From: Phycisphaerae bacterium
GTDB taxonomy: Bacteria > Planctomycetota > Phycisphaerae > Sedimentisphaerales > Anaerobacaceae
Reading direction: 5' to 3'
NCBI GenBank assembly: GCA_028714855.1
Contig: JAQTLP010000001.1
Span: 62,001 to 126,000, forward strand
DNA: 64,000 bases
Shown: in pieces, positions 1 through 64,000 of the stretch
How the letters are laid out: each line of letters starts with the position of its first letter
How positions within the stretch are numbered: position 1 is the first letter of the stretch
Position numbers and translations under genes: made by a program
The notes under the pieces: model-generated
The model's database searches: none
Told to the model about the DNA's origin: nothing
Seen by the model: only the letters and a program-made list of their open reading frames with translations

Positions 1-1238
1 CAGGTCGATGGTATATCACAAAGCCAGTGAGCGGCAAGCCAGCCCAGGTCCTCGATATCCACGTTACCGTCAAAATCAAAATCGGCACATTTGCAGTAGT
101 CGGCAGTGGCACAATCCGCACTGAGCCATTGCGCTGCAAAACGGGCAAATGCCTCCATATTGACCAGCACCATATCGTCCTCGGGCACAAGCAGATACCC
201 ATGCCAGTATCCATCGGGGTTAACCCCGCAACCTGTGACCCACCCGTTATTGTTTATACCTGTTGCGTAAAATAATGTCCAGCCGGAGCATGGGTCTATT
301 AGTGTGTTTAAGTCTATATTGCTGCTTCCGCCGAGTGGGTCAAAAATACAGGCACGGGCACCGCCGGAACTGTCATTAGCCCACCCTGCAATCTGGTTGC
401 TGTCGTTGATGGACCGGGCCTCACTCCAATCGCCGCCTAAGGTTCCGAGGTCTTTATTATTCCCGCTGCCATTGGGGTCAAAAAGACAGGCTCGCCCATT
501 CCCGTAACCGTCATAGGCCCAGCCTGCAATTTGGCCTTTCTCATTGATGGAGTAGGCCTGACTGTGCTCGTAACCATTGAGTGTTCCGAGATTGATATTA
601 TTATTGGCATCGCCGGTGGAGTCAAAAAGACAGGCACGGTAATAGCCGGAACTATTTGCGGCAGAACCAACAATCTGACCGCTGTTATTGATAGAAGAAG
701 CGGCACTCGAATTGCCGCCGATGGTGCCGAGGTCTGTATTAGCCCCTCCGCCTGTAGAATCAAAAAGATAGGCACGAGTGGAGCCAGAAGGGTTTTTTGC
801 TTGCCCGACGATCTGCCCGCTATCATTGATGGAAAAGGCTACACTGTAATTGCCGCCCAATGCGAGGTCTGTATTAGCCCCTCCACCTGTAGAGTCAAAA
901 AGGCAGGCGCGGATAGAACCAGAACTGTCTTCTGCTTGTCCAACAATCTGGCCGTTGTTGTTGACGGAAAAAGCGAGACTCCAATAGCCGCTGCTGCCGA
1001 GCGTTCCGAGGTCTAAATTATCACCGCCGCCTGTTGAATCAAAAAGACAGGGACGTACGCAGTCGGAACTGACCCAGGCCTTGCCCGCAATCTGGCCCCT
1101 GTCATTGATGGAGTATGCCTCACTGTCATCGCCGCCTAAGGTTCCGAGGTCTATGACTTGATGATACCCAAAAGAAAAACTGCTAAGGCTAAAAAGAATC
1201 ACCACTGTGGGAAAAAAAGATGCCTCTCTGCTCTTCAT
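1..1238 (-). CDS. Secreted HAF-repeat protein with dockerin-like tail (3' end outside window)
   Basis: My translation from the ATG at 1236-1238 stays open to the left edge. A hydrophobic leader (MKSREASFFPTVVILFSL...) is followed by seven tandem repeats of about 38 residues with the pattern DLGTLGG...A.SIN..GQIVG.A, the hallmark of the HAF extracellular-repeat family. Each repeat is followed by an RACLFDSTGG-type linker. After the repeats comes a dockerin-like module (FDFDGNVDIEDLGWLA, then AxxWL) that is common in secreted Planctomycetes proteins. A strong AGGAGG lies just upstream of the ATG and a consensus promoter at 1307-1335. It is probably exported and surface-attached. The substrate or ligand is unknown. 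The missing part should hold the end of the dockerin-like region and perhaps a sorting signal. Confidence 0.8.
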   Translation of the reverse strand, partial: MKSREASFFPTVVILFSLSSFSFGYHQVIDLGTLGGDDSEAYSINDRGQIAGKAWVSSDCVRPCLFDSTGGGDNLDLGTLGSSGYWSLAFSVNNNGQIVGQAEDSSGSIRACLFDSTGGGANTDLALGGNYSVAFSINDSGQIVGQAKNPSGSTRAYLFDSTGGGANTDLGTIGGNSSAASSINNSGQIVGSAANSSGYYRACLFDSTGDANNNINLGTLNGYEHSQAYSINEKGQIAGWAYDGYGNGRACLFDPNGSGNNKDLGTLGGDWSEARSINDSNQIAGWANDSSGGARACIFDPLGGSSNIDLNTLIDPCSGWTLFYATGINNNGWVTGCGVNPDGYWHGYLLVPEDDMVLVNMEAFARFAAQWLSADCATADYCKCADFDFDGNVDIEDLGWLAAHWLCDIPST

Positions 1239-1306
1239 AATTTCTCCTCCTTCTGCATCATTCCGCCGGGCGAACTGCCGGCAAGACAATGAATAGTGTT
1301 TCATAA

Positions 1307-1335
1307 TGATAAACAATATCTGGTTGGAATGTCAA
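1307..1335 (-). promoter_or_regulatory. Promoter of the HAF-repeat gene
   Basis: On the minus strand TTGACA (1330-1335) and TTATCA (1307-1312) are separated by exactly 17 bases, a near-consensus sigma-70 layout about 70 bases upstream of the start codon at 1238. Confidence 0.65.
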
Positions 1336-1377
1336 GAGAAAATCGCAATTGTTGCAAGGCGGCTGTGGTTTTGTCAC

Positions 1378-1406
1378 TTGATTTCGTCCCCGCTATGTTG
1401 TAAAAT
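1378..1406 (+). promoter_or_regulatory. Promoter of the beta-CASP hydrolase gene
   Basis: TTGATT (1378-1383) and TAAAAT (1401-1406) are spaced by 17 bases and sit 40 bases upstream of the ATG at 1447. They diverge from the HAF-gene promoter, so this 200-base interval serves both genes. Confidence 0.6.
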
Positions 1407-1446
1407 TACTTTCTTAAAGCTGATGTTTATCACAGTGAGGTAAAAT

Positions 1447-2853
1447 ATGCAGATAAAATTAAAGTTTCTCGGCGCTGCTCAGAACGTTACCGGTTCGCGG
1501 CACATGCTCGAAGCAAATGGCGCCAGAATTCTTATAGACTGCGGCCTTTATCAGGAACGACACTTCAGAGAAAGAAACTGGGCTCCATTTATCATACCTC
1601 CTGATAGCATCAACGCCGTCCTTTTGACCCACGCCCATCTCGACCATTGCGGCCTGTTGCCGAAATTAGTTAAAGAAGGTTTCAAAGGCAGGATTTATTG
1701 CAACTCCGCCACCGCCGAACTTGCGAAGATTATTCTTTTGGATTCAGCCAAGATACAGGAAGAAGACGCTGCGCATAAACGCAAAAGACACGCTAAGCAG
1801 GGCAGAAAAGGCCCCTATCCTGAGGCCCCTCTTTATACTGCCGAGGATGCCGAGGCCTGTTTCCCCCTCTTCTCGCCGGTCGAATACAGAAAAGCTGTAC
1901 CGCTTGGCGATGGCGTAGAAGCCACTTTCTATGATGCCGGCCACGTCCTCGGCTCTTCGATAATAAGGGCCAAAGTCCGCTGGGACGGCCAGGAAAGGAT
2001 TATTTTATTTTCCGGCGATATCGGCAGGCCCGACAGGCCGATAGTATGCGACCCAACCGTTTTCGACGCCGCCGATTATGTCCTCATCGAATCGACTTAC
2101 GGCGACAGAATCCACGAGCGAACAAGCGACGTGAAGAAAAAAATGGGTGACATAATAAACTCGACAAAAAAAGCCGGTGGTAACATCGTTGTCCCCAGCT
2201 TTGCCCTTGAACGCTCGCAGGAGGTTTTATATTACATAAACGAGCTGCTGCTCGAAAAAACAATATCACCTCTGAAAATCTTCCTCGATAGCCCGATGGC
2301 TTCTAAGATTACAAAAGTTTTTCAAAGCCATCCCGAGCTGTTTGATGAGAAAATGGCCGAATTTATTAGAAACAAAAAATCGCCTTTTAATCTGCCGAAC
2401 CTCGAACTGGCCGGAAAAGCTGAGGAGTCAAAGGCAATTAATAATATAAAAGGAACCGTTATGATTATAGCCGGCTCCGGTATGTGCACCGGCGGCAGAA
2501 TAAAATACCACCTCGTCAATAATATCTCTAAACCCGAAAATACAATAATGTTCGTCGGATATCAGGCAGTCGGGACCCTCGGAAGACAAATCGTCGATGG
2601 CGCGGAAAAAGTCCGAATACTCGGCGAGCAGCGCGAGGTCAAAGCCAACATCGTCCGGATACATGGCTTCTCGGCGCATGCTGACAGGTCCGAGCTTCTC
2701 ACCTGGCTGAAAGGCCTGAAAACTCCCCCTCGAAAAGTTTTTATCGTCCACGGCGAAACCGAAAGCGCATCTAATTTCGGTACTTACCTTAGAGAACAAA
2801 CCGGCTGGGATGTCTCTGTCCCCGCTTACCGGGATGAAGTCGTCCTTGAATAA
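1447..2853 (+). CDS. MBL-fold beta-CASP RNA-processing exonuclease-like protein
   Basis: This 468-residue protein has the full metallo-beta-lactamase, beta-CASP and RMMBL layout of CPSF73/YsxA-like RNA nucleases. The zinc motif HxHxDH is at residues 62-67 (THAHLDHCG), a DAGHVLGSS motif and a SGDIGRP motif follow, the beta-CASP block has VVPSFALERSQE and DSPMA, and the C-terminal part carries AGSGMCTGGRI, GFSAHADRSEL and VHGE. The family cleaves or trims RNA in the cytoplasm using two zinc ions. The length fits the bacterial/archaeal short form rather than RNase J, which is longer. It stands alone between a divergent promoter and the convergent M16 protease gene. The start is set by GTGAGG upstream of the ATG. 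Confidence 0.85.
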   Translation: MQIKLKFLGAAQNVTGSRHMLEANGARILIDCGLYQERHFRERNWAPFIIPPDSINAVLLTHAHLDHCGLLPKLVKEGFKGRIYCNSATAELAKIILLDSAKIQEEDAAHKRKRHAKQGRKGPYPEAPLYTAEDAEACFPLFSPVEYRKAVPLGDGVEATFYDAGHVLGSSIIRAKVRWDGQERIILFSGDIGRPDRPIVCDPTVFDAADYVLIESTYGDRIHERTSDVKKKMGDIINSTKKAGGNIVVPSFALERSQEVLYYINELLLEKTISPLKIFLDSPMASKITKVFQSHPELFDEKMAEFIRNKKSPFNLPNLELAGKAEESKAINNIKGTVMIIAGSGMCTGGRIKYHLVNNISKPENTIMFVGYQAVGTLGRQIVDGAEKVRILGEQREVKANIVRIHGFSAHADRSELLTWLKGLKTPPRKVFIVHGETESASNFGTYLREQTGWDVSVPAYRDEVVLE

Positions 2854-2862
2854 CTCTTTGTC

Positions 2863-2882
2863 ATTCCCGCGAAAGCGGGAAT
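2863..2882. terminator. Palindromic hairpin between convergent genes
   Basis: ATTCCCGC-GAAA-GCGGGAAT forms an 8-bp stem with a GAAA tetraloop between the ends of the hydrolase gene (2853) and the M16 protease gene (2894). The wider string TCATTCCCGCGAAAGCGGGA resembles a hairpin repeat seen in many bacterial genomes (from memory). A bidirectional terminator role is inferred from position, since there is no long T run. Confidence 0.55.
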
Positions 2883-2893
2883 CCAGAGGAAAT

Positions 2894-5701
2894 CTACAAA
2901 GATTCTTTCTTTACAACGGTGACCGGCGCAATCTTTTCCAGCCCCTCTTTAAGTTTTCCCGCCTCTCCGGCAACGACTATTACCAGCTTACCAGGCTCTA
3001 TCGTTTCTCGCACCAGATGCTCACAATCCGCCCGTTTGGCTTTCGTAATCCCGCGAAGCAGTCTTTCAAGATAATCCTGGCCAAGCCCCTGCGATTCAAT
3101 CAGCCACAGGTCGCCCGCAATCTGTTGCGGTGTCTCACGGCCCCTCACAAAGCTGCCGAGTATATATGACCGGTTGTTCTCAAGCTCATCATCGCTCGGA
3201 CCCTCGGTTTTCAGCCGATTTATCTCTTCGAGGACCGCTCGGACCGCCTCCGCCGTTGATTCTGTCTTGCTGAAGGTGCCGACCTCGAATTCTCCCGCAA
3301 AGCGATTAGCTATATAGCTGCCCCAGACGCCATAAGTCAATCCTTTCGCTACGCGAATACTCTCGTTAAGCCGGCTGTCAAAACCCCATCCGAAATAACT
3401 GCTCACTATTCGGCTTACAAAATATCCGTCATCGTGCCGCGTAATACCGCGCTGACCGACGCGAATCTGGCTTTGTGTGCTCCCAGGCATGTCCACTAAA
3501 TATATATGCGTCTCTGCCGCTGCCGTCGGCGAAGATATTTTTATATTCGGGCGTTCGCCGGTCGCCTTCCAGTCTCCGAAAGTTTTCTTCGCCAATTCAA
3601 ATGCCTCTTTTGCCTCAATATCTCCCGAAAATATCAGCACCGCCGTATCAGGCCTTGCAAACTTGCTCCACCACTGCTTCAAATCTTCAATCGCCAGCGC
3701 ATTAACATCCTCAACCTCGCCCGTAGCCGTCCGCGAGTACGGATGTTCACCGTATAGTTTCCGCCGGAATTCCCTGTCAGCCACGTACTCCGGCTCCGCC
3801 GATGAAACCGCTAACGTCGTAAGGACCTGCTTTCTCAGCTTCTCAAATTCCTCTTCAGGAAAGCTCGGCGTCAGCACTACTTCGCCGAGCAGTCCCATCG
3901 TCCGCCCGGTATACTCTGTCAGACAGCTGGCGTTTACCGTGCCCGTGTCCATATCACATCCCCCAGAAAGGCTGATTGCGTATGTCTCCAGCTCATCTGC
4001 CAGTTCGCCCTCACTGTGCTTGCTCGTTCCCTTGACAAGCATCTGCATTGTCATCGCCGCTGTCCCCGGCTTACTCTCCGTCCAAGCTCCCGGTAAAAGC
4101 CCGAGCTGAATACTCACAAACGGCACCTCATGATTCGGCACTACGAGCACCTTCAGGCCGTTCTTTAATTTTTTGCTGCTGTATTTCGGCGTTAGCTTTG
4201 CTGCCGCGACCTTCGCCACCGGAGCTTCCTTTGACCAGTTTTTTGGGCGAGTTAGTTCTCCCCGGCCCGGCTTCGGCGAGACCTTCTCCGGCTCTGCTGT
4301 AATTACCCCTTCTTCCTCTTTAGCGATTCCGAGCATACCGCTCACTGCACCGGGCAGGTTTCGGTCAACCTTAACTTCCAGAGCCCTTTTGTCTGTTAAA
4401 TATTCGTTTGCAGTCCGCTGAATGTCCGCTGCAGTTACTTTTCGTATATCATCTATCCATCGGTTGACTTGTGAAACATCGCCGTATTCCACCGCCGCAT
4501 TGCCCAGCATATTCGCCTTGCTTTCAATTTCAAGGTTTTCCGTCACCAGCCCCCGCAGCATCTGGTTTCTTGCCTTCATCATCTCACGTTCGCTCACCGC
4601 TTCGTTCCGCAGCTTGGAAATGTGCCTCTCGATAATCTCAAGAACGTTGTTTGCGTCTCCGCTGAACGGCGTCATCGCTGCTCCAGCCCCGAACAAACCG
4701 TCTTGTTTCAGCGACCACGACACAGCTTGTGCGCCGACCGCTAATTGTTTTTCCGCCACCAGCTCACGGTATAATCTGCTGCTCTTGCCTCCCCCTAAAA
4801 TCTCCGCCAGGAGATCAACAGCGACACTGTTTTTATCGCAGACCGGTACCGTCCGATACACCACCCCTGTGGCAGGTGCAGGTGCGTTCTCTTCCTTCAG
4901 CGTGACCGTTCGCTTCTCCGTCGGCTCCGGCTCTTTGACCGTGACACGCGGCGGCTCATCGTATCGCGGTATCCAACCGAAATAGCGTTTTGCCAATTTT
5001 TGTGCATCCTTGTGTTTTACCGCTCCGACAATAATCAGCGTCGCATTGTTCGGAACATAATATTTCTTCCAGAAATCCCGCAGTTCCTGCACTGATGCCG
5101 CCCGAAGGTCAGGTATGTTTCCTATCGGAGGCCAGCTATACGGATGGACCTTAAAAATCTCCGCCAGCAGCTTCTCGTATATCGTCCCGTATGGCTGGTT
5201 TAAATCCATTCGCCGTTCTTCCTCGACCACCTTGCGCTCAGTATCGAACGACTCCTGGTCAATCTTCAGAAACGTCATTCGCTCCGCCTCCAGCCACAGC
5301 GCCAGCTCGAGCTGTTTTGCCGGAAGCGTCTGATGATATACCGTCCTGTCGAATCCGGTATTGCCGTTCGTTGTTCCTCCAACACGATGGATATAGGCAA
5401 AATGGTCCGTTGGCCCGAGTTTGTCCGTCCCGCGGAACATCATATGCTCGAACATATGTGCAAAGCCGTGCCGTCCCGGCTGCTCGTCTTTCGACCCGAC
5501 GTGATACCATATCTGCACCGCAACTATCGGGCACGAAAAATCCTCCAGCGTTATAACCTCCAGCCCGTTTGCAAGTTTAATGCGTCTATAATCGAATTTC
5601 CCTGTTTCGGGTCGTGTTGTTTTTCCATGGCACTCCGCCGCCCAAAAAACCAGCGATACCGCCAGGACCGCAAATAAATACTTGGTTTTCTTGAAATTCA
5701 T
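2894..5701 (-). CDS. Two-domain M16 family zinc peptidase, exported
   Basis: The 935-residue product starts with a Sec-type signal peptide (FAVLAVSLVFWAAECHG). The first M16 domain holds the inverted zinc motif HxxEH at residues 82-86 (HMFEH) and a downstream acidic stretch (VVEEERR) that supplies the third ligand. The second half (from about residue 490, KLKNGLKVLVVPN) repeats the fold but lacks HxxEH, as in the inactive halves of pitrilysin/PqqL-type enzymes. It should be a periplasmic or envelope metalloprotease acting on short or unfolded peptides. The gene has its own start with a weak ribosome site and lies 22 bases downstream of the phospholipase-like gene, so they may share a transcript. 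The specific substrate cannot be read from the sequence. Confidence 0.88.
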   Translation of the reverse strand: MNFKKTKYLFAVLAVSLVFWAAECHGKTTRPETGKFDYRRIKLANGLEVITLEDFSCPIVAVQIWYHVGSKDEQPGRHGFAHMFEHMMFRGTDKLGPTDHFAYIHRVGGTTNGNTGFDRTVYHQTLPAKQLELALWLEAERMTFLKIDQESFDTERKVVEEERRMDLNQPYGTIYEKLLAEIFKVHPYSWPPIGNIPDLRAASVQELRDFWKKYYVPNNATLIIVGAVKHKDAQKLAKRYFGWIPRYDEPPRVTVKEPEPTEKRTVTLKEENAPAPATGVVYRTVPVCDKNSVAVDLLAEILGGGKSSRLYRELVAEKQLAVGAQAVSWSLKQDGLFGAGAAMTPFSGDANNVLEIIERHISKLRNEAVSEREMMKARNQMLRGLVTENLEIESKANMLGNAAVEYGDVSQVNRWIDDIRKVTAADIQRTANEYLTDKRALEVKVDRNLPGAVSGMLGIAKEEEGVITAEPEKVSPKPGRGELTRPKNWSKEAPVAKVAAAKLTPKYSSKKLKNGLKVLVVPNHEVPFVSIQLGLLPGAWTESKPGTAAMTMQMLVKGTSKHSEGELADELETYAISLSGGCDMDTGTVNASCLTEYTGRTMGLLGEVVLTPSFPEEEFEKLRKQVLTTLAVSSAEPEYVADREFRRKLYGEHPYSRTATGEVEDVNALAIEDLKQWWSKFARPDTAVLIFSGDIEAKEAFELAKKTFGDWKATGERPNIKISSPTAAAETHIYLVDMPGSTQSQIRVGQRGITRHDDGYFVSRIVSSYFGWGFDSRLNESIRVAKGLTYGVWGSYIANRFAGEFEVGTFSKTESTAEAVRAVLEEINRLKTEGPSDDELENNRSYILGSFVRGRETPQQIAGDLWLIESQGLGQDYLERLLRGITKAKRADCEHLVRETIEPGKLVIVVAGEAGKLKEGLEKIAPVTVVKKESL

Positions 5702-5723
5702 TTCTATATCTTTCTTGTTGGTT

Positions 5724-6761
5724 TTAAATCCCTATCGCCAGTTCCGTTTTTGCCTTTTTGAGAATATCCTCCTCTAATGGACACGAAAGGTCTGCTCCGC
5801 TGACAACTTCACAAAACCGCTTCTTCTTTTTCTCGTCAAAGCTTTTCCCGTCCGTCAGCAGCCGATACACCTTATATAGTGCACTCATATATACTTTCGT
5901 TAACTCCACGGCTTCGCCATAGTACTCCAGGTATTTAGGCACGCCGACGTATTCCTGGAATCTTGGGCTGTTTGCTCCCTGTTTTTTGTATTCCTTGTCT
6001 GCTTTCTTATAAGGCCCCATTTGTTTCGCAAACCACAGACTTGCCAGAACGCCGTCAACAGAATTTTCTATCGTGTCCTCGTCCGGCCCGACACCGTAAG
6101 TTTCTATAAACCCTCGCTGCAGGAAATACCTGAACCAGTCCTCCGTATTTTTCAGCCCGACTACACAATCAGGCCAGTTTTGAAAGTCCTGCTCGAAAAA
6201 TCGGTACGTTGGCGCGGTCTTGTCCTCCGAACTATACACTTCCTGATAAAGAAAATAATCCTGATAAACCTCAGCCTCCCTGTGCAGCTCTCTGTGCTTT
6301 CCGTCCGTGTAATAAGGCCCCGCTATCTGATTAACCAGGGGATGGATTATCTGGTCTGCAGCTATATGACTCAGATGCCCCGCGATGTATGCTATCTTGC
6401 GCCAGCTGTCGACATCGAAAATCGCCTTCTTGCCCTCGCGTTCGGCGTCGCTGAATATAATCTGAATCAGCTTCAAAACAAATTCGTTTGGCTTGCTCGA
6501 ATGCAGGTGATACGACCACGGCGTTACCCCCTCCGCTGAAACATAACCGTCTGCGACCATCCCGGTCAGACCTTTGGCGAGGTTCTCGAAATAGTAAAGG
6601 TCGGGACCGAGGCTGCCTAAGTTCATATACGCCTGCAACCTTTCTTTCCCGGTCTTTTCATCTAACTTCTTGGCGAAGACGGCTTCATCTTTATCTTTAC
6701 TCTCTTGGAGCTGCTTTAGCCCCTTATGCGCTATTAGCATATGTGCTATACTCGCAGGCAT
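5724..6761 (-). CDS. Zinc-dependent phospholipase C-like protein
   Basis: The 345-residue product resembles the zinc-dependent phospholipase C / S1-P1-like family (Pfam Zn_dep_PLPC). It shows an N-terminal SIAHMLIAHKG, a GSLGPDLYYFE block and a central HLSHIAADQIIHPLVN helix whose histidines and aspartate fit the metal-binding pattern. There is no clear signal peptide, so a cytoplasmic location is possible, unlike the secreted clostridial enzymes. AAAGGAG lies just upstream of the ATG. It precedes the M16 protease gene on the same strand. Substrate and true phospholipase activity are inferred from the family only. Confidence 0.65.
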   Translation of the reverse strand: MPASIAHMLIAHKGLKQLQESKDKDEAVFAKKLDEKTGKERLQAYMNLGSLGPDLYYFENLAKGLTGMVADGYVSAEGVTPWSYHLHSSKPNEFVLKLIQIIFSDAEREGKKAIFDVDSWRKIAYIAGHLSHIAADQIIHPLVNQIAGPYYTDGKHRELHREAEVYQDYFLYQEVYSSEDKTAPTYRFFEQDFQNWPDCVVGLKNTEDWFRYFLQRGFIETYGVGPDEDTIENSVDGVLASLWFAKQMGPYKKADKEYKKQGANSPRFQEYVGVPKYLEYYGEAVELTKVYMSALYKVYRLLTDGKSFDEKKKKRFCEVVSGADLSCPLEEDILKKAKTELAIGI

Positions 6762-6883
6762 TCTCGCTCTCCTTTAAATTGTCTCTTGTTTATGGGCGCA
6801 GCTGTCGCAGCAATGCAATTCTAAATCGCAAATACTAAGTTGTAAATTGAAATGTTATTATCGTGCTCTTAAGCTCTTGTGAC

Positions 6884-7330
6884 TTATGCATCTCCGCTAT
6901 ATAGCAAAAAGGTTGCCGGCCCGTCATTGACGCTGCTTATGTGCATGTGCCCGCCAAAGGCGCCCTTTTCAACACCCACCCCTTGTTTGGCGATTAGCTC
7001 GCCTGCTTTCTCGTAAAGTTCCTTGGCCAAATCCGGCTCCGCTGCGCCGTCGAAGCTGGGACGGCGGCCTTTTCGGCAGTCTCCGTGAAGGGTAAAATTG
7101 CTAACCAAAAGAATGGCTCCCCCGGTATCGAGTACGCTTCGATTCATCTTGCCTGCATCGTCGGCAAAGATACGAAGGTTCACTAACTTCTCAGCCATAA
7201 ACTCGGCATCGGCTGCGCTGTCCCCTCTGCCGACGCTAAGATACACGAGTAAACCTTCGCCGATTTGGCCGACCGTTTGACCGTTAACCTCGACCACGCT
7301 CTGCAAAACTCGCTGCACAACCGCTCGCAC
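6884..7330 (-). CDS. dtd: D-aminoacyl-tRNA deacylase
   Basis: A 148-residue DTD-family protein that removes D-amino acids (and glycine) wrongly attached to tRNA. It begins MRAVVQRV and carries both family motifs: SNFTLHGD at residues 77-84 (the SQFTL-type motif) and NDGP at 135-138 (the NxGP motif that lines the chiral-proofreading pocket). Start: a GTG only two bases after the TAG of the upstream gene (7333), which suggests translational coupling. Its length matches the family. Confidence 0.92.
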   Translation of the reverse strand: MRAVVQRVLQSVVEVNGQTVGQIGEGLLVYLSVGRGDSAADAEFMAEKLVNLRIFADDAGKMNRSVLDTGGAILLVSNFTLHGDCRKGRRPSFDGAAEPDLAKELYEKAGELIAKQGVGVEKGAFGGHMHISSVNDGPATFLLYSGDA

Positions 7331-7332
7331 GG

Positions 7333-7941
7333 CTAATCCCTATCGCGGGTTCGTGGCTCTCTTCTGGTTCTGTCGGGAGATTCCCTGCGTCCGCCGCTGC
7401 GCTCCTGCAGCTCTCTTCTTTTCTCCTCTCGGACGCGAAATCTTCTGCTTTCCTTTTCCAGTTCTTCTGTAACGTCCTTAAGCCGTTCCTGCCTGTCTAA
7501 TAATATCCCGTCGATTGCCGCCGCTGTTTTTACGGCCCCTTCTTTAACAGCGAGCTCTTTCAGAAAATTAAACTCCTCTGCGATTTGTTTTCTCACGGCT
7601 AATACCAGATCCAGTCTTTCATCAAGCTTGCCCTTGGTCCACTCTTTTATCTCATCATTGCTTTTTTTGTTTATCTTTTCCAGTGCCTTGTCTAATCCCG
7701 AATATTTCGCAATCTCAGTCCTAACGGCATTTGGGTCGGCAATCTCGTTCACATCCGCAGCCTTGCTTTTATCGGCTGCTGTTGCAGTAACTTTGTTGGC
7801 GTCGGTAGTCTTTTTGATTTCCGGTTCTTTCATCGGGGCTTCTTTGGGCTGGGCCGACTGTTCCTCCGTCTGGCCGAAGGCGGGGATGATACTGAATGAT
7901 ACTATCAGCAAAACCGATATTGAAATAACTAAAGTTTTCAC
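7333..7941 (-). CDS. Exported coiled-coil protein of unknown function
   Basis: I do not recognise this 202-residue protein. It has a signal peptide (MKTLVISISVLLIVSFSIIPAFGQ), a low-complexity stretch rich in Lys, Glu, Ala and Thr (residues about 25-75), then a long predicted coiled coil (KYSGLDKALEKINKKSNDE and onward) and a strongly basic Arg-rich end (RRESPDRTRREPRTRDRD). Start: GTG with GGAGG 7 bases upstream. It is followed directly by dtd, and parB lies upstream on the same strand. A periplasmic structural or nucleic-acid/polymer-binding role is possible but only a guess from composition. Confidence 0.6.
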   Translation of the reverse strand: MKTLVISISVLLIVSFSIIPAFGQTEEQSAQPKEAPMKEPEIKKTTDANKVTATAADKSKAADVNEIADPNAVRTEIAKYSGLDKALEKINKKSNDEIKEWTKGKLDERLDLVLAVRKQIAEEFNFLKELAVKEGAVKTAAAIDGILLDRQERLKDVTEELEKESRRFRVREEKRRELQERSGGRRESPDRTRREPRTRDRD

Positions 7942-8075
7942 GATATGTCCTCCAAAATGTTAATAACGTTAATCAAAATTAATCAACAATCCTAATTCAG
8001 CCGTTTTTTTTACGGATATTCAATTATACGATAAACTGGTTCAGTTCGTGCATTAAAATCATCGAAATTTGTTTG

Positions 8076-9026
8076 CTAAACTTGCTCCATAGAGGCAAAA
8101 CCAATCTTTTCCGTAATTCTATCAAATTCGTCCAGAGAGTAAAATTCGATAACTATTTTACCCCTCTGTCCGTTTTTGCGGGTTTCAATGGCCACCTTCG
8201 TGCCCAGCTGCCTGCTTAGTTCGCTCTCCAACTCCATGATATGGGCCGCCTTGGAGCGTGCGGTGATTTTGGCCTGGCCGGTTCCGGCAAGATATTTTTG
8301 CACAAGTCTTTCAACCTCGCGGACGCTCAGCCGGCCTGCCATCGCCCGGTTAGCGAGCTTTCGGCGAAGCTCATCGGTAGGTAGTGCAAGCATCGCTCTG
8401 GCATGCCCCATAGTCAACTGTCCCTCGGCTAACATTTGCTTGATTTCCTCCGGTAAGTCCAGCAGGCGCAGGTAGTTAGCAATGACAGAGCGGTTTTCGC
8501 CGAGCCGTTCGGCGGCCTCGGCCTGCGTTAGAGAGAAGGCATTCAGATAGTTTTGGTAGGCCTTCGCGCGCTCGATAGGACTAAGGTTGGCACGGTGTAT
8601 GTTCTCAATTAGCGACCACTCAAGCATCTGCTCATCGCTCGCTTCCCGCACTATGGCAGGTATTGTTGCCAGGTGAGCGGATTGGGCCGCCCGGAGCCGG
8701 CGCTCGCCGGCAATCAGCTCAAAACCGGTCCCGGCGGGGCGGACGATAATCGGCTGAATTACGCCGTTGGCCTTAATGGATTCGGTCAAATCCGTAAGCT
8801 CCTGCTGGTCCCATACCGTTCGCGGCTGATAAGGATTGGGCGATATAACATCGACGCTGATTTCCTTCAGCGAATCGCGCAACTCCTTGTCTGGCGGAAA
8901 GTTAGCAACCAGTGCAGGGGCGGGCAAGGCTTGGGGTGCCTCGTCCGGGCTTATTGTTATAGGACCCAAAAGAGATGCCAGCCCCCTGCCGAGATGCCTT
9001 GGTTTTTCCTTCTTCTTGTCGTTCAT
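8076..9026 (-). CDS. parB: Chromosome-partitioning protein ParB
   Basis: ParB binds parS, spreads as a CTP-dependent clamp and loads SMC near the replication origin. The protein shows the N-terminal HLGRGLASLLG motif, the CTP-binding boxes GERRLRAA and ENIHRANLSPIERA, and the helix-turn-helix LTQAEAAERLGENRSVIANY that reads parS. A C-terminal dimerisation region follows. I place the start at the ATG at 9026 (MNDKKKEKPRHLG) because AAGGAG sits 9 bases before it. A more distal in-frame ATG at 9056 has no ribosome site. Two parS sites lie 131 and 339 bases upstream. No parA is present beside it, which is unusual because parA normally precedes parB. Confidence 0.95.
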   Translation of the reverse strand: MNDKKKEKPRHLGRGLASLLGPITISPDEAPQALPAPALVANFPPDKELRDSLKEISVDVISPNPYQPRTVWDQQELTDLTESIKANGVIQPIIVRPAGTGFELIAGERRLRAAQSAHLATIPAIVREASDEQMLEWSLIENIHRANLSPIERAKAYQNYLNAFSLTQAEAAERLGENRSVIANYLRLLDLPEEIKQMLAEGQLTMGHARAMLALPTDELRRKLANRAMAGRLSVREVERLVQKYLAGTGQAKITARSKAAHIMELESELSRQLGTKVAIETRKNGQRGKIVIEFYSLDEFDRITEKIGFASMEQV

Positions 9027-9156
9027 ACACAACACTCCTTCGTAACTAATATGCAAGAATCAGTCTTTTCGTTACACCTTTTTAATGCAACCTCAAATAT
9101 TACTTCGGATTTTTCGCTGAAAATTCTGCAGTCTTAAAAGCTGTTTTTTAAAAAAA

Positions 9157-9172
9157 TGTTTCACGTGAAACA
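9157..9172. promoter_or_regulatory. parS site 1
   Basis: TGTTTCACGTGAAACA is a perfect 16-base palindrome identical to the common bacterial parS consensus. It lies 131 bases upstream of the parB start and is probably both a partition centromere and a site where ParB acts on its own promoter region. Confidence 0.93.
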
Positions 9173-9586
9173 ATGACAGGGTGCAGAAGGCAGCGTTTTG
9201 CGTTAAAAAAGAACACCCAGCCTGGTTTTTCAGCTCCGTTCTCTGCCCCGCTAAAGCTATATGATGCAGGGTGGAACAAGTGCTGCTCAAGACTTGGCAG
9301 GGCGGTTGCTGCCCCGGCTTGCTTGTTGAGATTGGCCGGGTGGGCTTGGCAACAGCCGGCGGAATGTTCCACGTGGAACAAGGACGCAAAAAGGGGGGCA
9401 GCTTTTAGCGCACAAAAAAGCGCGCAGAAATCGCAAGAGTTAGTTGGAAATACACCTAATAAATAATTTAAAGGTTAAAACGTACGCGGGAAATTTGGCG
9501 TTGTGAAAGAACACAGTTTGGGTAGAATTGAGGGACAAGGAAAAAGAAGAATTACGGCAGGATAAAAACAACTGTCCCCAGTATCA
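9173..9586. other. Non-coding interval around the parS sites
   Basis: I find no convincing gene in this 414-base stretch. It contains the second parS site (9365-9380) and a purine-rich part after 9480. The open frames here run through the parS sequences and look accidental (see rejected items). No DnaA-box cluster is visible. Confidence 0.6.
9365..9380. promoter_or_regulatory. parS site 2 (variant)
   Basis: TGTTCCACGTGGAACA is again a perfect 16-base palindrome, differing from site 1 at the symmetric positions 5 and 12. The two sites are 192 bases apart. A parS pair this close to parB is typical of the replication-origin domain. Confidence 0.9.
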
Positions 9587-10018
9587 ATGGATTTTAGAAA
9601 TATGAAATTTAAGAAGATTGGGTGGCCAGTAAAAATAGTTATCGGTATAGTTGTGGTTTCCTTTTTATTCTGGAATTGCCTACTAAAGCCAAGCATACTC
9701 TGGGATGAAACTTTTTGGAATAATAGAGGTGCCTTTTTTCAAGCTATCGGGAAATATAATTACCAGTTTGGCAGGTTGCCAAATAGTTTGGAGGAGATGG
9801 TTAAAGCAGGTTTTTTACCGGAAAAATCGAATATATACTCCTGTCCTATTCTACATGGAACCCGTAGCGGCAAAGTGCTTCCATATACCGAATGTGAATA
9901 CAGCATTACTTTTGACCCAAACAAAATCGTGATATATGTTCCCAAAGAAGTTTTTGATAAATGGGGTTATAGAGATATTGAAGAGAAACGTAGGAAGTGG
10001 GAATTTTTGAAAGAATGA
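9587..10018 (+). CDS. Small membrane-anchored protein, pseudopilin-like C-terminal region
   Basis: A 143-residue protein with a basic N-terminus, one transmembrane segment (WPVKIVIGIVVVSFLFW, about residues 13-29) and a soluble part containing YNYQFGRLPNSLEEMVKAGF, a pattern seen in type II secretion pseudopilin-like C-terminal regions of Planctomycetes proteins. I do not recognise a specific family. The start could also be the ATG at 9602; neither has a clear ribosome site. The gene is AT-rich compared with the parB-side genes, and it stands beside a repeat-rich region, which may indicate acquired or decaying DNA. Confidence 0.5.
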   Translation: MDFRNMKFKKIGWPVKIVIGIVVVSFLFWNCLLKPSILWDETFWNNRGAFFQAIGKYNYQFGRLPNSLEEMVKAGFLPEKSNIYSCPILHGTRSGKVLPYTECEYSITFDPNKIVIYVPKEVFDKWGYRDIEEKRRKWEFLKE

Positions 10019-10081
10019 AGTAATAAAAAATAATAGTTAAGGAGCGAAGATAAGAGAGTAATCCTTAATTAGGAAAGGCTG

Positions 10082-10258
10082 ATGAAAATTATGAATATCC
10101 CCCGGCTGAAAATAACAGCAATTGCACTTTTGACCTTGGCGGCGCTTGCCGTTGGTTACACCTTATGGCAAACCACCCCCCCCGAAGAAACAGTACCTCA
10201 ACTACCGCCCTCTAAAAACCCTCCGCAACCATTGCCGCTATATGGCATTGCCATATAG
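10082..10258 (+). CDS. Short membrane-anchored ORF ending in a palindromic repeat
   Basis: ATG at 10082 with AGGA 10 bases upstream opens a 58-codon frame: a basic start, one hydrophobic segment (ITAIALLTLAALAVGYTLW), then a proline-rich tail (PPEETVPQLPPSKNPPQP). The last codons, LYGIAI and the TAG stop, are encoded by the first palindromic repeat (10238-10258), so the repeat may have truncated a longer gene. It lies 63 bases after the previous small membrane protein on the same strand. Expression is uncertain. Confidence 0.4.
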   Translation: MKIMNIPRLKITAIALLTLAALAVGYTLWQTTPPEETVPQLPPSKNPPQPLPLYGIAI

Positions 10259-10549
10259 TGAATATCTTACTCCGGCATACTTTCCCCGCACCCCCTCATA
10301 AACTCCCTGCTTATTCGCGCTATGTGGTATTGCCATATAGTGAAATCATACAGCCATCGAAAACCCACTAATGGCATAGATGCTGTATGGCATTGTCGCA
10401 TACCAAAACCCCGCCTCGTCTAAATCTATCATGATTATCAGCGCTATGGGGCATTGCCATATACTGGATCGCCCCTCAAAACCCGCCGCAAAAGCCTGCC
10501 GCCTTAACATCTTCTATGACTACCGGCGCTATATGGCATTGCCATATAC
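10238..10549. repeat. Array of five palindromic repeats
   Basis: Five 21-base units start at 10238, 10320, 10383, 10444 and 10529. The best copy has arms CTATATGGC and GCCATATAG around an ATT loop. Copies 2-5 carry a few substitutions and the right arm ends in G or C, usually followed by TGAAT or TGAAA. The four gaps are 61, 42, 40 and 64 bases and are not obviously alike. Each unit can form a 9-bp hairpin. A related half-copy is at 51114-51129. This is not a CRISPR: the repeats are degenerate, palindromic throughout and unevenly spaced. Confidence 0.8.
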
Positions 10550-10598
10550 TGAAATTCTCATCCCCAACGCTTAAATACCGGATTATCAAATCGCAACA

Positions 10599-10620
10599 TT
10601 AGTATATACGCATATACTAA
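10599..10620. repeat. Additional AT-rich palindrome
   Basis: TTAGTATAT and ATATACTAA form a perfect 9-bp inverted repeat around ACGC, 50 bases after the last unit of the five-copy array but with a different sequence. It could be an operator or a cruciform-prone site. No regulator gene points to it. Confidence 0.55.
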
Positions 10621-10882
10621 TATACTTCACGATGTCACCACCGCTCAACCCGCAAACTTCAACGCCTATATCTAAAAAAACCCTGTTAACTTCGGCAGCC
10701 TGCACCAAAAAATTCCTCTTCTTCTCATCTACTCATCACCCCATCTACCTAATCTACTTTTTGTCTCACTTTGCAGCATTTTTGCGTACATTCACAGCAC
10801 TTTTCCGTACATTTACAGCATTTTAGTGCGCATTTTTAGCATTTTTTACCACTTTTTACCTTACCCAAACTGCCCATTTTAA
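10621..10882. other. Non-coding interval downstream of hcp
   Basis: No convincing gene. A pyrimidine-rich stretch leads into the T-tract repeat at 10754-10866, which abuts the 3' end of the hybrid-cluster protein gene. Confidence 0.6.
10754..10866 (+). repeat. Phased T-tract repeat, copy 1
   Basis: A run of T-tracts of 3-6 bases, many about one helical turn apart and separated by GCA, CAC or GTACA words. It contains a 22-base unit present about twice (TTGCGTACATTCACAGCA and TTCCGTACATTTACAGCA). The words CTCACTTT, GCAGCATTTTTGCGTACATT recur almost unchanged in the copy at 51165-51250. Phased T-tracts predict curved DNA. The repeat lies downstream of hcp and on the same side of the palindromes as in copy 2. 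Confidence 0.7.
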
Positions 10883-12166
10883 TTATTTTAACATCGCCGC
10901 CAAATCCTCATCAACGTTTCCAATCGGGCTGATATTGTACTTTTCTACCAGTATTTTTAATACACCCGGGCTGACAAACGCCGGCAAAGAGGGGCCGAGC
11001 TTTATGTTCTTAACTCCAAGATACAAAAGGGTTAACAGTATCGCCACCGCCTTCTGCTCATACCACGACACCACCAGCGACAGCGGCAAATCATTGACCC
11101 CGCACCCGAACGCATCCGCCAGTGCCAGCGCTATTTTAACCGCACTGTAACAGTCATTGCACTGCCCCGTATCAATCAGCCTCGGTATCCCGTCTATGTC
11201 CCCATAATCCTTATCGTTCAGCCGATACTTCCCGCACGCTGCTGTCAATATAACGCAGTCTTTTGGCACTTTCTCCGCAAATTCCGTAAAGTAATTTCTC
11301 CCCGGCTTTGCCCCGTCGCACCCGCCGATAAAGAAGAAATGCCGAATCTTACCGTCCTTTACCGCCTTTATAACCTTGTCTGCGATACCGAGCACAGCGG
11401 TATAATGAAATCCGGTGCTGAGCGTCCCCTGCTGATTTTCCGGCAGCTTCGGCTGAGACATCGCCTTCTTTATAACCTCGCTGAAGTCCCGATTATTAAT
11501 ATGTTTAACGCCAGCCACTCCCGCTATGCCGCAGGTAAACATCCTGTCTTTATAGCTGTCTTTTGGAATCATAACGCAGTTGGTTGTTACCAGTATTGCG
11601 CCGCTGAAATTATCGAATTCCGTCCTCTGGTTCTGCCATGCTGTGCCGTAATTGCCGGCAAGGTGCTTAAACTTTCTCAATTCCGGATAGCCATGCGCAG
11701 GAAGCATCTCGCCGTGAGTATAAACGTTAATGCCTTTGCCTTCGGTCTGCTTGAGTAATTCATAAAGGTCGAGCAAATCATGGCCTGTAACAACAATTCC
11801 CGGCCCAGCCTTTGTGCCCCGTGCGACAGTCGCCGGCGTTGGATTGCCGAATCTCGATGTATGGGCGTTATTGAGCATTTCCATAGCACGGAGATTCATC
11901 TCGCCTGCTTTTAGCACCAGTTCGAGATGGCGGTTCAAGTCAAAATCAACGTTCGTCAAGGTCGCGAACATCGCCTCGTGCATAAAAGCATCCACCTGTT
12001 CGTCTTTTTGCCCAAGCTCGCGGGCGTGATACGCATAGGCCGCTATGCCCTTTAAGCCAAATATAAGCGTATCCTGCAGAGATTGAATGTCTTCGTTTTT
12101 TCCGCAAACTCCGACTTTCGTGCAGCCGATTCCGCCTGCCGTCTGTTCACACTGATAGCAAAACAT
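10883..12166 (-). CDS. hcp: Hybrid-cluster protein (hydroxylamine reductase family), short form
   Basis: Hcp carries an Fe-S cluster plus the hybrid Fe-S-O cluster and reduces hydroxylamine or NO in nitrosative stress. The N-terminal cysteines C3, C6, C15 and C21 fit the first cluster. The hybrid-cluster ligands are recognisable in order: His in TGHDLLDL, Glu in THGEMLPAHG, Cys in TTNCV, Cys in GGCDGAKPG, Cys in TAACGKY, Cys in GQCNDC and Glu in SWYEQKA. At 427 residues it lacks about 100 residues of the first helical region found in classic Hcp, so it matches the class III form. AGAAGGAG precedes the ATG. It follows the Rrf2 and cupin genes on the same strand. Confidence 0.93.
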   Translation of the reverse strand: MFCYQCEQTAGGIGCTKVGVCGKNEDIQSLQDTLIFGLKGIAAYAYHARELGQKDEQVDAFMHEAMFATLTNVDFDLNRHLELVLKAGEMNLRAMEMLNNAHTSRFGNPTPATVARGTKAGPGIVVTGHDLLDLYELLKQTEGKGINVYTHGEMLPAHGYPELRKFKHLAGNYGTAWQNQRTEFDNFSGAILVTTNCVMIPKDSYKDRMFTCGIAGVAGVKHINNRDFSEVIKKAMSQPKLPENQQGTLSTGFHYTAVLGIADKVIKAVKDGKIRHFFFIGGCDGAKPGRNYFTEFAEKVPKDCVILTAACGKYRLNDKDYGDIDGIPRLIDTGQCNDCYSAVKIALALADAFGCGVNDLPLSLVVSWYEQKAVAILLTLLYLGVKNIKLGPSLPAFVSPGVLKILVEKYNISPIGNVDEDLAAMLK

Positions 12167-12221
12167 AATTTTCTCCTTCTACTTTTTATAAGTCAAAAGT
12201 TGATTAAATTTATCCCTAATT

Positions 12222-12258
12222 AAAAAATATCTCCCGAACCCCATTTGCCCGGGAGAAT
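12222..12258 (-). terminator. Hairpin-T-run between the cupin gene and hcp
   Basis: On the minus strand TCTCCCG and CGGGAGA pair around a loop of about 13 bases and are followed by ATTTTTT. It sits just after the cupin stop codon, so it probably limits read-through from the Rrf2-cupin transcript into hcp. No clear separate hcp promoter is visible in the remaining 55 bases. Confidence 0.5.
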
Positions 12259-12265
12259 ATCTGGT

Positions 12266-12631
12266 TTAAACTGCTTTCGGCTGTGTTCTAATCATCGTCA
12301 GCAGCATTTTAAATCTTTCCTCGGCGTTAACAGCATGCGGCACATTGGCCGGCATTATAATAACGTGACCCGCTGGAACAGTCACATCCCTGCCCCCTAT
12401 CATTAACCTGGCCGTTCCTTCAATAACCTGAACAACTGCATTGTAAGGAGCAGTATGTTCGCTTAATTTCTGCCCCTTATCGAAAGCAAAAAGAGTAATA
12501 GTCCCGGCCGGCGTATCCACTATCGTTTTGCTGACTACCGAATCATCCGAATACTTTATCAAAGAAACCAGCTCCTGATTTCTTCCGAAGCAAACATCCA
12601 GCACTGCCGCATCCTTTTTCTCGATACTCAT
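12266..12631 (-). CDS. Cupin-domain protein
   Basis: A 121-residue single-domain cupin. The first cupin motif region is TLFAFDKGQKLSEHTAPYNA, the second is VPAGHVIIMPANVPHAVNA. A metal could be held by the His of SEHTAP and the final His. Such small cupins often bind a transition metal and sit beside stress genes, but their reaction varies and is not predictable here. It is 21 bases downstream of the Rrf2 gene and directly upstream of hcp, so a role in nitrosative or oxidative stress is inferred from context. Confidence 0.85.
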   Translation of the reverse strand: MSIEKKDAAVLDVCFGRNQELVSLIKYSDDSVVSKTIVDTPAGTITLFAFDKGQKLSEHTAPYNAVVQVIEGTARLMIGGRDVTVPAGHVIIMPANVPHAVNAEERFKMLLTMIRTQPKAV

Positions 12632-12652
12632 TCTAATCCTTTCAATTTCGCG

Positions 12653-13078
12653 TTACGCTACCTTTGTTTTAGTTCGGCTCCGCAGTATTTCAGTAAGGGT
12701 AATTCCGCTGAGATAACCTTCTATATACAACTGAAGACAAGTCAGCTTTGTATTTATCTCGCATTCGGCCTCGAATTCGCAACCCTTGCCGCCAAATAGG
12801 CATCTGTTTAATCGAAGCCCGCCCTGGAGAACGTTTATGATTTCCATTAGGCTTATCGCCGATGGTTCTTTGTTCAGGGCAAAGCCGCCTTTGGGGCCCA
12901 TGTCGCTTTTAACTAATCCTGCCTTGTGAAGCCTCTGCAGGATTTTGCAGCCGAGCTGATATGAAAAATGCCCGTCTTCAGCCAATTGCCGAGCCGAAAT
13001 AAATTCTCCGTTAAAACGTTTCGCAAGACTTACCATTATACGCAACGCGTAATCAGTATTTCTTCGTAGCACATCCAT
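12653..13078 (-). CDS. Rrf2-family transcriptional regulator
   Basis: A 141-residue winged-helix regulator starting MDVLRRNTDYALRIMVSLA, typical of Rrf2/IscR/NsrR. Cysteines in CLFGGKGCEFEAEC and LTCLQ could bind an Fe-S cluster, which in this family senses NO, iron or redox state. Gene order Rrf2-cupin-hcp parallels the NsrR-hcp pairing seen elsewhere, so I infer NO/redox control of hcp. Its promoter carries a dyad over the -10 box (13112-13128), which fits autoregulation. Confidence 0.9.
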   Translation of the reverse strand: MDVLRRNTDYALRIMVSLAKRFNGEFISARQLAEDGHFSYQLGCKILQRLHKAGLVKSDMGPKGGFALNKEPSAISLMEIINVLQGGLRLNRCLFGGKGCEFEAECEINTKLTCLQLYIEGYLSGITLTEILRSRTKTKVA

Positions 13079-13111
13079 TTTTATAGCCCTTCAATAATCA
13101 TCGTCTCATCT

Positions 13112-13146
13112 AAGACTAATATAGTCCTATTTGTGGGTTTGTGCAA
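13112..13146 (-). promoter_or_regulatory. Promoter and dyad operator of the Rrf2 operon
   Basis: Minus strand: TTGCAC (13141-13146), a 17-base spacer, then TATATT (13118-13123). The perfect dyad GACTA-TAT-TAGTC covers 13114-13126 and extends to TAGGACTA/TAGTCTTA with one mismatch. A bound repressor would cover the -10 element. A similar TAGGA(C/G)TA half-site occurs in the rubrerythrin promoter. Confidence 0.7.
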
Positions 13147-13225
13147 GGGAAAATATACTTTTTTGAAGATTTTTGAGAAAAACCGCGTTTTTGGCTTAAT
13201 ATTTGGGTTTTCCCCTGCTTTATAT

Positions 13226-14950
13226 TCAGCCTTTTATCGTGATAATACCATCGGCTGAGATTGAAACCTGCTTTGAAAGAGCCTTAGCGGATACGAAACG
13301 GTATTGGTCCGGCCCTTTCAAAACCACCCCATTTTTATCTGAAATTATCTCGATATTTTGAGCAGGATTTCTCTGCCTGATTACGCTGGCCAATAAGAAG
13401 GCCTTCTCCAGACCGTCGCCGGTTTTATAGTTCGCCACTTCGTCTGGCTGGGCAAGTCGTTTGCCGTCATAAATTGAATCACTGCCCATCTGGTTAAGCC
13501 AGCCAACAACCTGCTCAAGCGACATAGAATCCGACAATTGGATAGAAACCGGATTACGTTCCACCGCCGCCTTGATAAAAGGTATCCAGTCGCAGGTTTC
13601 CATATCACGATAAGCATAGAAAGCAATGTCTGCTGTTGTATTACTGAGACGGATTTGCCGAAGATAATCAATTATCTGTTCTCTGGTGTACTCTACCGGA
13701 ATTTTAATTGGTTCTGCGGGTATGAAATTTTTGTCCGAAGTGGGAAGCTTTGCCTCGATGCGGATAAAATCTGCCAGTTCATCGACAAACTTCTGCGCAT
13801 CAGGTAAAACCGGCTCAATCAAACTTCTTAACGCTGTTTTGTCTACAGAGTTTCTCAGGTCAGGCTTTTGTTTTTGCAGAAACTCCTCAATCTTATCGCA
13901 GCGGATTCTGCCGGGCAGTTCATAAGAGAAGAAATCATCATCCGAGACCTCCGCCAGCAATTTGTCGTGAGTTTTGCAGGCGATTTTATAATCGCTGTCA
14001 TGCTCGTAATTAAAAAGGGCCTCGGCCTTTAAAAAATTCGGCTTGCTGTGACAGTCGCGGCAAAGCTGAAAGAATTTCTGGTATTCATGACGGCTTCTTA
14101 AAAAACTTGCAAAGACCTCGAGCGTCAATTCCACTGAAAGATACGAACCGAGCTTCTTGGTGAAATCCTGATAAAGCTGTTTATCTATCGTGGCATCTTT
14201 ATATAAGCAGTGCACATGGCCGGAAGGGTGGGCGACAATTGTTACGTTTTCATTGCGTAACGCCCGCTGCGCTTTATTAGATATGGCGGTGCCGTTAAAC
14301 CACATTGTCTTCGTAACCAGTCTCCTGTTATTAGTCAGGATGCCGTCCTGCAAATCGATGAAATTCTGCGAATGCAGTGGCGTGAGTATCATATAAATAT
14401 CTTCCAGAGGAATCCCGCAGACAACAAATGCCGCGGCAACGTAAAGCGCGGCAAGGGACACACATTCGCCTGCAGCGGTTTTGTAACCTTCTTTAAGGCG
14501 GAAGGCGTTCATCGCCTCTACGGTTTCAGTCTTCCAGTAAGGAATAACATCGCTGTCGTATTTATCCAGGCCGAAATGTTTGCGGATATCAACGTCGAAA
14601 TAATAGCTGTCGCCGTGATAGCCGAAAAGAGCGTTGCTTTCAGCTATTACATCCGGAGGTATAAAGTCCTCGAACCGCTTAATCTCTCTGTCTTTATTGG
14701 TAAGTCCCCAGGTTTCGAGGTCGAGGTTGAAATCGAACTCATCCATTATAAATTGCCTGAGGCGCATCAATTTTCTGTAGCTGCTTTTGCCTTCGAGCTT
14801 TTTGAAGCAATCCAGTTCTCGCCACTTCCAGATAACCGGGCTCATAATGTCAGCCAGCACCAGACTGTACATCAGCTCAGGAAAAACAAAGATTTCCATA
14901 TCCGAGAGCGTTATTGCTGAAGTGTATTTTTCCAACTGCTGCGGATTCAT
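13226..14950 (-). CDS. Transglutaminase-like protein of unknown role
   Basis: About 574 residues from the ATG at 14950, which overlaps the stop of the phosphatase gene (ATGA). An upstream in-frame start at 14968 would lie inside that gene and is less likely. The only recognisable piece is GECVSLAALYVAAAF...GIPLEDIYMILTPLHSQNF (Cys about residue 163, His about 193), which has the Cys/His spacing and 'G.C.S.A.L..A....GIP' flavour of the transglutaminase/papain-like superfamily. There is no signal peptide. The rest has no match I recognise. Coupling to the ArsC-like gene suggests a shared function, but I cannot name it. Confidence 0.6.
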   Translation of the reverse strand: MNPQQLEKYTSAITLSDMEIFVFPELMYSLVLADIMSPVIWKWRELDCFKKLEGKSSYRKLMRLRQFIMDEFDFNLDLETWGLTNKDREIKRFEDFIPPDVIAESNALFGYHGDSYYFDVDIRKHFGLDKYDSDVIPYWKTETVEAMNAFRLKEGYKTAAGECVSLAALYVAAAFVVCGIPLEDIYMILTPLHSQNFIDLQDGILTNNRRLVTKTMWFNGTAISNKAQRALRNENVTIVAHPSGHVHCLYKDATIDKQLYQDFTKKLGSYLSVELTLEVFASFLRSRHEYQKFFQLCRDCHSKPNFLKAEALFNYEHDSDYKIACKTHDKLLAEVSDDDFFSYELPGRIRCDKIEEFLQKQKPDLRNSVDKTALRSLIEPVLPDAQKFVDELADFIRIEAKLPTSDKNFIPAEPIKIPVEYTREQIIDYLRQIRLSNTTADIAFYAYRDMETCDWIPFIKAAVERNPVSIQLSDSMSLEQVVGWLNQMGSDSIYDGKRLAQPDEVANYKTGDGLEKAFLLASVIRQRNPAQNIEIISDKNGVVLKGPDQYRFVSAKALSKQVSISADGIITIKG

Positions 14951-15393
14951 TTTGCGTCTTCCTTGCATAGATTTCCCGGCATTTCTTCCACAAAGACCCT
15001 TATCTGGTCCCTGACCTTACGAAATGCCTTTATAACATTTTCCTCGTCCAATGTCGAAAGATACGGGTCTTCAAAAGGTTTATGAATAACTTTTGCTTTG
15101 CCTGTAAATACAGGACAGCTTTCGGAAACATTGTCGCATAATGTCACTACGTAATCAAAATCGATTCCCTTAAATTCATCCATATGTTTTGAATTGTGGT
15201 TTGATATATCAACGCCGACCTCAGCCATAACCTTTATCGCCCTGGAGCTGACGCCGAGCGGGCGAATCCCTGCCGAATATGCATCGATAACGTCACCTTT
15301 TAAGTGTATGGCCCAGCCCTCGGCAATCTGGCTGCGACAGGAATTGCCTGTGCAAAGAAATAATACTTTTATTTTACTCTTATCTTCACCCAT
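14947..15393 (-). CDS. arsC: Arsenate reductase / low-molecular-weight phosphatase family protein
   Basis: A 148-residue LMW-PTP-fold protein. The P-loop CTGNSCR is at residues 14-20, and C86 and C93 (TLCDNVSESC) have the seven-residue spacing of the redox cysteines of thioredoxin-coupled ArsC. The catalytic Asp lies in the DPYLST loop. It would reduce arsenate to arsenite, which needs an exporter: no dedicated arsenite pump is adjacent, though an ArsB/NhaD-type transporter lies at 37.9 kb. It sits 15 bases downstream of cusA, so it is part of the metal-resistance transcript. A protein-tyrosine phosphatase role is the alternative. Confidence 0.85.
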   Translation of the reverse strand: MGEDKSKIKVLFLCTGNSCRSQIAEGWAIHLKGDVIDAYSAGIRPLGVSSRAIKVMAEVGVDISNHNSKHMDEFKGIDFDYVVTLCDNVSESCPVFTGKAKVIHKPFEDPYLSTLDEENVIKAFRKVRDQIRVFVEEMPGNLCKEDAK

Positions 15394-15408
15394 CCCGCGG
15401 CTTTGAAA

Positions 15409-18400
15409 CTACCTTTCCATCCTGCGAATTTTATTCTCTTCCCGCCAACAGTAAAGAACCGGCACAATCAGCATCGTCAGTATCTCAATGGTCATTCCGC
15501 CGAAAGAGGGTATGGCCATCGGCACCATAATGTCACTACCTCGTCCGATACTTGTTAACACAGGCAAAAGCGCCAATATCGTTGTAGCCGTCGTCATCAG
15601 GCACGGCCGAATTCGGCGAGTTCCTCCTTTTATCACGGCCTCGTGGACTTCCTGGCGGTTAGAAGGCTTGAGTTTTCCAAAAGACTGCTCAAGGTAAGTG
15701 CACATAACCACGCCGTCATCAGAAGCAATTCCAAATAAAGCCAGAAATCCCACCCATATAGCAACGCTCAAATTTATCGGATGCATTTGGAAAAGCTCAC
15801 GCATATTTACACCGAAGACGCTGAAATCCAAAAACCACGGCTGCGCATACGCCCATATCATCAGAAACCCTCCGCCCCACGCCACGATAATGCCGGAAAA
15901 GACCATAAACGTCGTGATTACCGACCTGAACTGCAGGTATAAAATCATAAATATGACAAACAGGGCCAGCGGCACCACCACGGTCAGCGTCCTCTGCGCC
16001 CTTATCTGGCTTTCGTAACTTCCTGCAAACGCATAGCTTACGCCCTGCGGCACAACCAGCTCGCCTGAGGCAATTTTATCTTTGAGGAATTTTTGACACT
16101 GCTCAACGACGTCCACTTCCGCGAACGTGGGCTTTTTGTCGAACAGAATATAGCTTGTCAAAAACGTATCTTCGCTTTTTATCATCTGCGGCCCCGGCAC
16201 ATACCGAACATTCGCAAGTTGCATAAGCGGTATTTGTGCTTCGCCCATCGTCGGCACCAAAATTCTGCCCAACGTTTCGATCTGGTCTCGCAGCTCCCGC
16301 ATATACCGAACTCGCACGGGGTATCGCTCCCTGCCTTCGACTGTCGTGGTGATGCGTCTTCCGCCTACGGCCACCTCAATCATGTCCTGCACCAGCTGAA
16401 TACTTATGCCGTATCTTGCAATCGCCTGGCGGTCGAGGTCAATCTCCAGATATGGTGTCCCTACGACGCGGTCGGCTATCACAGCCGGCGCTTCGATGCT
16501 GGGCACCTCCTTCAGGAGCCGTTCAATCTCAAACCCGAACTTCTCAATTGTTTTCAGGTCCGGCCCCTTGACCTTCACCCCCATTGGCGCACGCATTCCG
16601 CTTTGCAGCATAACCACCCTCGCTGCTATCGGCTGGAGCTTCGGTGCCGACGTTGTCCCTGGAATCTGACCTGCTTTTACAATCTCATCCCATATATCAT
16701 CCGGGCTTTTGATATGCTTACGCCACTGACGATAAGGTCTGCCGTTCTCGTCCGGTATCAGATTACCCTCTGCATCATGCTTAAAATCCCTCGCCTTTTT
16801 GTCGTATTTGAAGCGCACCCGCCTGCCGTCTTTATCCAGGATGTACTCCGACTTGTAATTTATTACCGTCTCAATCATCGAAACCGGCGCAGGGTCCAAA
16901 GCAGTTTCGGCCCTGCCGATTTTGCCTACAACCAAATCGACCTCCGGTATCGACTGAAATGCCTCATCCTGTTTGGCCACAATATCAAGCGCTTCTCCAA
17001 TCGAGGCGTGCGGCATCGTCGTGGGCATATACAAAAATGAACCTTCGTCCAAAGGCGGCATAAATTCTTTACCGAGTCTTGACCAAACAAGGCTGCCCAG
17101 CACGATAATCAAAGCCGGTGCAGATAAAAACAGTAGTTTGTGTCGCAGACACCATCCCAAGATTTTCGGATACTGGTTCTGGAAAACTTTGAAGAAGAGG
17201 AGCAATCCCCCTATAAGCATAATTACAAACACGAAGTTCTTCACAACCCCCTTATCCACTCCCAAAGGCAGCCAGTGCCTCGTCAGAATTATCCCGACAA
17301 AAACCATCGCAGCGATATTGGCCGCCTTCGGACCCCATCCAGTTGTTTTTTCTCCCAGCCGTTCGTGCAACAGGTGATACGCGCCAATGGCAATAACAAT
17401 CATCGCCGCCCACCACGCGAACAGTATCCACGTCGCAATACCACAACCGAGCAAAACTATGCCTAATATCTTCCTGCCTGCTTTTTTTAAGCTGGCTCCT
17501 CTTGTAAACAAAACGTGTGCCGCCGGAGGGATTATCGTCAACGCCACTATTATCGATGCGATAAGACAAAATGTTTTTGTCCAAGCAAGCGGCTTAAACA
17601 GTTTTCCTTCCGCCCCTGTCATAGTGAACACCGGCAGAAAACTTACAACAGTTGTCGATACTGCGGTCAATATGGCGCTGCCCACCTCGCTGGCCGCGTT
17701 ATACACCGCTTCAAGCCTGTTATCCTCCGGACTGCATTCGTTCAGGTGATTGAGTATGTTCTCGCAGATGATTATCCCCATATCCACCATCGTGCCGATG
17801 GCTATCGCAATTCCTGATAATGCAACGATGTTGGCATCCACGTGAAATGTCTTCATCGCGATAAAGCATATCAGCACTGCCAATGGCAATAGGCCGCTTA
17901 TCAAAACAGAGCTGCGAAGATGCATCACCATAACAACAACGACAAGTATCGTAATAAGGATTTCCTCAGTAATGGCCGTCTCAAGCGTCCCCAACGTCTC
18001 GTAAATCAGTCCCGTCCTGTCGTAAAACGGCACAATCGCAACCTTCGATACGGTTCCGTCCGCCAGTGTTTTGCCCGGCAGGCCCGGCGAAATTTCGTCT
18101 ATCTTCTTCTTAACGTTCTTGATGGCCTCAAGAGGGTTGTAGCCATATCGCACGACCACTACGCCGCCAACCGCCTCTGCGCCGCCTTTATCCAGCGCAC
18201 CTCGCCGAAGTTCCGGCCCGTATGAGACGTGCGCAACATTCTTAACGTAAATTGGGACATTATCGTTTACTTTTATAACGGTATTTTCAATGTCAGCAAG
18301 GTTCTTGATAAAACCAAGTCCGCGTATAACGTATTCGGCCCTGTTAATCTCTATAGTCCTGGCGCCCACGTCTATGTTGCTTGAACGCACAGCGGTGAAA

Positions 18401-19101
18401 ATTTCGTCCAGCCCCACTTTGAAGGCGCGCATTGCATCAGGGTCAACATCTATCTGATACTCCTTAACAAACCCGCCGACCGAAGCCACCTCGCTGATAC
18501 CCTCTGCGCTTAGAAGCGCATACCGCACATTCCAGTCCTGTATGCTCCTAAGCTCATCAAGGTCCCATCCTCCCGTGGGTTTACCATCCTTGTCCCTTCC
18601 CTCCAGTGTGTACCAGAAAACCTGTCCGAGTGCCGTCGCATCCGGCCCGAGCATCGGCTTCACCCCTTCAGGTAACGTTCCAGCAGGCAGCGAGTTAAGT
18701 TTCTCGAGCACCCGACTGCGCGTCCAGTAGAAGTCCTCCTTCTCATTAAAAATAATGTATATACTCGAAAAGCCGAACATCGAGAAGCAGCGAATCGTCT
18801 TTACCCCAGGCACACCCAAAAGTGACGTCGTCAGCGGATATGTTATCTGATCCTGAACGTCCTGCGGGCTTCTTCCCGGCCAATCGGTAAAAACTATCTG
18901 CTGGTTCTCGCCGATGTCCGGTATTGCATCCACTGCGACAGGATTCCTCGGCCAAAACCGCAGTTCCCAGTCAAATGGCGCAACATATATACCCCAACCA
19001 ACGAAGAATAGGATAAGCAGCCATACTACCAGCTTGTTCTCAAGGCAAAAACGTATGACTTTATCGACAAACGAAGGTTGTCGCCTTTTCAACTCATCCA
19101 T
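15409..19101 (-). CDS. cusA: CusA-type heavy-metal RND efflux pump
   Basis: The 1230-residue inner-membrane proton-driven pump is the transporter of a tripartite copper/silver exporter. The N-terminus (first TM VVWLLILFFVGWGIYV) and the TM4 signature AIAIGTMVDMGIIICEN match the CusA (HME4, monovalent ion) rather than the CzcA version. It is about 180 residues longer than E. coli CusA. Extra sequence includes a hydrophobic block between TM6 and TM7 (around residues 530-650, several additional membrane segments) and a charged insert (DKDGRRVRFKYDKKARDF...). It follows the YHS lipoprotein by 59 bases and precedes arsC by 15. Confidence 0.93.
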   Translation of the reverse strand: MDELKRRQPSFVDKVIRFCLENKLVVWLLILFFVGWGIYVAPFDWELRFWPRNPVAVDAIPDIGENQQIVFTDWPGRSPQDVQDQITYPLTTSLLGVPGVKTIRCFSMFGFSSIYIIFNEKEDFYWTRSRVLEKLNSLPAGTLPEGVKPMLGPDATALGQVFWYTLEGRDKDGKPTGGWDLDELRSIQDWNVRYALLSAEGISEVASVGGFVKEYQIDVDPDAMRAFKVGLDEIFTAVRSSNIDVGARTIEINRAEYVIRGLGFIKNLADIENTVIKVNDNVPIYVKNVAHVSYGPELRRGALDKGGAEAVGGVVVVRYGYNPLEAIKNVKKKIDEISPGLPGKTLADGTVSKVAIVPFYDRTGLIYETLGTLETAITEEILITILVVVVMVMHLRSSVLISGLLPLAVLICFIAMKTFHVDANIVALSGIAIAIGTMVDMGIIICENILNHLNECSPEDNRLEAVYNAASEVGSAILTAVSTTVVSFLPVFTMTGAEGKLFKPLAWTKTFCLIASIIVALTIIPPAAHVLFTRGASLKKAGRKILGIVLLGCGIATWILFAWWAAMIVIAIGAYHLLHERLGEKTTGWGPKAANIAAMVFVGIILTRHWLPLGVDKGVVKNFVFVIMLIGGLLLFFKVFQNQYPKILGWCLRHKLLFLSAPALIIVLGSLVWSRLGKEFMPPLDEGSFLYMPTTMPHASIGEALDIVAKQDEAFQSIPEVDLVVGKIGRAETALDPAPVSMIETVINYKSEYILDKDGRRVRFKYDKKARDFKHDAEGNLIPDENGRPYRQWRKHIKSPDDIWDEIVKAGQIPGTTSAPKLQPIAARVVMLQSGMRAPMGVKVKGPDLKTIEKFGFEIERLLKEVPSIEAPAVIADRVVGTPYLEIDLDRQAIARYGISIQLVQDMIEVAVGGRRITTTVEGRERYPVRVRYMRELRDQIETLGRILVPTMGEAQIPLMQLANVRYVPGPQMIKSEDTFLTSYILFDKKPTFAEVDVVEQCQKFLKDKIASGELVVPQGVSYAFAGSYESQIRAQRTLTVVVPLALFVIFMILYLQFRSVITTFMVFSGIIVAWGGGFLMIWAYAQPWFLDFSVFGVNMRELFQMHPINLSVAIWVGFLALFGIASDDGVVMCTYLEQSFGKLKPSNRQEVHEAVIKGGTRRIRPCLMTTATTILALLPVLTSIGRGSDIMVPMAIPSFGGMTIEILTMLIVPVLYCWREENKIRRMER

Positions 19102-19160
19102 TTAGTTATGCACTCCGAGAAAAAAACTACGTTGTATATCTGCCTTTGACAGATTTGCCG

Positions 19161-19511
19161 CTATTTTTTGAACTGCGGCAGCTTCGATATATACTTTTCC
19201 GGGTCTGCTTCAAACACCGACTTGCAGGCCGCGCAGCAAAAGTAAACCTTCTTGCCCTTGTATTCGACAAAGACGTTCTTGTTGATTTTGTTGCCGTCCA
19301 TTATTGGACAAGTTGTCTGTTCAGTTGAAGCATCTGTTGTTTCGGCTGTTTTCTTTGCCTCTTCTGCTGATGCGGTCGCCTTATCGGCAATCTTTTCTAC
19401 CGCAGACGCCTTTGGCGGCGGAGCCGGCTCTTCTTTCTTTTTGCACCCGACCAGTATGACCGTTGCTGTCAGGAGAACTAAAGCTAACAGCATCAAACTT
19501 TTCGTTTTCAT
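19161..19511 (-). CDS. YHS-domain lipoprotein, probable periplasmic metal chaperone
   Basis: A 116-residue lipoprotein: signal peptide with lipobox (VILVGCKKK), an Ala/Lys/Glu-rich linker, then a YHS/TRASH-like metal site TCPIMDGNKINKNVFVEYKG...VYFCCAACKSVF with one Cys in CPIM and three in FCCAAC. It sits between cusB and cusA, where a CusF-like copper chaperone would be expected, so I infer that it hands Cu(I) or Ag(I) to the pump. No independent evidence for the metal is visible. Confidence 0.8.
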   Translation of the reverse strand: MKTKSLMLLALVLLTATVILVGCKKKEEPAPPPKASAVEKIADKATASAEEAKKTAETTDASTEQTTCPIMDGNKINKNVFVEYKGKKVYFCCAACKSVFEADPEKYISKLPQFKK

Positions 19512-19544
19512 TTTTTAACCCTTTCAATGATTATAGTTTTTTGA

Positions 19545-21044
19545 TTACATACCTGGCATATTCATTCCCTGTTCCATCTTGTCACCCCCGTGTTGATGGC
19601 CCATTGGCGCAGCACCGCCCTGCGGGTTCATCATACTCGGCTTTGCCTGTATCTGCAGAGCCGAATCTATCTTGAAATTGCCGTTTGTCACTATCATTTC
19701 TCCCTCCGCCAATCCTTCTTTAACCAGATAATAGTCGCCCGCTCTGGACCCCAACACAATCTCCCTGCTCTCAAAAGTCGGCTTTTCTTTGTCGGCCAGC
19801 CGAACGTAAACAACCGCCCGTGTCCCCGTTATCAACGGTGCCGATGCTGGTATCACAAGCGGCGCCTCATTTGGTTCTGCCGCAGTAACATAACCCAGCG
19901 ACTCTGTCGTTACCAAATCCATTCCACAGATGTCGCACTTGCCTGGCCTTGTCTTGACAATCGAAGGATGCATCGGACAAATCCACTTGCCCGCCATATC
20001 CTCATCCATAACCCTTCCCGCCCCGGCCACCTTAGACCGCACGACCGCTCGCACAAACATCTCCGGTTTCAATCGCCCATCCGGATTAGCAACATTGACG
20101 CGAAGCTTCACAGTCCTTGTCATAGGATTCAAAACAGGGTCGATAAAGCTGATTGTTCCTTTGAACATCTCGCCAGGGTATGCCTCCGTCGTGAACTCGA
20201 CCTGCTGTCCGTATCGCAGCCACGCCAAATCCAACTCATACGCATCCAGCTTTACCCATACCTCCGACAGGTCCGCTATCGTGTAAATCTTTGTCCCCGT
20301 CTCCACATAATCACCTGCGTTGGCGTGCTTGGCGATTACAATCCCGCCTATCGGTGCGTAAATGGTCAAGTGGTCAACCGGCTTACCCGTTTTTTCTATT
20401 TCCTCTATTTGTTCCTTCTGCAGCCCCAGCAGTCTGAGTTTTTCTCTCGCCGCTTCAAGTGTCGCAATGCCCGAGCGTCGCATTAGATCTGTTGCACCGC
20501 CCCCTGATTCCTGAGCCGCTTTGGCTGCCTGCAAAAGCTCGGCCTGGGCACTTAGCAGTTGCGGACTGTAAAAGTAGACCATATGGTCGCCCTTGCGCAC
20601 CAATGTCCCTGTGAAGTCCACGTACAGCCGGTCGATTCTTCCCGGCACCCACGCTGTGATTTCCTTGACCCGGCTTTCGTCGTATTCCACCTTACCTGCC
20701 ATTCGCACTTCGGCTTCAACGAGTTTCCGCTCCACAGGCGTCGTCTGAACCTCCATCAGCTTCAGGGCGTCTTCAGAAAATACTATCTGTCTGGCTCCAA
20801 CATCTTCTCCACTTGAAGCAACAGGTATCAAATCCATAAAGCAGATAGGACACTTGCCGGGTTTCGGCTGGTGAATCTGCGGATGCATCGCACAAGTCCA
20901 CCATTGCTGCTGTTGTGCACCTATACCACCCGCAGCCGGTTCTGCTTTCCCGCTCTGTCTTGACCCGTAGATTGCATATCCCGCTAAAAAGACCGCAATT
21001 AAAAGTAAAAACAACCATCTTGATTTTTTGCTTAATAGGACCAT
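19545..21044 (-). CDS. cusB: CusB-type periplasmic adaptor with two metal-binding domains
   Basis: A 499-residue membrane-fusion protein. After a TM anchor (FLLLIAVFLAGYAIYG) there is a first heavy-metal-binding domain (WTCAMHPQIH...GKCPICFMDLIPV, about residues 48-75), then barrel-sandwich and coiled-coil hairpin regions, then a second heavy-metal-binding domain (WICPMHPSIV...GKCDICGMDLV, about residues 352-378), and a Met/His-rich end (MGHQHGGDKMEQGMNMPGM). One such domain is common in CusB; two is unusual. Its ATG overlaps the TolC-family stop by one base (TGATG), so the two are translationally coupled. Confidence 0.92.
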   Translation of the reverse strand: MVLLSKKSRWLFLLLIAVFLAGYAIYGSRQSGKAEPAAGGIGAQQQQWWTCAMHPQIHQPKPGKCPICFMDLIPVASSGEDVGARQIVFSEDALKLMEVQTTPVERKLVEAEVRMAGKVEYDESRVKEITAWVPGRIDRLYVDFTGTLVRKGDHMVYFYSPQLLSAQAELLQAAKAAQESGGGATDLMRRSGIATLEAAREKLRLLGLQKEQIEEIEKTGKPVDHLTIYAPIGGIVIAKHANAGDYVETGTKIYTIADLSEVWVKLDAYELDLAWLRYGQQVEFTTEAYPGEMFKGTISFIDPVLNPMTRTVKLRVNVANPDGRLKPEMFVRAVVRSKVAGAGRVMDEDMAGKWICPMHPSIVKTRPGKCDICGMDLVTTESLGYVTAAEPNEAPLVIPASAPLITGTRAVVYVRLADKEKPTFESREIVLGSRAGDYYLVKEGLAEGEMIVTNGNFKIDSALQIQAKPSMMNPQGGAAPMGHQHGGDKMEQGMNMPGM

Positions 21045-22318
21045 CAGTTTGTCCTTTCCGATTCAAGTTCCGCACCTGCTAACATCTCAAGCCCTGCCAG
21101 TTTCTGCCGATTATCAGCCAAAGCTCGCTGATAGGAGAGATAATAATCCAGCAGTAACCGCTGCGAATCTAACAAGCTCAGAAAATCAATTGTCCCTGCC
21201 TTGTACGCCGTCTCCGACGCCTGTAGCAATTCCTCTCCCTTAGGTATCAGCGTGTCCTTATAAAGGTGAATCTTTCTGATACTGTCGTTGTAATCGTAGT
21301 AGCTCTGAGCCGCCTTGGCCAGCAGGGTATTCTCTGTGTCAATTTTTTGATGCTCAATGCTCGCCGCCATTGCCTGTGCCTGCCGCTGGCCTGCGCTGTA
21401 GCTGTCCCGCCACAAAGGCAGGTTCATCTGAAACACAAGTGCCACGGCGTCTCGGCCGCTGTTTCCGCCGCTCTTATCGAATTGTGTCCATTCGACTCCG
21501 ATACCAATGTCCGGATAAAAATTCTTCTTCGCAAGCTCGATTCTGCTCTTTGCGGCCATCGCCTCAAAATTCAAGCCCGCAAGCTCCGGATTTTTCTGAA
21601 TAAGCAAAGTCACTAATCGCCCATAGTCCAGCGGCACCGCCTTGAACTCCTCCTGTTTAGGCCACGGCAGATTTGTATCTGTCGGCAAAGTTAACGCAGA
21701 CCTCAGTTTGCTCACAACCGGCTCTCGCAGCTGCTCCAGACTGCTCAAAACGTACTCCATTCTTGCCAGTTCCACCTGTGCCCGTATCATATCCGGCTGT
21801 CCCGCCTCCGCAGTCGTATATTTTGTCCTTGCCACTTCCTCAAAATACCTCAGCAGTTCAAGGTTCTCCTTTGCTATCTCTGTTGCTTTGGCCAGATAAA
21901 CGTACTCGTAAAATCCCTCCTTAACTTCCTTGAATAAAGTAAGCTGGGCTCCCCTGTACTTTTGCTGCGCCGCCTCGGCGCTCTTGGCTGCCACTTCCGT
22001 CCTGGCGTCTATCTTGCCGAACCACGGAAACATCTGCATCACGCCTACCATCTGGTTCATCTGCATCTCCGATTGTCGGGCATAATAGCCGTATTGCAGT
22101 TGCGGGTCGGGAAGCGCCTTTGTCTGCGGGATTTGCTCTAAAGCCGCCCTCCATTCTTCAAACATGGCTTTTAAATTAGCGTTATTAAGCGATGCATATT
22201 GCAGATAATCTTCAAGTCTGACTAAATTGCTCGCGTCACTTGGCGGCTGTGAACCCCGAACGCTCGGCGTAAACATAAATATGATAACACCAACAACCAT
22301 GACAGCTTGTTGTTTCAT
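21044..22318 (-). CDS. cusC: TolC-family outer-membrane efflux protein (CusC type)
   Basis: A 424-residue outer-membrane channel of the TolC fold: signal peptide ending near FTPSVRGS, then the two repeated helical-hairpin halves (ALPDPQLQYGYYARQSEM and the ELAKKNFYPDIGIGVEWTQF strand region). It is the exit duct of the Cus system and the first gene of the operon. AAGGGGAT stands upstream of the ATG. The 76-base gap to the next gene upstream (22395) contains an imperfect TGATA/TGTCA dyad at 22339-22352 that may be a regulator site, but I see no adjacent metal regulator. Confidence 0.88.
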   Translation of the reverse strand: MKQQAVMVVGVIIFMFTPSVRGSQPPSDASNLVRLEDYLQYASLNNANLKAMFEEWRAALEQIPQTKALPDPQLQYGYYARQSEMQMNQMVGVMQMFPWFGKIDARTEVAAKSAEAAQQKYRGAQLTLFKEVKEGFYEYVYLAKATEIAKENLELLRYFEEVARTKYTTAEAGQPDMIRAQVELARMEYVLSSLEQLREPVVSKLRSALTLPTDTNLPWPKQEEFKAVPLDYGRLVTLLIQKNPELAGLNFEAMAAKSRIELAKKNFYPDIGIGVEWTQFDKSGGNSGRDAVALVFQMNLPLWRDSYSAGQRQAQAMAASIEHQKIDTENTLLAKAAQSYYDYNDSIRKIHLYKDTLIPKGEELLQASETAYKAGTIDFLSLLDSQRLLLDYYLSYQRALADNRQKLAGLEMLAGAELESERTN

Positions 22319-22394
22319 ATTTATCCCCTTAAATTAATTGATATGATTGTCATTTTACTAAACCGCCGAAGTAACTCCATAAAAATACGTACAA

Positions 22395-23288
22395 TTATTT
22401 ATGAAAGCAGAACTTAAACAGCTCGCAACACTCACAGCCGCTGCGGCGCCGGCCCGTGCAGTTGTCCAGTATCCCAATCCTGCTGAGAGCAAAATCATAT
22501 TTAACGGGGTCGGTTGGCTCAATTTCAGCGAAACGCTCCGTTATTTCCCTCGCTGTTGATAGGGAAATCACTTTTCGGTTGTGAAAACCCAGTATCCTGC
22601 ACAACCTGCCCATATGCACATCTATCGGAACAACCAATTTAGCTTTATCGATATGTTTCCACAATCCCGCATCAACCTCGTCATCGCGAACCATCCAGCG
22701 AAGGAAAAGGTTCAATCTCTTGCAGGCGCTGCCTCTAACGGGACTGGCTAATAAATATTTCATTCCGCTGCTTACCTTCCGCCCCGTTTGCTCCGAATAT
22801 ATATCATACAGCGAATCGCAAAATCTCGATAACGCCGGCAAAATATTCTCGTCGGCCTTGTTATATCCCGATGAAAAATGTTTCTCAATACTGCCCTTTT
22901 GCCGCAAAACCTTTTTCAAAACCGACAATAAATCTGAAATATCCTGCCCTGTTGTAAAACGATGTTTGAAGCTGTTAAGTTTTTTCCGCCCGGCTTTATC
23001 AAAACTCATTACAAACCCATAAGGGCTTGCTCCCATTCGGCCGAATAAATCGTTTAAACTTTTTTCGATCTGCTTCACCCGCCCATAAGCCAGAGACGAA
23101 GCCAAAAGTCCGGCGATTTCCATATCCGCCGGCCTGGAATAATGATACACAAACTGCAGCGGGTCAGGTTTTATTAACCCGCGATGGTTATACTTAACAT
23201 ACAGCTTATCAAGAACAGCTTTTATGCTCTCCGCCCGTTTTACAGCGGCAGCTCGATGCTGACTCGTGGTATTTGTTATCGTCGGCAT
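22395..23288 (-). CDS. TIGR02757/DUF2400 family protein
   Basis: This 297-residue protein matches the conserved DUF2400 pattern: FLRWMVRDDEVDAGLWKHI, VPIDVHMGRLCRILGF, then AREITERFAEIEPTDPVKYD. The C-terminal cysteines (CTGRRRSGCECCELFKFC) resemble the Fe-S loop of HhH-GPD DNA glycosylases, to which this family is distantly related. DNA repair is therefore a reasonable guess, but the family has no established function that I know of. It starts 12 bases after the KorB stop, so it is probably the last gene of the long stress-gene run. Confidence 0.8.
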   Translation of the reverse strand: MPTITNTTSQHRAAAVKRAESIKAVLDKLYVKYNHRGLIKPDPLQFVYHYSRPADMEIAGLLASSLAYGRVKQIEKSLNDLFGRMGASPYGFVMSFDKAGRKKLNSFKHRFTTGQDISDLLSVLKKVLRQKGSIEKHFSSGYNKADENILPALSRFCDSLYDIYSEQTGRKVSSGMKYLLASPVRGSACKRLNLFLRWMVRDDEVDAGLWKHIDKAKLVVPIDVHMGRLCRILGFHNRKVISLSTAREITERFAEIEPTDPVKYDFALSRIGILDNCTGRRRSGCECCELFKFCFHK

Positions 23289-23300
23289 AGAATTCCCCGG

Positions 23301-24170
23301 TCATCCTGCAACTCGGAATTTGTCTATCAGACTTTGCAGCTTGGCAAAATCCGGCTCTCTTTCAAACAACGGTCGATTGTCTTTACGGTATACCCCCACA
23401 TTGTCCTCGAAGGTACTTTTATTTGGATTAATATAGAATATGCCCAGCGGCAGCTTGTCCCCTTCGACGGCCCTTTTGAAAGCGGTCGCACGGTCGTGCG
23501 GATTGTGAGAATCCTCAAGGTAATAGGTGTGCTCCTTAAACCACTGCCATGTGTTCAGCTTGTTGAACGTAACGCAGGGTTGAAATATATCTACCAAAGC
23601 ATAGCCTTTGTGCGTAATTGCTTTTTTGAGAATCTCTTTTGTCTGCTCAACGTCGCCTACGAATGCCCTTGCGACAAAGCCCGCATCGAGGGCGATTGCG
23701 ACTGCGAGGGGGTTGAATGGTTCGAGAAAAACGCCGGCGACCTGGACGGGCGTCTTGAAGCCGAGTTGGCTTGTCGGAGAAGCCTGTCCCTTTGTCAGAC
23801 CATAAACCATATTATTGTGGACGATGTTGGTTATGTTAGGATTTCGCCTGATGGTATGGATGAAATGATTGCCGCCTTCGCCATACATATCGCCGTCACC
23901 GCTTTCGGCTATGATGGCCATAGAAGGGTTGGCGGCCTTTATGGCGGTGGCAGGCGAAAGCGCCCGGCCGTGCAGTCCGTTGAAGAAATGTGTCCTGAAA
24001 TATTGCGGGATTTTGGCCGCCTGACCTATGCCCGAAACCATTACAAGATTCTCCGGCGCGATATTAAGCTCCGCCAGCGCGTATTTGAGCACATTGAGAA
24101 TCCCGTAATTGCCGCAGCCCGGACACCATGCGATGTCAATTTCACCCATGTCAAAGGTGTGTGCATCCAT
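23301..24170 (-). CDS. korB: 2-oxoacid:ferredoxin oxidoreductase, beta subunit
   Basis: The catalytic thiamine-diphosphate subunit of a KorAB/2-oxoacid:acceptor oxidoreductase, which decarboxylates a 2-oxoacid to an acyl-CoA and reduces ferredoxin. It shows the cluster/TPP motif WCPGCGNYG near the start and [13 protein letters not shown] with NIVHNN for Mg-TPP binding. I place the start at the ATG at 24170 because GAGG lies 7 bases upstream. The ATG at 24182 overlaps the korA stop and is the alternative. The substrate (2-oxoglutarate versus pyruvate or branched acids) cannot be fixed from the sequence alone. Confidence 0.9.
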
Positions 24171-24178
24171 AAAAGACC

Positions 24179-25891
24179 TCATTTCAGAACATTCTTCAGC
24201 GCATCCGCTACCTCTTCGACAGCAAAGCTCAGGCCGCTGTATTTCAAAATCTTGTCCTTGATGTCGATTCCAGTGTGCAATTTTATCAGCTTTGCAAATT
24301 GTCCTGTCGCATTGCCCTCGACGACGACAACTCTCTTGGCTTTGGATAGATACTCTGCCGTCTGCGGATGCAAAGGATACACCTGACTGTAGTGCAGCAC
24401 CGAAGTATCTTCTCTGCCAAGAGCCGCGACCGCTTCTCTGACAATATTGCAGGTTGAGCCCCAGCAAACGACCAGGTTATCGTATTCACGGTTGGGATAG
24501 AGTTCCGGCCCGACTATTTCGGCTCTAATTGATTCGAGCTTGCGCAGCCGTTTGTCGACCATTTTAGTCCTAAGCTGCAAATCTTCGGTGATGTGTCCCT
24601 CGGCATCGTGCTCATCGCTGTCCGCGCACACAAGGCCCTGCCCGAAACAGGGAACACCTCTCGGCGAGATGCCATTTTCGGTCAGTTCGTATCTTTTGTA
24701 ATCGGCGGCGGTTTCGGTAATGTATTTTTCGACCTTGACGCTCGATAGATCAAAGCCGCCGGTGTTATAATAAGAATCCATGAAGTACTGGTCGGTCATA
24801 ACAAAAACGGGCGCCTGATACTTATCGGCAAGGTTAAAGGCGCGCGCGGTAAGATAAAAGGCCTGCTCAATCGTCCCAGGCGCAAACAGGATTCTCGGGA
24901 ATTCACCGTGTCCGGAATACAGTGCAAACTCCAGGTCGGCCTGCTCCGTCCGCGTCGGCAGGCCTGTAGCAGGCCCGGGTCTTTGCCCGAGATGAATAAC
25001 CACAGGAGATTCGAGCATACCCGCAAGGCTCAATCCTTCGACCATCAGTGCAAATCCGCCTCCGGATGTTGTAACCATCGCCCTTGCGCCGGCATACCAG
25101 GCGCCAATCGCCATATTTATCGCTGCGATTTCATCTTCTGCCTGCTCGACGATTATGCCGAAGTCGCCGCCGTTCTTTGCAAGGAAGGTAAGCACAGACG
25201 TCGATGGTGACATCGGATACGACGAAACAAAATTACAACCTCCCGCTATCGCCCCGAGACCTACAGCACTGCCCCCGGCAAGAAGTACATGGTTTTTAAC
25301 GGCTGCGTCCGGCTTGAGATTAAAATTTATTTTCGCCCGGCCGGCCAAATCTCCGGAAAGCCGGAAACCGGCTTCGGCTGCACGAACATTACTTTGCACA
25401 ATGTCAGCTGGCTTAGAAGAGAAGAATTGTTTCACATAGTCGCAGACATTGCTCATCTCCATCCCAAGCAAACCTGCCAGCGTCCCTGCCGCAACAACAT
25501 TGGAGTAAACTTTGTTGCCGATATCGGTTGCGATTTTGGTAAACGGCGCTTCGACGAACCTGAAACGCCCGCTCGCAGCCTCATCCCCGATGACTTCGGT
25601 TTCCGCAAGGACTATCGTTTCCTGAGAGATTCTTTCCCCAAGATGCTGGACAGCCCCCTTGTTTAAGGGGATGAGCAGGTCTATACGGTTGACAAAAGCC
25701 GATACCGGCCCGGAGCTGACGCGTATTTGGGTTGAGTTGTTGCCCCCTCGGACTCGTGACATATATTCCTTGGTTGCGAAGACATTGTAGCCGGCCAGTT
25801 TCAGCATTCGCGTCAGAATGCTTTCGACGGTTTGTATGCCCATACCCGCCTGGCCGCACAAAACTATCGAAACATCGTCTGCCCTTGCCAT
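24179..25891 (-). CDS. korA: 2-oxoacid:ferredoxin oxidoreductase, fused gamma-alpha subunit
   Basis: 570 residues with an N-terminal gamma domain ([19 protein letters not shown], about 1-185) and the alpha subunit (from [19 protein letters not shown], with SSYPMSPST and [13 protein letters not shown]). This fusion is the common KorA layout. The enzyme would supply low-potential ferredoxin. It follows the Ni-SOD gene by 25 bases, and a 2-oxoacid oxidoreductase is oxygen-sensitive, so its place behind oxygen-defence genes makes sense. Confidence 0.92.
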
Positions 25892-25916
25892 ACTTTCACC
25901 TGCTTATTCAAAAATA

Positions 25917-26432
25917 TTAATGACTGTGTTCCTGCCCGCTTATTGGCGAGGTCTCGCCGGAGACTGATTTGCCCAGATATATGCTGCGGAAATCCGCCAG
26001 AAGCGAGCGGAGCTTTTTGACATTGGCCAAATCTGTTGTCTGCTTGGACTTCATCGAGTAAATAATCATCTCGTGCAGCAGCGTAAGCTGCTTGATATAT
26101 TTTTCGTAACCTGCAGCATCGCTTTTTTCGGCCGGCTTTATCCGCTGAGCCATAAAGTAGTAGCTGGCAATATGTGCGATATCCCCGGCGTGCTCATCCT
26201 TGACGTTTACCCACCGGACAATCTGGTTCATATTAGGCTTTTGCTGCGCCGACAGCTCCTCTATCGACTTCATTGCCTTTTCAATCGTAGTGATATTTTC
26301 CGCTATCGCGGCAAGTCTCGCCGAGTCATCATAGATACCGCAGGGTATCTGGCAATGCGAATATACAAATGGCGCTGCCACTGCGAGCAGCAAAATGCTA
26401 ACCATCAGCTTTCGCCTTATATCTGTTCTCAT
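25917..26432 (-). CDS. sodN: Nickel superoxide dismutase with Sec-type signal peptide
   Basis: After a hydrophobic leader (VSILLLAVAAPFVYS) comes HCQIPCGIY at residues 26-34, the nickel hook of Ni-SOD. In the mature family His1, Cys2 and Cys6 bind Ni, and Pro5 and Tyr9 are conserved; here they correspond to H26, C27, C31, P30 and Y34. The remaining four-helix-bundle-length region is also consistent, with a basic/His-rich end (SGQEHSH). Signal-peptidase cleavage after VYS would expose His26 as the new N-terminus. Known Ni-SODs are usually matured by SodX, and I see no sodX. It would disproportionate superoxide outside the cytoplasm. SD AAAGAGG precedes the ATG. Confidence 0.88.
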   Translation of the reverse strand: MRTDIRRKLMVSILLLAVAAPFVYSHCQIPCGIYDDSARLAAIAENITTIEKAMKSIEELSAQQKPNMNQIVRWVNVKDEHAGDIAHIASYYFMAQRIKPAEKSDAAGYEKYIKQLTLLHEMIIYSMKSKQTTDLANVKKLRSLLADFRSIYLGKSVSGETSPISGQEHSH

Positions 26433-26458
26433 TTTCGGCCTCTTTCAAATGGATTTCG

Positions 26459-26941
26459 TTAATATTCTTCGAGGTGGTAAAACTCGGCGTTTTCCAGCCA
26501 CGTTTGCGGTCTCGATACAAAATCGATTATGTTCTCAAGAAGGAAATAATGCTTTTTCTCTTGCTCGGCCAATTTCAGAAAAATTTCTTTATGGGCCTCC
26601 TCCACCTCGTCAGCTTTCTCGAGATAAAAGTCCTGGCTTTGTTCCTCTATCTTTAGGGCTTTCCTGTAAAGCTCGACCTGGCTGATATTGAAATTGAAGC
26701 TCCGGGCAGATTCGCGCATTTGTTCGAAAACATCTTTGGCGTTCGACAAAACCCTTGTCTCTGCCAAACCAGGCGAGATATCTTTTTTCATATCTGAAAC
26801 AATTTTGTAATGCTTCGCCTCTTCATCAGCTAACATATTAAATACCGTCTCAAGGCCCTTATTGTTTGACCCGGCTGCCAGCTGCCTATAGTAATCCTCG
26901 CTGTATTTTTCTTTCTCCATAGCGAAATCAAAAATGTTCAT
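26459..26941 (-). CDS. Ferritin-like diiron protein (rubrerythrin family, no rubredoxin domain)
   Basis: A 160-residue four-helix protein with two Glu-rich iron motifs: EEAKHYKI (an ExxH helix, about residue 40) and a second pair in EEQSQDFYLEKADE and AEQEKKHYFLLE. It lacks the C-terminal rubredoxin-like domain of full rubrerythrin. Likely a peroxide-reducing or iron-binding protein of the cytoplasm. It lies 26 bases upstream of Ni-SOD and 27 downstream of zwf, so it is in the same transcript. Confidence 0.75.
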   Translation of the reverse strand: MNIFDFAMEKEKYSEDYYRQLAAGSNNKGLETVFNMLADEEAKHYKIVSDMKKDISPGLAETRVLSNAKDVFEQMRESARSFNFNISQVELYRKALKIEEQSQDFYLEKADEVEEAHKEIFLKLAEQEKKHYFLLENIIDFVSRPQTWLENAEFYHLEEY

Positions 26942-26968
26942 ATTTCCATCCTTTGGCGGTAACGCCAG

Positions 26969-28519
26969 TTAAATTTCTGCCAGCTTTCTCCACTTTCGGC
27001 CGTCAGATTCGATAAGCTTATCGGCCTGAGGAAAGCTTTCGGCACCGGCGGGATATTCGTAGGGCGCCGAATCGTCATTTTGCCGGGCCTGCAATATCGG
27101 CATCAATAATCGCCACGCCTCCTCCACGCTGTCATACCTGTTAAAAAGGGTTTGGTCGCCGACCATACAATCAAGAAGTAATCTCTGGTAGGCCTCGGGC
27201 ATATCGATGAGAAAAATGCTTTTATAATCAAAATTCATATTGAGCGTGCTCATACAAATCTTTGAGCCGGGCCGTTTTGCCTGAAACTGGAGAGAAATTC
27301 CTTCCTCCGGTTGTATCCGCAGGACGAGAACATTCGGAGGCATGTCATCCATGCCCGCGGAAACAAACATCGAATGCGGCACCTTTTTGAAAGTGACGGA
27401 AATCTCCGTATTCTTATGAGCAAGTCTTTTGCCGGTTCGCAGGTAAAAAGGGACACCGTTCCACCGCAGGTTATCAACAAACAATTTCGCGGCAACGAAA
27501 GTTTCAGTTTTTGATTGCGGGTCTATGCCGAGTTCAGTCCGATAGCCGGCTACCTGCGCGCCATTTATCAGCCCCGGGCCATACTGACCCCTGATAATCG
27601 AGCTATCCAGCCCCTCGGGATTAAAGGGGCGAATCGAACGTAAAAGCTTGACCTTTTCATCACGGACGCAGTCCGCCTCGAATGAAATCGGCGGCTCCAT
27701 CGCAACCAAAGCGAGCATTTGAAGCATATGGTTTTGAAATATATCCCGAAGCGTACCGGCTTTATCATAATAGCTGCCGCGATGCTCGACACCCATCGAC
27801 TCGGCTATCGAAATCTGAACGTGGTCAATATAATTGCAGTTCCACACAGGCTCAAAAATAGTATTTGCAAAGCGAAACATCAAAATGTTCTGAACAGTTT
27901 CTTTGCCGAGATAATGGTCGATGCGGTATATCTGTGACTCGTCGAAACATCGCCGGATTTTATCGTTCAGCTCGGCCGAGCTTTGCAAATCTCTGCCGAA
28001 CGGCTTTTCAACGACTAATCTGGCCCGCTGTTCGCAATCAGGCTGATGGCGGCAGGATAAATTCGACAGGCCCAAATGCTCTACTATGGGGCTGTATAGA
28101 ATCGGCGGGACGGCAAGGTAAAAGATATGACAGCAGTCGATTTTGTGCTTTTTGTTCAGGCTGATAAGTCTGGCTTTGATGTTTTCATAAAACGCAGAGT
28201 CTTCGTAATCGCCATCCACATAGTAGAGCTTTTCTGTAAAAGCATTAATATCCTTCGCTGCTGCATCAGTGCGGGTTTCCCGTATCGCCTGCTGCGCGGT
28301 CTTTCGGAAATCTTCATCTGTAAGCTTTTTCCGGCCGCAGCCTAAAAGGTAAAACTTTTCATCGAGCAAATCCTGTGCGAAAAGCTGAAAGATGCTTACA
28401 AGCAGTTTTCTGCGGGACAAATCCCCGGAAGCGCCGAATACGACCATAGCGCTCGGCGGGGCAGGCGTCTCGGCGCAAATAATATCCTGCCGGTCTAATG
28501 ACGGCTGAATCTTTTTCAT
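26969..28519 (-). CDS. zwf: Glucose-6-phosphate 1-dehydrogenase
   Basis: 516 residues. The N-terminal nucleotide site is VVFGASGDLSRRKLL, and the substrate motif IYRIDHYLGKE appears near residue 196, with the usual C-terminal MPEAYQRLLLDCMVGDQTLF. It oxidises glucose-6-phosphate and makes NADPH. In the middle of a run of peroxide- and oxygen-detoxifying genes, its product can feed reductases such as the adjacent flavin reductase-rubredoxin. That role is inferred from context. ATG start; the ribosome site is modest (AAGAGG, 9 bases upstream). Confidence 0.96.
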   Translation of the reverse strand: MKKIQPSLDRQDIICAETPAPPSAMVVFGASGDLSRRKLLVSIFQLFAQDLLDEKFYLLGCGRKKLTDEDFRKTAQQAIRETRTDAAAKDINAFTEKLYYVDGDYEDSAFYENIKARLISLNKKHKIDCCHIFYLAVPPILYSPIVEHLGLSNLSCRHQPDCEQRARLVVEKPFGRDLQSSAELNDKIRRCFDESQIYRIDHYLGKETVQNILMFRFANTIFEPVWNCNYIDHVQISIAESMGVEHRGSYYDKAGTLRDIFQNHMLQMLALVAMEPPISFEADCVRDEKVKLLRSIRPFNPEGLDSSIIRGQYGPGLINGAQVAGYRTELGIDPQSKTETFVAAKLFVDNLRWNGVPFYLRTGKRLAHKNTEISVTFKKVPHSMFVSAGMDDMPPNVLVLRIQPEEGISLQFQAKRPGSKICMSTLNMNFDYKSIFLIDMPEAYQRLLLDCMVGDQTLFNRYDSVEEAWRLLMPILQARQNDDSAPYEYPAGAESFPQADKLIESDGRKWRKLAEI

Positions 28520-28602
28520 AACAACTGCCTCTTAATACACTGAGTAAACCGCGGCAAAACCCGTTCCGCAACAGGCCGGCGTGTGTTTTTCAACAGCAGG
28601 AT

Positions 28603-29313
28603 TTAACCTTCAACGGGTTCAAACTGATCTTTACCGGCGCCGCATTCCGGACAAACCCAGTCGCCCGGCAAAGCTTCGAAAGCAGTACCGGCCGCCACAC
28701 CGTTGTCCGGGTCGCCTGCGGCAGGGTCATATATATATCCGCACACAAGACATTTGTATTTCTTCATATTTTTGCCTCCTTCTTGCAGCTTTACCTTAGG
28801 TTTTACTTCAACGTATGTCGCAGCCGTTTTGGGCGTTCTGCCGTGTTTTATATCGCGGTAATAATTATATGTCATAGGCTCCGCGTTTTCATCTATCGTT
28901 TCGCAGGCCGTAATTTTTGCGATAAATAACGTATGTGTTACAACGTCGATGCTTTCGGTAACCTCGGCTTCGAGAAAAGCTGCGGTGTTATCCAAAATTG
29001 TCGGCACGCCCGTCAGGCCTGCCTTGTAATTCACACCTTTGAATTTGTCTATGTCCCTGCCGGACCTGAATCCGAAGCCGCCGATAAAAGGCATCGGTGC
29101 TTTCTGGGAAAGAATAGAAACTGTAAACACCCTGCTTTCGGTAATATACTCGTGGGTTAAACACTGCCTGTTTATGCTGGCAGCGATCATCGGCGGCTCA
29201 GGCGTAAGTTGAAAAACGGTATTCACAATACAGCCGTTGAATCTGTCTCCTTTCTTAGAGCTGACTATGCACATGCCATAATTTAGCTTGAAAAGCGACT
29301 CTAAATCCAACAC
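28603..29313 (-). CDS. hrb: Flavin reductase-rubredoxin fusion (high-molecular-weight rubredoxin)
   Basis: An FMN-binding flavin-reductase domain (about residues 1-160, with [14 protein letters not shown] and [10 protein letters not shown]) is joined to a rubredoxin with CLVCGY and CPECG cysteine pairs. This Hrb architecture is known as an electron donor to flavodiiron protein FprA in NO/O2 reduction, and fprA lies in the same gene run. I take GTG at 29313 as the start because AAGGAG is six bases upstream, giving VLDLESLF. An upstream TTG at 29346 has no ribosome site. Confidence 0.9.
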
Positions 29314-29370
29314 TTGCTTCTCCTTAGGTTGCTTAACTGCTCGCAATCAGGTTGAACAAAACTTCTTTGC

Positions 29371-29862
29371 TTAATTCAAAAGAGCAAGCTGCTCATTCAA
29401 AATAGCAATGTGACCGAGCTCTTCTTTTATTATGGCCTCGACCCTGTCCCTTCCTGCCCTGGGCGGGACCAATTCCTTTAAGCCGGAATAAAAGACAACC
29501 GAATTACGCTCAGCCTCCAGAGCTATCTTAAGTATGTCTTCTATCTTTTCATTGCCGGTAAGATTTCCCGTTGGACTCCTCTTGCCTTCCCATCCATGTC
29601 CTCTGGCCATCGTTTGCAGGTACATTGCAGCTTCATTATCGGGGTCAAAAACCGTTTCTTCTTTCTCTCCGGCGCCGAGTTCTTTCCTCATTTCCTGAAA
29701 AGTCGCCAGATGCCGGTCTTCCATGTTGGCCAAGTCAAGAAACATCTGTTTTGTTTTCTTATCGGCAGCGCCTTTTGCCGCCTGATGGTAAAACCTGGCG
29801 GCATCTCTTTCGAGGTTTTCCGCCATTTCGAAAATTTCATCGGCATTAAAAGTAATACTCAT
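29371..29862 (-). CDS. Rubrerythrin-like diiron protein
   Basis: A 163-residue ferritin-like protein. Iron-site helices are NLERDAARFYHQAA, NMEDRHLATFQ, LEAERNSVVFYSGL and KEELGHIAILNEQ, i.e. four helices each with E or ExxH. There is no rubredoxin domain, so electrons must come from a partner such as Hrb. Its ATG overlaps the ferritin stop (ATGA), showing translational coupling. It is distinct from the other ferritin-like gene at 26459 and from the rubrerythrin at 32608. Confidence 0.8.
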   Translation of the reverse strand: MSITFNADEIFEMAENLERDAARFYHQAAKGAADKKTKQMFLDLANMEDRHLATFQEMRKELGAGEKEETVFDPDNEAAMYLQTMARGHGWEGKRSPTGNLTGNEKIEDILKIALEAERNSVVFYSGLKELVPPRAGRDRVEAIIKEELGHIAILNEQLALLN

Positions 29863-30380
29863 GCTTTTTCTCCTGTCGTTGCTGGTGGTGTAAAGACCCG
29901 CAGCCCTAATTCGCGGTCGAGCATAAACATCCCGCCGGGCGCGTCTTTCATCATTTTAGTCTGCTGAATTATTTTATCAGCCGACGACTCTTCTTCGACC
30001 TGTTCATTGACAAACCACTGCAGGAAAGTGTGGGTTGCGTGGTCTTTTTCCTTAATGGCAAGACTCGCGAGGGCGTTAATCAGCCCGGTAACTTTTTGCT
30101 CGTGCTTGTATGTGGCTTCGAAAACAGCCAATGGTGATTTCCATTCGGTCTGAGGGGCCGCTATGGCCTTCAATATAATCCTGCCGCCGCGGGCATCTAC
30201 GAAATCGTACATCTTCATCGCGTGCATCAGCTCTTCCTGCACCTGTACTCTCATCCAGTTTGCGAACCCGCTTAAATCCAGCGACCTGAAATATGACTCC
30301 ATCGACAAATACAAGTATGCCGAATACATCTCTGCGTTAATCTGCTCGTTTAGAGCTTTTTCTATACTCTTGCTTATCAT
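29859..30380 (-). CDS. ftn: Bacterial non-heme ferritin
   Basis: About 173 residues from the ATG at 30380 (MISKSIEKALNEQINAEMYS), chosen for GGAGG 11 bases upstream. The ferroxidase-centre residues are in ALNEQINAEMYSAYLY, QEELMHAMKMY and NEQVEEESSADKI, the standard FtnA arrangement. It oxidises Fe(II) and stores Fe(III), lowering Fenton chemistry. It starts just after the desulfoferrodoxin stop (five-base gap) and overlaps the next ferritin-like gene. Confidence 0.92.
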   Translation of the reverse strand: MISKSIEKALNEQINAEMYSAYLYLSMESYFRSLDLSGFANWMRVQVQEELMHAMKMYDFVDARGGRIILKAIAAPQTEWKSPLAVFEATYKHEQKVTGLINALASLAIKEKDHATHTFLQWFVNEQVEEESSADKIIQQTKMMKDAPGGMFMLDRELGLRVFTPPATTGEKA

Positions 30381-30385
30381 TTTCG

Positions 30386-30760
30386 CTACGACCTCCACAA
30401 TCCGTGAACATTGCAATGCTCTCTTGCGCTTACAGAATCGGCCTCAATATTAAACACGGCCTCAGGCGCCGTCCCGGGTTCCAGGAATTGTCTGTATGCC
30501 TTTCCGTCCGCAAGCAGCTCAATCCACTCGATATAATGTTTCTCCTCCATTGGGTGGGGGACGCTTCCGACTTTTACCTTGTAGCCGCCGCTGATTTTTT
30601 CAATTACCGGCACATGTTTTTCCTTGCCCTGGTCGGCGGTCTTTGCAGTAAGGTTCTCCATCGGCTGGCCGCAGCAAACCAGTTCGCCGGCGCCGCCGTG
30701 AAGCACCTCGACGATATTACCGCAGATGTTACATTTGTAAATTTCAAGTTTCTTTGCCAT
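30386..30760 (-). CDS. dfx: Desulfoferrodoxin (superoxide reductase)
   Basis: A 124-residue two-domain superoxide reductase. The desulforedoxin centre has C10, C13, C29 and C30; the active mononuclear iron has E47, H49, H69, H75, C116 and H119 ([22 protein letters not shown]). These residues match the canonical family numbering. It reduces superoxide to H2O2 without making O2, typical of anaerobes, with rubredoxin-type proteins as electron donors. Peroxide would pass to the neighbouring rubrerythrin or Tpx. Confidence 0.96.
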
Positions 30761-30787
30761 AATCTTTCCCCTTAACTTAAATTGGTG

Positions 30788-31966
30788 CTAAACGATTCCG
30801 AGCTCTTTGTGTTTTGTTAATATTTCATCCGCAAGCTTTTCAAGTGCTGTAAAATCACTGTCTTTAGGATAACCTTTCGCTATCACCGGCTCAAGGATTT
30901 CTACTTTGAGGTTTGAAATTAATCCTGCGATTTGCTCAACCATTTTGCCGCCCCATCCGAAAGAACCGATAACCGAAGCAAATTTTGTCTTGGATCTGAG
31001 AGCATTCGCTAAAATCGCAGCGTATGCGACTTTCGGGTGCGCTGCTGTCAGGACGGTTGGAGAGCCGAGCACGATTGTAGCGGCATCGACGAGCGATATT
31101 GCCAGTTTGCCGATATCAGCTTCAGTAAGATTGAATTGCTTTACTGTAATGCCTCTTTCTATCAGGGCGTCAACAAAATGCTCAACCATTTTTCTTGTGC
31201 TGCCATGCATTGATATATACGGCAGAACCACTTCGTTTTTGACGTTATCGCTTACCCAGTCTTTATAAGCATCGATGATAAACTGCGGCTTGTCATAGAT
31301 GGGGCCGTGACTCGAAGCTATTATCTCTATCTGGAGGCCCTTTATTTTTTCAAGGTTATTTCTTATAATAGTCCTGAAAGGCATCATTATCTCGGCGTAA
31401 TATCGCTTGGCGGCCTCGTACACAAGCCGCTCATCCTCGACGAACAAGCTGCTGGTCGCCAGATGTGAGCCGAAGAAATCGCACGGGAAAAATATCCTGT
31501 CTTCCTTAAGGTAAGTTCCCATCGTCTCCGGCCAGTGTACCCACGGAATATAAATAAATTGCAGGGTCTTGTCGCCCAGCGAAAGAGTTTGGCCGTCATC
31601 GACCGTAATAAATTTATCCTCGCTGATTTGCAGCAAATCGACAAGCTCTCCCTTGCACTTTGGGTTTGTTACCACCTTCGCTTCGGGATAAAGCATCAAT
31701 ACCTCAGGTATGCCGCCGGAATGGTCCTGCTCTCCGTGGTGGGCGACGACATAATCTATTTTGCCGGCCCCGGCTTTGACGAGATTTTCTATAAGCACGT
31801 CAGTCTTCGTCGGGTCAACCGTATCTAAAAGAGCTGTTTTTTCACTGCCCTTTATCAAATATGCGTTATAACTTGTCCCGTCCGGCAATGGGATAAGCTC
31901 GTCAAACAGCCGCCTGTCCCAGTCAATCGCCCCGACCGAATAAATGTTTGGCCTTAGCTGCATCAT
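30788..31966 (-). CDS. fprA: Flavodiiron protein FprA (O2/NO reductase)
   Basis: 392 residues: a metallo-beta-lactamase-like diiron domain with HxExD at residues 77-81 (HHGEQDHSG) and further histidines, then a flavodoxin domain (VLPYISMHGSTRKMVEHF, SPTVLTAAHP). It reduces O2 to water and/or NO to N2O using electrons from a rubredoxin (Hrb, same cluster). The start ATGATG overlaps the Tpx stop, so 31966 or 31963 is used, with translational coupling to tpx. Confidence 0.95.
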   Translation of the reverse strand: MMQLRPNIYSVGAIDWDRRLFDELIPLPDGTSYNAYLIKGSEKTALLDTVDPTKTDVLIENLVKAGAGKIDYVVAHHGEQDHSGGIPEVLMLYPEAKVVTNPKCKGELVDLLQISEDKFITVDDGQTLSLGDKTLQFIYIPWVHWPETMGTYLKEDRIFFPCDFFGSHLATSSLFVEDERLVYEAAKRYYAEIMMPFRTIIRNNLEKIKGLQIEIIASSHGPIYDKPQFIIDAYKDWVSDNVKNEVVLPYISMHGSTRKMVEHFVDALIERGITVKQFNLTEADIGKLAISLVDAATIVLGSPTVLTAAHPKVAYAAILANALRSKTKFASVIGSFGWGGKMVEQIAGLISNLKVEILEPVIAKGYPKDSDFTALEKLADEILTKHKELGIV

Positions 31967-32577
31967 TTTTCCAATAACTTTACCGCTTCCAGTACCGCTT
32001 CGTAGTTCGGCTCGCTTGCTACTTCATTGACTATCTGTATGTACTTAATGGTGCCGTTTTTGTCCACTACAAATATCGCCCTGGCAAGCAGACGCAGCTC
32101 CTTTATCAATACGCCGTACGCATCGCCGAATGACGCTTCGCGATAATCCGAGAGCGTTTGAACATTCTGCACGCCTGCTGCGCCGCACCATCGTTTCTGG
32201 GCAAACGGCAAATCCATACTAATAGTCAGCACCGCGACATCGCTGCCGAGTTTACCTGCTTCTTCGTTGAACCTTCGGGTCTCAACGTCGCAAACAGATG
32301 TATCGAGTGACGGCACCGAACAAATGATACATACCTTGCCGTGATACGACGAAAACTTTACCGCTGACATATCATTGGCAACGACCTCGAAATCCGGCGC
32401 TGAGTCACCGACCTTAAGTTCATTACCCAGCAGGGTCAGCGGCTTGCCCTTCATCGTTACTGTCCGTTTTTGTCCTTCCATAGAATTCTCCTTGCAGCCG
32501 ATAAGCAGCATTGCGACTGCGATAGCACATAAATAGCGCACGGCAACCGATAATCCCGCATTAATTCGAATTGGCAT
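31963..32577 (-). CDS. tpx: Thiol peroxidase (Tpx), possibly made as a lipoprotein
   Basis: Catalytic part PSLDTSVCDVETRRFNEEA holds the peroxidatic Cys, and the resolving Cys is in KRWCGAAGV; fold and spacing match atypical 2-Cys Tpx. The full 204-residue frame starts with a lipoprotein signal (AIAVAMLLIGCKENS, lipobox LIGC). An in-frame ATG at 32481 (MEGQKRTVTMKGKPL) aligns with the normal Tpx start and is preceded by a strong AAGGAG with six bases' spacing, whereas the upstream ATG at 32577 has only a weak site. The gene can thus make a cytosolic form, an envelope form, or both. It follows rubrerythrin by 30 bases. Confidence 0.85.
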   Translation of the reverse strand: MPIRINAGLSVAVRYLCAIAVAMLLIGCKENSMEGQKRTVTMKGKPLTLLGNELKVGDSAPDFEVVANDMSAVKFSSYHGKVCIICSVPSLDTSVCDVETRRFNEEAGKLGSDVAVLTISMDLPFAQKRWCGAAGVQNVQTLSDYREASFGDAYGVLIKELRLLARAIFVVDKNGTIKYIQIVNEVASEPNYEAVLEAVKLLEK

Positions 32578-32607
32578 TTATGGCTCTTACTAAGAAACCG
32601 ATACCGT

Positions 32608-33180
32608 TTAATAATTAACCGCTTCCAGCTCAGAATACGCCTTCGGATGCGCACAAGCAGGACAAACATCCGGCGGCTCTTTTCCTTCGTGAACATAACC
32701 GCAGTTTCTGCAAACCCACCTTACTGGCTTTTCTCGTTTAAATACGCGTCCCTCGGTTATGTTCTTGGCAAGTGCAACATACCTGCCCTCGTGACGCTTT
32801 TCCGCAATCGCGATGTTCCTGAAAACTTCTGCGATTTCGCCAAAACCCTCTTCGTCCGCCGTCTTGGCGAAGTCCGGATACATTTGGGTATTTTCGTAAT
32901 GCTCGCCTGCCGCCGCCGCCTTTAAATTCTCAAGCGTGCTGCCGATGACTCCTGCCGGAAACGCTGCGGTAATTTCTACTTCGCCGCCTTTTAGAAACTT
33001 GAACTCCCGCTTGGCGTGCTCCTTTTCCTGGTTGGCTGTCTCTTCGAAAATAGCCGCAATCTGCTCGTAGCCCTCTTTCTTGGCCTGGCTTGCAAAATAC
33101 GCATAGCGGTTTCTCGCCTGAGACTCGCCCGAAAAAGCGGTCAATAGATTTTTCTCAGTCTGACTTCCTTTAAGCTCCAT
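32608..33180 (-). CDS. rbr: Rubrerythrin
   Basis: About 190 residues from the ATG at 33180 ([20 protein letters not shown]), chosen because GAGG is seven bases upstream. Diiron helices ([33 protein letters not shown] and [11 protein letters not shown]) are followed by a rubredoxin-like domain with CRNCGY and CPAC. It reduces H2O2 in anaerobes with electrons from rubredoxin or NADH systems. It is the first gene after the promoter at 33364-33392 and leads the defence run. Confidence 0.96.
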
Positions 33181-33502
33181 TACAACCCTCGCTTTCTTCA
33201 AATTCTAACAGACACGATTAATTCACAATTAACCCCATCGTTTGATATTGTCAAACGACTTACGATAAAAGTCAATAGTTCTTTTGCACTTTGCAGAGAT
33301 TCCCGCCGGCTCTTCTCTCGCCGGCGAGGGCTTTCAGCCATTTCTGCCCCTGCTATATAAGATATTAAATAGTAACTACTCCTATTTGTCAAGGGCTGTT
33401 TCATTTTCGGCGGGATTTTCCCCTCTGCCGATAAATGACTGATTATTTTTGATTTCTTGTTTTTTCTTCTAAAATAGTAAATAATAAATCGAGAATAACG
33501 TT
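33181..33502. other. Promoter-bearing interval between rbr and tRNA-Arg
   Basis: No gene. It holds the rubrerythrin promoter with its dyad (33364-33392), a GC-rich leader, and AT-rich DNA before the tRNA. I cannot point to a clear tRNA promoter. Confidence 0.6.
33364..33392 (-). promoter_or_regulatory. Promoter of the oxidative-stress gene run, with dyad
   Basis: Minus strand: TTGACA (33387-33392), 17 bases, TTTAAT (33364-33369). A dyad spans 33368-33386, with AATAG/CTATT and AGTA/TACT half-arms between the promoter elements. It shares the word ACAAATAGGA(C/G)TA with the Rrf2-operon promoter at 13.1 kb. Control by an Rrf2- or PerR-like repressor is inferred. Confidence 0.65.
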
Positions 33503-33576
33503 GCGCCCGTAGCTCAGTTGGATAGAGCGTCGGTTTCCTAAACCGAAGGTCACAGGTTCGAATCCCGTCGGGCGTA
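33503..33576 (+). tRNA. tRNA-Arg (CCU)
   Basis: A complete cloverleaf: acceptor GCGCCCG with CGGGCGT (one G-U pair at the end), D-arm GCTC...GAGC, anticodon stem TCGGT/ACCGA with loop TTCCTAA (anticodon CCT, so Arg codon AGG), and T-arm ACAGG-TTCGAAT-CCCGT. No encoded CCA. It reads rare AGG arginine codons. Confidence 0.95.
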
Positions 33577-33699
33577 GTCGCGCCATGATTCGAACCTCAA
33601 AGGGTGTGGGAAAAGGATTTTCCCGCGTCGTCGGGGTGACCGCCGAAGGCGGGCCAGAGGGGCAGAGCCCCTATGGGGAGCGAACGATAATAAGCGACT

Positions 33700-33721
33700 G
33701 GTTCGACTCCTGTCGGGCGTA
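33700..33721 (+). repeat. Direct repeat of the tRNA-Arg 3' end
   Basis: GGTTCGACTCCTGTCGGGCG followed by TA repeats the tRNA 3' end (33555-33576) with 20 of 22 bases identical, 145 bases downstream. Such copies are typical of an attR/attL relic of a tRNA-integrating element or of a collapsed tandem tRNA. No integrase lies in the 123 bases between the copies. Confidence 0.7.
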
Positions 33722-33724
33722 TTA

Positions 33725-33746
33725 GGGGCAGACCTGCGTGTCTGCC
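33725..33746 (+). terminator. Hairpin GGGCAGAC/GTCTGCCC
   Basis: An 8-bp perfect stem with a CTGCGT loop directly after the tRNA-end repeat. It is followed by TTC rather than a long T run, so it may be a genome-dispersed hairpin repeat as well as a terminator for the tRNA transcript. Confidence 0.5.
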
Positions 33747-33858
33747 CTTCAATCCGGCGTAATTCTTTCCTTGCCCAAAAATCTTACTCTATCAACCATC
33801 CCGCCATATTGTCGCAGATAACCACCGTGTTACTTTTCGCCTGTTTTAATCCCCATAC

Positions 33859-35646
33859 TTATTTTGCCTCCGGCGGGGGATATCGCAGGCGGTATAAATT
33901 TATATACTGTCTTTGATTTCCTCTTAATTGTGCGATGAACTGATATGGCCCAATATCCTTTCCAGCAGCAAGCGGCGCGACATTTGTCATCTTCCAGTAT
34001 TTATAATAATGGTCTGTCGGTGTAAATCCTGTCCTCGAGTCCCATGCTACGTATGTGATATTTCTTTCGTAGCATTCGGCAGCAAAGTCAGTTGGGTTAT
34101 TTGCATCAAAGGTATTCGTATGAATAAAGCAATCCTTATACTGCGGAGCCATAATCTGCAGAATAGAAGGGGCTGTAGTTACGATTTTCTCGCCTTTTTT
34201 CGCGTTATCTTTATACCAGTCGAGGAGGTATTTAAATTCTATATCTCTTACCATGACAGCAACACCAAGCTGACTTGAGGTTATCATCAGTATCATTAGT
34301 GCCAGGATGGCAAAATTCGTGAGCCGCTTACTCTTATAAGCAAAATGTTCTGCAATAAGTACAATAAAAACCGCCAATATTGCGATATAAAGCAGAGAAA
34401 CGTTGGCTCTGCTCATCTCTAAAACCCTTGCCTTAGAAAGCTCGCTGAATAATATAAGGGCCCAGAGAAGAGCCGCAATTGACACGATAACCTGAGATAT
34501 AATTATCGCCCATTTCGGTGATTTGTCTTTAACCAGCTTCCAGAAGCTGCATAATCCGTAAACGCATATCAGCATAACAATTGCGACAATGGTCGCATAA
34601 TATCTCGGCATGGGATATGGGTATTTGGCATGAATCCAGAAATATGGCAAAAGGAATATCAGCAGAACCAGAATCTTCCACTGTCGCTTATACAGTCCAT
34701 ATACAGAGCCAAACAGAAAACTGACAAAAACAAGGATTTTATTTGAATTCAGAATGACCTTAGTGAGAGCGCTCGCCGTGTTCGGAATTGGCAGAAACAG
34801 AGGACAGAACCCAACCCTCCACAATATGTTGGCATTTTTGACAAAACCAGTTCTTTTTTCTACTCCTTCGACAAACTGAGATATGTACCCCTTGCTGAAT
34901 ATATTAAGGTAGTGGGTAGGCCCTGCGGATTGCCAGTTTAGCATTGTTCCCAGCATCCACAGGGCAAGAGGGGCAGATGCCAAAGCGGCATAAACAAAGG
35001 CAGTGAGGCGTTGTTTCTTATCTTTGCTGTCAATCATATCCATAACAAAGGCGCCGAGTATAAGAGCTGCGCCTTCGTATCGCACCATCGTTGTAAGCGA
35101 TGCGAGCAGATACGCCCATTTTGACCTTATGAATATAAGGTAGAACGTGGCCCATATAAAAAACAGCAGTGTAGTCTCAGCAATGGCCTCGGTCAGCAAC
35201 TGCAGCCCAAACGGGTTGATTATTGCTATGATTGCAAACCACACCGCCGTTCTGCCGATAATCTTTCGTCCTGCCAGCCACAATAACACGATGGTCCAGG
35301 TATGAGCTATTGAGTTGAGCAGCCAACCTCCGTGAAAATCGGGGTATTCCCCGCCGGTTATGTGTCCCAGTAATACCTGCAGTATTCCAACTAAAGGCAC
35401 CCGTTTGTAATCGGCGGGTAATTTAAAGGATAAAATCTCCCGACCCTGCGATGCAAAGCACTCGAAGTCAAAATGCGGCACAACCTGGTGACCCCAGTAG
35501 ATGACGGCGTGATAAATGCCTAACGCCAGCAGCAGGAAGAACAAAAAAATATCAACATATTTCTCCTTATTATCAACCTGTTGCAACAATTTGGAAGAAG
35601 AAATTATTTTTGACGACTTTGTATTTTTCTGGCCCTTTTCTGCCAT
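33859..35646 (-). CDS. Polytopic membrane glycosyltransferase (GT39/ArnT-like)
   Basis: About 595 residues from the ATG at 35646 (MAEKGQKNTKSSK). I judge the 42 residues between an upstream frame opening (35772) and this ATG to be untranslated, because they lack export or membrane character. A first TM (FLFFLLLALGIYHAVIYW) is followed by an acidic loop (QVVPHFDFECFASQGREI) and about ten more TMs, then a soluble C-terminal domain. This layout matches undecaprenyl/dolichyl-phosphate-sugar transferases, which glycosylate proteins or lipids from the outer face of the membrane. No partner gene in the window fixes the acceptor. Confidence 0.7.
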   Translation of the reverse strand: MAEKGQKNTKSSKIISSSKLLQQVDNKEKYVDIFLFFLLLALGIYHAVIYWGHQVVPHFDFECFASQGREILSFKLPADYKRVPLVGILQVLLGHITGGEYPDFHGGWLLNSIAHTWTIVLLWLAGRKIIGRTAVWFAIIAIINPFGLQLLTEAIAETTLLFFIWATFYLIFIRSKWAYLLASLTTMVRYEGAALILGAFVMDMIDSKDKKQRLTAFVYAALASAPLALWMLGTMLNWQSAGPTHYLNIFSKGYISQFVEGVEKRTGFVKNANILWRVGFCPLFLPIPNTASALTKVILNSNKILVFVSFLFGSVYGLYKRQWKILVLLIFLLPYFWIHAKYPYPMPRYYATIVAIVMLICVYGLCSFWKLVKDKSPKWAIIISQVIVSIAALLWALILFSELSKARVLEMSRANVSLLYIAILAVFIVLIAEHFAYKSKRLTNFAILALMILMITSSQLGVAVMVRDIEFKYLLDWYKDNAKKGEKIVTTAPSILQIMAPQYKDCFIHTNTFDANNPTDFAAECYERNITYVAWDSRTGFTPTDHYYKYWKMTNVAPLAAGKDIGPYQFIAQLRGNQRQYINLYRLRYPPPEAK

Positions 35647-36182
35647 AGTTTTTGTCCAGGCATTCGCTTGATTTTCTCTTCCAATTAATTTCTCGCTGCA
35701 CCATTTTAGCGATTGCCTGTTTAAGTGCAACTGGCCAGTTTGGTAAAGTTGGCAGAATACATCTTCAATCAAAATGGCGTAAGCCAGGCCTAAGGCAGCG
35801 CAATCAAAACCGTTGGTACCTAAACACCAAAATCCATTTTTCCCCGAATTTTTTTACTCCTTTTCCTGCATCGAGTTACGAGAACCGAGCGACAAGCAAC
35901 GAGCTCATTTTTCGCATCAATCGCGCAAGTCCGCCCTATTATAGAAAGGAGGTGCTACGTTATGAAAAACCAAAAACTTTACTTTGTCCCTTTGTGCCTT
36001 TGTGGCTCAAATTCAATCAATCAAAATGAACAAATTATGCAAAACGACCCCAATTTCCGAAATGCCAAAAATTGCTATAACATCAGTAATGACAATAACT
36101 ACGAACTATGAACAACGAACTGTGAACTATCAAAAACGAACCCAATCAAACCCAATTTTACCCGTCACTCCGTCTGGCGGAT
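35647..36182. other. Gene-poor interval with decayed simple repeats
   Basis: About 535 bases without a convincing gene. Near 35872-35906 an 8-9-base motif recurs (CGAG-TTACGAG-AACCGAG...CAACGAG), and near 36101-36141 another (ACGAACTATGAAC-AACGAACTGTGAAC). CTTTGTG occurs twice at 35990-36005. Short open frames here have no start signals or recognisable content. Confidence 0.55.
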
Positions 36183-37067
36183 TTACTTCAACTTGACCTT
36201 GATTCCTTTTTTGCGGTACTCAGCCACCATCTCTCTTAAGTCCTTCAGCAGGACTTCCAGCTCATCGCTGTTTTCAAGCAGCTTTTCGTACAGCCGCGCG
36301 TCATTTATTAACTTGCCGGTGGTGCCCTGTCCGCTGTTTATCTTCTCTAAAATCAAGCGTAACTCCGCTGATGTTTTATTTATCTCCTCACTTGTGCCTA
36401 CTCCGGAAGCAAGGAGCTTTTTAAGGTCCTCCGTTGCAACTGACAGATTGGCCAGGGTCGTCTTGATATTTTCTTTGTTTGCCTTGTCGCCGACAATTTC
36501 GTTGGCGTTATTTATAAAAACGGTCAGGCTATTAGCCAGCTCGTCCAGCTTTTTCTGGCTCTCTTCCGGGAAAAATTCGCTGGTCATACCTGTCGAGCCC
36601 TGCAACAGCATTTTATCGACCAGATATGCTGTTTCCGGCCGGTTCGGGTCACGCTGCACCAAAGGCAAAGTAGGGTCAACCGCAAGCTCAATGTAGCTGC
36701 TGCCCAACCCGCGCGTCATCAATTTCACTTTAATGTTGGATGGAATATTGGCGTATTTTTTATTAATACTAAGAACAACTACCGTTTGATGATACTTCAG
36801 GCCGGTATTCAAATCTTCGCGTATCTGTGGAGGCATAACTTTTGTCACGCTGCCGATTGGATAGCCGCAAAAGCGGACGGGGGTATCTTTCACTACTCCC
36901 GGCGCTGTCGGGAACTGAACAAACACCTGAAACGAACTGAGTTTGCTGACAACTGTGGGAAAATCGTTAAACATGAATATAAGCCATACAATTGCGCAAA
37001 TAGCCACTACCACAAAAATGCCCACGACAATATTGCGCCTTCTTTGTGCGGTTTCATAATCACTCAC
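36183..37067 (-). CDS. mlaD: MlaD/MCE-family lipid-transport protein
   Basis: 294 residues: one N-terminal TM (IVVGIFVVVAICAIVWLIF), a single MCE domain (from about 40 to 130, with FPTAPGVVKDTPVRFCGYPIG), then a helical tail with heptad-like repeats. MlaD is the substrate-binding component of an ABC-type phospholipid transporter in the envelope. The usual MlaE permease and MlaF ATPase are not adjacent, so they lie elsewhere or the protein acts with another system. The GTG start overlaps the stop of the small MerR protein (GTGA). Confidence 0.88.
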   Translation of the reverse strand: MSDYETAQRRRNIVVGIFVVVAICAIVWLIFMFNDFPTVVSKLSSFQVFVQFPTAPGVVKDTPVRFCGYPIGSVTKVMPPQIREDLNTGLKYHQTVVVLSINKKYANIPSNIKVKLMTRGLGSSYIELAVDPTLPLVQRDPNRPETAYLVDKMLLQGSTGMTSEFFPEESQKKLDELANSLTVFINNANEIVGDKANKENIKTTLANLSVATEDLKKLLASGVGTSEEINKTSAELRLILEKINSGQGTTGKLINDARLYEKLLENSDELEVLLKDLREMVAEYRKKGIKVKLK

Positions 37068-37324
37068 TTTTTACTCCCTTTCAAATCGGTCCGGCCTTCC
37101 AGAAACAATTCTCTTATGGCACGCAGAGGATAGCCGCTATCGTTGAGTTTTTTTATCAGCTTAATGCGCTCTATTGCTTTTTCGTCAAACAGCCGTCTGC
37201 CGGTCGGCGTAATCTCTGTGGGCTCAAGCAAAGCTACCATCAGGTAATATTGCAAAGATTGCCGGGAAATACCAGCTTTTTTTGCGGCAGCGCCTACTGA
37301 CGTTAATTTGCTTTTCTCGCTCAA
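37064..37324 (-). CDS. Stand-alone MerR-type DNA-binding protein
   Basis: 86 residues consisting only of a MerR winged-helix domain (VGAAAKKAGISRQSLQYYL, then a TPTGRRLFDEKAIERI wing) with no sensor domain, so it may work as a simple DNA-binding protein or excisionase-like factor. It is translationally coupled to mlaD, which suggests it controls that gene or shares its regulation. TTG start with an AGGA ribosome site. Confidence 0.75.
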   Translation of the reverse strand: MSEKSKLTSVGAAAKKAGISRQSLQYYLMVALLEPTEITPTGRRLFDEKAIERIKLIKKLNDSGYPLRAIRELFLEGRTDLKGSKK

Positions 37325-37378
37325 AGATTGTCCTCATATATGCTTTTAGCGCTTCTGCCCCGGTGTGAAAATCGCAAA

Positions 37379-37807
37379 TTATCCGATTTTCACAACTGCG
37401 GCGGCTGCCAGAGCAAGAAACGAAGCTTTTATCTGCTCGAATTTCAACTGCTTCAAAGTCTCCTTTGAGTTTATCGATTTACCTAATTTTTTCGACAATT
37501 GCGGAGAAATCATTAACAAATAATCAAAACCCTGCGGTATACAATCCTGACTTTGCCGAAAAGCCTCACGCAGCAGCCGTTTCAGCCGGTTGCGCTCGAT
37601 GGCACCGCCGCAGGATTTGCCGACAGAAACACCAAGTCGCGGATAACCACAATCATTTTCTGCAGCATACAGTACAAGCAATCCATTGGCGACCCGAACC
37701 TTGCGGGCCAATACAGCTTCAAATTGCTTATTACTGGCAAGTCTCTGTTTCTTCGAGAAGAAAAACCGCTTCAAGATTTCACCATAAATCGCCAACTGCT
37801 TAATCAC
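37379..37807 (-). CDS. rnpA: Ribonuclease P protein component
   Basis: The 142-residue protein has the RnpA signature RNRLKRLLREAFR, preceded by the basic FSKKQRLASNKQFEAVL start. It binds RNase P RNA and helps cut tRNA 5' leaders. The start is uncertain: GTG at 37807 opens the longest frame, and the TTG at 37774 (LKRFFFSKKQRL) has GGTGA four bases upstream and a more usual length. rpmH, which normally sits just upstream, is missing in the 140 bases before it. Confidence 0.9.
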   Translation of the reverse strand: MIKQLAIYGEILKRFFFSKKQRLASNKQFEAVLARKVRVANGLLVLYAAENDCGYPRLGVSVGKSCGGAIERNRLKRLLREAFRQSQDCIPQGFDYLLMISPQLSKKLGKSINSKETLKQLKFEQIKASFLALAAAAVVKIG

Positions 37808-37946
37808 TCATTAAGTATATTATCGGCTTTTTGCTTCTCTGGCAATAATCCTGCATATGGTGGGTAATCAACCGGATAATTACCCGAAAATAGTGAATTT
37901 CCCCCATATTTAGATAAGGATAGCCGCCTGGCTGGTCGGCTTCCCG

Positions 37947-39506
37947 TTATTTAGAAATGGCCTCTGCGCCGAGCTGCTGATGCATCGCACGAGATTCCGG
38001 AATGTCCGCACCTTCTTTGTTTTGCAGCGATATGGCAACAGGTATATGTTCTATCCCATCGTACTTCATCTCCTCAACGACCTCGAGACTCCGCTGCTCT
38101 CTGGTGGGCATATAGGGAGAGAGCACTGCTAAGCCGCCCCAGGCAATAAGGCATGAAAATACTGCTACTACAACTCCCGCCTTCAGCCACTCAAAAAAGT
38201 GAACATGAGTGCGATATCGCTTCTCCACCATCCCCAACACCACTATGTTTGCCGTTGACCCAATCATCGTAGCATTACCACCCAGGCAGGCCCCCTGAAG
38301 CAATGCCCATATTAGAGGTGTGTACCCAAGCTTATTCACAATTGGAATAAACGCCGCTACAAAGACGACATTGTCTACGAAGGCCGAGCCAAGTGCGGAT
38401 ACTCCGATTATTACCGGCGTCAAAATCGAGGGTCTGTTGCCAAAGGCTGCCTGAAAATGACCGGCCATTACCTCCGTTACCCCCGTGTGCTCAAGGGCGC
38501 CGGCAACCGCAAACAACATCATAAAGAAAATAAGTGTCCACCACTCCACATCAGCTTCAATATAATGGCGTGCCCGCTCGTGCCGCCAAATCATGAGAAG
38601 CCCCGCAATCAATATCGGTGCCACAATCAGAATAGTATTCGGGGCCAGCCCAAGATAGCTTTCAAGATGGCGGTGCAAAGCGATAAAGCCGACCATTCCC
38701 AGAAGAATGCCTAGACCTCGCTTATACGGCACCTGAACAAGCGGCCCGAGCCCCAGCCCCATTTTACGCCGGACCTCCAGCTGCTCGGAAAGATGCCGGA
38801 TGTCACGACGGAACCACCACAATAATAGGCATATCGACGCTGAAAGCGTAACCAGCATAATAGGAAATGACCACTTTATAAAATCCGGAAAACCCAAAGG
38901 CGGAACCGCGTTTTGACCAATGAGAATCCCGACAGGATTGCCAAGCATCGTGCCTGTTGAGCCAATGTTAGTCGCCATCACTGCGATGATTATGAAAGGC
39001 GTGGAACGCACTTTCACAGTATCACAGACCTGGAAAATCAATGTGGCAATAAATATAATAGACGTTACCTCGTCCACAACACAGCTCATTAGCGCCGCCA
39101 AAACAGTGATAATGACAACAAACATTGGGCCGGTCATATGGCGGGTTTTGATGACGCCCTGGATAATCCAGGTAAATAGGCCCAGTTCTTTCAGCACACC
39201 AACGACTACCATCATCCCGACCAGAAACAAAATCACGTCCAGCTGGCAACTCTTAATAAACGTCGGCAAGTCCAGCGTCCCGGCACCCATCAGGACGCTA
39301 ATACCGACAAAAGCAATGGCCAGTCGGAACTTCCAGAACAAAAGAGTCGCCATAACAATCATAATAAAAACCGAGGAGGCAAAAATCTGCTGCCGGTCCA
39401 GGTGGATAAACATGGTCAGCAAGCTGACTCCGGCGGTAACAGCCAACAGCAAAAATACCCGGCCAATAAGATGAAGTGTATCTTTTTTCCGGTTTAGACC
39501 AGCCAT
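37947..39506 (-). CDS. ArsB/NhaD-family membrane transporter
   Basis: 519 residues with about twelve TM segments of the ion-transporter superfamily. Signature loops include VVDEVTSIIFIATLI, GTMLGNPVGILIGQNA, SAFVDNVVFVAAF and GGNATMIGSTANIVV; the repeated GN/GS hairpins are characteristic of NhaD, ArsB and DASS-type transporters. Which ion or anion it moves (Na+/H+, arsenite, sulfate or dicarboxylate) cannot be told by eye. It begins four bases after the EIIA-CBS stop, so the two are cotranscribed. A clear AGGATAGG ribosome site precedes the ATG. Confidence 0.85.
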   Translation of the reverse strand: MAGLNRKKDTLHLIGRVFLLLAVTAGVSLLTMFIHLDRQQIFASSVFIMIVMATLLFWKFRLAIAFVGISVLMGAGTLDLPTFIKSCQLDVILFLVGMMVVVGVLKELGLFTWIIQGVIKTRHMTGPMFVVIITVLAALMSCVVDEVTSIIFIATLIFQVCDTVKVRSTPFIIIAVMATNIGSTGTMLGNPVGILIGQNAVPPLGFPDFIKWSFPIMLVTLSASICLLLWWFRRDIRHLSEQLEVRRKMGLGLGPLVQVPYKRGLGILLGMVGFIALHRHLESYLGLAPNTILIVAPILIAGLLMIWRHERARHYIEADVEWWTLIFFMMLFAVAGALEHTGVTEVMAGHFQAAFGNRPSILTPVIIGVSALGSAFVDNVVFVAAFIPIVNKLGYTPLIWALLQGACLGGNATMIGSTANIVVLGMVEKRYRTHVHFFEWLKAGVVVAVFSCLIAWGGLAVLSPYMPTREQRSLEVVEEMKYDGIEHIPVAISLQNKEGADIPESRAMHQQLGAEAISK

Positions 39507-39509
39507 ATC

Positions 39510-40436
39510 CTATCCTCGAAGAACCCTGCCCAAAAACTCCCCCAATGAAACCACGCCGATAAGTTTCTCGCCCCGCATTACATAAGCTTGGTTAACCCTC
39601 CGACTGGTTATTTCCTTGGCTACTTGAATCGCTGGCGCATCGGCGTCCACAGTCGCATATTCATTTGTCATAATTTCAGCCAGCCACGTTTTGCTTTCGT
39701 TATGCAGGATTTCCGCAAATGACTCAAAATTCAGTATGGGTGTGAGGTCTTCCATCCACAGAACATAGTCCGGCAGGCAAACACGCAGCAGTTCGTATGT
39801 CGTTACAACACCAACGAGGTTGTTATCCTTATCAACAACCGGCAAATCTTGCAGCCCATGCCGCACAAACAACGTTATGGCTTTCTCAAGCGTATCGTAC
39901 TCATGCAATTTTACTCTCACCGGCTTCATAATGTCACAGGCACGAACATAACCGGGGAGTGTAACACCGCCGCGGTCGAAAAACTCCCAAACCTTTTCGG
40001 GCGTCGGCAGCTCCGCTACTATATCCGCTGTTGCCGGGTCCTGACATATCTTTGCCACAGAACTTACCGCCAGCAGATGCACCGCGGGCGATGCCTTCGG
40101 CGAAATGATCAGTACGATGAGCTTTACGGCCTTGTTAACGCCCTTGGCGTAAACTACACCTTTTTTGGAGGTAGCGATACCGACGATAATTTTGTCTATC
40201 TCCGGCAGACGGGCGTGCGGCATAGCAATCCCTGGCCCGACAATCATCGGTATCTCATTCTCGCGCTCTTGAATTGCCTTGTACACCTCTTGAATATTTT
40301 CAATCTTTCGCTTGCGTGTCAGAACATTCAGCAATTTCTGCAATATCGCGTCCCGGTCCGTAAGCTCGGTCTGGCATATAACTTCGGCAGGCCCAAAAAG
40401 TGATGAGAATTGAATGGTGTTACTGCCTCTCGGCAT
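39510..40436 (-). CDS. PTS EIIA-type domain fused to CBS domains
   Basis: 309 residues from the ATG at 40436 (MPRGSNTIQF, with AAGGGA upstream). An EIIA-type domain (about residues 10-150) carries the phosphorylatable His in GIAMPHARLPE and is followed by a CBS pair (ACDIMKPVRVKLHEYDTL and EIMTNEYATVDADAP). CBS pairs sense adenosine nucleotides. With no PTS permease nearby, a regulatory role on the adjacent transporter is likely. The gene has its own promoter and a structured leader. Confidence 0.88.
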   Translation of the reverse strand: MPRGSNTIQFSSLFGPAEVICQTELTDRDAILQKLLNVLTRKRKIENIQEVYKAIQERENEIPMIVGPGIAMPHARLPEIDKIIVGIATSKKGVVYAKGVNKAVKLIVLIISPKASPAVHLLAVSSVAKICQDPATADIVAELPTPEKVWEFFDRGGVTLPGYVRACDIMKPVRVKLHEYDTLEKAITLFVRHGLQDLPVVDKDNNLVGVVTTYELLRVCLPDYVLWMEDLTPILNFESFAEILHNESKTWLAEIMTNEYATVDADAPAIQVAKEITSRRVNQAYVMRGEKLIGVVSLGEFLGRVLRG

Positions 40437-40566
40437 AAATTTGTCCCTTACATATATTCCGGTGAAACGCCGATATAACAATAAAAAAACCGCTCAACAA
40501 AACTCCTGTTCTCAGGAAACGGCAGGCTCACGCCTGTCAATCAGTTGCATTCAGATAAAAAAAAAG
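40437..40566 (-). ncRNA. Structured 5' leader, candidate riboswitch or attenuator
   Basis: Transcribed leftward from the promoter at 40567-40595. The core (40495-40547) can fold as a three-way junction: CAAC/GTTG closing, CAGGC-GTGA-GCCTG (a GNRA-type loop) and TCCTG-AGAA-CAGGA. An alternative long fold ends in CGG followed by seven U (40483-40489), like a terminator. It precedes EIIA-CBS and the ArsB/NhaD-type transporter. I cannot assign it to a known riboswitch class. Confidence 0.5.
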
Positions 40567-40595
40567 ATTGTATCATAGAACACACTCGCAGTCAA
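40567..40595 (-). promoter_or_regulatory. Promoter of the EIIA-CBS/transporter operon
   Basis: Minus strand TTGACT (40590-40595), 17 bases, TACAAT (40567-40572). It sits about 130 bases upstream of the start codon at 40436 and implies a long, structured 5' untranslated region. Confidence 0.65.
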
Positions 40596-40690
40596 GAAAA
40601 ACACCTCGATGCTATTACCCTTTTGCCGAACATGTCTATAGTGTAGAGTCAAAAAGTATCATTTCCGCCGCTTATGCCGCAAGATTAGCT

Positions 40691-40718
40691 TTGATTTAGG
40701 GCACAAACAATATATACT
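40691..40718 (+). promoter_or_regulatory. Promoter of the TlpA-like lipoprotein gene
   Basis: TTGATT (40691-40696) and TATACT (40713-40718), 16 bases apart, lie 38 bases upstream of the ATG at 40756. Confidence 0.5.
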
Positions 40719-40755
40719 ATTTGGATTAAATCCCAGTTTCCAGGATAACGGCAAA

Positions 40756-41532
40756 ATGTCAAAAAAGAACAATCAGTTAAGTTCCCGGCTTGTATTTGTT
40801 ATTTCCATAATAATATTAGCCGTAACGCCGGCTTTGCCGGGATGCAAAAAACAACCTGCCTCTGAAGAAGCGGTCAAGCAAACCCAAACAGAAGATAATA
40901 ACAAACCCTCGTCATCTGCACCAACGGTCGAAAGCCTCTCTTCGCCCGCCGTAGCGGAATCGAAGGCCAGCCCCAATAATGTCATAGCTCTGCCGCAGGC
41001 AAAGCCCAAAACTGATATTATTGAAGGCCCGAATACCGCTCCAAAAACAAATCTAAGAGATGTCATCATGGCGGCAAGGACGTGGGGAGCCGTTTACACC
41101 CATTCGTTTGGCCAAAAGGCGCCTGACTTCACCTTGACCGACATCAACGGTAAACAACATAAATTAAGCGATTACCGCGGCAAAGACGTTTTAATTAACG
41201 TCTGGGCGACCTGGTGCCCCCCCTGCAGAATAGAATTACCGCATCTAATCGCCTTGCGAAACCAGGTCAGCGAGGACAAACTCGCTATACTGGCTATCTC
41301 TTATAAAACCGCATATCCCCCGGAAACGGCCGAAAAGGTCAAAAGCTTCGCGGAACAAAATAAAATTAACTATACCGTCTTTTCCGCTGATGCTGCCGCA
41401 ATGCCGCCTCTTTTCACTCGCATGACCAGTATTCCCTGCAGTTTCTTTATTGACCCCGAAGGCAAAATAAAGCTGATTACCGAAGGCCTGTTATCGTTGG
41501 GCGAAATCAAAGCCATATTGCAGGCTGAATAG
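40756..41532 (+). CDS. TlpA-like thioredoxin-fold lipoprotein
   Basis: 258 residues with a lipoprotein signal (ISIIILAVTPALPGCKK, lipobox LPGC), a Ser/Pro/Glu-rich linker to about residue 105, then an AhpC/TSA-thioredoxin domain with active site WATWCPPCRIELPH. It probably reduces periplasmic disulfides, for example in cytochrome c maturation or envelope repair. It has its own promoter and is followed by rpmA on the same strand. The CPPC motif fits a reductase. Its physiological partner is unknown. Confidence 0.88.
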   Translation: MSKKNNQLSSRLVFVISIIILAVTPALPGCKKQPASEEAVKQTQTEDNNKPSSSAPTVESLSSPAVAESKASPNNVIALPQAKPKTDIIEGPNTAPKTNLRDVIMAARTWGAVYTHSFGQKAPDFTLTDINGKQHKLSDYRGKDVLINVWATWCPPCRIELPHLIALRNQVSEDKLAILAISYKTAYPPETAEKVKSFAEQNKINYTVFSADAAAMPPLFTRMTSIPCSFFIDPEGKIKLITEGLLSLGEIKAILQAE

Positions 41533-41577
41533 CCGTAAAACGGCCGGGCCTGCTTTTAAAAAACCTCAAAATTTTTC

Positions 41578-41606
41578 TGGACAATGCCGAATAACGTGGT
41601 TAGAAT
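41578..41606 (+). promoter_or_regulatory. Promoter of rpmA
   Basis: TGGACA (41578-41583) and TAGAAT (41601-41606) are 17 bases apart, about 48 bases upstream of the ATG at 41654. rpmA thus seems to have its own promoter instead of being read through from rplU, which is absent. Confidence 0.55.
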
Positions 41607-41653
41607 AGTAGTTTCTGTAAGTTAAATTCCTTATTAATTAAAGGCGGTAACCT

Positions 41654-41887
41654 ATGGCACATAAAAAAGGACAAGGCTCTACAAGAAACGGCAGAGACAG
41701 CAACGCCCAGTACAGGGGTCTAAAGCTGTCCGGCGGTCAGGTTGCAAAGGCAGGCTCAATCATCGTCAGGCAATGCGGGACGAAATTTTCCCCCGGCCTG
41801 AATGTACAGATGGGCAAGGACTACACATTGTTTGCTACAACGGCCGGACACGTGCGTTTCCAGGGCCGAAAAGTCCACGTCGACTGA
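41654..41887 (+). CDS. rpmA: 50S ribosomal protein L27
   Basis: 77 residues beginning [20 protein letters not shown], the highly conserved L27 N-terminus that reaches the peptidyl-transferase centre, and ending with the typical GRKVHVD. It usually follows rplU and precedes obg; here obg follows but rplU is not next to it. A clear GGCGGT is upstream of the ATG. Confidence 0.97.
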
Positions 41888-41906
41888 CGGGAAAAAAATG
41901 GCTGAT

Positions 41907-41942
41907 AAAAAAAAGGATGGTGTAATTACCATCCTTTTTTTG
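41907..41942 (+). terminator. Intrinsic terminator between rpmA and obg
   Basis: AAAAGGATGGT and ACCATCCTTTT pair around GTAATT, followed by TTT; outer A/T pairs extend the stem. It stops 18 bases before the obg start codon, so it either ends the rpmA transcript or acts as an attenuator for obg. Confidence 0.75.
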
Positions 41943-41956
41943 TTATCAGGATATGA

Positions 41957-42964
<1,008 letters not shown>

Positions 42965-42970
42965 TTATTT

Positions 42971-43756
42971 ATGAACTTAATCGCAATAGATATCGGCAAT
43001 ACGAATATCACAATCGGCCTTTACCTCAAGGACGAAGAGCAGTTTATTAAGTCTGTCCCGGGCAAATCACGCAAAGAGTTAACAGACACTCTTACCTCGG
43101 CCTGGGGAAAAATCCCAATAGTCAAAAGCTCCAAAGAAAAAAAACGTAATGGTGTAATCGTTGTCAGCAGTGTAAACCCCGCGCAGACAAAGCTCATCGG
43201 CCAAATAGTCGAAGATAATCTCGGCGAAAAAATACTCGTCATAGGCAAAGACATTCCTTTGCCGATGTCCCTTTGGGTAGATGAGCCGGACAAAGTCGGC
43301 ACCGACAGGATTGTGGCCGCCGCCGCCGCTTACGCCGTCGTCGGGGACGCGGTAGCCGTCGCCGACTTCGGAACCGCCGTTACCATCGACCTTGTTGATG
43401 ATAAAGGTATTTTCCTAGGCGGCGTTATCCTTCCGGGTTTTGAAATCAGCGCAAAGGCCTTGAATGAAAACACCGCTCAGCTGCCGAAAGTAAACGTCAT
43501 CCGGCCGAAAGAGCCCTTCGGCAAAAACACAACCGAGGCCATAAACTGCGGATTATATTACTCCGCCGTCGCAACCCTGCAGGAAGTAACCAGGCGTTAC
43601 GCCGAAAAAGTCGGGAAATGGCCGCACACCGTAATTACTGGCTCCGCCGCCGGAACAATAAAGGACGACTGCGAGTTTGTCGATTCATGGGTGCCAAACC
43701 TCGCCGTCAAAGGCATCGTCCTGGCATACCGAAAATACTTAAAAGAAAAAGGGTAA
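42971..43756 (+). CDS. coaX: Type III pantothenate kinase
   Basis: 261 residues with the ASKHA-fold motifs of CoaX: DIGNTNITIGL at the N-terminus for ATP, GTDRIVAAAAAY and DFGTAVTIDLVD for pantothenate and Mg. It makes 4'-phosphopantothenate, the first step to CoA. It begins six bases after the obg stop, so the two are cotranscribed. There is no strong ribosome site, so translation may rely on coupling with obg. Confidence 0.95.
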   Translation: MNLIAIDIGNTNITIGLYLKDEEQFIKSVPGKSRKELTDTLTSAWGKIPIVKSSKEKKRNGVIVVSSVNPAQTKLIGQIVEDNLGEKILVIGKDIPLPMSLWVDEPDKVGTDRIVAAAAAYAVVGDAVAVADFGTAVTIDLVDDKGIFLGGVILPGFEISAKALNENTAQLPKVNVIRPKEPFGKNTTEAINCGLYYSAVATLQEVTRRYAEKVGKWPHTVITGSAAGTIKDDCEFVDSWVPNLAVKGIVLAYRKYLKEKG

Positions 43757-43797
43757 GCCGCCCGACTTATGTACCATTTTAGTAAACAGAGATAACC

Positions 43798-44409
43798 ATG
43801 TTAGCATTAACAATACCCACAGTTTTTTCCAACATATGGTTCTGGTTAGCTCTAATATCCATTGTTATTGTAATCCATTATTTTTGGAGTAAAACCCCGC
43901 CACCGCCGAAACCAAGCAAATTTTACGCAGAACACAAAAAAACTATTACGAAAATTAGCGACATTTTCATAATCTTCATCATATTGCTTCTATGTCTGCA
44001 ATGGTTTTCTTTTCCAATTAACACTCTACTAAAGGCCGTGTCTGAGCATCCCCAAATCGGAACACTGGAACTCCGTTTTATCTGTTCAATTTTCCTTATA
44101 TCCATGATTATCTGTTCAGGTGTAGCTGGTGGCCTCTTTGGCTTCCTTTCGGTCTTCCAATCAAATCTTACTAAAGTCAAAAGAATCATTTTACTTATTG
44201 TCTCACTCTTACCATTGACATTTACACTTATAGACCTGTTAATTGCACCCACAGAAAATTTGTGGTTATCTGTCAAAGTTGGTCTCATATATTCATCTAT
44301 CTCCTGGATAATCAATGGCCCCGCTATAATCACTGGCAAACACTTGCTATGGGTATGGTGGAAACTTTTATGTAAATTACGACTTGTATCGGGAGACTAT
44401 CCTGCATGA
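43798..44409 (+). CDS. Polytopic membrane protein of unknown function
   Basis: 203 residues with about five hydrophobic segments (WLALISIVIVIHYF, ISDIFIIFIILLLCLQWF, FICSIFLISMIICSGVAGGLF, IILLIVSLLPLTFTLIDLL and a C-terminal one). I do not recognise a family. It is clearly more AT-rich than coaX and mnmE on either side, which suggests later arrival. The ATG follows AGAGA. Its 3' end stops 13 bases before the mnmE-like start at 44423. Confidence 0.5.
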   Translation: MLALTIPTVFSNIWFWLALISIVIVIHYFWSKTPPPPKPSKFYAEHKKTITKISDIFIIFIILLLCLQWFSFPINTLLKAVSEHPQIGTLELRFICSIFLISMIICSGVAGGLFGFLSVFQSNLTKVKRIILLIVSLLPLTFTLIDLLIAPTENLWLSVKVGLIYSSISWIINGPAIITGKHLLWVWWKLLCKLRLVSGDYPA

Positions 44410-44422
44410 TTTGGAGGGGGCT

Positions 44423-45589
44423 ATGAGCGCATTTGCTGCAGTAACAACCGGCAAAGCAACCGGTGCAATAGCCGTCATCCAGCTCGCTGGCGATTCGTCC
44501 GAAAGCATCGTAAAAAAGATATTCGTCCCCATAGGTAAAAAACCAGTCGCTTTCAAGCCCGGCAAAATCCTCCTCGGCACAATCAGCGATGGCTCTGAAA
44601 CCATCGACCAGGTTGTAATCGGCTGCGAAGCGCCCGGCCAATTTGCTATAAACTGCCACGGTAATCCGCTCATTGTTGCAGATATTATGCAATTGCTGCA
44701 ACGTAATGGCGTCGAACTGCTTACCGCCGAACAGCTACTGACCAAAAATTTCTCCGCCGAAAATCATCCCAATACGATTGCACTCGAAGCCAAACTTACC
44801 CAGCTGCAGGCCAAAACCATCCAAGGCACCAAAATAATTGTCAATCAGGATAGCGCAGGTCTGACCAAAACGATAGAAAAGTGGCGGCAGGATGCAACCT
44901 CGCTCGAAACAATTAAATCCAACGCCGAACAAATCCTCAAAGATAGCTCAACTGCAAAATTGATTATCTTCGGCTGCACGGCAGTCTTATCAGGTCCGCC
45001 GAACACCGGAAAAAGCACACTGCTCAACTTCCTCGCCGGCAGACAAAAGGCAATTGTTACCGATATTGCAGGCACGACCCGCGACTGGGTCAGCGCCCAG
45101 TGCCTAATCGGTCCGCTCTCCGTTGAGTTCATCGACACCGCAGGTCTCACCGAAACTCTCGGCGACACTATTGAAAAAGCATCTCAGCAAAAAGCTGTTG
45201 AGCTTTTAGATAAGGCTGATTTGGTTTTACTCGTTCTGGATAACAGTCGGCCGGCAGAACAACTCGACAAGAAGCTCCTTGATAAAATCGCCAAAAGAAG
45301 AATTCTGACGGTCCTGAATAAATCTGACTTACCCGCAAATTTCGATACAGGTAAATTGCCGAAAAATTTAGCAAATATTGTGCAAATAAGCGCAAAATTC
45401 GGCAATGGAACCGAAAATCTACTCAAAAAAATCCAGATAATCTGCGGCGTCACCGATTTCAATTTGAAAACCCCCGTCTGTTTCACCGCCCGGCAGGAAA
45501 ACCTCTTAAAACAGCTCCAAAAAGCCAAATCCGAACAGCACGCACTTTCAATTATAACAGAGTTGTTAAACGCCCCGCTTAGTGTATAA
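44423..45589 (+). CDS. MnmE-like GTPase lacking the C-terminal cysteine motif
   Basis: 388 residues from the ATG at 44423, which has GGAGGGGG just upstream. It has the MnmE/TrmE N-terminal domain (GKATGAIAVIQLAG), an all-helical middle and an inserted GTPase domain (GPPNTGKST, TRDW, DTAGL, NKSD, SAKFG). True MnmE is about 450 residues and ends in the conserved CIGK with the essential Cys; this one ends LLNAPLSV. It also lacks much of the usual N-terminal start. It may be a degraded, redundant or specialised relative, so I leave the symbol empty. mutS follows within ten bases. Confidence 0.8.
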   Translation: MSAFAAVTTGKATGAIAVIQLAGDSSESIVKKIFVPIGKKPVAFKPGKILLGTISDGSETIDQVVIGCEAPGQFAINCHGNPLIVADIMQLLQRNGVELLTAEQLLTKNFSAENHPNTIALEAKLTQLQAKTIQGTKIIVNQDSAGLTKTIEKWRQDATSLETIKSNAEQILKDSSTAKLIIFGCTAVLSGPPNTGKSTLLNFLAGRQKAIVTDIAGTTRDWVSAQCLIGPLSVEFIDTAGLTETLGDTIEKASQQKAVELLDKADLVLLVLDNSRPAEQLDKKLLDKIAKRRILTVLNKSDLPANFDTGKLPKNLANIVQISAKFGNGTENLLKKIQIICGVTDFNLKTPVCFTARQENLLKQLQKAKSEQHALSIITELLNAPLSV

Positions 45590-45598
45590 TCTGCTTCT

Positions 45599-48229
45599 AT
45601 GACCGCAGAAACTGATAATCTGACCCCTGCGATGAAGCAGTTTGTCCGGTTCAAGCAAAAATTCCCGGACTGCATCCTCTTTTTCCGCATGGGCGATTTT
45701 TACGAAACCTTCTACGAAGACGCCAAAACCTGCTCGCGCGTCTGCGGCCTGACTCTGACCAGCCGAAGCAAAGGCGACAACCCCGTCCCGCTGGCGGGCG
45801 TCCCCTATCACGCCGTCGAAGGCTATCTGAAAAAAATGCTGCAGGCCGGCTTCAGGGTCGCCGTCTGCGAGCAGGTCGAAGACCCCAAACTCGCAAAGGG
45901 CGTCGTCAAGCGTGACATCGTTCGAATCGTAACCCCCGGTACCCTCACCGATGATTGCCTCCTCGACGCCAAAGAAGATAACTTTCTCTGCGCCGTCAAC
46001 CTCACAGCTAATTCCAAAGCTGCTATAAGCTGGGTCGATATCTCAACAGGTCACTTCTTCGCCCAGGAAACGCCTGAAAAAAATCTGCTCGACGAATTGC
46101 TGCGACTGTCCCCTGCGGAGTGTCTCCTGCCTGACCGTCGCGGCGAATTGTTCGAAGCCGAAACAAAAAAACTTGCCGCTGACATCGCCCAGATGACCGG
46201 CGCAATCGTAACCGAACGTCCCGCATGGTATTTCGACCCTTATCAGGGACAAAAACGGCTACTCAAACATTTCGGCACCGCCACGCTCGAAGGCTTTGGC
46301 ATCGGCGACAACGACTGCCCAATCATCCCCGCCGCCGGCGCAATCATCGAATACCTCAACGAAACACAAAAGACAACCCTCAGCCACATCCAGAGCCTGA
46401 AGAAAATCAACCGCAGAAATTTCCTGCAAATCGACCAGGCCTCTCTTGCAAGCCTGGAAATCCTGCGGACCATTCGCACCGAAAGCTCGAAAGGAACTCT
46501 CCTGAACTGCCTCGACGAAACACTGACACCGATGGGCGGCAGAATGTTCCGCACCTGGCTGTGTATGCCTCTTTCCGACCTCGGCGAAATCGTCCTTCGG
46601 CAGGACACTATTGAGGAAATGCTCAATTCCGGCTCTTCGCTGGCAGACATTCGCAAGCTGCTTGCAGGCATCGCCGATACCGAGCGAATCGCTGCCCGTA
46701 TCAGTACCGGCCGCGCAATCCCACGCGACTTCATAGCCCTCGAAGCCACATTAAGGCTGGTCCCTCTCCTGCGGCAGCTTCTGACGCAATTCAAAGCTGA
46801 CCTCGCTTTGCAGCTCGCCCAAAAATGTGACAGTATGGATGAGCTTGCCGACCTGCTCGCCTCCGCCATCGAGCCGAACTGTCCCTCGCATCTTCGTGAC
46901 GGCGGCGTAATCAAAAAAGGCTTCAACGAGGAGCTTGACCGCCTCCGCTCCATCTCGAAAGACGGGCAAAGCTGGCTGCAGAATTACCAAAAGCAGCAGT
47001 CAGAACGCACCGGCATAAGTAATTTGAAAATCGGTTACAACCAGGTCTTCGGCTACTATATCGAAATAAACCACTCGGCTGCAGACAGAGTTCCATCAGA
47101 CTACGTCCGAAAGCAGACCGTCAAAAACGCTGAACGCTATATCACCGACGAATTGAAAAAATACGAAACGCAGGTCCTAAGCGCAGACGAAAAAGCATTA
47201 GAGCTGGAGCTCCAGCTCTTCGAGCAGGTCCGCGCACAGTCCGCTCAATACATACCCCGCATGCAAAACCTCGCCGACACCATCGCCCGGTGCGATTGCC
47301 TCTCGTCACTTGCTTATTTAGCGGCTCGGCGAAATTACATCAGGCCGAAAATAACCGACGGCGGCGAGCTTGTCATAAACGAGGGTAAGCATCCCGTCCT
47401 CGCCGAAATCCTCGGCTCAGAATTCGTCCCCAATGATATCGCCATCGGCGGAGACTCCGGCGACTGTTTAGTCATCACAGGCCCCAATATGTCCGGCAAA
47501 AGCACCTACATAAGACAGACTGCCTTACTGGTCATTATGGCCCAAATCGGCTCCTTCATCCCCGCAAAAGACGCCCAGCTCGGATTGGTCGATAGAATCT
47601 TCACCCGCGTCGGCGCCTCCGATGAGCTTGTTCGAGGCCGATCGACCTTTATGGTCGAGATGACCGAAACCGCGAACATCATCAATAACGCCACCGGAAA
47701 ATCCCTCGTCATCCTCGACGAGGTCGGCCGCGGCACAAGCACCTACGACGGCTTGGCGCTGGCCTGGGCTATTACCGAGCACATCGCGAACAAAATAAAA
47801 TGCCGAACGCTTTTCGCCACGCACTATCACGAGCTCACCGAACTGGCCGAACTGTTTACCAATGTCAAAAACTGCAACGTCGCCGTCCGCGAATGGGCCG
47901 ACGAAGTCGTCTTCCTGCACAAAATCCTCCCCGGCGGAACCGACAAATCCTACGGGCTGCACGTCGCAAAATTAGCGGGCGTACCCAAATCTATCATCGA
48001 GCGAAGCAAAGAAATACTCGAAGAACTGGAAAACACTTTCACTAAAGAAGCGGCCGGCTCACATTTAGCTAAACACAAAACAAAAAAACCGCAGCAGGAT
48101 ATCATCTTCGTTCAGAAGCACAAGAGCGTCTTAGATAAACTCTCATCAACAGATGTGAACAGCTTAACTCCCATCGATGCAATTAATCTGTTAAATCAGA
48201 TAAAAACCGAAATCGACAAAAACGAATAA
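45599..48229 (+). CDS. mutS: DNA mismatch repair protein MutS
   Basis: 876 residues with the N-terminal mismatch-recognition motif MGDFYETF (F in the phenylalanine-wedge site), connector and clamp domains and a C-terminal ATPase: Walker A GPNMSGKST (about residue 627), STFMVEMTETANI, and DEVGRGTSTYDG. It recognises mismatches and small loops. No MutL is adjacent in this window. It begins ten bases after the mnmE-like gene, so they are likely cotranscribed. Confidence 0.98.
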   Translation: MTAETDNLTPAMKQFVRFKQKFPDCILFFRMGDFYETFYEDAKTCSRVCGLTLTSRSKGDNPVPLAGVPYHAVEGYLKKMLQAGFRVAVCEQVEDPKLAKGVVKRDIVRIVTPGTLTDDCLLDAKEDNFLCAVNLTANSKAAISWVDISTGHFFAQETPEKNLLDELLRLSPAECLLPDRRGELFEAETKKLAADIAQMTGAIVTERPAWYFDPYQGQKRLLKHFGTATLEGFGIGDNDCPIIPAAGAIIEYLNETQKTTLSHIQSLKKINRRNFLQIDQASLASLEILRTIRTESSKGTLLNCLDETLTPMGGRMFRTWLCMPLSDLGEIVLRQDTIEEMLNSGSSLADIRKLLAGIADTERIAARISTGRAIPRDFIALEATLRLVPLLRQLLTQFKADLALQLAQKCDSMDELADLLASAIEPNCPSHLRDGGVIKKGFNEELDRLRSISKDGQSWLQNYQKQQSERTGISNLKIGYNQVFGYYIEINHSAADRVPSDYVRKQTVKNAERYITDELKKYETQVLSADEKALELELQLFEQVRAQSAQYIPRMQNLADTIARCDCLSSLAYLAARRNYIRPKITDGGELVINEGKHPVLAEILGSEFVPNDIAIGGDSGDCLVITGPNMSGKSTYIRQTALLVIMAQIGSFIPAKDAQLGLVDRIFTRVGASDELVRGRSTFMVEMTETANIINNATGKSLVILDEVGRGTSTYDGLALAWAITEHIANKIKCRTLFATHYHELTELAELFTNVKNCNVAVREWADEVVFLHKILPGGTDKSYGLHVAKLAGVPKSIIERSKEILEELENTFTKEAAGSHLAKHKTKKPQQDIIFVQKHKSVLDKLSSTDVNSLTPIDAINLLNQIKTEIDKNE

Positions 48230-48247
48230 AACCCGTATTCTGTAATT

Positions 48248-48493
48248 ATGGCCGAATACAAACAAGATACCTTAGCTAATTTCCTCACCACTGCGCTCGA
48301 TATGGAAGATGAAATCGCCGGCAGCGTTTACAAAGATTATATGGACGCTAAGAACTGGCCGAAGAACCTCCGGCCGGATGCCTTCGAAAAAATAAAGGAA
48401 TACTTAACCGTCCTCATCGAAGATACGCGAAGACACAGAAAAATAATCGCAGGGCTTGTTAAACAATATGGACAAGATAAAAAACCGGAATAA
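48248..48493 (+). CDS. Half-size ferritin-like protein A
   Basis: 81 residues that look like two helices of a ferritin fold: ALDMEDEIAGSVYKDYM with a Glu pair, and IEDTRRHRKIIAGL with an E..RH motif. It is too short for a full four-helix diiron protein, so dimerisation would be needed to build a metal site. It overlaps the next gene. Role unknown; iron-binding or a small stress factor is a guess. Confidence 0.5.
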   Translation: MAEYKQDTLANFLTTALDMEDEIAGSVYKDYMDAKNWPKNLRPDAFEKIKEYLTVLIEDTRRHRKIIAGLVKQYGQDKKPE

Positions 48494-48689
48494 AGAGAAA
48501 ATCATCGGCGATTTTGAGATGATGAAGGACTTCGAGCTGACCGTCAGGGACCTCTACATCAGGATTACAAAATCGCCCGATGTAAAAGACCAGACAATTA
48601 AAGATACCTTCGCAAAAATCGCCGACGACGAGCAGCGTCACTCCGAGCTCGTAGGCAGAATCATCAACATCACATCGAACGCCCTGTAG
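48468..48689 (+). CDS. Half-size ferritin-like protein B
   Basis: About 74 residues from the ATG at 48468 (MDKIKNRNKEKIIGDF). The first helix has Glu in DFELTVRDLYI and the second has the typical diiron motif IADDEQRHSELVGR. It overlaps the previous gene by 26 bases in a different frame, so the two proteins are probably made together. A start at 48456 is the alternative. Paralogous half-ferritins encoded side by side may assemble as a heterodimer. Confidence 0.5.
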   Translation: MDKIKNRNKEKIIGDFEMMKDFELTVRDLYIRITKSPDVKDQTIKDTFAKIADDEQRHSELVGRIINITSNAL

Positions 48690-48734
48690 TTTGCGTTACC
48701 TGCTGTTTATCCCCTTTAAATTGTTATTCTTCCT

Positions 48735-50984
48735 TTATAATCCTTCCTCGTAAAGCTGTTCGATTTCTTCCGCAGTTAATGCCCTGTCATAAACACGAAC
48801 ATTATCAATGATGCCGTGGAACCAATTTGCGTAATAAAAATTAATAGCACCTATCAATGAATTGCCGGTGGAGTACGCCAGATCACTTCCTGAGCCGCTG
48901 TAGGCTCCACCATCATTTACGGCGTCAATATATAAATCCATATCCGTCGGACCGCGCACTACAGCAGCCACGTGATACCACCTGTCCGCTAAAAGCGCTG
49001 TTGTTCCAACTTTGCTCCTTCTGTGCGATGAGCCGTCTCCGCCGTCGCCGTAATGAATATACAACTGATTATTTTGTCCTACGTAAAAGAAAATGCCATA
49101 TAAAGTCGGAAACGATGCATCCAGAGCCAGAATCCCATTCTGTACCTCAAGAGTGTCCAACTTTATCCAGGCAGAAATAGTTACCGGCAGCGGCGGTTTC
49201 AAACTGCTGTCGTTTCCGAGGTCAACATAATCATCCACCCCGTCGAAACTCAATGCGCTGTTAATATGGCCTGTTGTCCACGTCGGGCCGTTGACTAATG
49301 TCCCATCGTTATCACCAGACGAATCGTGTGCTATTGTCCCGCTGCCTTCGTCAAATTTCCAGATGGAAATAGGAGGAGAAGCTGGGAGTGCGATTGCCTC
49401 CAATAACCATTTGTCCGCGAGCGCATCAAGGTCCCACATATCCACTATACCATCACCATCCGGCGGTGCAATGTCTGCCGATGGCTCGCCCGGTGCTTCC
49501 AGCCATTGCGAGGCCAGTATCGCAAAATCGACAAAGTCAACATCGCCGTCTCTGTCTAAATCTGCTGAATTCGCCGGATAATGATAACCCATATCCACAA
49601 TGTCTCTGTCGCCTGCTTCGTCCGTGCGGGTTGTAAATTCACCCAGACCTGAATTCTCAGCCGTATCACTTCCTGAATCCACACAGGGACTGTCAAAAGA
49701 TTGTCCGGCTTCAATCTGGCTCAGGTAATAATCGCCGCCCGGCCCGGTTACAAAACACGGGTCGCTGTGGATTACCCCTGTTCCGCTGTCGCCGGTGTCA
49801 CTAATACAGGAATACGTCGCTGCGCAGCCGTAAAGGTCGTCATCACCATTGCCCCACACAATGCAGTTTGTAATTATCGTAGTTCCGACTCCTGCTATGC
49901 CGTCACCGTCAATGGCCGTATTATAAATAATCGTACAGTTTGTGATAGTTGCTGCTGAGCTGCAGAATATGCCTCCTCCGGCAACTCCACCATGGCCATA
50001 TCCGTTATCGACTGCTGCTGCATCGTTGTTATTAATAATACAATTCCTTATCATCGCAGACGAGCTGTCGCAATAAATACCTCCGCCTCTGCCGTCATTG
50101 CCCGAATTTTCGTCCCATCCATCATTGCCGCCGTCAGCTCTATTTTCACCGATAACAGAGTCGTGTATCAATAAGCCGCCGCCGCAGTAGATTCCCCCTC
50201 CGTTTGCTGTTCCGCCGTTATCTCCGCCAACTATTTCCCCAAGATCATAGAACGTTCCCCCAGGACCGCCATTAGCTGAATTACCGGTAATTTCACAGTC
50301 AACTATCGTCATACTGCTGTCCCAACTGATTAATATGCCCCCGCCGTATCCATCTCCGCCTTCTCCTAATGTCCCTTCGCAGCCGCTCATACCGCATATT
50401 TTATCCTCGCCTGCTTCGCCTGTGGCAGTATTGTCGCTGATATCACAATTAATTAAAGTCATATGGCTATCAGATGTGCAATACACTCCGCCGCCCTCAC
50501 CGTCTGAGCCGTCCCCCGACCCTCCTGAACCAATCGCCGTGTTATTGGTAATAATGCAGTTCTTAATCGTCGGAGATGACCCGCTGCAGTAGATGCCTCC
50601 GCCCGTACCGGGGCTGCCGCGTATCTTTCCTCTCTTTATGGTTAAGCCGGAAACTACGCTGTCTCCATCCTCCCCGCTGTGGAAATAAAAGCCGCGATGA
50701 CCTATTGTGCCCTCGCAGTCAATCACCGTTGCTGCGACCACATCCGGGTCATTCGGGTCAATACTTCGAACAGTTATGGCCTTACCCAAAAAGTCGATAT
50801 CGCGGTTACCGGCTCCTGTATATGTCCCCGGCGCAATAATTACCACATCGCCGTTACTGCAGGCATTGATTGCCTCCTGAATCGTTGAATATACGCTCGG
50901 AACATGCCGTTCCACAGCCGTTGCAGAACCTATGAATAGAACGATATTCCCTAACAGAATCGTGAAAAATGCCGACGTCCTCAT
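48735..50984 (-). CDS. Secreted beta-helix protein with dockerin-like and LamG domains
   Basis: 749 residues with a signal peptide (TILLGNIVLFIGSATA). Residues about 24-430 form a right-handed parallel beta-helix with repeated GGGIYCSGSSPTIKNCIITNN-like turns. Two dockerin-like calcium loops follow (DLDRDGDVDFVDFAILASQW and DGDGIVDMWDLDALADKW), then a C-terminal LamG/concanavalin-type domain (about 545-749, ending RALTAEEIEQLYEEG). Such proteins usually bind or degrade polysaccharides at the cell surface. No catalytic residues are recognised. Confidence 0.85.
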   Translation of the reverse strand: MRTSAFFTILLGNIVLFIGSATAVERHVPSVYSTIQEAINACSNGDVVIIAPGTYTGAGNRDIDFLGKAITVRSIDPNDPDVVAATVIDCEGTIGHRGFYFHSGEDGDSVVSGLTIKRGKIRGSPGTGGGIYCSGSSPTIKNCIITNNTAIGSGGSGDGSDGEGGGVYCTSDSHMTLINCDISDNTATGEAGEDKICGMSGCEGTLGEGGDGYGGGILISWDSSMTIVDCEITGNSANGGPGGTFYDLGEIVGGDNGGTANGGGIYCGGGLLIHDSVIGENRADGGNDGWDENSGNDGRGGGIYCDSSSAMIRNCIINNNDAAAVDNGYGHGGVAGGGIFCSSAATITNCTIIYNTAIDGDGIAGVGTTIITNCIVWGNGDDDLYGCAATYSCISDTGDSGTGVIHSDPCFVTGPGGDYYLSQIEAGQSFDSPCVDSGSDTAENSGLGEFTTRTDEAGDRDIVDMGYHYPANSADLDRDGDVDFVDFAILASQWLEAPGEPSADIAPPDGDGIVDMWDLDALADKWLLEAIALPASPPISIWKFDEGSGTIAHDSSGDNDGTLVNGPTWTTGHINSALSFDGVDDYVDLGNDSSLKPPLPVTISAWIKLDTLEVQNGILALDASFPTLYGIFFYVGQNNQLYIHYGDGGDGSSHRRSKVGTTALLADRWYHVAAVVRGPTDMDLYIDAVNDGGAYSGSGSDLAYSTGNSLIGAINFYYANWFHGIIDNVRVYDRALTAEEIEQLYEEGL

Positions 50985-51017
50985 TTTCGTGTCCTCCTAA
51001 ATTGGTTTTCGTATAAC

Positions 51018-51046
51018 ATTATACCCCCTACCACAACGTCCCCCAA
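51018..51046 (-). promoter_or_regulatory. Promoter of the beta-helix gene
   Basis: Minus strand TATAAT (51018-51023) 17 bases downstream of TTGGGG (51041-51046). The -10 is consensus and the -35 weak; a TTGACT lies further upstream at a poor spacing of 24 bases. Confidence 0.45.
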
Positions 51047-51113
51047 AAGTCAAGAAAAATCCCCTTGTAATATCGAAGAAACACGTGGAATTTTTTGGCC
51101 GTCCCTGTCCCCA

Positions 51114-51129
51114 GCCATTTCCATATAGT
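51114..51129 (+). repeat. Half-copy of the palindromic repeat
   Basis: GCCATTTCCATATAGT matches GGCATTGCCATATAGT of the array at 10.2 kb in 14 of 16 bases. It lies 36 bases before T-tract copy 2, the same order and orientation as at 10.2-10.9 kb. Confidence 0.6.
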
Positions 51130-51164
51130 CGTTCAGTTTATTTCAAAATATCGTCAGCGATTTG

Positions 51165-51250
51165 TCTAAATTCTTCGCATTTCCCCGTATATTTGCAGTA
51201 TTTTTGCGTACATTTTTCGCAATTTTTCTCACTTTTTAGCACTTTGCAAC
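51165..51250 (+). repeat. Phased T-tract repeat, copy 2
   Basis: T-tracts separated by short words, with GCAGTATTTTTGCGTACATT, CTCACTTTTTAGCACTTTGC in common with copy 1 at 10754-10866. Orientation is the same as copy 1. It lies between two divergent genes. Confidence 0.7.
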
Positions 51251-51422
51251 CACGAATTTGCGCGTTTTGTGCCCCCCAAATCGCCCAACTTTATGCAGCG
51301 CAGTTTACCTCGCCATTTTTATGATATAACTTTTTAAGCTTTGTCTGCAATAAAAGGCCGGTAGAGAGCGTCTGAACAGGTGAACAAAACGGCTGAAAAG
51401 TAAAGAAAGGAAGGGTAAAAAA

Positions 51423-51722
51423 ATGAAAACGTCAAGATACATATTAATAGCAGCGGCAGGTTTGGTGATTGGATTGTCGAATGCGGCTTTGGCACGGCCT
51501 AAAGCGCAGGCAAACATTAACCGCGGCGGGCATCAGGGTTTTAATGTTGCTCAACGCAACGATTATGGACGTGGTTCATATAGAACCCCTGCCCGTTACA
51601 ATTATTGCGAGCCGGCCTGGGGTCGGCGAGACTATCGTCCGCAGCAGCAAACCATTATTATCGGCGGCTTGTCACGGCAAACCGGCTTCGGTGGATTTCT
51701 CCAAATAATTATCAGCCGCTAA
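51423..51722 (+). CDS. Small secreted Arg/Gly-rich protein
   Basis: 99 residues: a signal peptide (ILIAAAGLVIGLSNAALA) followed by a basic mature chain with scattered Gly, Arg, Tyr and Gln (NINRGGHQGFNV, GRRDYRPQQQ). No family is recognised. GGAAGG lies 9-14 bases upstream of the ATG. It stands alone before the convergent flavoprotein gene. An envelope or polymer-binding role is only guessed from composition. Confidence 0.5.
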   Translation: MKTSRYILIAAAGLVIGLSNAALARPKAQANINRGGHQGFNVAQRNDYGRGSYRTPARYNYCEPAWGRRDYRPQQQTIIIGGLSRQTGFGGFLQIIISR

Positions 51723-51725
51723 CGA

Positions 51726-52955
51726 CTAAATCGCGGCGGCGGCTCCGGCTAATGCACCGGTTGACCAGCACATCTGGAGACTGTAGCCGCCGCAGGGGCC
51801 ATCGGCATCTAAACTCTCGCCTGCGAAAAACAAGCCGGGGCAAATCTTCGACTCCATCGTTTTACTGTCTATTTCAGAAGTACTTACGCCGCCGCGTGTG
51901 ATTATCGCCTCCGCAATCGGGCGGGTTTTTACGATTGAAAGCGGCAGCTTTTTCAATAGTTGAGTGATTTTTCTTCTATCCTCTTTTTTTAACTGGCTGC
52001 CGGTTGTCTCCGCAATCTCCGCCCGCCGACAAAGAAAACCCGCCAGCCTCTTGGGTACAATATCGAATAACACGTTTATAATGGTTCGTTTCGGGTATTT
52101 CGCAAACAGGCCGAGCAGGCATTCATCAAATTCGGCATCATTCATCGCCGGGGTAAAGTCGATTGTAATTTCGAGCGGCTTTTGTGCAGGCAAATAGTCA
52201 GTGAGGTGACGGCTCATATCCCACGCCGCGAGGCCGCCTATGCCGTCATCGGTAAAAACAAGCGCACCTGCGGTGGTAATTTTTTTGTTATTTATGCGAG
52301 CGGAGATTTTTACGTTTTCGATGGCTGTCCCCGCAACATAAGCAGGCCAATTTTCGCGAGTTACAAGCGGCACGAGCGACGCTTTGGGTTCGACGATTGT
52401 GTGCCCCAGCTCTTTTGCGAATCTGAAACCATCGCCGGTTGAGCCGGTCTGAGGGAAAGACAATCCGCCGGTCGCGATAATAACTTTCTCAGCGAGGAAA
52501 CTGTCGCGGCTTGTATGGATTTCAAAAGAATTCTCCTGCCGTGTTATATTTTTGACGGGTTTATCGAAAAAGAAGCGCACGTTGAGGTCTTTTGCGCGTT
52601 TTATCAAACAATCTCTTACATCTTCGGCGCGGTTGGTGACAGGGAATACACAGCCATCTTTCTCGACAATACTTTCCAAGCCCAATTCGCGGAAGAACTG
52701 CCGAACCTGTTCGGGCGGGAATTTATGCAAACAGTAACTAAGAAATCTGCCTTTCGGGCCGAAGGAGCGGACAATTTCATCGGGACTGCCCGTATGGGTA
52801 AGATTGCATCTGCCGCCGCCGGTCAGGAGGAGTTTTCTGCCAGCGGTGGTATTGGTTTCGAAGACGGCGGTTTCGACCTTACCAAGCGCACAGTGGATAG
52901 AAGCCATAAGGCCCGCGGGGCCTGCTCCGATTATGCAAACTTTCGTTCGTTCCAA
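51726..52955 (-). CDS. HI0933/BaiN-family flavoprotein
   Basis: About 409 residues from the TTG at 52955 (LERTKVCIIGAGPAG), which has AAGGAG seven bases upstream; the more distal TTG at 52994 lies within the divergent glyS promoter and has no ribosome site. FAD site GAGPAG, AGRKLLLTGGGRCNLTH and the C-terminal TRGGVSTSEIDSKTMESK with GLFFAGE are typical of HI0933/BaiN-like flavoproteins. The substrate is unknown; family members reduce varied compounds. Convergent with the small secreted protein. Confidence 0.85.
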   Translation of the reverse strand: MERTKVCIIGAGPAGLMASIHCALGKVETAVFETNTTAGRKLLLTGGGRCNLTHTGSPDEIVRSFGPKGRFLSYCLHKFPPEQVRQFFRELGLESIVEKDGCVFPVTNRAEDVRDCLIKRAKDLNVRFFFDKPVKNITRQENSFEIHTSRDSFLAEKVIIATGGLSFPQTGSTGDGFRFAKELGHTIVEPKASLVPLVTRENWPAYVAGTAIENVKISARINNKKITTAGALVFTDDGIGGLAAWDMSRHLTDYLPAQKPLEITIDFTPAMNDAEFDECLLGLFAKYPKRTIINVLFDIVPKRLAGFLCRRAEIAETTGSQLKKEDRRKITQLLKKLPLSIVKTRPIAEAIITRGGVSTSEIDSKTMESKICPGLFFAGESLDADGPCGGYSLQMCWSTGALAGAAAAI

Positions 52956-52987
52956 ACCGAATCTCCTTAGACAATCGCCGGTAAACA

Positions 52988-53016
52988 TAGACAAGAGCGA
53001 ATTTTACATATATAAT
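52988..53016 (+). promoter_or_regulatory. Promoter of glyS
   Basis: TAGACA (52988-52993), 17 bases, TATAAT (53011-53016), 31 bases before the ATG at 53048. A near-consensus pair in a 92-base divergent gap. Confidence 0.6.
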
Positions 53017-53047
53017 AGCCGCTATCAAATTTTTTGGAGAGTAAAAT

Positions 53048-54526
53048 ATGGCTAAAATCACCAAGCTCGATGATATCGTATCTTTGTGCAAACGGCGGGG
53101 CTTTATATTTCAGTCCAGCGAGATATACGGCGGATTAGCAAGCTGTTACGACTACGGGCCGTTAGGTGTTGAGCTGAAAAATAACGTCAAGAAAGCGTGG
53201 TGGAAGGCGGTCGTACAGATGCGCGATGACGTTGTGGGGCTGGACTGCAGCATTCTGATGCACCCATTGGTATGGAAGGCGTCCGGCCACGCGGACAAAT
53301 TCGCGGATTTGATAGCGGAGTGCAAAAAGTGCAATGTCAGGACGCGCGTGGACCATCTTAAAGAGAAGGCAGCGGGGCAGGCTGAGGAACATACAGAACA
53401 TATTGCAATCGATGCGGCGATGGCGGGAGCGGGCAATTTAAGCAAAAAGGCATGTCCGGCCTGTGGGGCGGTCGGGCAATTTACCGAGCCGATGCCGTTC
53501 AAGTTGATGTTCGAGACGCAAATGGGAGCCAACGTTGACGATTCGATGACGATGCAGCTTCGCCCGGAGACGGCGCAAGGGATTTTTGTCAATTTCAGGA
53601 ATGTTCTCGATAGTACCCGCGTCAAGATACCTTTCGGAATCGCCCAGATAGGCAAGAGTTTCCGCAACGAGGTAACGACCAAGGCGTTTATTTTCCGCAC
53701 GCGGGAATTCGAGCAGGCGGAGCTTGAGTTTTTCTGCGAGCCGGGGACAGATGAGAAATGGTTCGAGCACTGGAAAGAGCAGCGTTTCAACTGGTATTTG
53801 AATCTCGGCATAAAAAAGGAGAACCTGCATTTTCGTGAGCACGCGAAAGATGAACTTGCGCATTATGCGAAGGGGTGCGTCGATGTCGAATATAGATTTC
53901 CGTTCGGCAGCGGGGACTGGCAGGAACTGGAAGGAATCGCAAACCGCACGGACTTTGACCTGCGGCAGCACCAACAGGGGATGAGGACGCTCAATAAGTG
54001 GTTCGAGAACGACAGGAAACTGACGAATATCAGTTTGGCAGACGAGGCGGAAGATTACCAGTCCGGGCCGTTGTCGTATTTCGATGAGGAGAAAAAAAGG
54101 CGCTACATTCCTTATGTGATTGAGCCGAGCGCAGGTATGGATAGAAGCGCATTGGCCTTTTTAGTTGACGCGTACGACGAAGAGGAGGTGCGCGGGGAGC
54201 AGAGGAATCTTTTAAGGTTTCATCCGGCGATTGCTCCGATTAAGGCAGCCGTTTTCCCGCTGGTCAAGAAGGACGGTATGCCGGAGATTGCACGGAAAAT
54301 CTACGACGATTTGAAAAGGTATTTCAACTGTTTTTACGATGAGAAAGGCGCGGTCGGCAGGCGATACCGCAGGCAGGACGAGGCGGGGACGCCGTTCTGC
54401 ATCACTGTTGACGGCCAGACGTTACAGGACCAAACCGTTACCATCCGCGAGCGGGATTCGATGGAGCAAATAAGGATTTCAACAGACCAATTGCGTAATC
54501 ACCTGCGGGAAAAACTGGATATGTGA
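53048..54526 (+). CDS. glyS: Glycyl-tRNA synthetase (alpha2, class II)
   Basis: 492 residues of the single-chain, eukaryotic/archaeal-like GlyRS: SSEIYGGLASCYDYGPLGVE at the N-terminus, motif 2 SFRNEV...FRTREFEQAELEFF, and the anticodon-binding domain (APIKAAVFPLVKK, GTPFCITVDG). It joins glycine to tRNA-Gly. Unlike the alpha2beta2 form, no glyQ is needed. GGAGAG precedes the ATG. It leads the plus-strand run to the right. Confidence 0.97.
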   Translation: MAKITKLDDIVSLCKRRGFIFQSSEIYGGLASCYDYGPLGVELKNNVKKAWWKAVVQMRDDVVGLDCSILMHPLVWKASGHADKFADLIAECKKCNVRTRVDHLKEKAAGQAEEHTEHIAIDAAMAGAGNLSKKACPACGAVGQFTEPMPFKLMFETQMGANVDDSMTMQLRPETAQGIFVNFRNVLDSTRVKIPFGIAQIGKSFRNEVTTKAFIFRTREFEQAELEFFCEPGTDEKWFEHWKEQRFNWYLNLGIKKENLHFREHAKDELAHYAKGCVDVEYRFPFGSGDWQELEGIANRTDFDLRQHQQGMRTLNKWFENDRKLTNISLADEAEDYQSGPLSYFDEEKKRRYIPYVIEPSAGMDRSALAFLVDAYDEEEVRGEQRNLLRFHPAIAPIKAAVFPLVKKDGMPEIARKIYDDLKRYFNCFYDEKGAVGRRYRRQDEAGTPFCITVDGQTLQDQTVTIRERDSMEQIRISTDQLRNHLREKLDM

Positions 54527-54529
54527 CAA

Positions 54530-56158
54530 ATGTCCGAACAAAAAGAACAACAAACAGAAAAGAAAAAAGCCGGTCTTGCAAAAAGAGTTTTAAAATGGTT
54601 CGGCTTCGGACTACTCACACTTCTGTTAATTATATCTATTCTCTTTCAGGGGCCGTGGAAAGCTACAACACTTCTGGCAGTTTTTACTGCAAGCTTTTTC
54701 CTGCCTAAACCTTACGGAAAATACTTCTGGCTCTGTGTCGGCGGCGTTGTAGTCGCATTGATTGTCTGGGTCTTTTTGCCGGAGGAAACCGAAGGCTGGC
54801 GGCCGTATACATTCGATAAAGAAATGGCTGCCCTTAAAGCGAAATACGCAGTGCCGGACGAACAAAATGCCGCAATTATCTATAACCAATTATTGGAAGA
54901 CTATAATAAAGCTGAGTTAGAACCCAATTTTGTCGACCCTAACCTTAAAGACTTAATCAGGAAAGAATTCTGGTTAAGTAAAGACTATCCAGAAGCAGCC
55001 CAATGGCTTAAGCAGCAGCAAGGAACAATAGCAAAGCTCATTGAAACATCCAAAATAGAAGAGTGCCGATTTCCAATTAATTTCGACATTATGAAATTTG
55101 GTGAAAGATCTGGGCCAATAAGAAGGTGGGCGAACTTGCTTATTTCGGCTGGAAATAATGATATCGCTGAAGGACGAATCGAAGACGGGCTTGAAAAATA
55201 CATTGCTGTGCTGCAAATGGGAAAACACCAGTGCCAGCAACCAGCAATAATCGACCTTTTGATCGGGATTGCTATAGAAGCGCTCCCAACCAGTAATCTC
55301 AAAAGATTCATTGTTACAGGTGATGCTACAGAAGAATATCTAAACATGGCTGAACAAGCCATTGCCAAAACTGAATATAACTGGGGCACAGACTTGTCCA
55401 GAATTCTCGACTGTGAAAAGCTGTATGCTAAGAATTATTTGGAAATACTTTATGAGGTAAATACAGAAGGCAAAATCAGATTCAACCGAGACCCATTTGC
55501 GGTAATGAGGCCATCGATGGAGAAGCTGTTAGAGTCTAACCAGATAAAAGACCAAGAACAAATCGAGCTTTTAAAATCGCGTATGTATCCTGCATATTGG
55601 CATAAAAAACTTATTAAGGCATCAACCATATTAAACTGGTTTTGTATGCCCTCCACGCCGCAGAAGGCCGGAGAAATTATTGATTCCGAATATAAAAGAT
55701 TTTATGCAATGGCAGAACCGGATTTCGATTGGCAAAAAGGTGAGGAGAAACCCGCCAAGATGCTTAGGCTCAACTACCGTTATTTAGTTGAGCGTGTGAC
55801 CGGAATAGTAGAGCCGGTTTATTACAGCATTCATGATACATATCTTCGAACTATCTCGCAACAAAGGGGCGCTTTGCTAACGATAGCGTTAAGACGCTAC
55901 AAGAACGAAACCAGTCACTGGCCGGAGAGTCTTGATGAAGTCAAGCCATTGGCCGCAGAGGAAATCTTTGTTGACCCGGTAAACGGAGGGTCTTTCGCCT
56001 ATAAATTAGCAGAGGATAATTTTAAACTCTACAGTAAAGGCAAGAACAACATCGATGAAGATGGTCAGTATAATTCAACGTGGGACCCTAATAGCCAGGA
56101 ATATAAGGAAGAAGAGGATGACTGGCTAATCTGGCCACCCAAAGGGGGATGTAAGTAA
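54530..56158 (+). CDS. Planctomycete-type membrane protein, paralogue A
   Basis: 542 residues: about three N-terminal TMs (FGLLTLLLIISILFQ, LLAVFTASFFLP, LCVGGVVVALIVWVFL), a large helical middle, and a C-terminal module with LLTIALRRYKNETSHWPESL and LYSKGKNNIDEDGQ resembling pseudopilin C-terminal regions. It is clearly homologous throughout to the gene at 56609. It starts three bases after the glyS stop and its stop overlaps the next ATG (TAATG). Function unknown; a role in the envelope or in secretion of planctomycete proteins is a guess. Confidence 0.65.
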   Translation: MSEQKEQQTEKKKAGLAKRVLKWFGFGLLTLLLIISILFQGPWKATTLLAVFTASFFLPKPYGKYFWLCVGGVVVALIVWVFLPEETEGWRPYTFDKEMAALKAKYAVPDEQNAAIIYNQLLEDYNKAELEPNFVDPNLKDLIRKEFWLSKDYPEAAQWLKQQQGTIAKLIETSKIEECRFPINFDIMKFGERSGPIRRWANLLISAGNNDIAEGRIEDGLEKYIAVLQMGKHQCQQPAIIDLLIGIAIEALPTSNLKRFIVTGDATEEYLNMAEQAIAKTEYNWGTDLSRILDCEKLYAKNYLEILYEVNTEGKIRFNRDPFAVMRPSMEKLLESNQIKDQEQIELLKSRMYPAYWHKKLIKASTILNWFCMPSTPQKAGEIIDSEYKRFYAMAEPDFDWQKGEEKPAKMLRLNYRYLVERVTGIVEPVYYSIHDTYLRTISQQRGALLTIALRRYKNETSHWPESLDEVKPLAAEEIFVDPVNGGSFAYKLAEDNFKLYSKGKNNIDEDGQYNSTWDPNSQEYKEEEDDWLIWPPKGGCK

Positions 56159-56619
56159 TGGTAACTGATAAATTAGAAAATGCGTATTTATATGCGGGGC
56201 TTTCGGCGAAGATAAAAAAGGGACTTGAAATCCTGAAAGATGAGAAGCTATCCGCGAAAAAAGACGGACGCTACGAAATTGACGGCGACAATATTTACTG
56301 CCTTGTCCAGCGATATACGACCAAGCCCATCGAGGAAGGCAGACTAGAAGCCCACAAAAAGTATATTGACATTCAATTCGCTGCAGAAGGCGAAGAGGTG
56401 ATAGGGCACTCTGAGCTCAGCCAATTGAATATCGAAAAACCGTACGACGAAGCTAAAGACGTAGCCTTCTATGAGGTACCGGAGAAAATAAATACCGTAA
56501 AATTGAGCAAAGGAATGTTCTGTATCCTGTTTCCGCAGGACGGACATATGCCATGCTGCCAACTGGCAGGCCCATGCGAAGTTCTAAAAGTAGTTGTAAA
56601 GGTGAAAATTGGAGACTAA
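56158..56619 (+). CDS. YhcH/YjgK/YiaL family protein
   Basis: 153 residues with the family motifs EAHKKYIDIQF and FPQDGHMPC...KVVVKV, a cupin-like fold in which the histidines could bind a metal. Members are linked to N-acetylneuraminate or sugar-acid use, but no sugar genes stand here. It is inserted between the two paralogous membrane-protein genes, overlapping both ends (ATG within TAATG; its stop overlaps the next TTG start). The reaction is unknown. Confidence 0.88.
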   Translation: MVTDKLENAYLYAGLSAKIKKGLEILKDEKLSAKKDGRYEIDGDNIYCLVQRYTTKPIEEGRLEAHKKYIDIQFAAEGEEVIGHSELSQLNIEKPYDEAKDVAFYEVPEKINTVKLSKGMFCILFPQDGHMPCCQLAGPCEVLKVVVKVKIGD

Positions 56620-58201
56620 ACAAAAGCAGGGAAACAGTCCGCCTGAGATTAAGAAAAAGTCATGCTTCACAAGCCGTATCGTATGGCTGGCGTGGGTAAG
56701 CATTCTGCTGCTATTGCTGGCGGCGGGCCTTTTTTTAGAGGTGCCGTGGAAAATAACAACGCTTGTATTTGTTTTTCTGTTTGCCACCACTATTCTGCCG
56801 CGTGCGTATAGAAAATGGTTCTGGGCAGGGGTCGGCTGCACATCTGCAGCGGTTATAATCTGGATTTTTCTGCCGGAGGACAACGCAAGCTGGCGGTCAT
56901 ATACGTTCGAAAAAGACATGGCGACTCTGAAAGCAAAATACGCGATACCGAACGGAGAAAACGCTGCCGTAATCTACAACGCATTACTGGAAAGTTATGA
57001 CCCTAATTCATTTAACGACGACTCATCGGACGGCGAACCAGACAAATTTCCCATGATGGAGCCGTGGTTAAGCAAGGAACACCCGGTAATTTCAGAGTGG
57101 CTGGAAAAGCACCGAACAACAATCGATACTCTTTTGGAAGCCAGTAAAATAGAACAGTGCCGGTTCCCGATTAATCCCAATATTACCGGAATGAACAGCA
57201 TAATGTACCGATTGGCATCGATGAAAAGATGGGCACATCTGCTTATTTCGGCGGCAAATAATGATGTGGCCGAAGGACGGACCAAGGATGGATTTGATAA
57301 ATATATCGCCGCGCTTCAGATAGGAAAGCATCAATGTCAACAGCCAACGATGGTAGATTCTCTGGTCGGGGTCGGCATAAAAGACCTTTCAATGAGTCAA
57401 CTCAACAGAATCATTGTAGAGAGTGACACAGGAGAAGAGTATTTAAGCCTTACTGAACAAGCTCTGGAAAAAATTAGACAAGACTGGAACACAGACCTGC
57501 CGAGGATTCTCGAGTATGAGAAGCTGCTGACCAAAAACCTCTGGGGGCTGTTCTACGAGGTAAATTCGGATGGAAAGACAAGACTAACCCGCAATTTTGC
57601 CGATACAATAAAAAAACAATCGCCAAAAGACATACAAGACGAGCTAATTGCGCTATATTGGTATCAAAAACTGATGAAGGGGCAGGCCATATTAAGCTGG
57701 TTTTATATGCCCTCTACGCCGGAACGGGCCGGTATAATCGTCGATGAGGTTTACGGAAAATGTTACGCGATGGCTGAGCCGAACTACGACTGGAGAAAAA
57801 GGCCGATGGGATTCTCCGTATTCCCAATCAAACTTAATTACCGCCATTTAATTGAGACGCAGCTTAGTATTTTAGAACCTGTTTATTACGGCGTTCACGA
57901 TACATATTTTCGGCATATCGCACAGCAAAGAGGCGCTTTGCTCACAATAGCGTTAAGGCGCTACAAGAACAAGACCGGTTACTGGCCCGGAAGTCTTGAT
58001 GACATACGGGCGTCGGCCCCGGAAGAACTCTTTGTTGATCCAATCAACGGCAGTTTTTTCATCTATAAACTAACGGATGAAAATTTCACATTCTACAGCA
58101 AGGGCAAGAATGGCATCGATGATGAAGGTAAACGAGACAGGCGGGGTGAAGAGGAAACAGGCGCAGACGACCTGCTAATCTGGTCAGGTGAAAATTTTTG
58201 A
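56609..58201 (+). CDS. Planctomycete-type membrane protein, paralogue B
   Basis: 530 residues, homologous to the 54530 gene over its length: three N-terminal TMs (VSILLLLLAAGLFLEV and others), the ALKAKYAIPN-type block, the central helical part and the C-terminal LLTIALRRYKNKTGYWPGSL with LYSKGKNG-like ending (FYSKGKNGIDDEG). It starts with TTG inside the previous gene's end, after an AAAGGTG. Local duplication followed by insertion of the YhcH gene is the likely history. Function unknown. Confidence 0.65.
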   Translation: METKQKQGNSPPEIKKKSCFTSRIVWLAWVSILLLLLAAGLFLEVPWKITTLVFVFLFATTILPRAYRKWFWAGVGCTSAAVIIWIFLPEDNASWRSYTFEKDMATLKAKYAIPNGENAAVIYNALLESYDPNSFNDDSSDGEPDKFPMMEPWLSKEHPVISEWLEKHRTTIDTLLEASKIEQCRFPINPNITGMNSIMYRLASMKRWAHLLISAANNDVAEGRTKDGFDKYIAALQIGKHQCQQPTMVDSLVGVGIKDLSMSQLNRIIVESDTGEEYLSLTEQALEKIRQDWNTDLPRILEYEKLLTKNLWGLFYEVNSDGKTRLTRNFADTIKKQSPKDIQDELIALYWYQKLMKGQAILSWFYMPSTPERAGIIVDEVYGKCYAMAEPNYDWRKRPMGFSVFPIKLNYRHLIETQLSILEPVYYGVHDTYFRHIAQQRGALLTIALRRYKNKTGYWPGSLDDIRASAPEELFVDPINGSFFIYKLTDENFTFYSKGKNGIDDEGKRDRRGEEETGADDLLIWSGENF

Positions 58202-58222
58202 ATCGAACAAGAAAGCAAGCAA

Positions 58223-59734
58223 ATGTCAAACAAAACGAATACTTACATAACAGGGCTGAAAGATAAAATCGGACAAGAGATTACGCTGGCGGGCTGGCTG
58301 TATCAGGCACGCTCAAGCGGCAAGATTCAATTTCTAATTATCCGCGACGGCACGGGGCTATGCCAGTGCATTGTGGAAAAAGGCAAAGTTCCAGAGAAAC
58401 TATTTGACGAACTAAAGCATCTCGGGCAAGAATCGTCCCTGACCGTAACCGGCGTTGTTCGGGCTGATGAGAGAAGCGTCGGCGGCCACGAATTAGTCGT
58501 AACCGGCGCGAAAATTATCTCTCCAACGACCGATTATCCCATCACGCCAAAATCGCACGGCATCGATTTTCTTCTCAAGAACCGGCACCTGCATCTTCGC
58601 TCGCAACGGCCGTGGTGCATCGGGAAAATCCGTCATACAATCGTCGACGCCATCCGCAGATTTTTTAACGACAACGGTTTCACGCTTATAGACACGCCGA
58701 TTCTTACAGGAATTATCGGCGAAGAAGCGGGCAGTCTGTTCGAGGTTGACTATTTCGGCGATTCTGTACACATGACCCAGACGGGCCAGCTTCATCTGGA
58801 GTGTGCAGCGATGAGCTTCGGAAGGGTTTACTGCTTCGGCCCGACGTTCCGGGCGGAAAAAAGCAAGACGAGGAGACATCTGACAGAATTCTGGATGGTC
58901 GAGCCGGAGGTCGCTTTTACTGACCTTGACGGCCTGCTTGAACTTGCTGAAAATTTTGTTTCTTTCATTGTAAAGCAAGTCCTTGAGAAAAATCCGCAGG
59001 AGCTGAAAGCACTCGGCGCGGACATCGCTTCGCTCGAAAAGATACAACCGCCTTTTTACCGTTTGACTTACACTCAGGCAGCAGAAATTCTAAAAAGCAA
59101 AAAGACAGAGGAATTTATGGCTGCCCAGCTAAATGAGTTTCAAGCTCAGAAGAAACAAATTGAAGACAAGATTTCTGCGCTTGAGACGGAGGCTAAGGGT
59201 TCAGTAAAACAATGGAGGCAGGATAAGATTGCCGCCGAGCTAATTGACCTTCGCAGCGAACTCGATGAGATAAACATAAAGATAGAGAACAACCCGAAGC
59301 ACGCGAAGCTTGCCGCCGAATTTGTCTGGGGCAAAGACTTGGGCGGCAGCGACGAAACGATAATATCACTTATGCACGATAAGCCCATTTTCGTTACTCA
59401 CTATCCAAGAGAAGCAAAGGCCTTCTATATGAAACAGGACCCGGAAAATCCGAAGGTTGTCCAGAATTTTGATATGCTTGCTCCTGCCGGCTTCGGCGAA
59501 ATCATCGGCGGCTCGGCCAGAGAAGATAATTACGATTTACTGGTCGCACGAACCAAAGAGCAAGGTCTGACCGTTGAAAATTACAACTGGTATCTTGATT
59601 TGCGGAAATACGGCTCGGTGCCGCACGGCGGATTCGGTCTGGGCGTGGAACGAACTATCGCCTGGATTACAGGAGAAAAACATATCCGGCAGTGTATTGC
59701 TTTTCCGAGAATGATGGATAAGATATATATATAA
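58223..59734 (+). CDS. asnS: Asparaginyl-tRNA synthetase
   Basis: 503 residues: N-terminal anticodon-binding OB domain (TLAGWLYQARSSGKIQFLII), class II catalytic domain with motif 2 FGPTFRAEKSKTRRHLTEF and motif 3 [12 protein letters not shown]. An insertion of about 60 residues (from about residue 292, QLNEFQAQKKQIEDKISALE) predicts a coiled coil, making it longer than the roughly 466-residue E. coli enzyme. It makes Asn-tRNA directly. Its last 52 codons are duplicated in the chimeric ORF at 61180-61338. Confidence 0.96.
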   Translation: MSNKTNTYITGLKDKIGQEITLAGWLYQARSSGKIQFLIIRDGTGLCQCIVEKGKVPEKLFDELKHLGQESSLTVTGVVRADERSVGGHELVVTGAKIISPTTDYPITPKSHGIDFLLKNRHLHLRSQRPWCIGKIRHTIVDAIRRFFNDNGFTLIDTPILTGIIGEEAGSLFEVDYFGDSVHMTQTGQLHLECAAMSFGRVYCFGPTFRAEKSKTRRHLTEFWMVEPEVAFTDLDGLLELAENFVSFIVKQVLEKNPQELKALGADIASLEKIQPPFYRLTYTQAAEILKSKKTEEFMAAQLNEFQAQKKQIEDKISALETEAKGSVKQWRQDKIAAELIDLRSELDEINIKIENNPKHAKLAAEFVWGKDLGGSDETIISLMHDKPIFVTHYPREAKAFYMKQDPENPKVVQNFDMLAPAGFGEIIGGSAREDNYDLLVARTKEQGLTVENYNWYLDLRKYGSVPHGGFGLGVERTIAWITGEKHIRQCIAFPRMMDKIYI

Positions 59735-59882
59735 GTTCGTAGTCGGTGGTTACATGACTTGTAATTCGCGATTTGAGTACTAATATTTCTTGCATACTAG
59801 CCGCAATCAACCTATTATCAGTATATCAGAGAAAGACCTTGCGACGAGTAAATCTTAGGCTATTGGGTTCAGGAGTCATCTT
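59735..59882. other. Non-coding interval after asnS
   Basis: About 150 bases without a gene. It is AT-rich and ends with AGGAG upstream of the next ATG. No clear terminator for asnS is visible. Confidence 0.5.
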
Positions 59883-60473
59883 ATGAAGGTTACAAAATTT
59901 CAGATTTTCGGCGCAATGTTTTTGGGGAATCTTATTTTTGGCTTTATCACCGGAGTAGGATGGTTTTTTCTATCTAGGGTTTTGGGATACAAGGTAGCAG
60001 GTTTAATTTTATTTCTGAGTTGGACTGCTATGGCAGTTATAAAACTTTTGAATAGCCAAGATAAGGGGGTTCTTGAAATCCACGGTAGTGGTGCGTTTGA
60101 AATGATTGCAGCCAATACATCGCAGATTTTAGGAATCACGACTCTCGGTTTTTGGGGAGGTATTGCTGGCTATGTATTGTATATGTTTACCATGGAAGTT
60201 TTAGTGCTTTTTCGAGCAAGAATACATCAAGTCGGTTCCACATTAGGTGCAGCTATAAACTTCCTGAAGAACGAAATCCCTATGCTGCTGCTTATTGGTC
60301 TCTTGTGCTATATTTTTGTGTTTGTAGCTCACTTAAAATTTCCTAAGCTATTGACCATCGGTGCCACCTCTACCTTTATGGATTATATCCGCTTATGTGT
60401 TAGCTATTTTCTTTGGATTGCCTTTGGATCAGGAATCGTTGCAGCTTATTTTTATCGACCCGAAAGTGAGTAA
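59883..60473 (+). CDS. AT-rich polytopic membrane protein
   Basis: 196 residues with about four hydrophobic segments (FLGNLIFGFITGVGWFFL, VAGLILFLSWTAMAVIKLL, ITTLGFWGGIAGYVLYMF, LLLIGLLCYIFVFVAHL). No family recognised. Its base composition is more AT-rich than asnS and prmC, and it sits between asnS and the copied asnS/prmC pieces, so it may have been inserted. AGGAG is nine bases before the ATG. Six bases separate it from the next gene. Confidence 0.5.
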   Translation: MKVTKFQIFGAMFLGNLIFGFITGVGWFFLSRVLGYKVAGLILFLSWTAMAVIKLLNSQDKGVLEIHGSGAFEMIAANTSQILGITTLGFWGGIAGYVLYMFTMEVLVLFRARIHQVGSTLGAAINFLKNEIPMLLLIGLLCYIFVFVAHLKFPKLLTIGATSTFMDYIRLCVSYFLWIAFGSGIVAAYFYRPESE

Positions 60474-60479
60474 GTAAAA

Positions 60480-60965
60480 ATGCATCGAAGAATGTTTCGC
60501 CCGACTCTTGTCTCGCTTGGGTTTTATCTAACACGAGACATATTTGTTCTGACCATGGCGGTTAGTTGCGGGTTTATTTATTTCTTTATTGAGTCAACTT
60601 GGTTTATAATTTTTCTTTCTGTATTGTTCCTGCTTTTTGTGATCTGGGACCTTTTTACATCACTTCCAATGGCTGCTAAATTTACCGTCGTAACTGACTC
60701 AAGCTTAGAAGTCGTTGGGTTTAGTTCACGTGTCGAAATCCATTGGGAAAACATAGAGAAGGTGCAGATTATTGAGAAATGGCATGGCTTTTTCTCGCCT
60801 CCGCGAACCGATAGATTAATACTCATGTATCCAACAAGGGAAAACATGGTGGCATTCAATTCAAATGTATGGCCAAGAGAAAATGAAGAGGACTTTCTGA
60901 GAATCCTCCGCGAAAAATCAAGTGAATATGGCTTTCCAATATCAACTGAGACGAACAACTGGTAA
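60480..60965 (+). CDS. Membrane protein with a PH-like domain
   Basis: 161 residues: two N-terminal TM segments (FVLTMAVSCGFIYFFI, WFIIFLSVLFLLFVIWDLF) then a beta-rich region (FTVVTDSSLEVVGFSSRVEIH, IHWENIEKVQIIE) typical of YcxB-like bacterial PH domains. Cotranscribed with the membrane protein at 59883. AT-rich. Function unknown. A hairpin at 60975-61014 ends this pair. Confidence 0.55.
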   Translation: MHRRMFRPTLVSLGFYLTRDIFVLTMAVSCGFIYFFIESTWFIIFLSVLFLLFVIWDLFTSLPMAAKFTVVTDSSLEVVGFSSRVEIHWENIEKVQIIEKWHGFFSPPRTDRLILMYPTRENMVAFNSNVWPRENEEDFLRILREKSSEYGFPISTETNNW

Positions 60966-60974
60966 AATGTGCAT

Positions 60975-61014
60975 CTCTGCCACCCCTAAAAATAGCTTGG
61001 CAGGGAGTGTTTTT
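60975..61014 (+). terminator. Terminator after the AT-rich gene pair
   Basis: CTCTGCCA pairs with TGGCAGGG (one G-U) around a 15-base loop, followed by AGTGTTTTT. Confidence 0.6.
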
Positions 61015-61092
61015 AATCCACTTATATTTGGGTTTCTCCTTTGCGGTTTTAACTAAAATACAAACTCCCATTGGTATTGCTATAGTTCCACT

Positions 61093-61338
61093 ATGCAGAC
61101 TTGGCCGATACAGAAGCTCTCAAACTGGGTTGCAGAATACCTGAAGAATAAAGGTATTGATTCGCCAAGGCTAAATGCGGAGAATTACAACTGGTATCTG
61201 GATTTGCGGAAATACGGCTCGGTGCCGCACGGCGGATTCGGTTTAGGCGTGGAACGAACTATCGCCTGGATTACAGGAGAAAAACATATCCGTCAGTGTA
61301 TTGCTTTCCCGAGAATGATGGATAAAGTATATATATAG
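61093..61338 (+). pseudogene. Chimeric prmC'-'asnS ORF
   Basis: An 81-codon open frame. Codons 1-29 match the start of prmC at 62524 ([20 protein letters not shown] in prm[21 protein letters not shown] here). From Glu30 on it matches the last 52 codons of asnS at 59576-59734 ([17 protein letters not shown] is identical). The join is in frame at a shared Glu codon. It contains AsnRS motif 3 but no other part of either enzyme, so it cannot do either job. It looks like a deletion or duplication relic. It may still be translated. In the asnS-derived part 7 of 8 base differences are synonymous. Confidence 0.85.
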
Positions 61339-61363
61339 CAATGGTACAGATTCGGCCCCAAAA

Positions 61364-62512
61364 ATGGAATTGCAAGGTCGTCTATACATATCGGTATTCG
61401 CGTTATATGTGTCGATGCTGCTGGCGGCGGGAGGCTGTCAGCGGCCGCAGCAGGTTTCTGCGCTGATACCGGACAACCGGCTTCTTGAGAAGCAATTCGA
61501 CAACCCACCCAAGATACGGCGAGGAAGCTACGCCAGCCCGACGACAGGCACAACCTTTTTGGATCTTGATACTCTTGGGCCGCACTGCTACAGATTTGAA
61601 CGGCATGAGAAAAACGGCATAGTGTACACGTGTAAAGCAGGTCATGTTGACATTTCTCACGTGCGTGAGGCCGCTGACTGGACAGCTTACCTTGCTGCAG
61701 TGACCTACAAGCACCTGAATAACAGCGAGCCGGAATTCTCGTTCACACTTAAAGAAGGCTCTGTCTGTTTTATACACTTAACATACCCTGACAACTGGCA
61801 AAACCTGTCTGCGGAAGACAGAGAGCGTGCCGCTTTCGACCTTTCCGTAAATCTTGGGCGGTATTTCGGATATACCGCAGGCTCGTGGCACGAAATACTG
61901 ACCTGGTTTGGTTATAAGTCCAAAGGAGTATTTCCGGAATTTCCGTCAGCATTTTCGTGGGAAGACAATTTTTCAAACCTACTCGGATGTGATATCGGCG
62001 TCGAGGCGCTTCGCGATGCAGAATGCACCTTCGATGAGGCGGTAACATACGCTATCGACAAATCTCTTGAAAATCTGGATGTCCAGTCTGCTGAGACGGC
62101 AAGGAGTGCAGCGGAAAAAGTAAGAGGATTATGGTTCGAAGGCGAAGTGCCGCCGTTTGTAGATATGAAAAGGAGAAATTTTGACATAGGGCTCGACAAC
62201 GGCTTAATAACGCCGTGGCTTATCGATTCTACCTGCGGGTGCGAAGGAGCAAAAGCAGATTCGTATTCAGTCCCAAACACTAATTTTCTTGCTGAATACG
62301 GATTTTCGATGAAATTAGAAATTGAGCCGAGGGTATGGGAAAAAGACGAGATACTTAGCCTGGTTTGCCCTGATAAAAAGTCAAGAAATAAATACATTGA
62401 GCCTGACAAAGATTTTCCGGCCATCATGAGCGAGATAAAACGAGATTCGCAAAAACGTTTATTGTCTGCACGTAATTATCCCACATCTATCACTCGTCGA
62501 TTACATCATTAA
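61364..62512 (+). CDS. Lipoprotein, probably DUF4056 family
   Basis: 382 residues with a lipoprotein-type signal (ALYVSMLLAAGGCQRP, lipobox AGGC). The middle contains GSWHEILTWFGYKSK, FPEFPSAFSWEDNFSNLLG and CDIGVEAL, which I recall as features of the DUF4056 family, but that is from memory. A later ITPWLIDSTCGCEG stretch holds Cys residues. Function unknown. It sits between the chimeric ORF and prmC. No strong ribosome site is seen before the ATG. Confidence 0.55.
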   Translation: MELQGRLYISVFALYVSMLLAAGGCQRPQQVSALIPDNRLLEKQFDNPPKIRRGSYASPTTGTTFLDLDTLGPHCYRFERHEKNGIVYTCKAGHVDISHVREAADWTAYLAAVTYKHLNNSEPEFSFTLKEGSVCFIHLTYPDNWQNLSAEDRERAAFDLSVNLGRYFGYTAGSWHEILTWFGYKSKGVFPEFPSAFSWEDNFSNLLGCDIGVEALRDAECTFDEAVTYAIDKSLENLDVQSAETARSAAEKVRGLWFEGEVPPFVDMKRRNFDIGLDNGLITPWLIDSTCGCEGAKADSYSVPNTNFLAEYGFSMKLEIEPRVWEKDEILSLVCPDKKSRNKYIEPDKDFPAIMSEIKRDSQKRLLSARNYPTSITRRLHH

Positions 62513-62523
62513 GACCTAACCAG

Positions 62524-63411
62524 ATGACGACTAACGACATATGGACGATACAGAAGCTGCTGAACTGGGTTGCGGAATATTTGAAAAACAAGGGGATTGA
62601 TTCGCCGCGGTTAAGCGCGGAGCTTTTACTTTCCTATGTGCTGGGATTAAAAAGGATTGAATTATACACGCAATTCGAAAAAATCGTTACTGAACAACAG
62701 TTAGACATGCTGCACGATTTGGTGGAGCGGGCGGGCAAACACGAACCGGTCGCATATTTAGCCGGCAAGACCGAGTTCTATTCTCTGGAATTAGAAATTA
62801 CGGCGGATTGTATGATTCCCCGGCCGGAAACGGAATTGCTTGTAGAGCGAGCCATTGAATTTTTGCGGACGCGCAGCGGGAAGCGATTTGTCTGCGATTT
62901 ATGCACGGGCAGCGGCTGCATCGCCATAGCGATTGCCCGAAACTATCCCGATTGCCGGATAATCGCAACAGACATCTGCGATGCCGCTTTAAGTGCAGCA
63001 GCAAAAAATGTCGAGAAGCACGGGCTCAAGGAGCGAATTAAACTTTTGTGCGGCGATTTATTCGACCCGATTGTGCCTCATCTTGATGCTGAAAAGTTTG
63101 ATTTGATTGTCTGCAATCCTCCTTACGTAAGTGCCGCTGAGTTTGAAAAGCTCGATAAAAACGTGAAAGATTATGAGCCGAAGCAGGCGCTGTTCGCTGG
63201 GGACGATGGGTTAGATATTTATCGAAGGATTATTGAAAGGGTGAAACACTTTCTTAAGCCTGACGCGGCGTTGATGCTGGAAATCGGCTACGAGCAAGGA
63301 CAGGCCGTCAGAGAACTGCTTGAACAGGTTAGGATTTTTGCTGAAATCACGATTGAAAAAGATTTTCACGACAACGACCGAATTGTAATCGCTAAAAAAC
63401 CGGGGATTTAG
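62524..63411 (+). CDS. prmC: Peptide chain release factor N5-glutamine methyltransferase
   Basis: 295 residues: N-terminal helical domain ([18 protein letters not shown]), SAM-binding LCTGSGCIAIAIAR and the methylation motif NPPYVS. It methylates the GGQ glutamine of release factors RF1/RF2. prfA, which often precedes prmC, is absent from this window. Its first codons are copied in the chimeric ORF at 61093. ATG at 62524. Confidence 0.96.
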   Translation: MTTNDIWTIQKLLNWVAEYLKNKGIDSPRLSAELLLSYVLGLKRIELYTQFEKIVTEQQLDMLHDLVERAGKHEPVAYLAGKTEFYSLELEITADCMIPRPETELLVERAIEFLRTRSGKRFVCDLCTGSGCIAIAIARNYPDCRIIATDICDAALSAAAKNVEKHGLKERIKLLCGDLFDPIVPHLDAEKFDLIVCNPPYVSAAEFEKLDKNVKDYEPKQALFAGDDGLDIYRRIIERVKHFLKPDAALMLEIGYEQGQAVRELLEQVRIFAEITIEKDFHDNDRIVIAKKPGI

Positions 63412-63840
63412 TGCGAGATGTTGGTTTTTGGGGTAATAATGGAGGTGAATGGTATTAAAAGGAGAATTTAGGTAAGATAGGCAAGATAAAAGCCGTTAAA
63501 AACTGCGGAAAATCTGCTAAAAGGTGTGAGAAAAAGGGCAAAAAGTGTAAAAAATGTGTTTTTTATATAGTAATAATTCAAGATTTGGTGGTAAAATTCC
63601 CAAAATGAGGAAAACAAGATCTGTGAGCGATGTGGATTTGTCTGCGTCTGAGGCTGTACAAAAAATATATAAAATCGGCTAATTTTGTTATAACGCTTAT
63701 CTTAAGCTAATATTTAATAATAGCCGATATAAGTCTTATAAATATAGGTATGGGTTGGCATTTTCATAACGAGTGACGGAGCGAAGGGCGATGATGACGC
63801 TACAACGATAAGTAAACGAGTAAAGCTAAGGAGAGCCGAA
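63412..63840. other. Repeat-bearing leader interval before the last gene
   Basis: About 430 bases without a convincing gene. It holds T-tract copy 3 (minus orientation, 63478-63570), an AT-rich part (63660-63760), then a GC-richer GACGGAGCGAAGGGCGATGA segment and AAGGAG before the ATG at 63841. The latter could belong to a leader RNA, but I recognise no class. Confidence 0.5.
63478..63570 (-). repeat. Phased T-tract repeat, copy 3
   Basis: On the minus strand: TTTTTTACACTTTTTGCCCT then TTTTCTCACACCTTTTAGCA, similar to CTCACTTTTTAGCACTTTGC in copy 2, but more diverged. It follows prmC. Just before it on the minus strand is ACTATATAA, a possible trace of the palindrome's outer arm. Confidence 0.55.
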
Positions 63841-64000
63841 ATGAAACCGTACGTCAAATCAATCTATCACAGTCTCATATCAGTAATTGTTATCCTTTTG
63901 TTGACTACTTCGCCAGCGTGGGCTGCTTTTGTCTGGAACGGCGCAGCAACACCTGACACTGACTTTGATACAGGCGGGAACTGGGTCGGACTTGCTGCAC
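63841..64000 (+). CDS. Secreted protein, N-terminus only (runs off the window)
   Basis: From ATG at 63841 (AAGGAG 7-12 bases upstream) the frame is open to the window end: a signal peptide (LISVIVILLLTTSPAWA) then AAFVWNGAATPDTDFDTGGN, typical of the start of large planctomycete cell-surface or autotransporter-like repeat proteins. The type cannot be decided from 53 residues. Confidence 0.65.
   Translation, partial: MKPYVKSIYHSLISVIVILLLTTSPAWAAFVWNGAATPDTDFDTGGNWVGLAA

Follow-up and report, generated by a model that had tools for sequence, protein, structure and literature searches.

Most descriptions of nickel superoxide dismutase (Ni-SOD) present it as cytosolic and dependent on SodX. The closest well-described enzymes are of this SodX-dependent kind, namely SodN of Streptomyces (1q0d/1t6u) and the Ni-SODs of marine cyanobacteria. 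The protein considered here, encoded in a 64,000-nucleotide stretch of DNA from a Phycisphaerae bacterium (the window), shares with them the Sod_Ni domain, the four-helix bundle, the nickel hook HCxxPCGxY and equivalents of Tyr9 and Tyr62. It differs from them in that Gln replaces Asp3, the N-terminal extension is a hydrophobic leader and not a short propeptide, and there is no sodX.

There is precedent for a signal peptide on a Ni-SOD. Such proteins are already in print and known to specialists (PMC12537917); in that study the signal peptide and following His of a Ni-SOD from the planctomycete Roseiconus lacunae (WP_230780104.1) served as search bait, the planctomycete Ni-SOD leader being taken as given and the processing and location of the enzyme lying outside the study. 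Our protein has the same Sod_Ni domain, the same order of signal peptide and hook His and a planctomycete host, and we know of no difference of kind between the two. Because signal-peptide Ni-SODs have already been published (PMC12537917), we regard the window protein as a well-supported variant and not as a new kind. LPMO, CopC and DUF4198 proteins are exported metalloproteins in which signal-peptide cleavage makes a chelating His1 amine (PMC12537917), although their folds and metals are unrelated to those of Ni-SOD and they have no Cys ligands. The ubiquitin-NiSOD fusions of algae (PMC6332867) are likewise SodX-free and carry an N-terminal extension ahead of Ni-SOD, but the extension is ubiquitin and not a signal peptide, and the fusions are eukaryotic. 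In the freely accessible literature, our search for papers on periplasmic Ni-SOD returned PMC12537917 only, and we found none there that describes the leader class defined below, the missing sodX or how widely the class occurs.

The sodN gene and its leader

The window gene, sodN (Table 1), starts with ATG and has AAAGAGG (including GAGG) upstream. Its product matches the Pfam profile Sod_Ni (PF09055) over residues 24-153 at 99.1 bits (E 3.6e-28; cut-off 25) and scores 43 bits, below the curated cut-off of 90, against TIGR02753, the equivalog profile for SodX-dependent SodN. It is 29% identical to the solved Ni-SOD 1q0d in alignment, and phmmer pairs His26 with residue 1 of that structure. The hook HCQIPCGIY fits the HCxxPCGxY pattern, and H26, C27, P30, C31 and G32 are invariant among the aligned homologues. 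An AlphaFold2 model (42 homologues; mean pLDDT 89.0) runs from a helix at residues 3-23 through a hook-bearing loop into four helices. When this model was used as a query, Ni-SODs took all of ranks 1-11 in Foldseek, with a probability of 1.00 and a TM score of about 0.8 relative to target length, and ranks 1-7 in VIA (Z 14.3, with an rmsd of 2.3 across 109 residues). We give the rank order, with Ni-SOD first in both searches, more weight than the Z value, since values of this size are not rare among helical bundles.

Table 1. The antioxidant gene run of the window in order of transcription, with the parts of the sodN product (positions are those of the window)
Feature	Position	Strand	Basis or remark
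Rubrerythrin, first in run	32608..33201	(-)	PF02915, 118 bits
Thiol peroxidase Tpx, lipobox-like N-terminus LLIGC	31963..32577	(-)	NF001808, 214 bits, above cut-off
FprA-type flavodiiron protein	30788..31966	(-)	PF19583 + PF00258
dfx, desulfoferrodoxin (superoxide reductase), leaderless	30386..30760	(-)	TIGR00320, 215.8 bits, above cut-off
Ferritin, true start probably within listed ORF	29859..30416	(-)	PF00210, 149.8 bits
Rubrerythrin-like ferritin-like protein	29371..29862	(-)	PF02915
Flavin reductase-rubredoxin fusion	28603..29346	(-)	PF01613 + PF00301
zwf, glucose-6-phosphate dehydrogenase	26969..28519	(-)	TIGR00871, 620 bits
Rubrerythrin/ferritin-like protein, directly upstream of sodN	26459..26941	(-)	PF02915
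sodN, leader-type Ni superoxide dismutase precursor	25917..26432	(-)	171 aa, Sod_Ni
Predicted Sec signal peptide, residues 1-25	26358..26432	(-)	Hydrophobicity, -3/-1 residues, model helix 3-23
Nickel hook HCQIPCGIY, residues 26-34	26331..26357	(-)	Mature protein predicted to start at His26
KorA-like 2-oxoacid:ferredoxin oxidoreductase alpha, 25 bp downstream of sodN	24179..25891	(-)	ORF; homologue in L044 is POR_N/POR

The earlier note had placed HCQIPCGIY right behind a Sec-type leader ending in VYS, and this description holds. The leader, MRTDIRRKLMVSILLLAVAAPFVYS, has four basic residues among its first eight and a hydrophobic core with a maximum 10-residue Kyte-Doolittle mean of 3.10; VYS directly precedes His26, giving V at -3 and S at -1. 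The basic n-region, hydrophobic core and small -3/-1 residues of a Sec/signal peptidase I substrate are all present in it, the signal-peptide call being that of our own scripted rule (-3/-1 residues plus a Kyte-Doolittle core) and not that of SignalP.

Two classes of Ni-SOD

Profile searches found Ni-SOD in 17 of 61 nearer relatives and in 55 of the 392 genomes of the phylum, and the proteins divide into two classes. Those of the SodX class (n = 14) start with HCDGPCG (HCDIPCG in one case) behind a propeptide of 9-20 residues, whose hydrophobicity averages 0.45 and reaches at most 1.58. Those of the leader class (n = 55 in the phylum) start with HC[QE][IV]PCG behind a hydrophobic leader, which scores at least 2.18 in every case; the -3/-1 rule is satisfied at the His in 48 of the 55. 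When 66 genomes were searched with TIGR02754, sodX was found adjoining 13 of the 14 SodX-class genes, the 14th being at a contig end, so that the score is 13 of 13 where adjacency is testable, and no sodX was found beside leader-class genes. Three genomes (G225, G247 and G159) are natural controls: each has one gene of each class, and sodX adjoins the short-propeptide gene only. In a maximum-likelihood tree built from the mature parts only, the classes lie on opposite sides of one branch with support of 100/99.

The earlier note had also proposed looking for sodX in the window genome. A whole-genome profile search with TIGR02754 found none, the best match (E 0.018) falling on the signal peptidase ORF; we consider this absence strong, not absolute, because the genome is 98% complete. 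A search of the same genome for the Fe/Mn-SOD and Cu/Zn-SOD families gave no match.

The leader class reaches well beyond the phylum. A hook-pattern scan of GTDB species genomes yielded at least 575 confirmed relatives with a leader-class hook, and the best 80 of these come, going by record titles, from about 20 phyla (Planctomycetota, Omnitrophota, Bacteroidota, Thermodesulfobacteriota, Zixiibacteriota, Verrucomicrobiota, Nitrospirota, Gemmatimonadota and others). Among these best 80, the -3/-1 rule is satisfied at the His in 75 and a hydrophobic leader is present in 78. Cultured species that carry a leader-type gene include Desulfacinum infernum and Marinifilum caeruleilacunae. After pooling of the leader-class proteins and merging of duplicates (129 proteins, about 20 phyla), the rule held at the His in 117 of 129 (91%), compared with 623 of 3062 (20%) for the remaining positions between -10 and +14; since the sequences are related, 117/129 measures conservation and not independent events. 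The site at His26 is not there by chance. Leaders whose removal would lay bare the metal-binding His are typical of a large and deep branch of Ni-SODs and not a peculiarity of the window genome.

Because 12 of the 129 proteins break the rule, signal peptidase I may not in every case be what directly generates the N-terminus. Six of the twelve form one sub-clade with a linker: L058, L061, L065, L067, L068 and their sister L062 have a leader and then 10-20 residues before the hook. Two proteins from Chitinophagales, L134 and L142, resemble this sub-clade, the chosen start of L142 being doubtful. In the linker-bearing proteins (the six plus L134 and L142) the residue before the His is F, R, W, L or V, that is, bulky or charged. 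Judging by sequence, cleavage by signal peptidase I would not suffice to expose His1 in proteins of this type; either another protease would have to act on them or their Ni site would have to do without the free amine of His1. The neighbourhoods of the linker-type genes contained no candidate for such a protease. A different departure is seen in another leader-type Ni-SOD (L071:45-1466, minus strand), which has a long C-terminal extension and a mature part of 452 residues.

Proposed maturation of the precursor

We favor the scenario that sodN encodes a Ni-SOD that is synthesized with a Sec leader, matured by signal peptidase I and located in the periplasm, and we hold it to be highly probable. 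The Sec leader would take the unfolded chain through the inner membrane, and housekeeping signal peptidase I would cut exactly between Ser25 and His26, generating the free amine of His1 that the Ni site requires. His1, Cys2 and Cys6 would then bind nickel in the periplasm, outside the cytosol, and the enzyme would remove superoxide there, cytosolic superoxide being left to desulfoferrodoxin and its partners from the same operon.

The signal peptidase I reading of the earlier note is supported in each of its computable parts, and the comparison across homologues carries more weight here than the single sequence. The hydrophobic core, the site at the hook, the absence of sodX and the single S26 signal peptidase of the genome all argue for it. 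One correction is that the VxS/AxA residues by themselves point to no particular peptidase. We had considered the -3/-1 residues alone as a mark of signal peptidase I and dropped this, since all 14 SodX-type propeptides also end in AxA; the taste is one shared by S26-type peptidases, and the residues before the His therefore do not reveal which peptidase cuts. A hydrophobic core, together with a missing sodX, sets the leader class apart from the SodX class; the -3/-1 residues do not.

With regard to catalysis, residue numbers follow the Streptomyces Ni-SOD structure. On this numbering the gate tyrosines Tyr9 and Tyr62 have as counterparts Tyr34 and Tyr92 of the sodN product, both kept in the alignment. 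The Asp3 position is Gln or Glu in the leader class (Gln in the window protein), the Arg47 position corresponds to His81, which is invariant in the leader class, and the Glu17 position is not conserved in that class. SOD activity thus seems likely from the residues present yet not assured, because Asp3 is replaced and the Glu17 and Arg47 positions are not kept.

Export through Tat deserves the first hearing among the alternatives. In this scenario the folded, nickel-loaded enzyme would pass through TatABC and be cleaved afterwards; the window leader does contain Arg-Arg (IRRKLM; RRxLM) and tatC is encoded in the window genome. However, an RRx-hydrophobic-hydrophobic motif occurs in just 3 of 80 homologues (the best 80 of the at least 575) and in few relatives, so the twin arginine is not a conserved feature, and it is for this reason that we favor Sec over Tat. 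Furthermore, the h-regions are strongly hydrophobic, which is more Sec-like, and an N-terminal extension on His1 would bar formation of the canonical site before cleavage. We consider Tat export very unlikely.

The likeness of the cut bond, given that SodX-type propeptides end in AxA too, would also suit an enzyme that stays in the cytosol and loses its propeptide to a SodX-like protease of an unrecognised type. This seems highly improbable given that: (i) TIGR02754 found nothing above noise in the genome; (ii) the sole S26 peptidase found there is the housekeeping one (PF10502; G000:C17; 540-aa frame) and (iii) leader hydrophobicity is 2.2-3.9 in nearly all leader-class proteins (those of the phylum plus the best 80 of the at least 575), whereas no SodX-class propeptide exceeds 1.6. 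Similarly improbable is an uncleaved signal anchor, which would give a tethered protein with His26 not freed and no active Ni-SOD; some homologues do lack a site at the His, but 91% keep it and the hook is invariant, and an anchor would leave both facts unexplained. The cysteine close behind the h-region might suggest a lipoprotein lipidated at Cys27, but the His at -1 is invariant and clashes with the lipobox [LVI][ASTVI][GAS]C, and the chance of this is practically nil.

Extending the Sec and signal peptidase I scenario to the family leads to a broader proposition, on which we are evenly divided. Ni-SODs may form two deep halves split by compartment, the larger of which (mostly diderm, often anaerobic lineages) would be extracytoplasmic and SodX-free, with a metal ligand made by ordinary signal peptidase I and nickel loaded outside the cytosol; within it, the linker sub-clade (L058, L061, L062, L065, L067 and L068) would either be trimmed a second time or bind nickel at a site that does not use the free amine of His1. 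Cyanobacteria without SodX have been suspected of having no working Ni-SOD (PMC8346466). If the leader-type clade is what we propose: (i) a missing sodX would be no sign of an inactive Ni-SOD; (ii) presence/absence surveys would be lumping two enzymes of different compartments; (iii) nickel could enter a dithiolate site in the periplasm and (iv) anaerobes would split the labour, with an oxygen-releasing dismutase outside and a reductase yielding no oxygen inside.

The antioxidant gene run

sodN is the tenth gene in a minus-strand run of about twelve, mostly antioxidant genes, all co-directional, with gaps of at most 83 bp and several overlaps; downstream of sodN a KorB-like gene comes after the KorA-like one. 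The pairing of sodN with a cytosolic dfx in one gene run, as claimed in the earlier note, was borne out, in that the leaderless dfx lies about 4 kb upstream on the same strand and the genes between are co-directional. Such an arrangement would be consistent with a division of labour by compartment, an exported dismutase versus a cytosolic reductase. The genes are found together again in related genera (L075/L087, L086, L088, L048 and L050), where rubrerythrin and tpx flank sodN, and two Aminicenantes contigs and one Poribacteria contig likewise carry desulfoferrodoxin immediately upstream of sodN. A comparison of sodN neighbours across phyla revealed no common partner, although a few lineages share rubrerythrin, Tpx and desulfoferrodoxin.

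A lipobox like that of the window Tpx is seen in relatives G002, G007, G013 and G003 (L164, L166, L167 and L174), and other relatives have Tpx without a leader. To our knowledge, a lipid-anchored Tpx would be unusual. We considered the possibility that a lipoprotein-like Tpx is the outside peroxide-removing partner of Ni-SOD and set it aside, as relatives with a leader-type Ni-SOD beside tpx have a leaderless Tpx. Elsewhere in the window, a gene at 19545-21044 encodes a CusB-like efflux adaptor in which the heavy-metal-binding motif CxMHP occurs twice, as CAMHPQIHQPKPGKCPICFMDL and as CPMHPSIVKTRPGKCDICGMDL; the next gene, at 21044-22318, is TolC-like.
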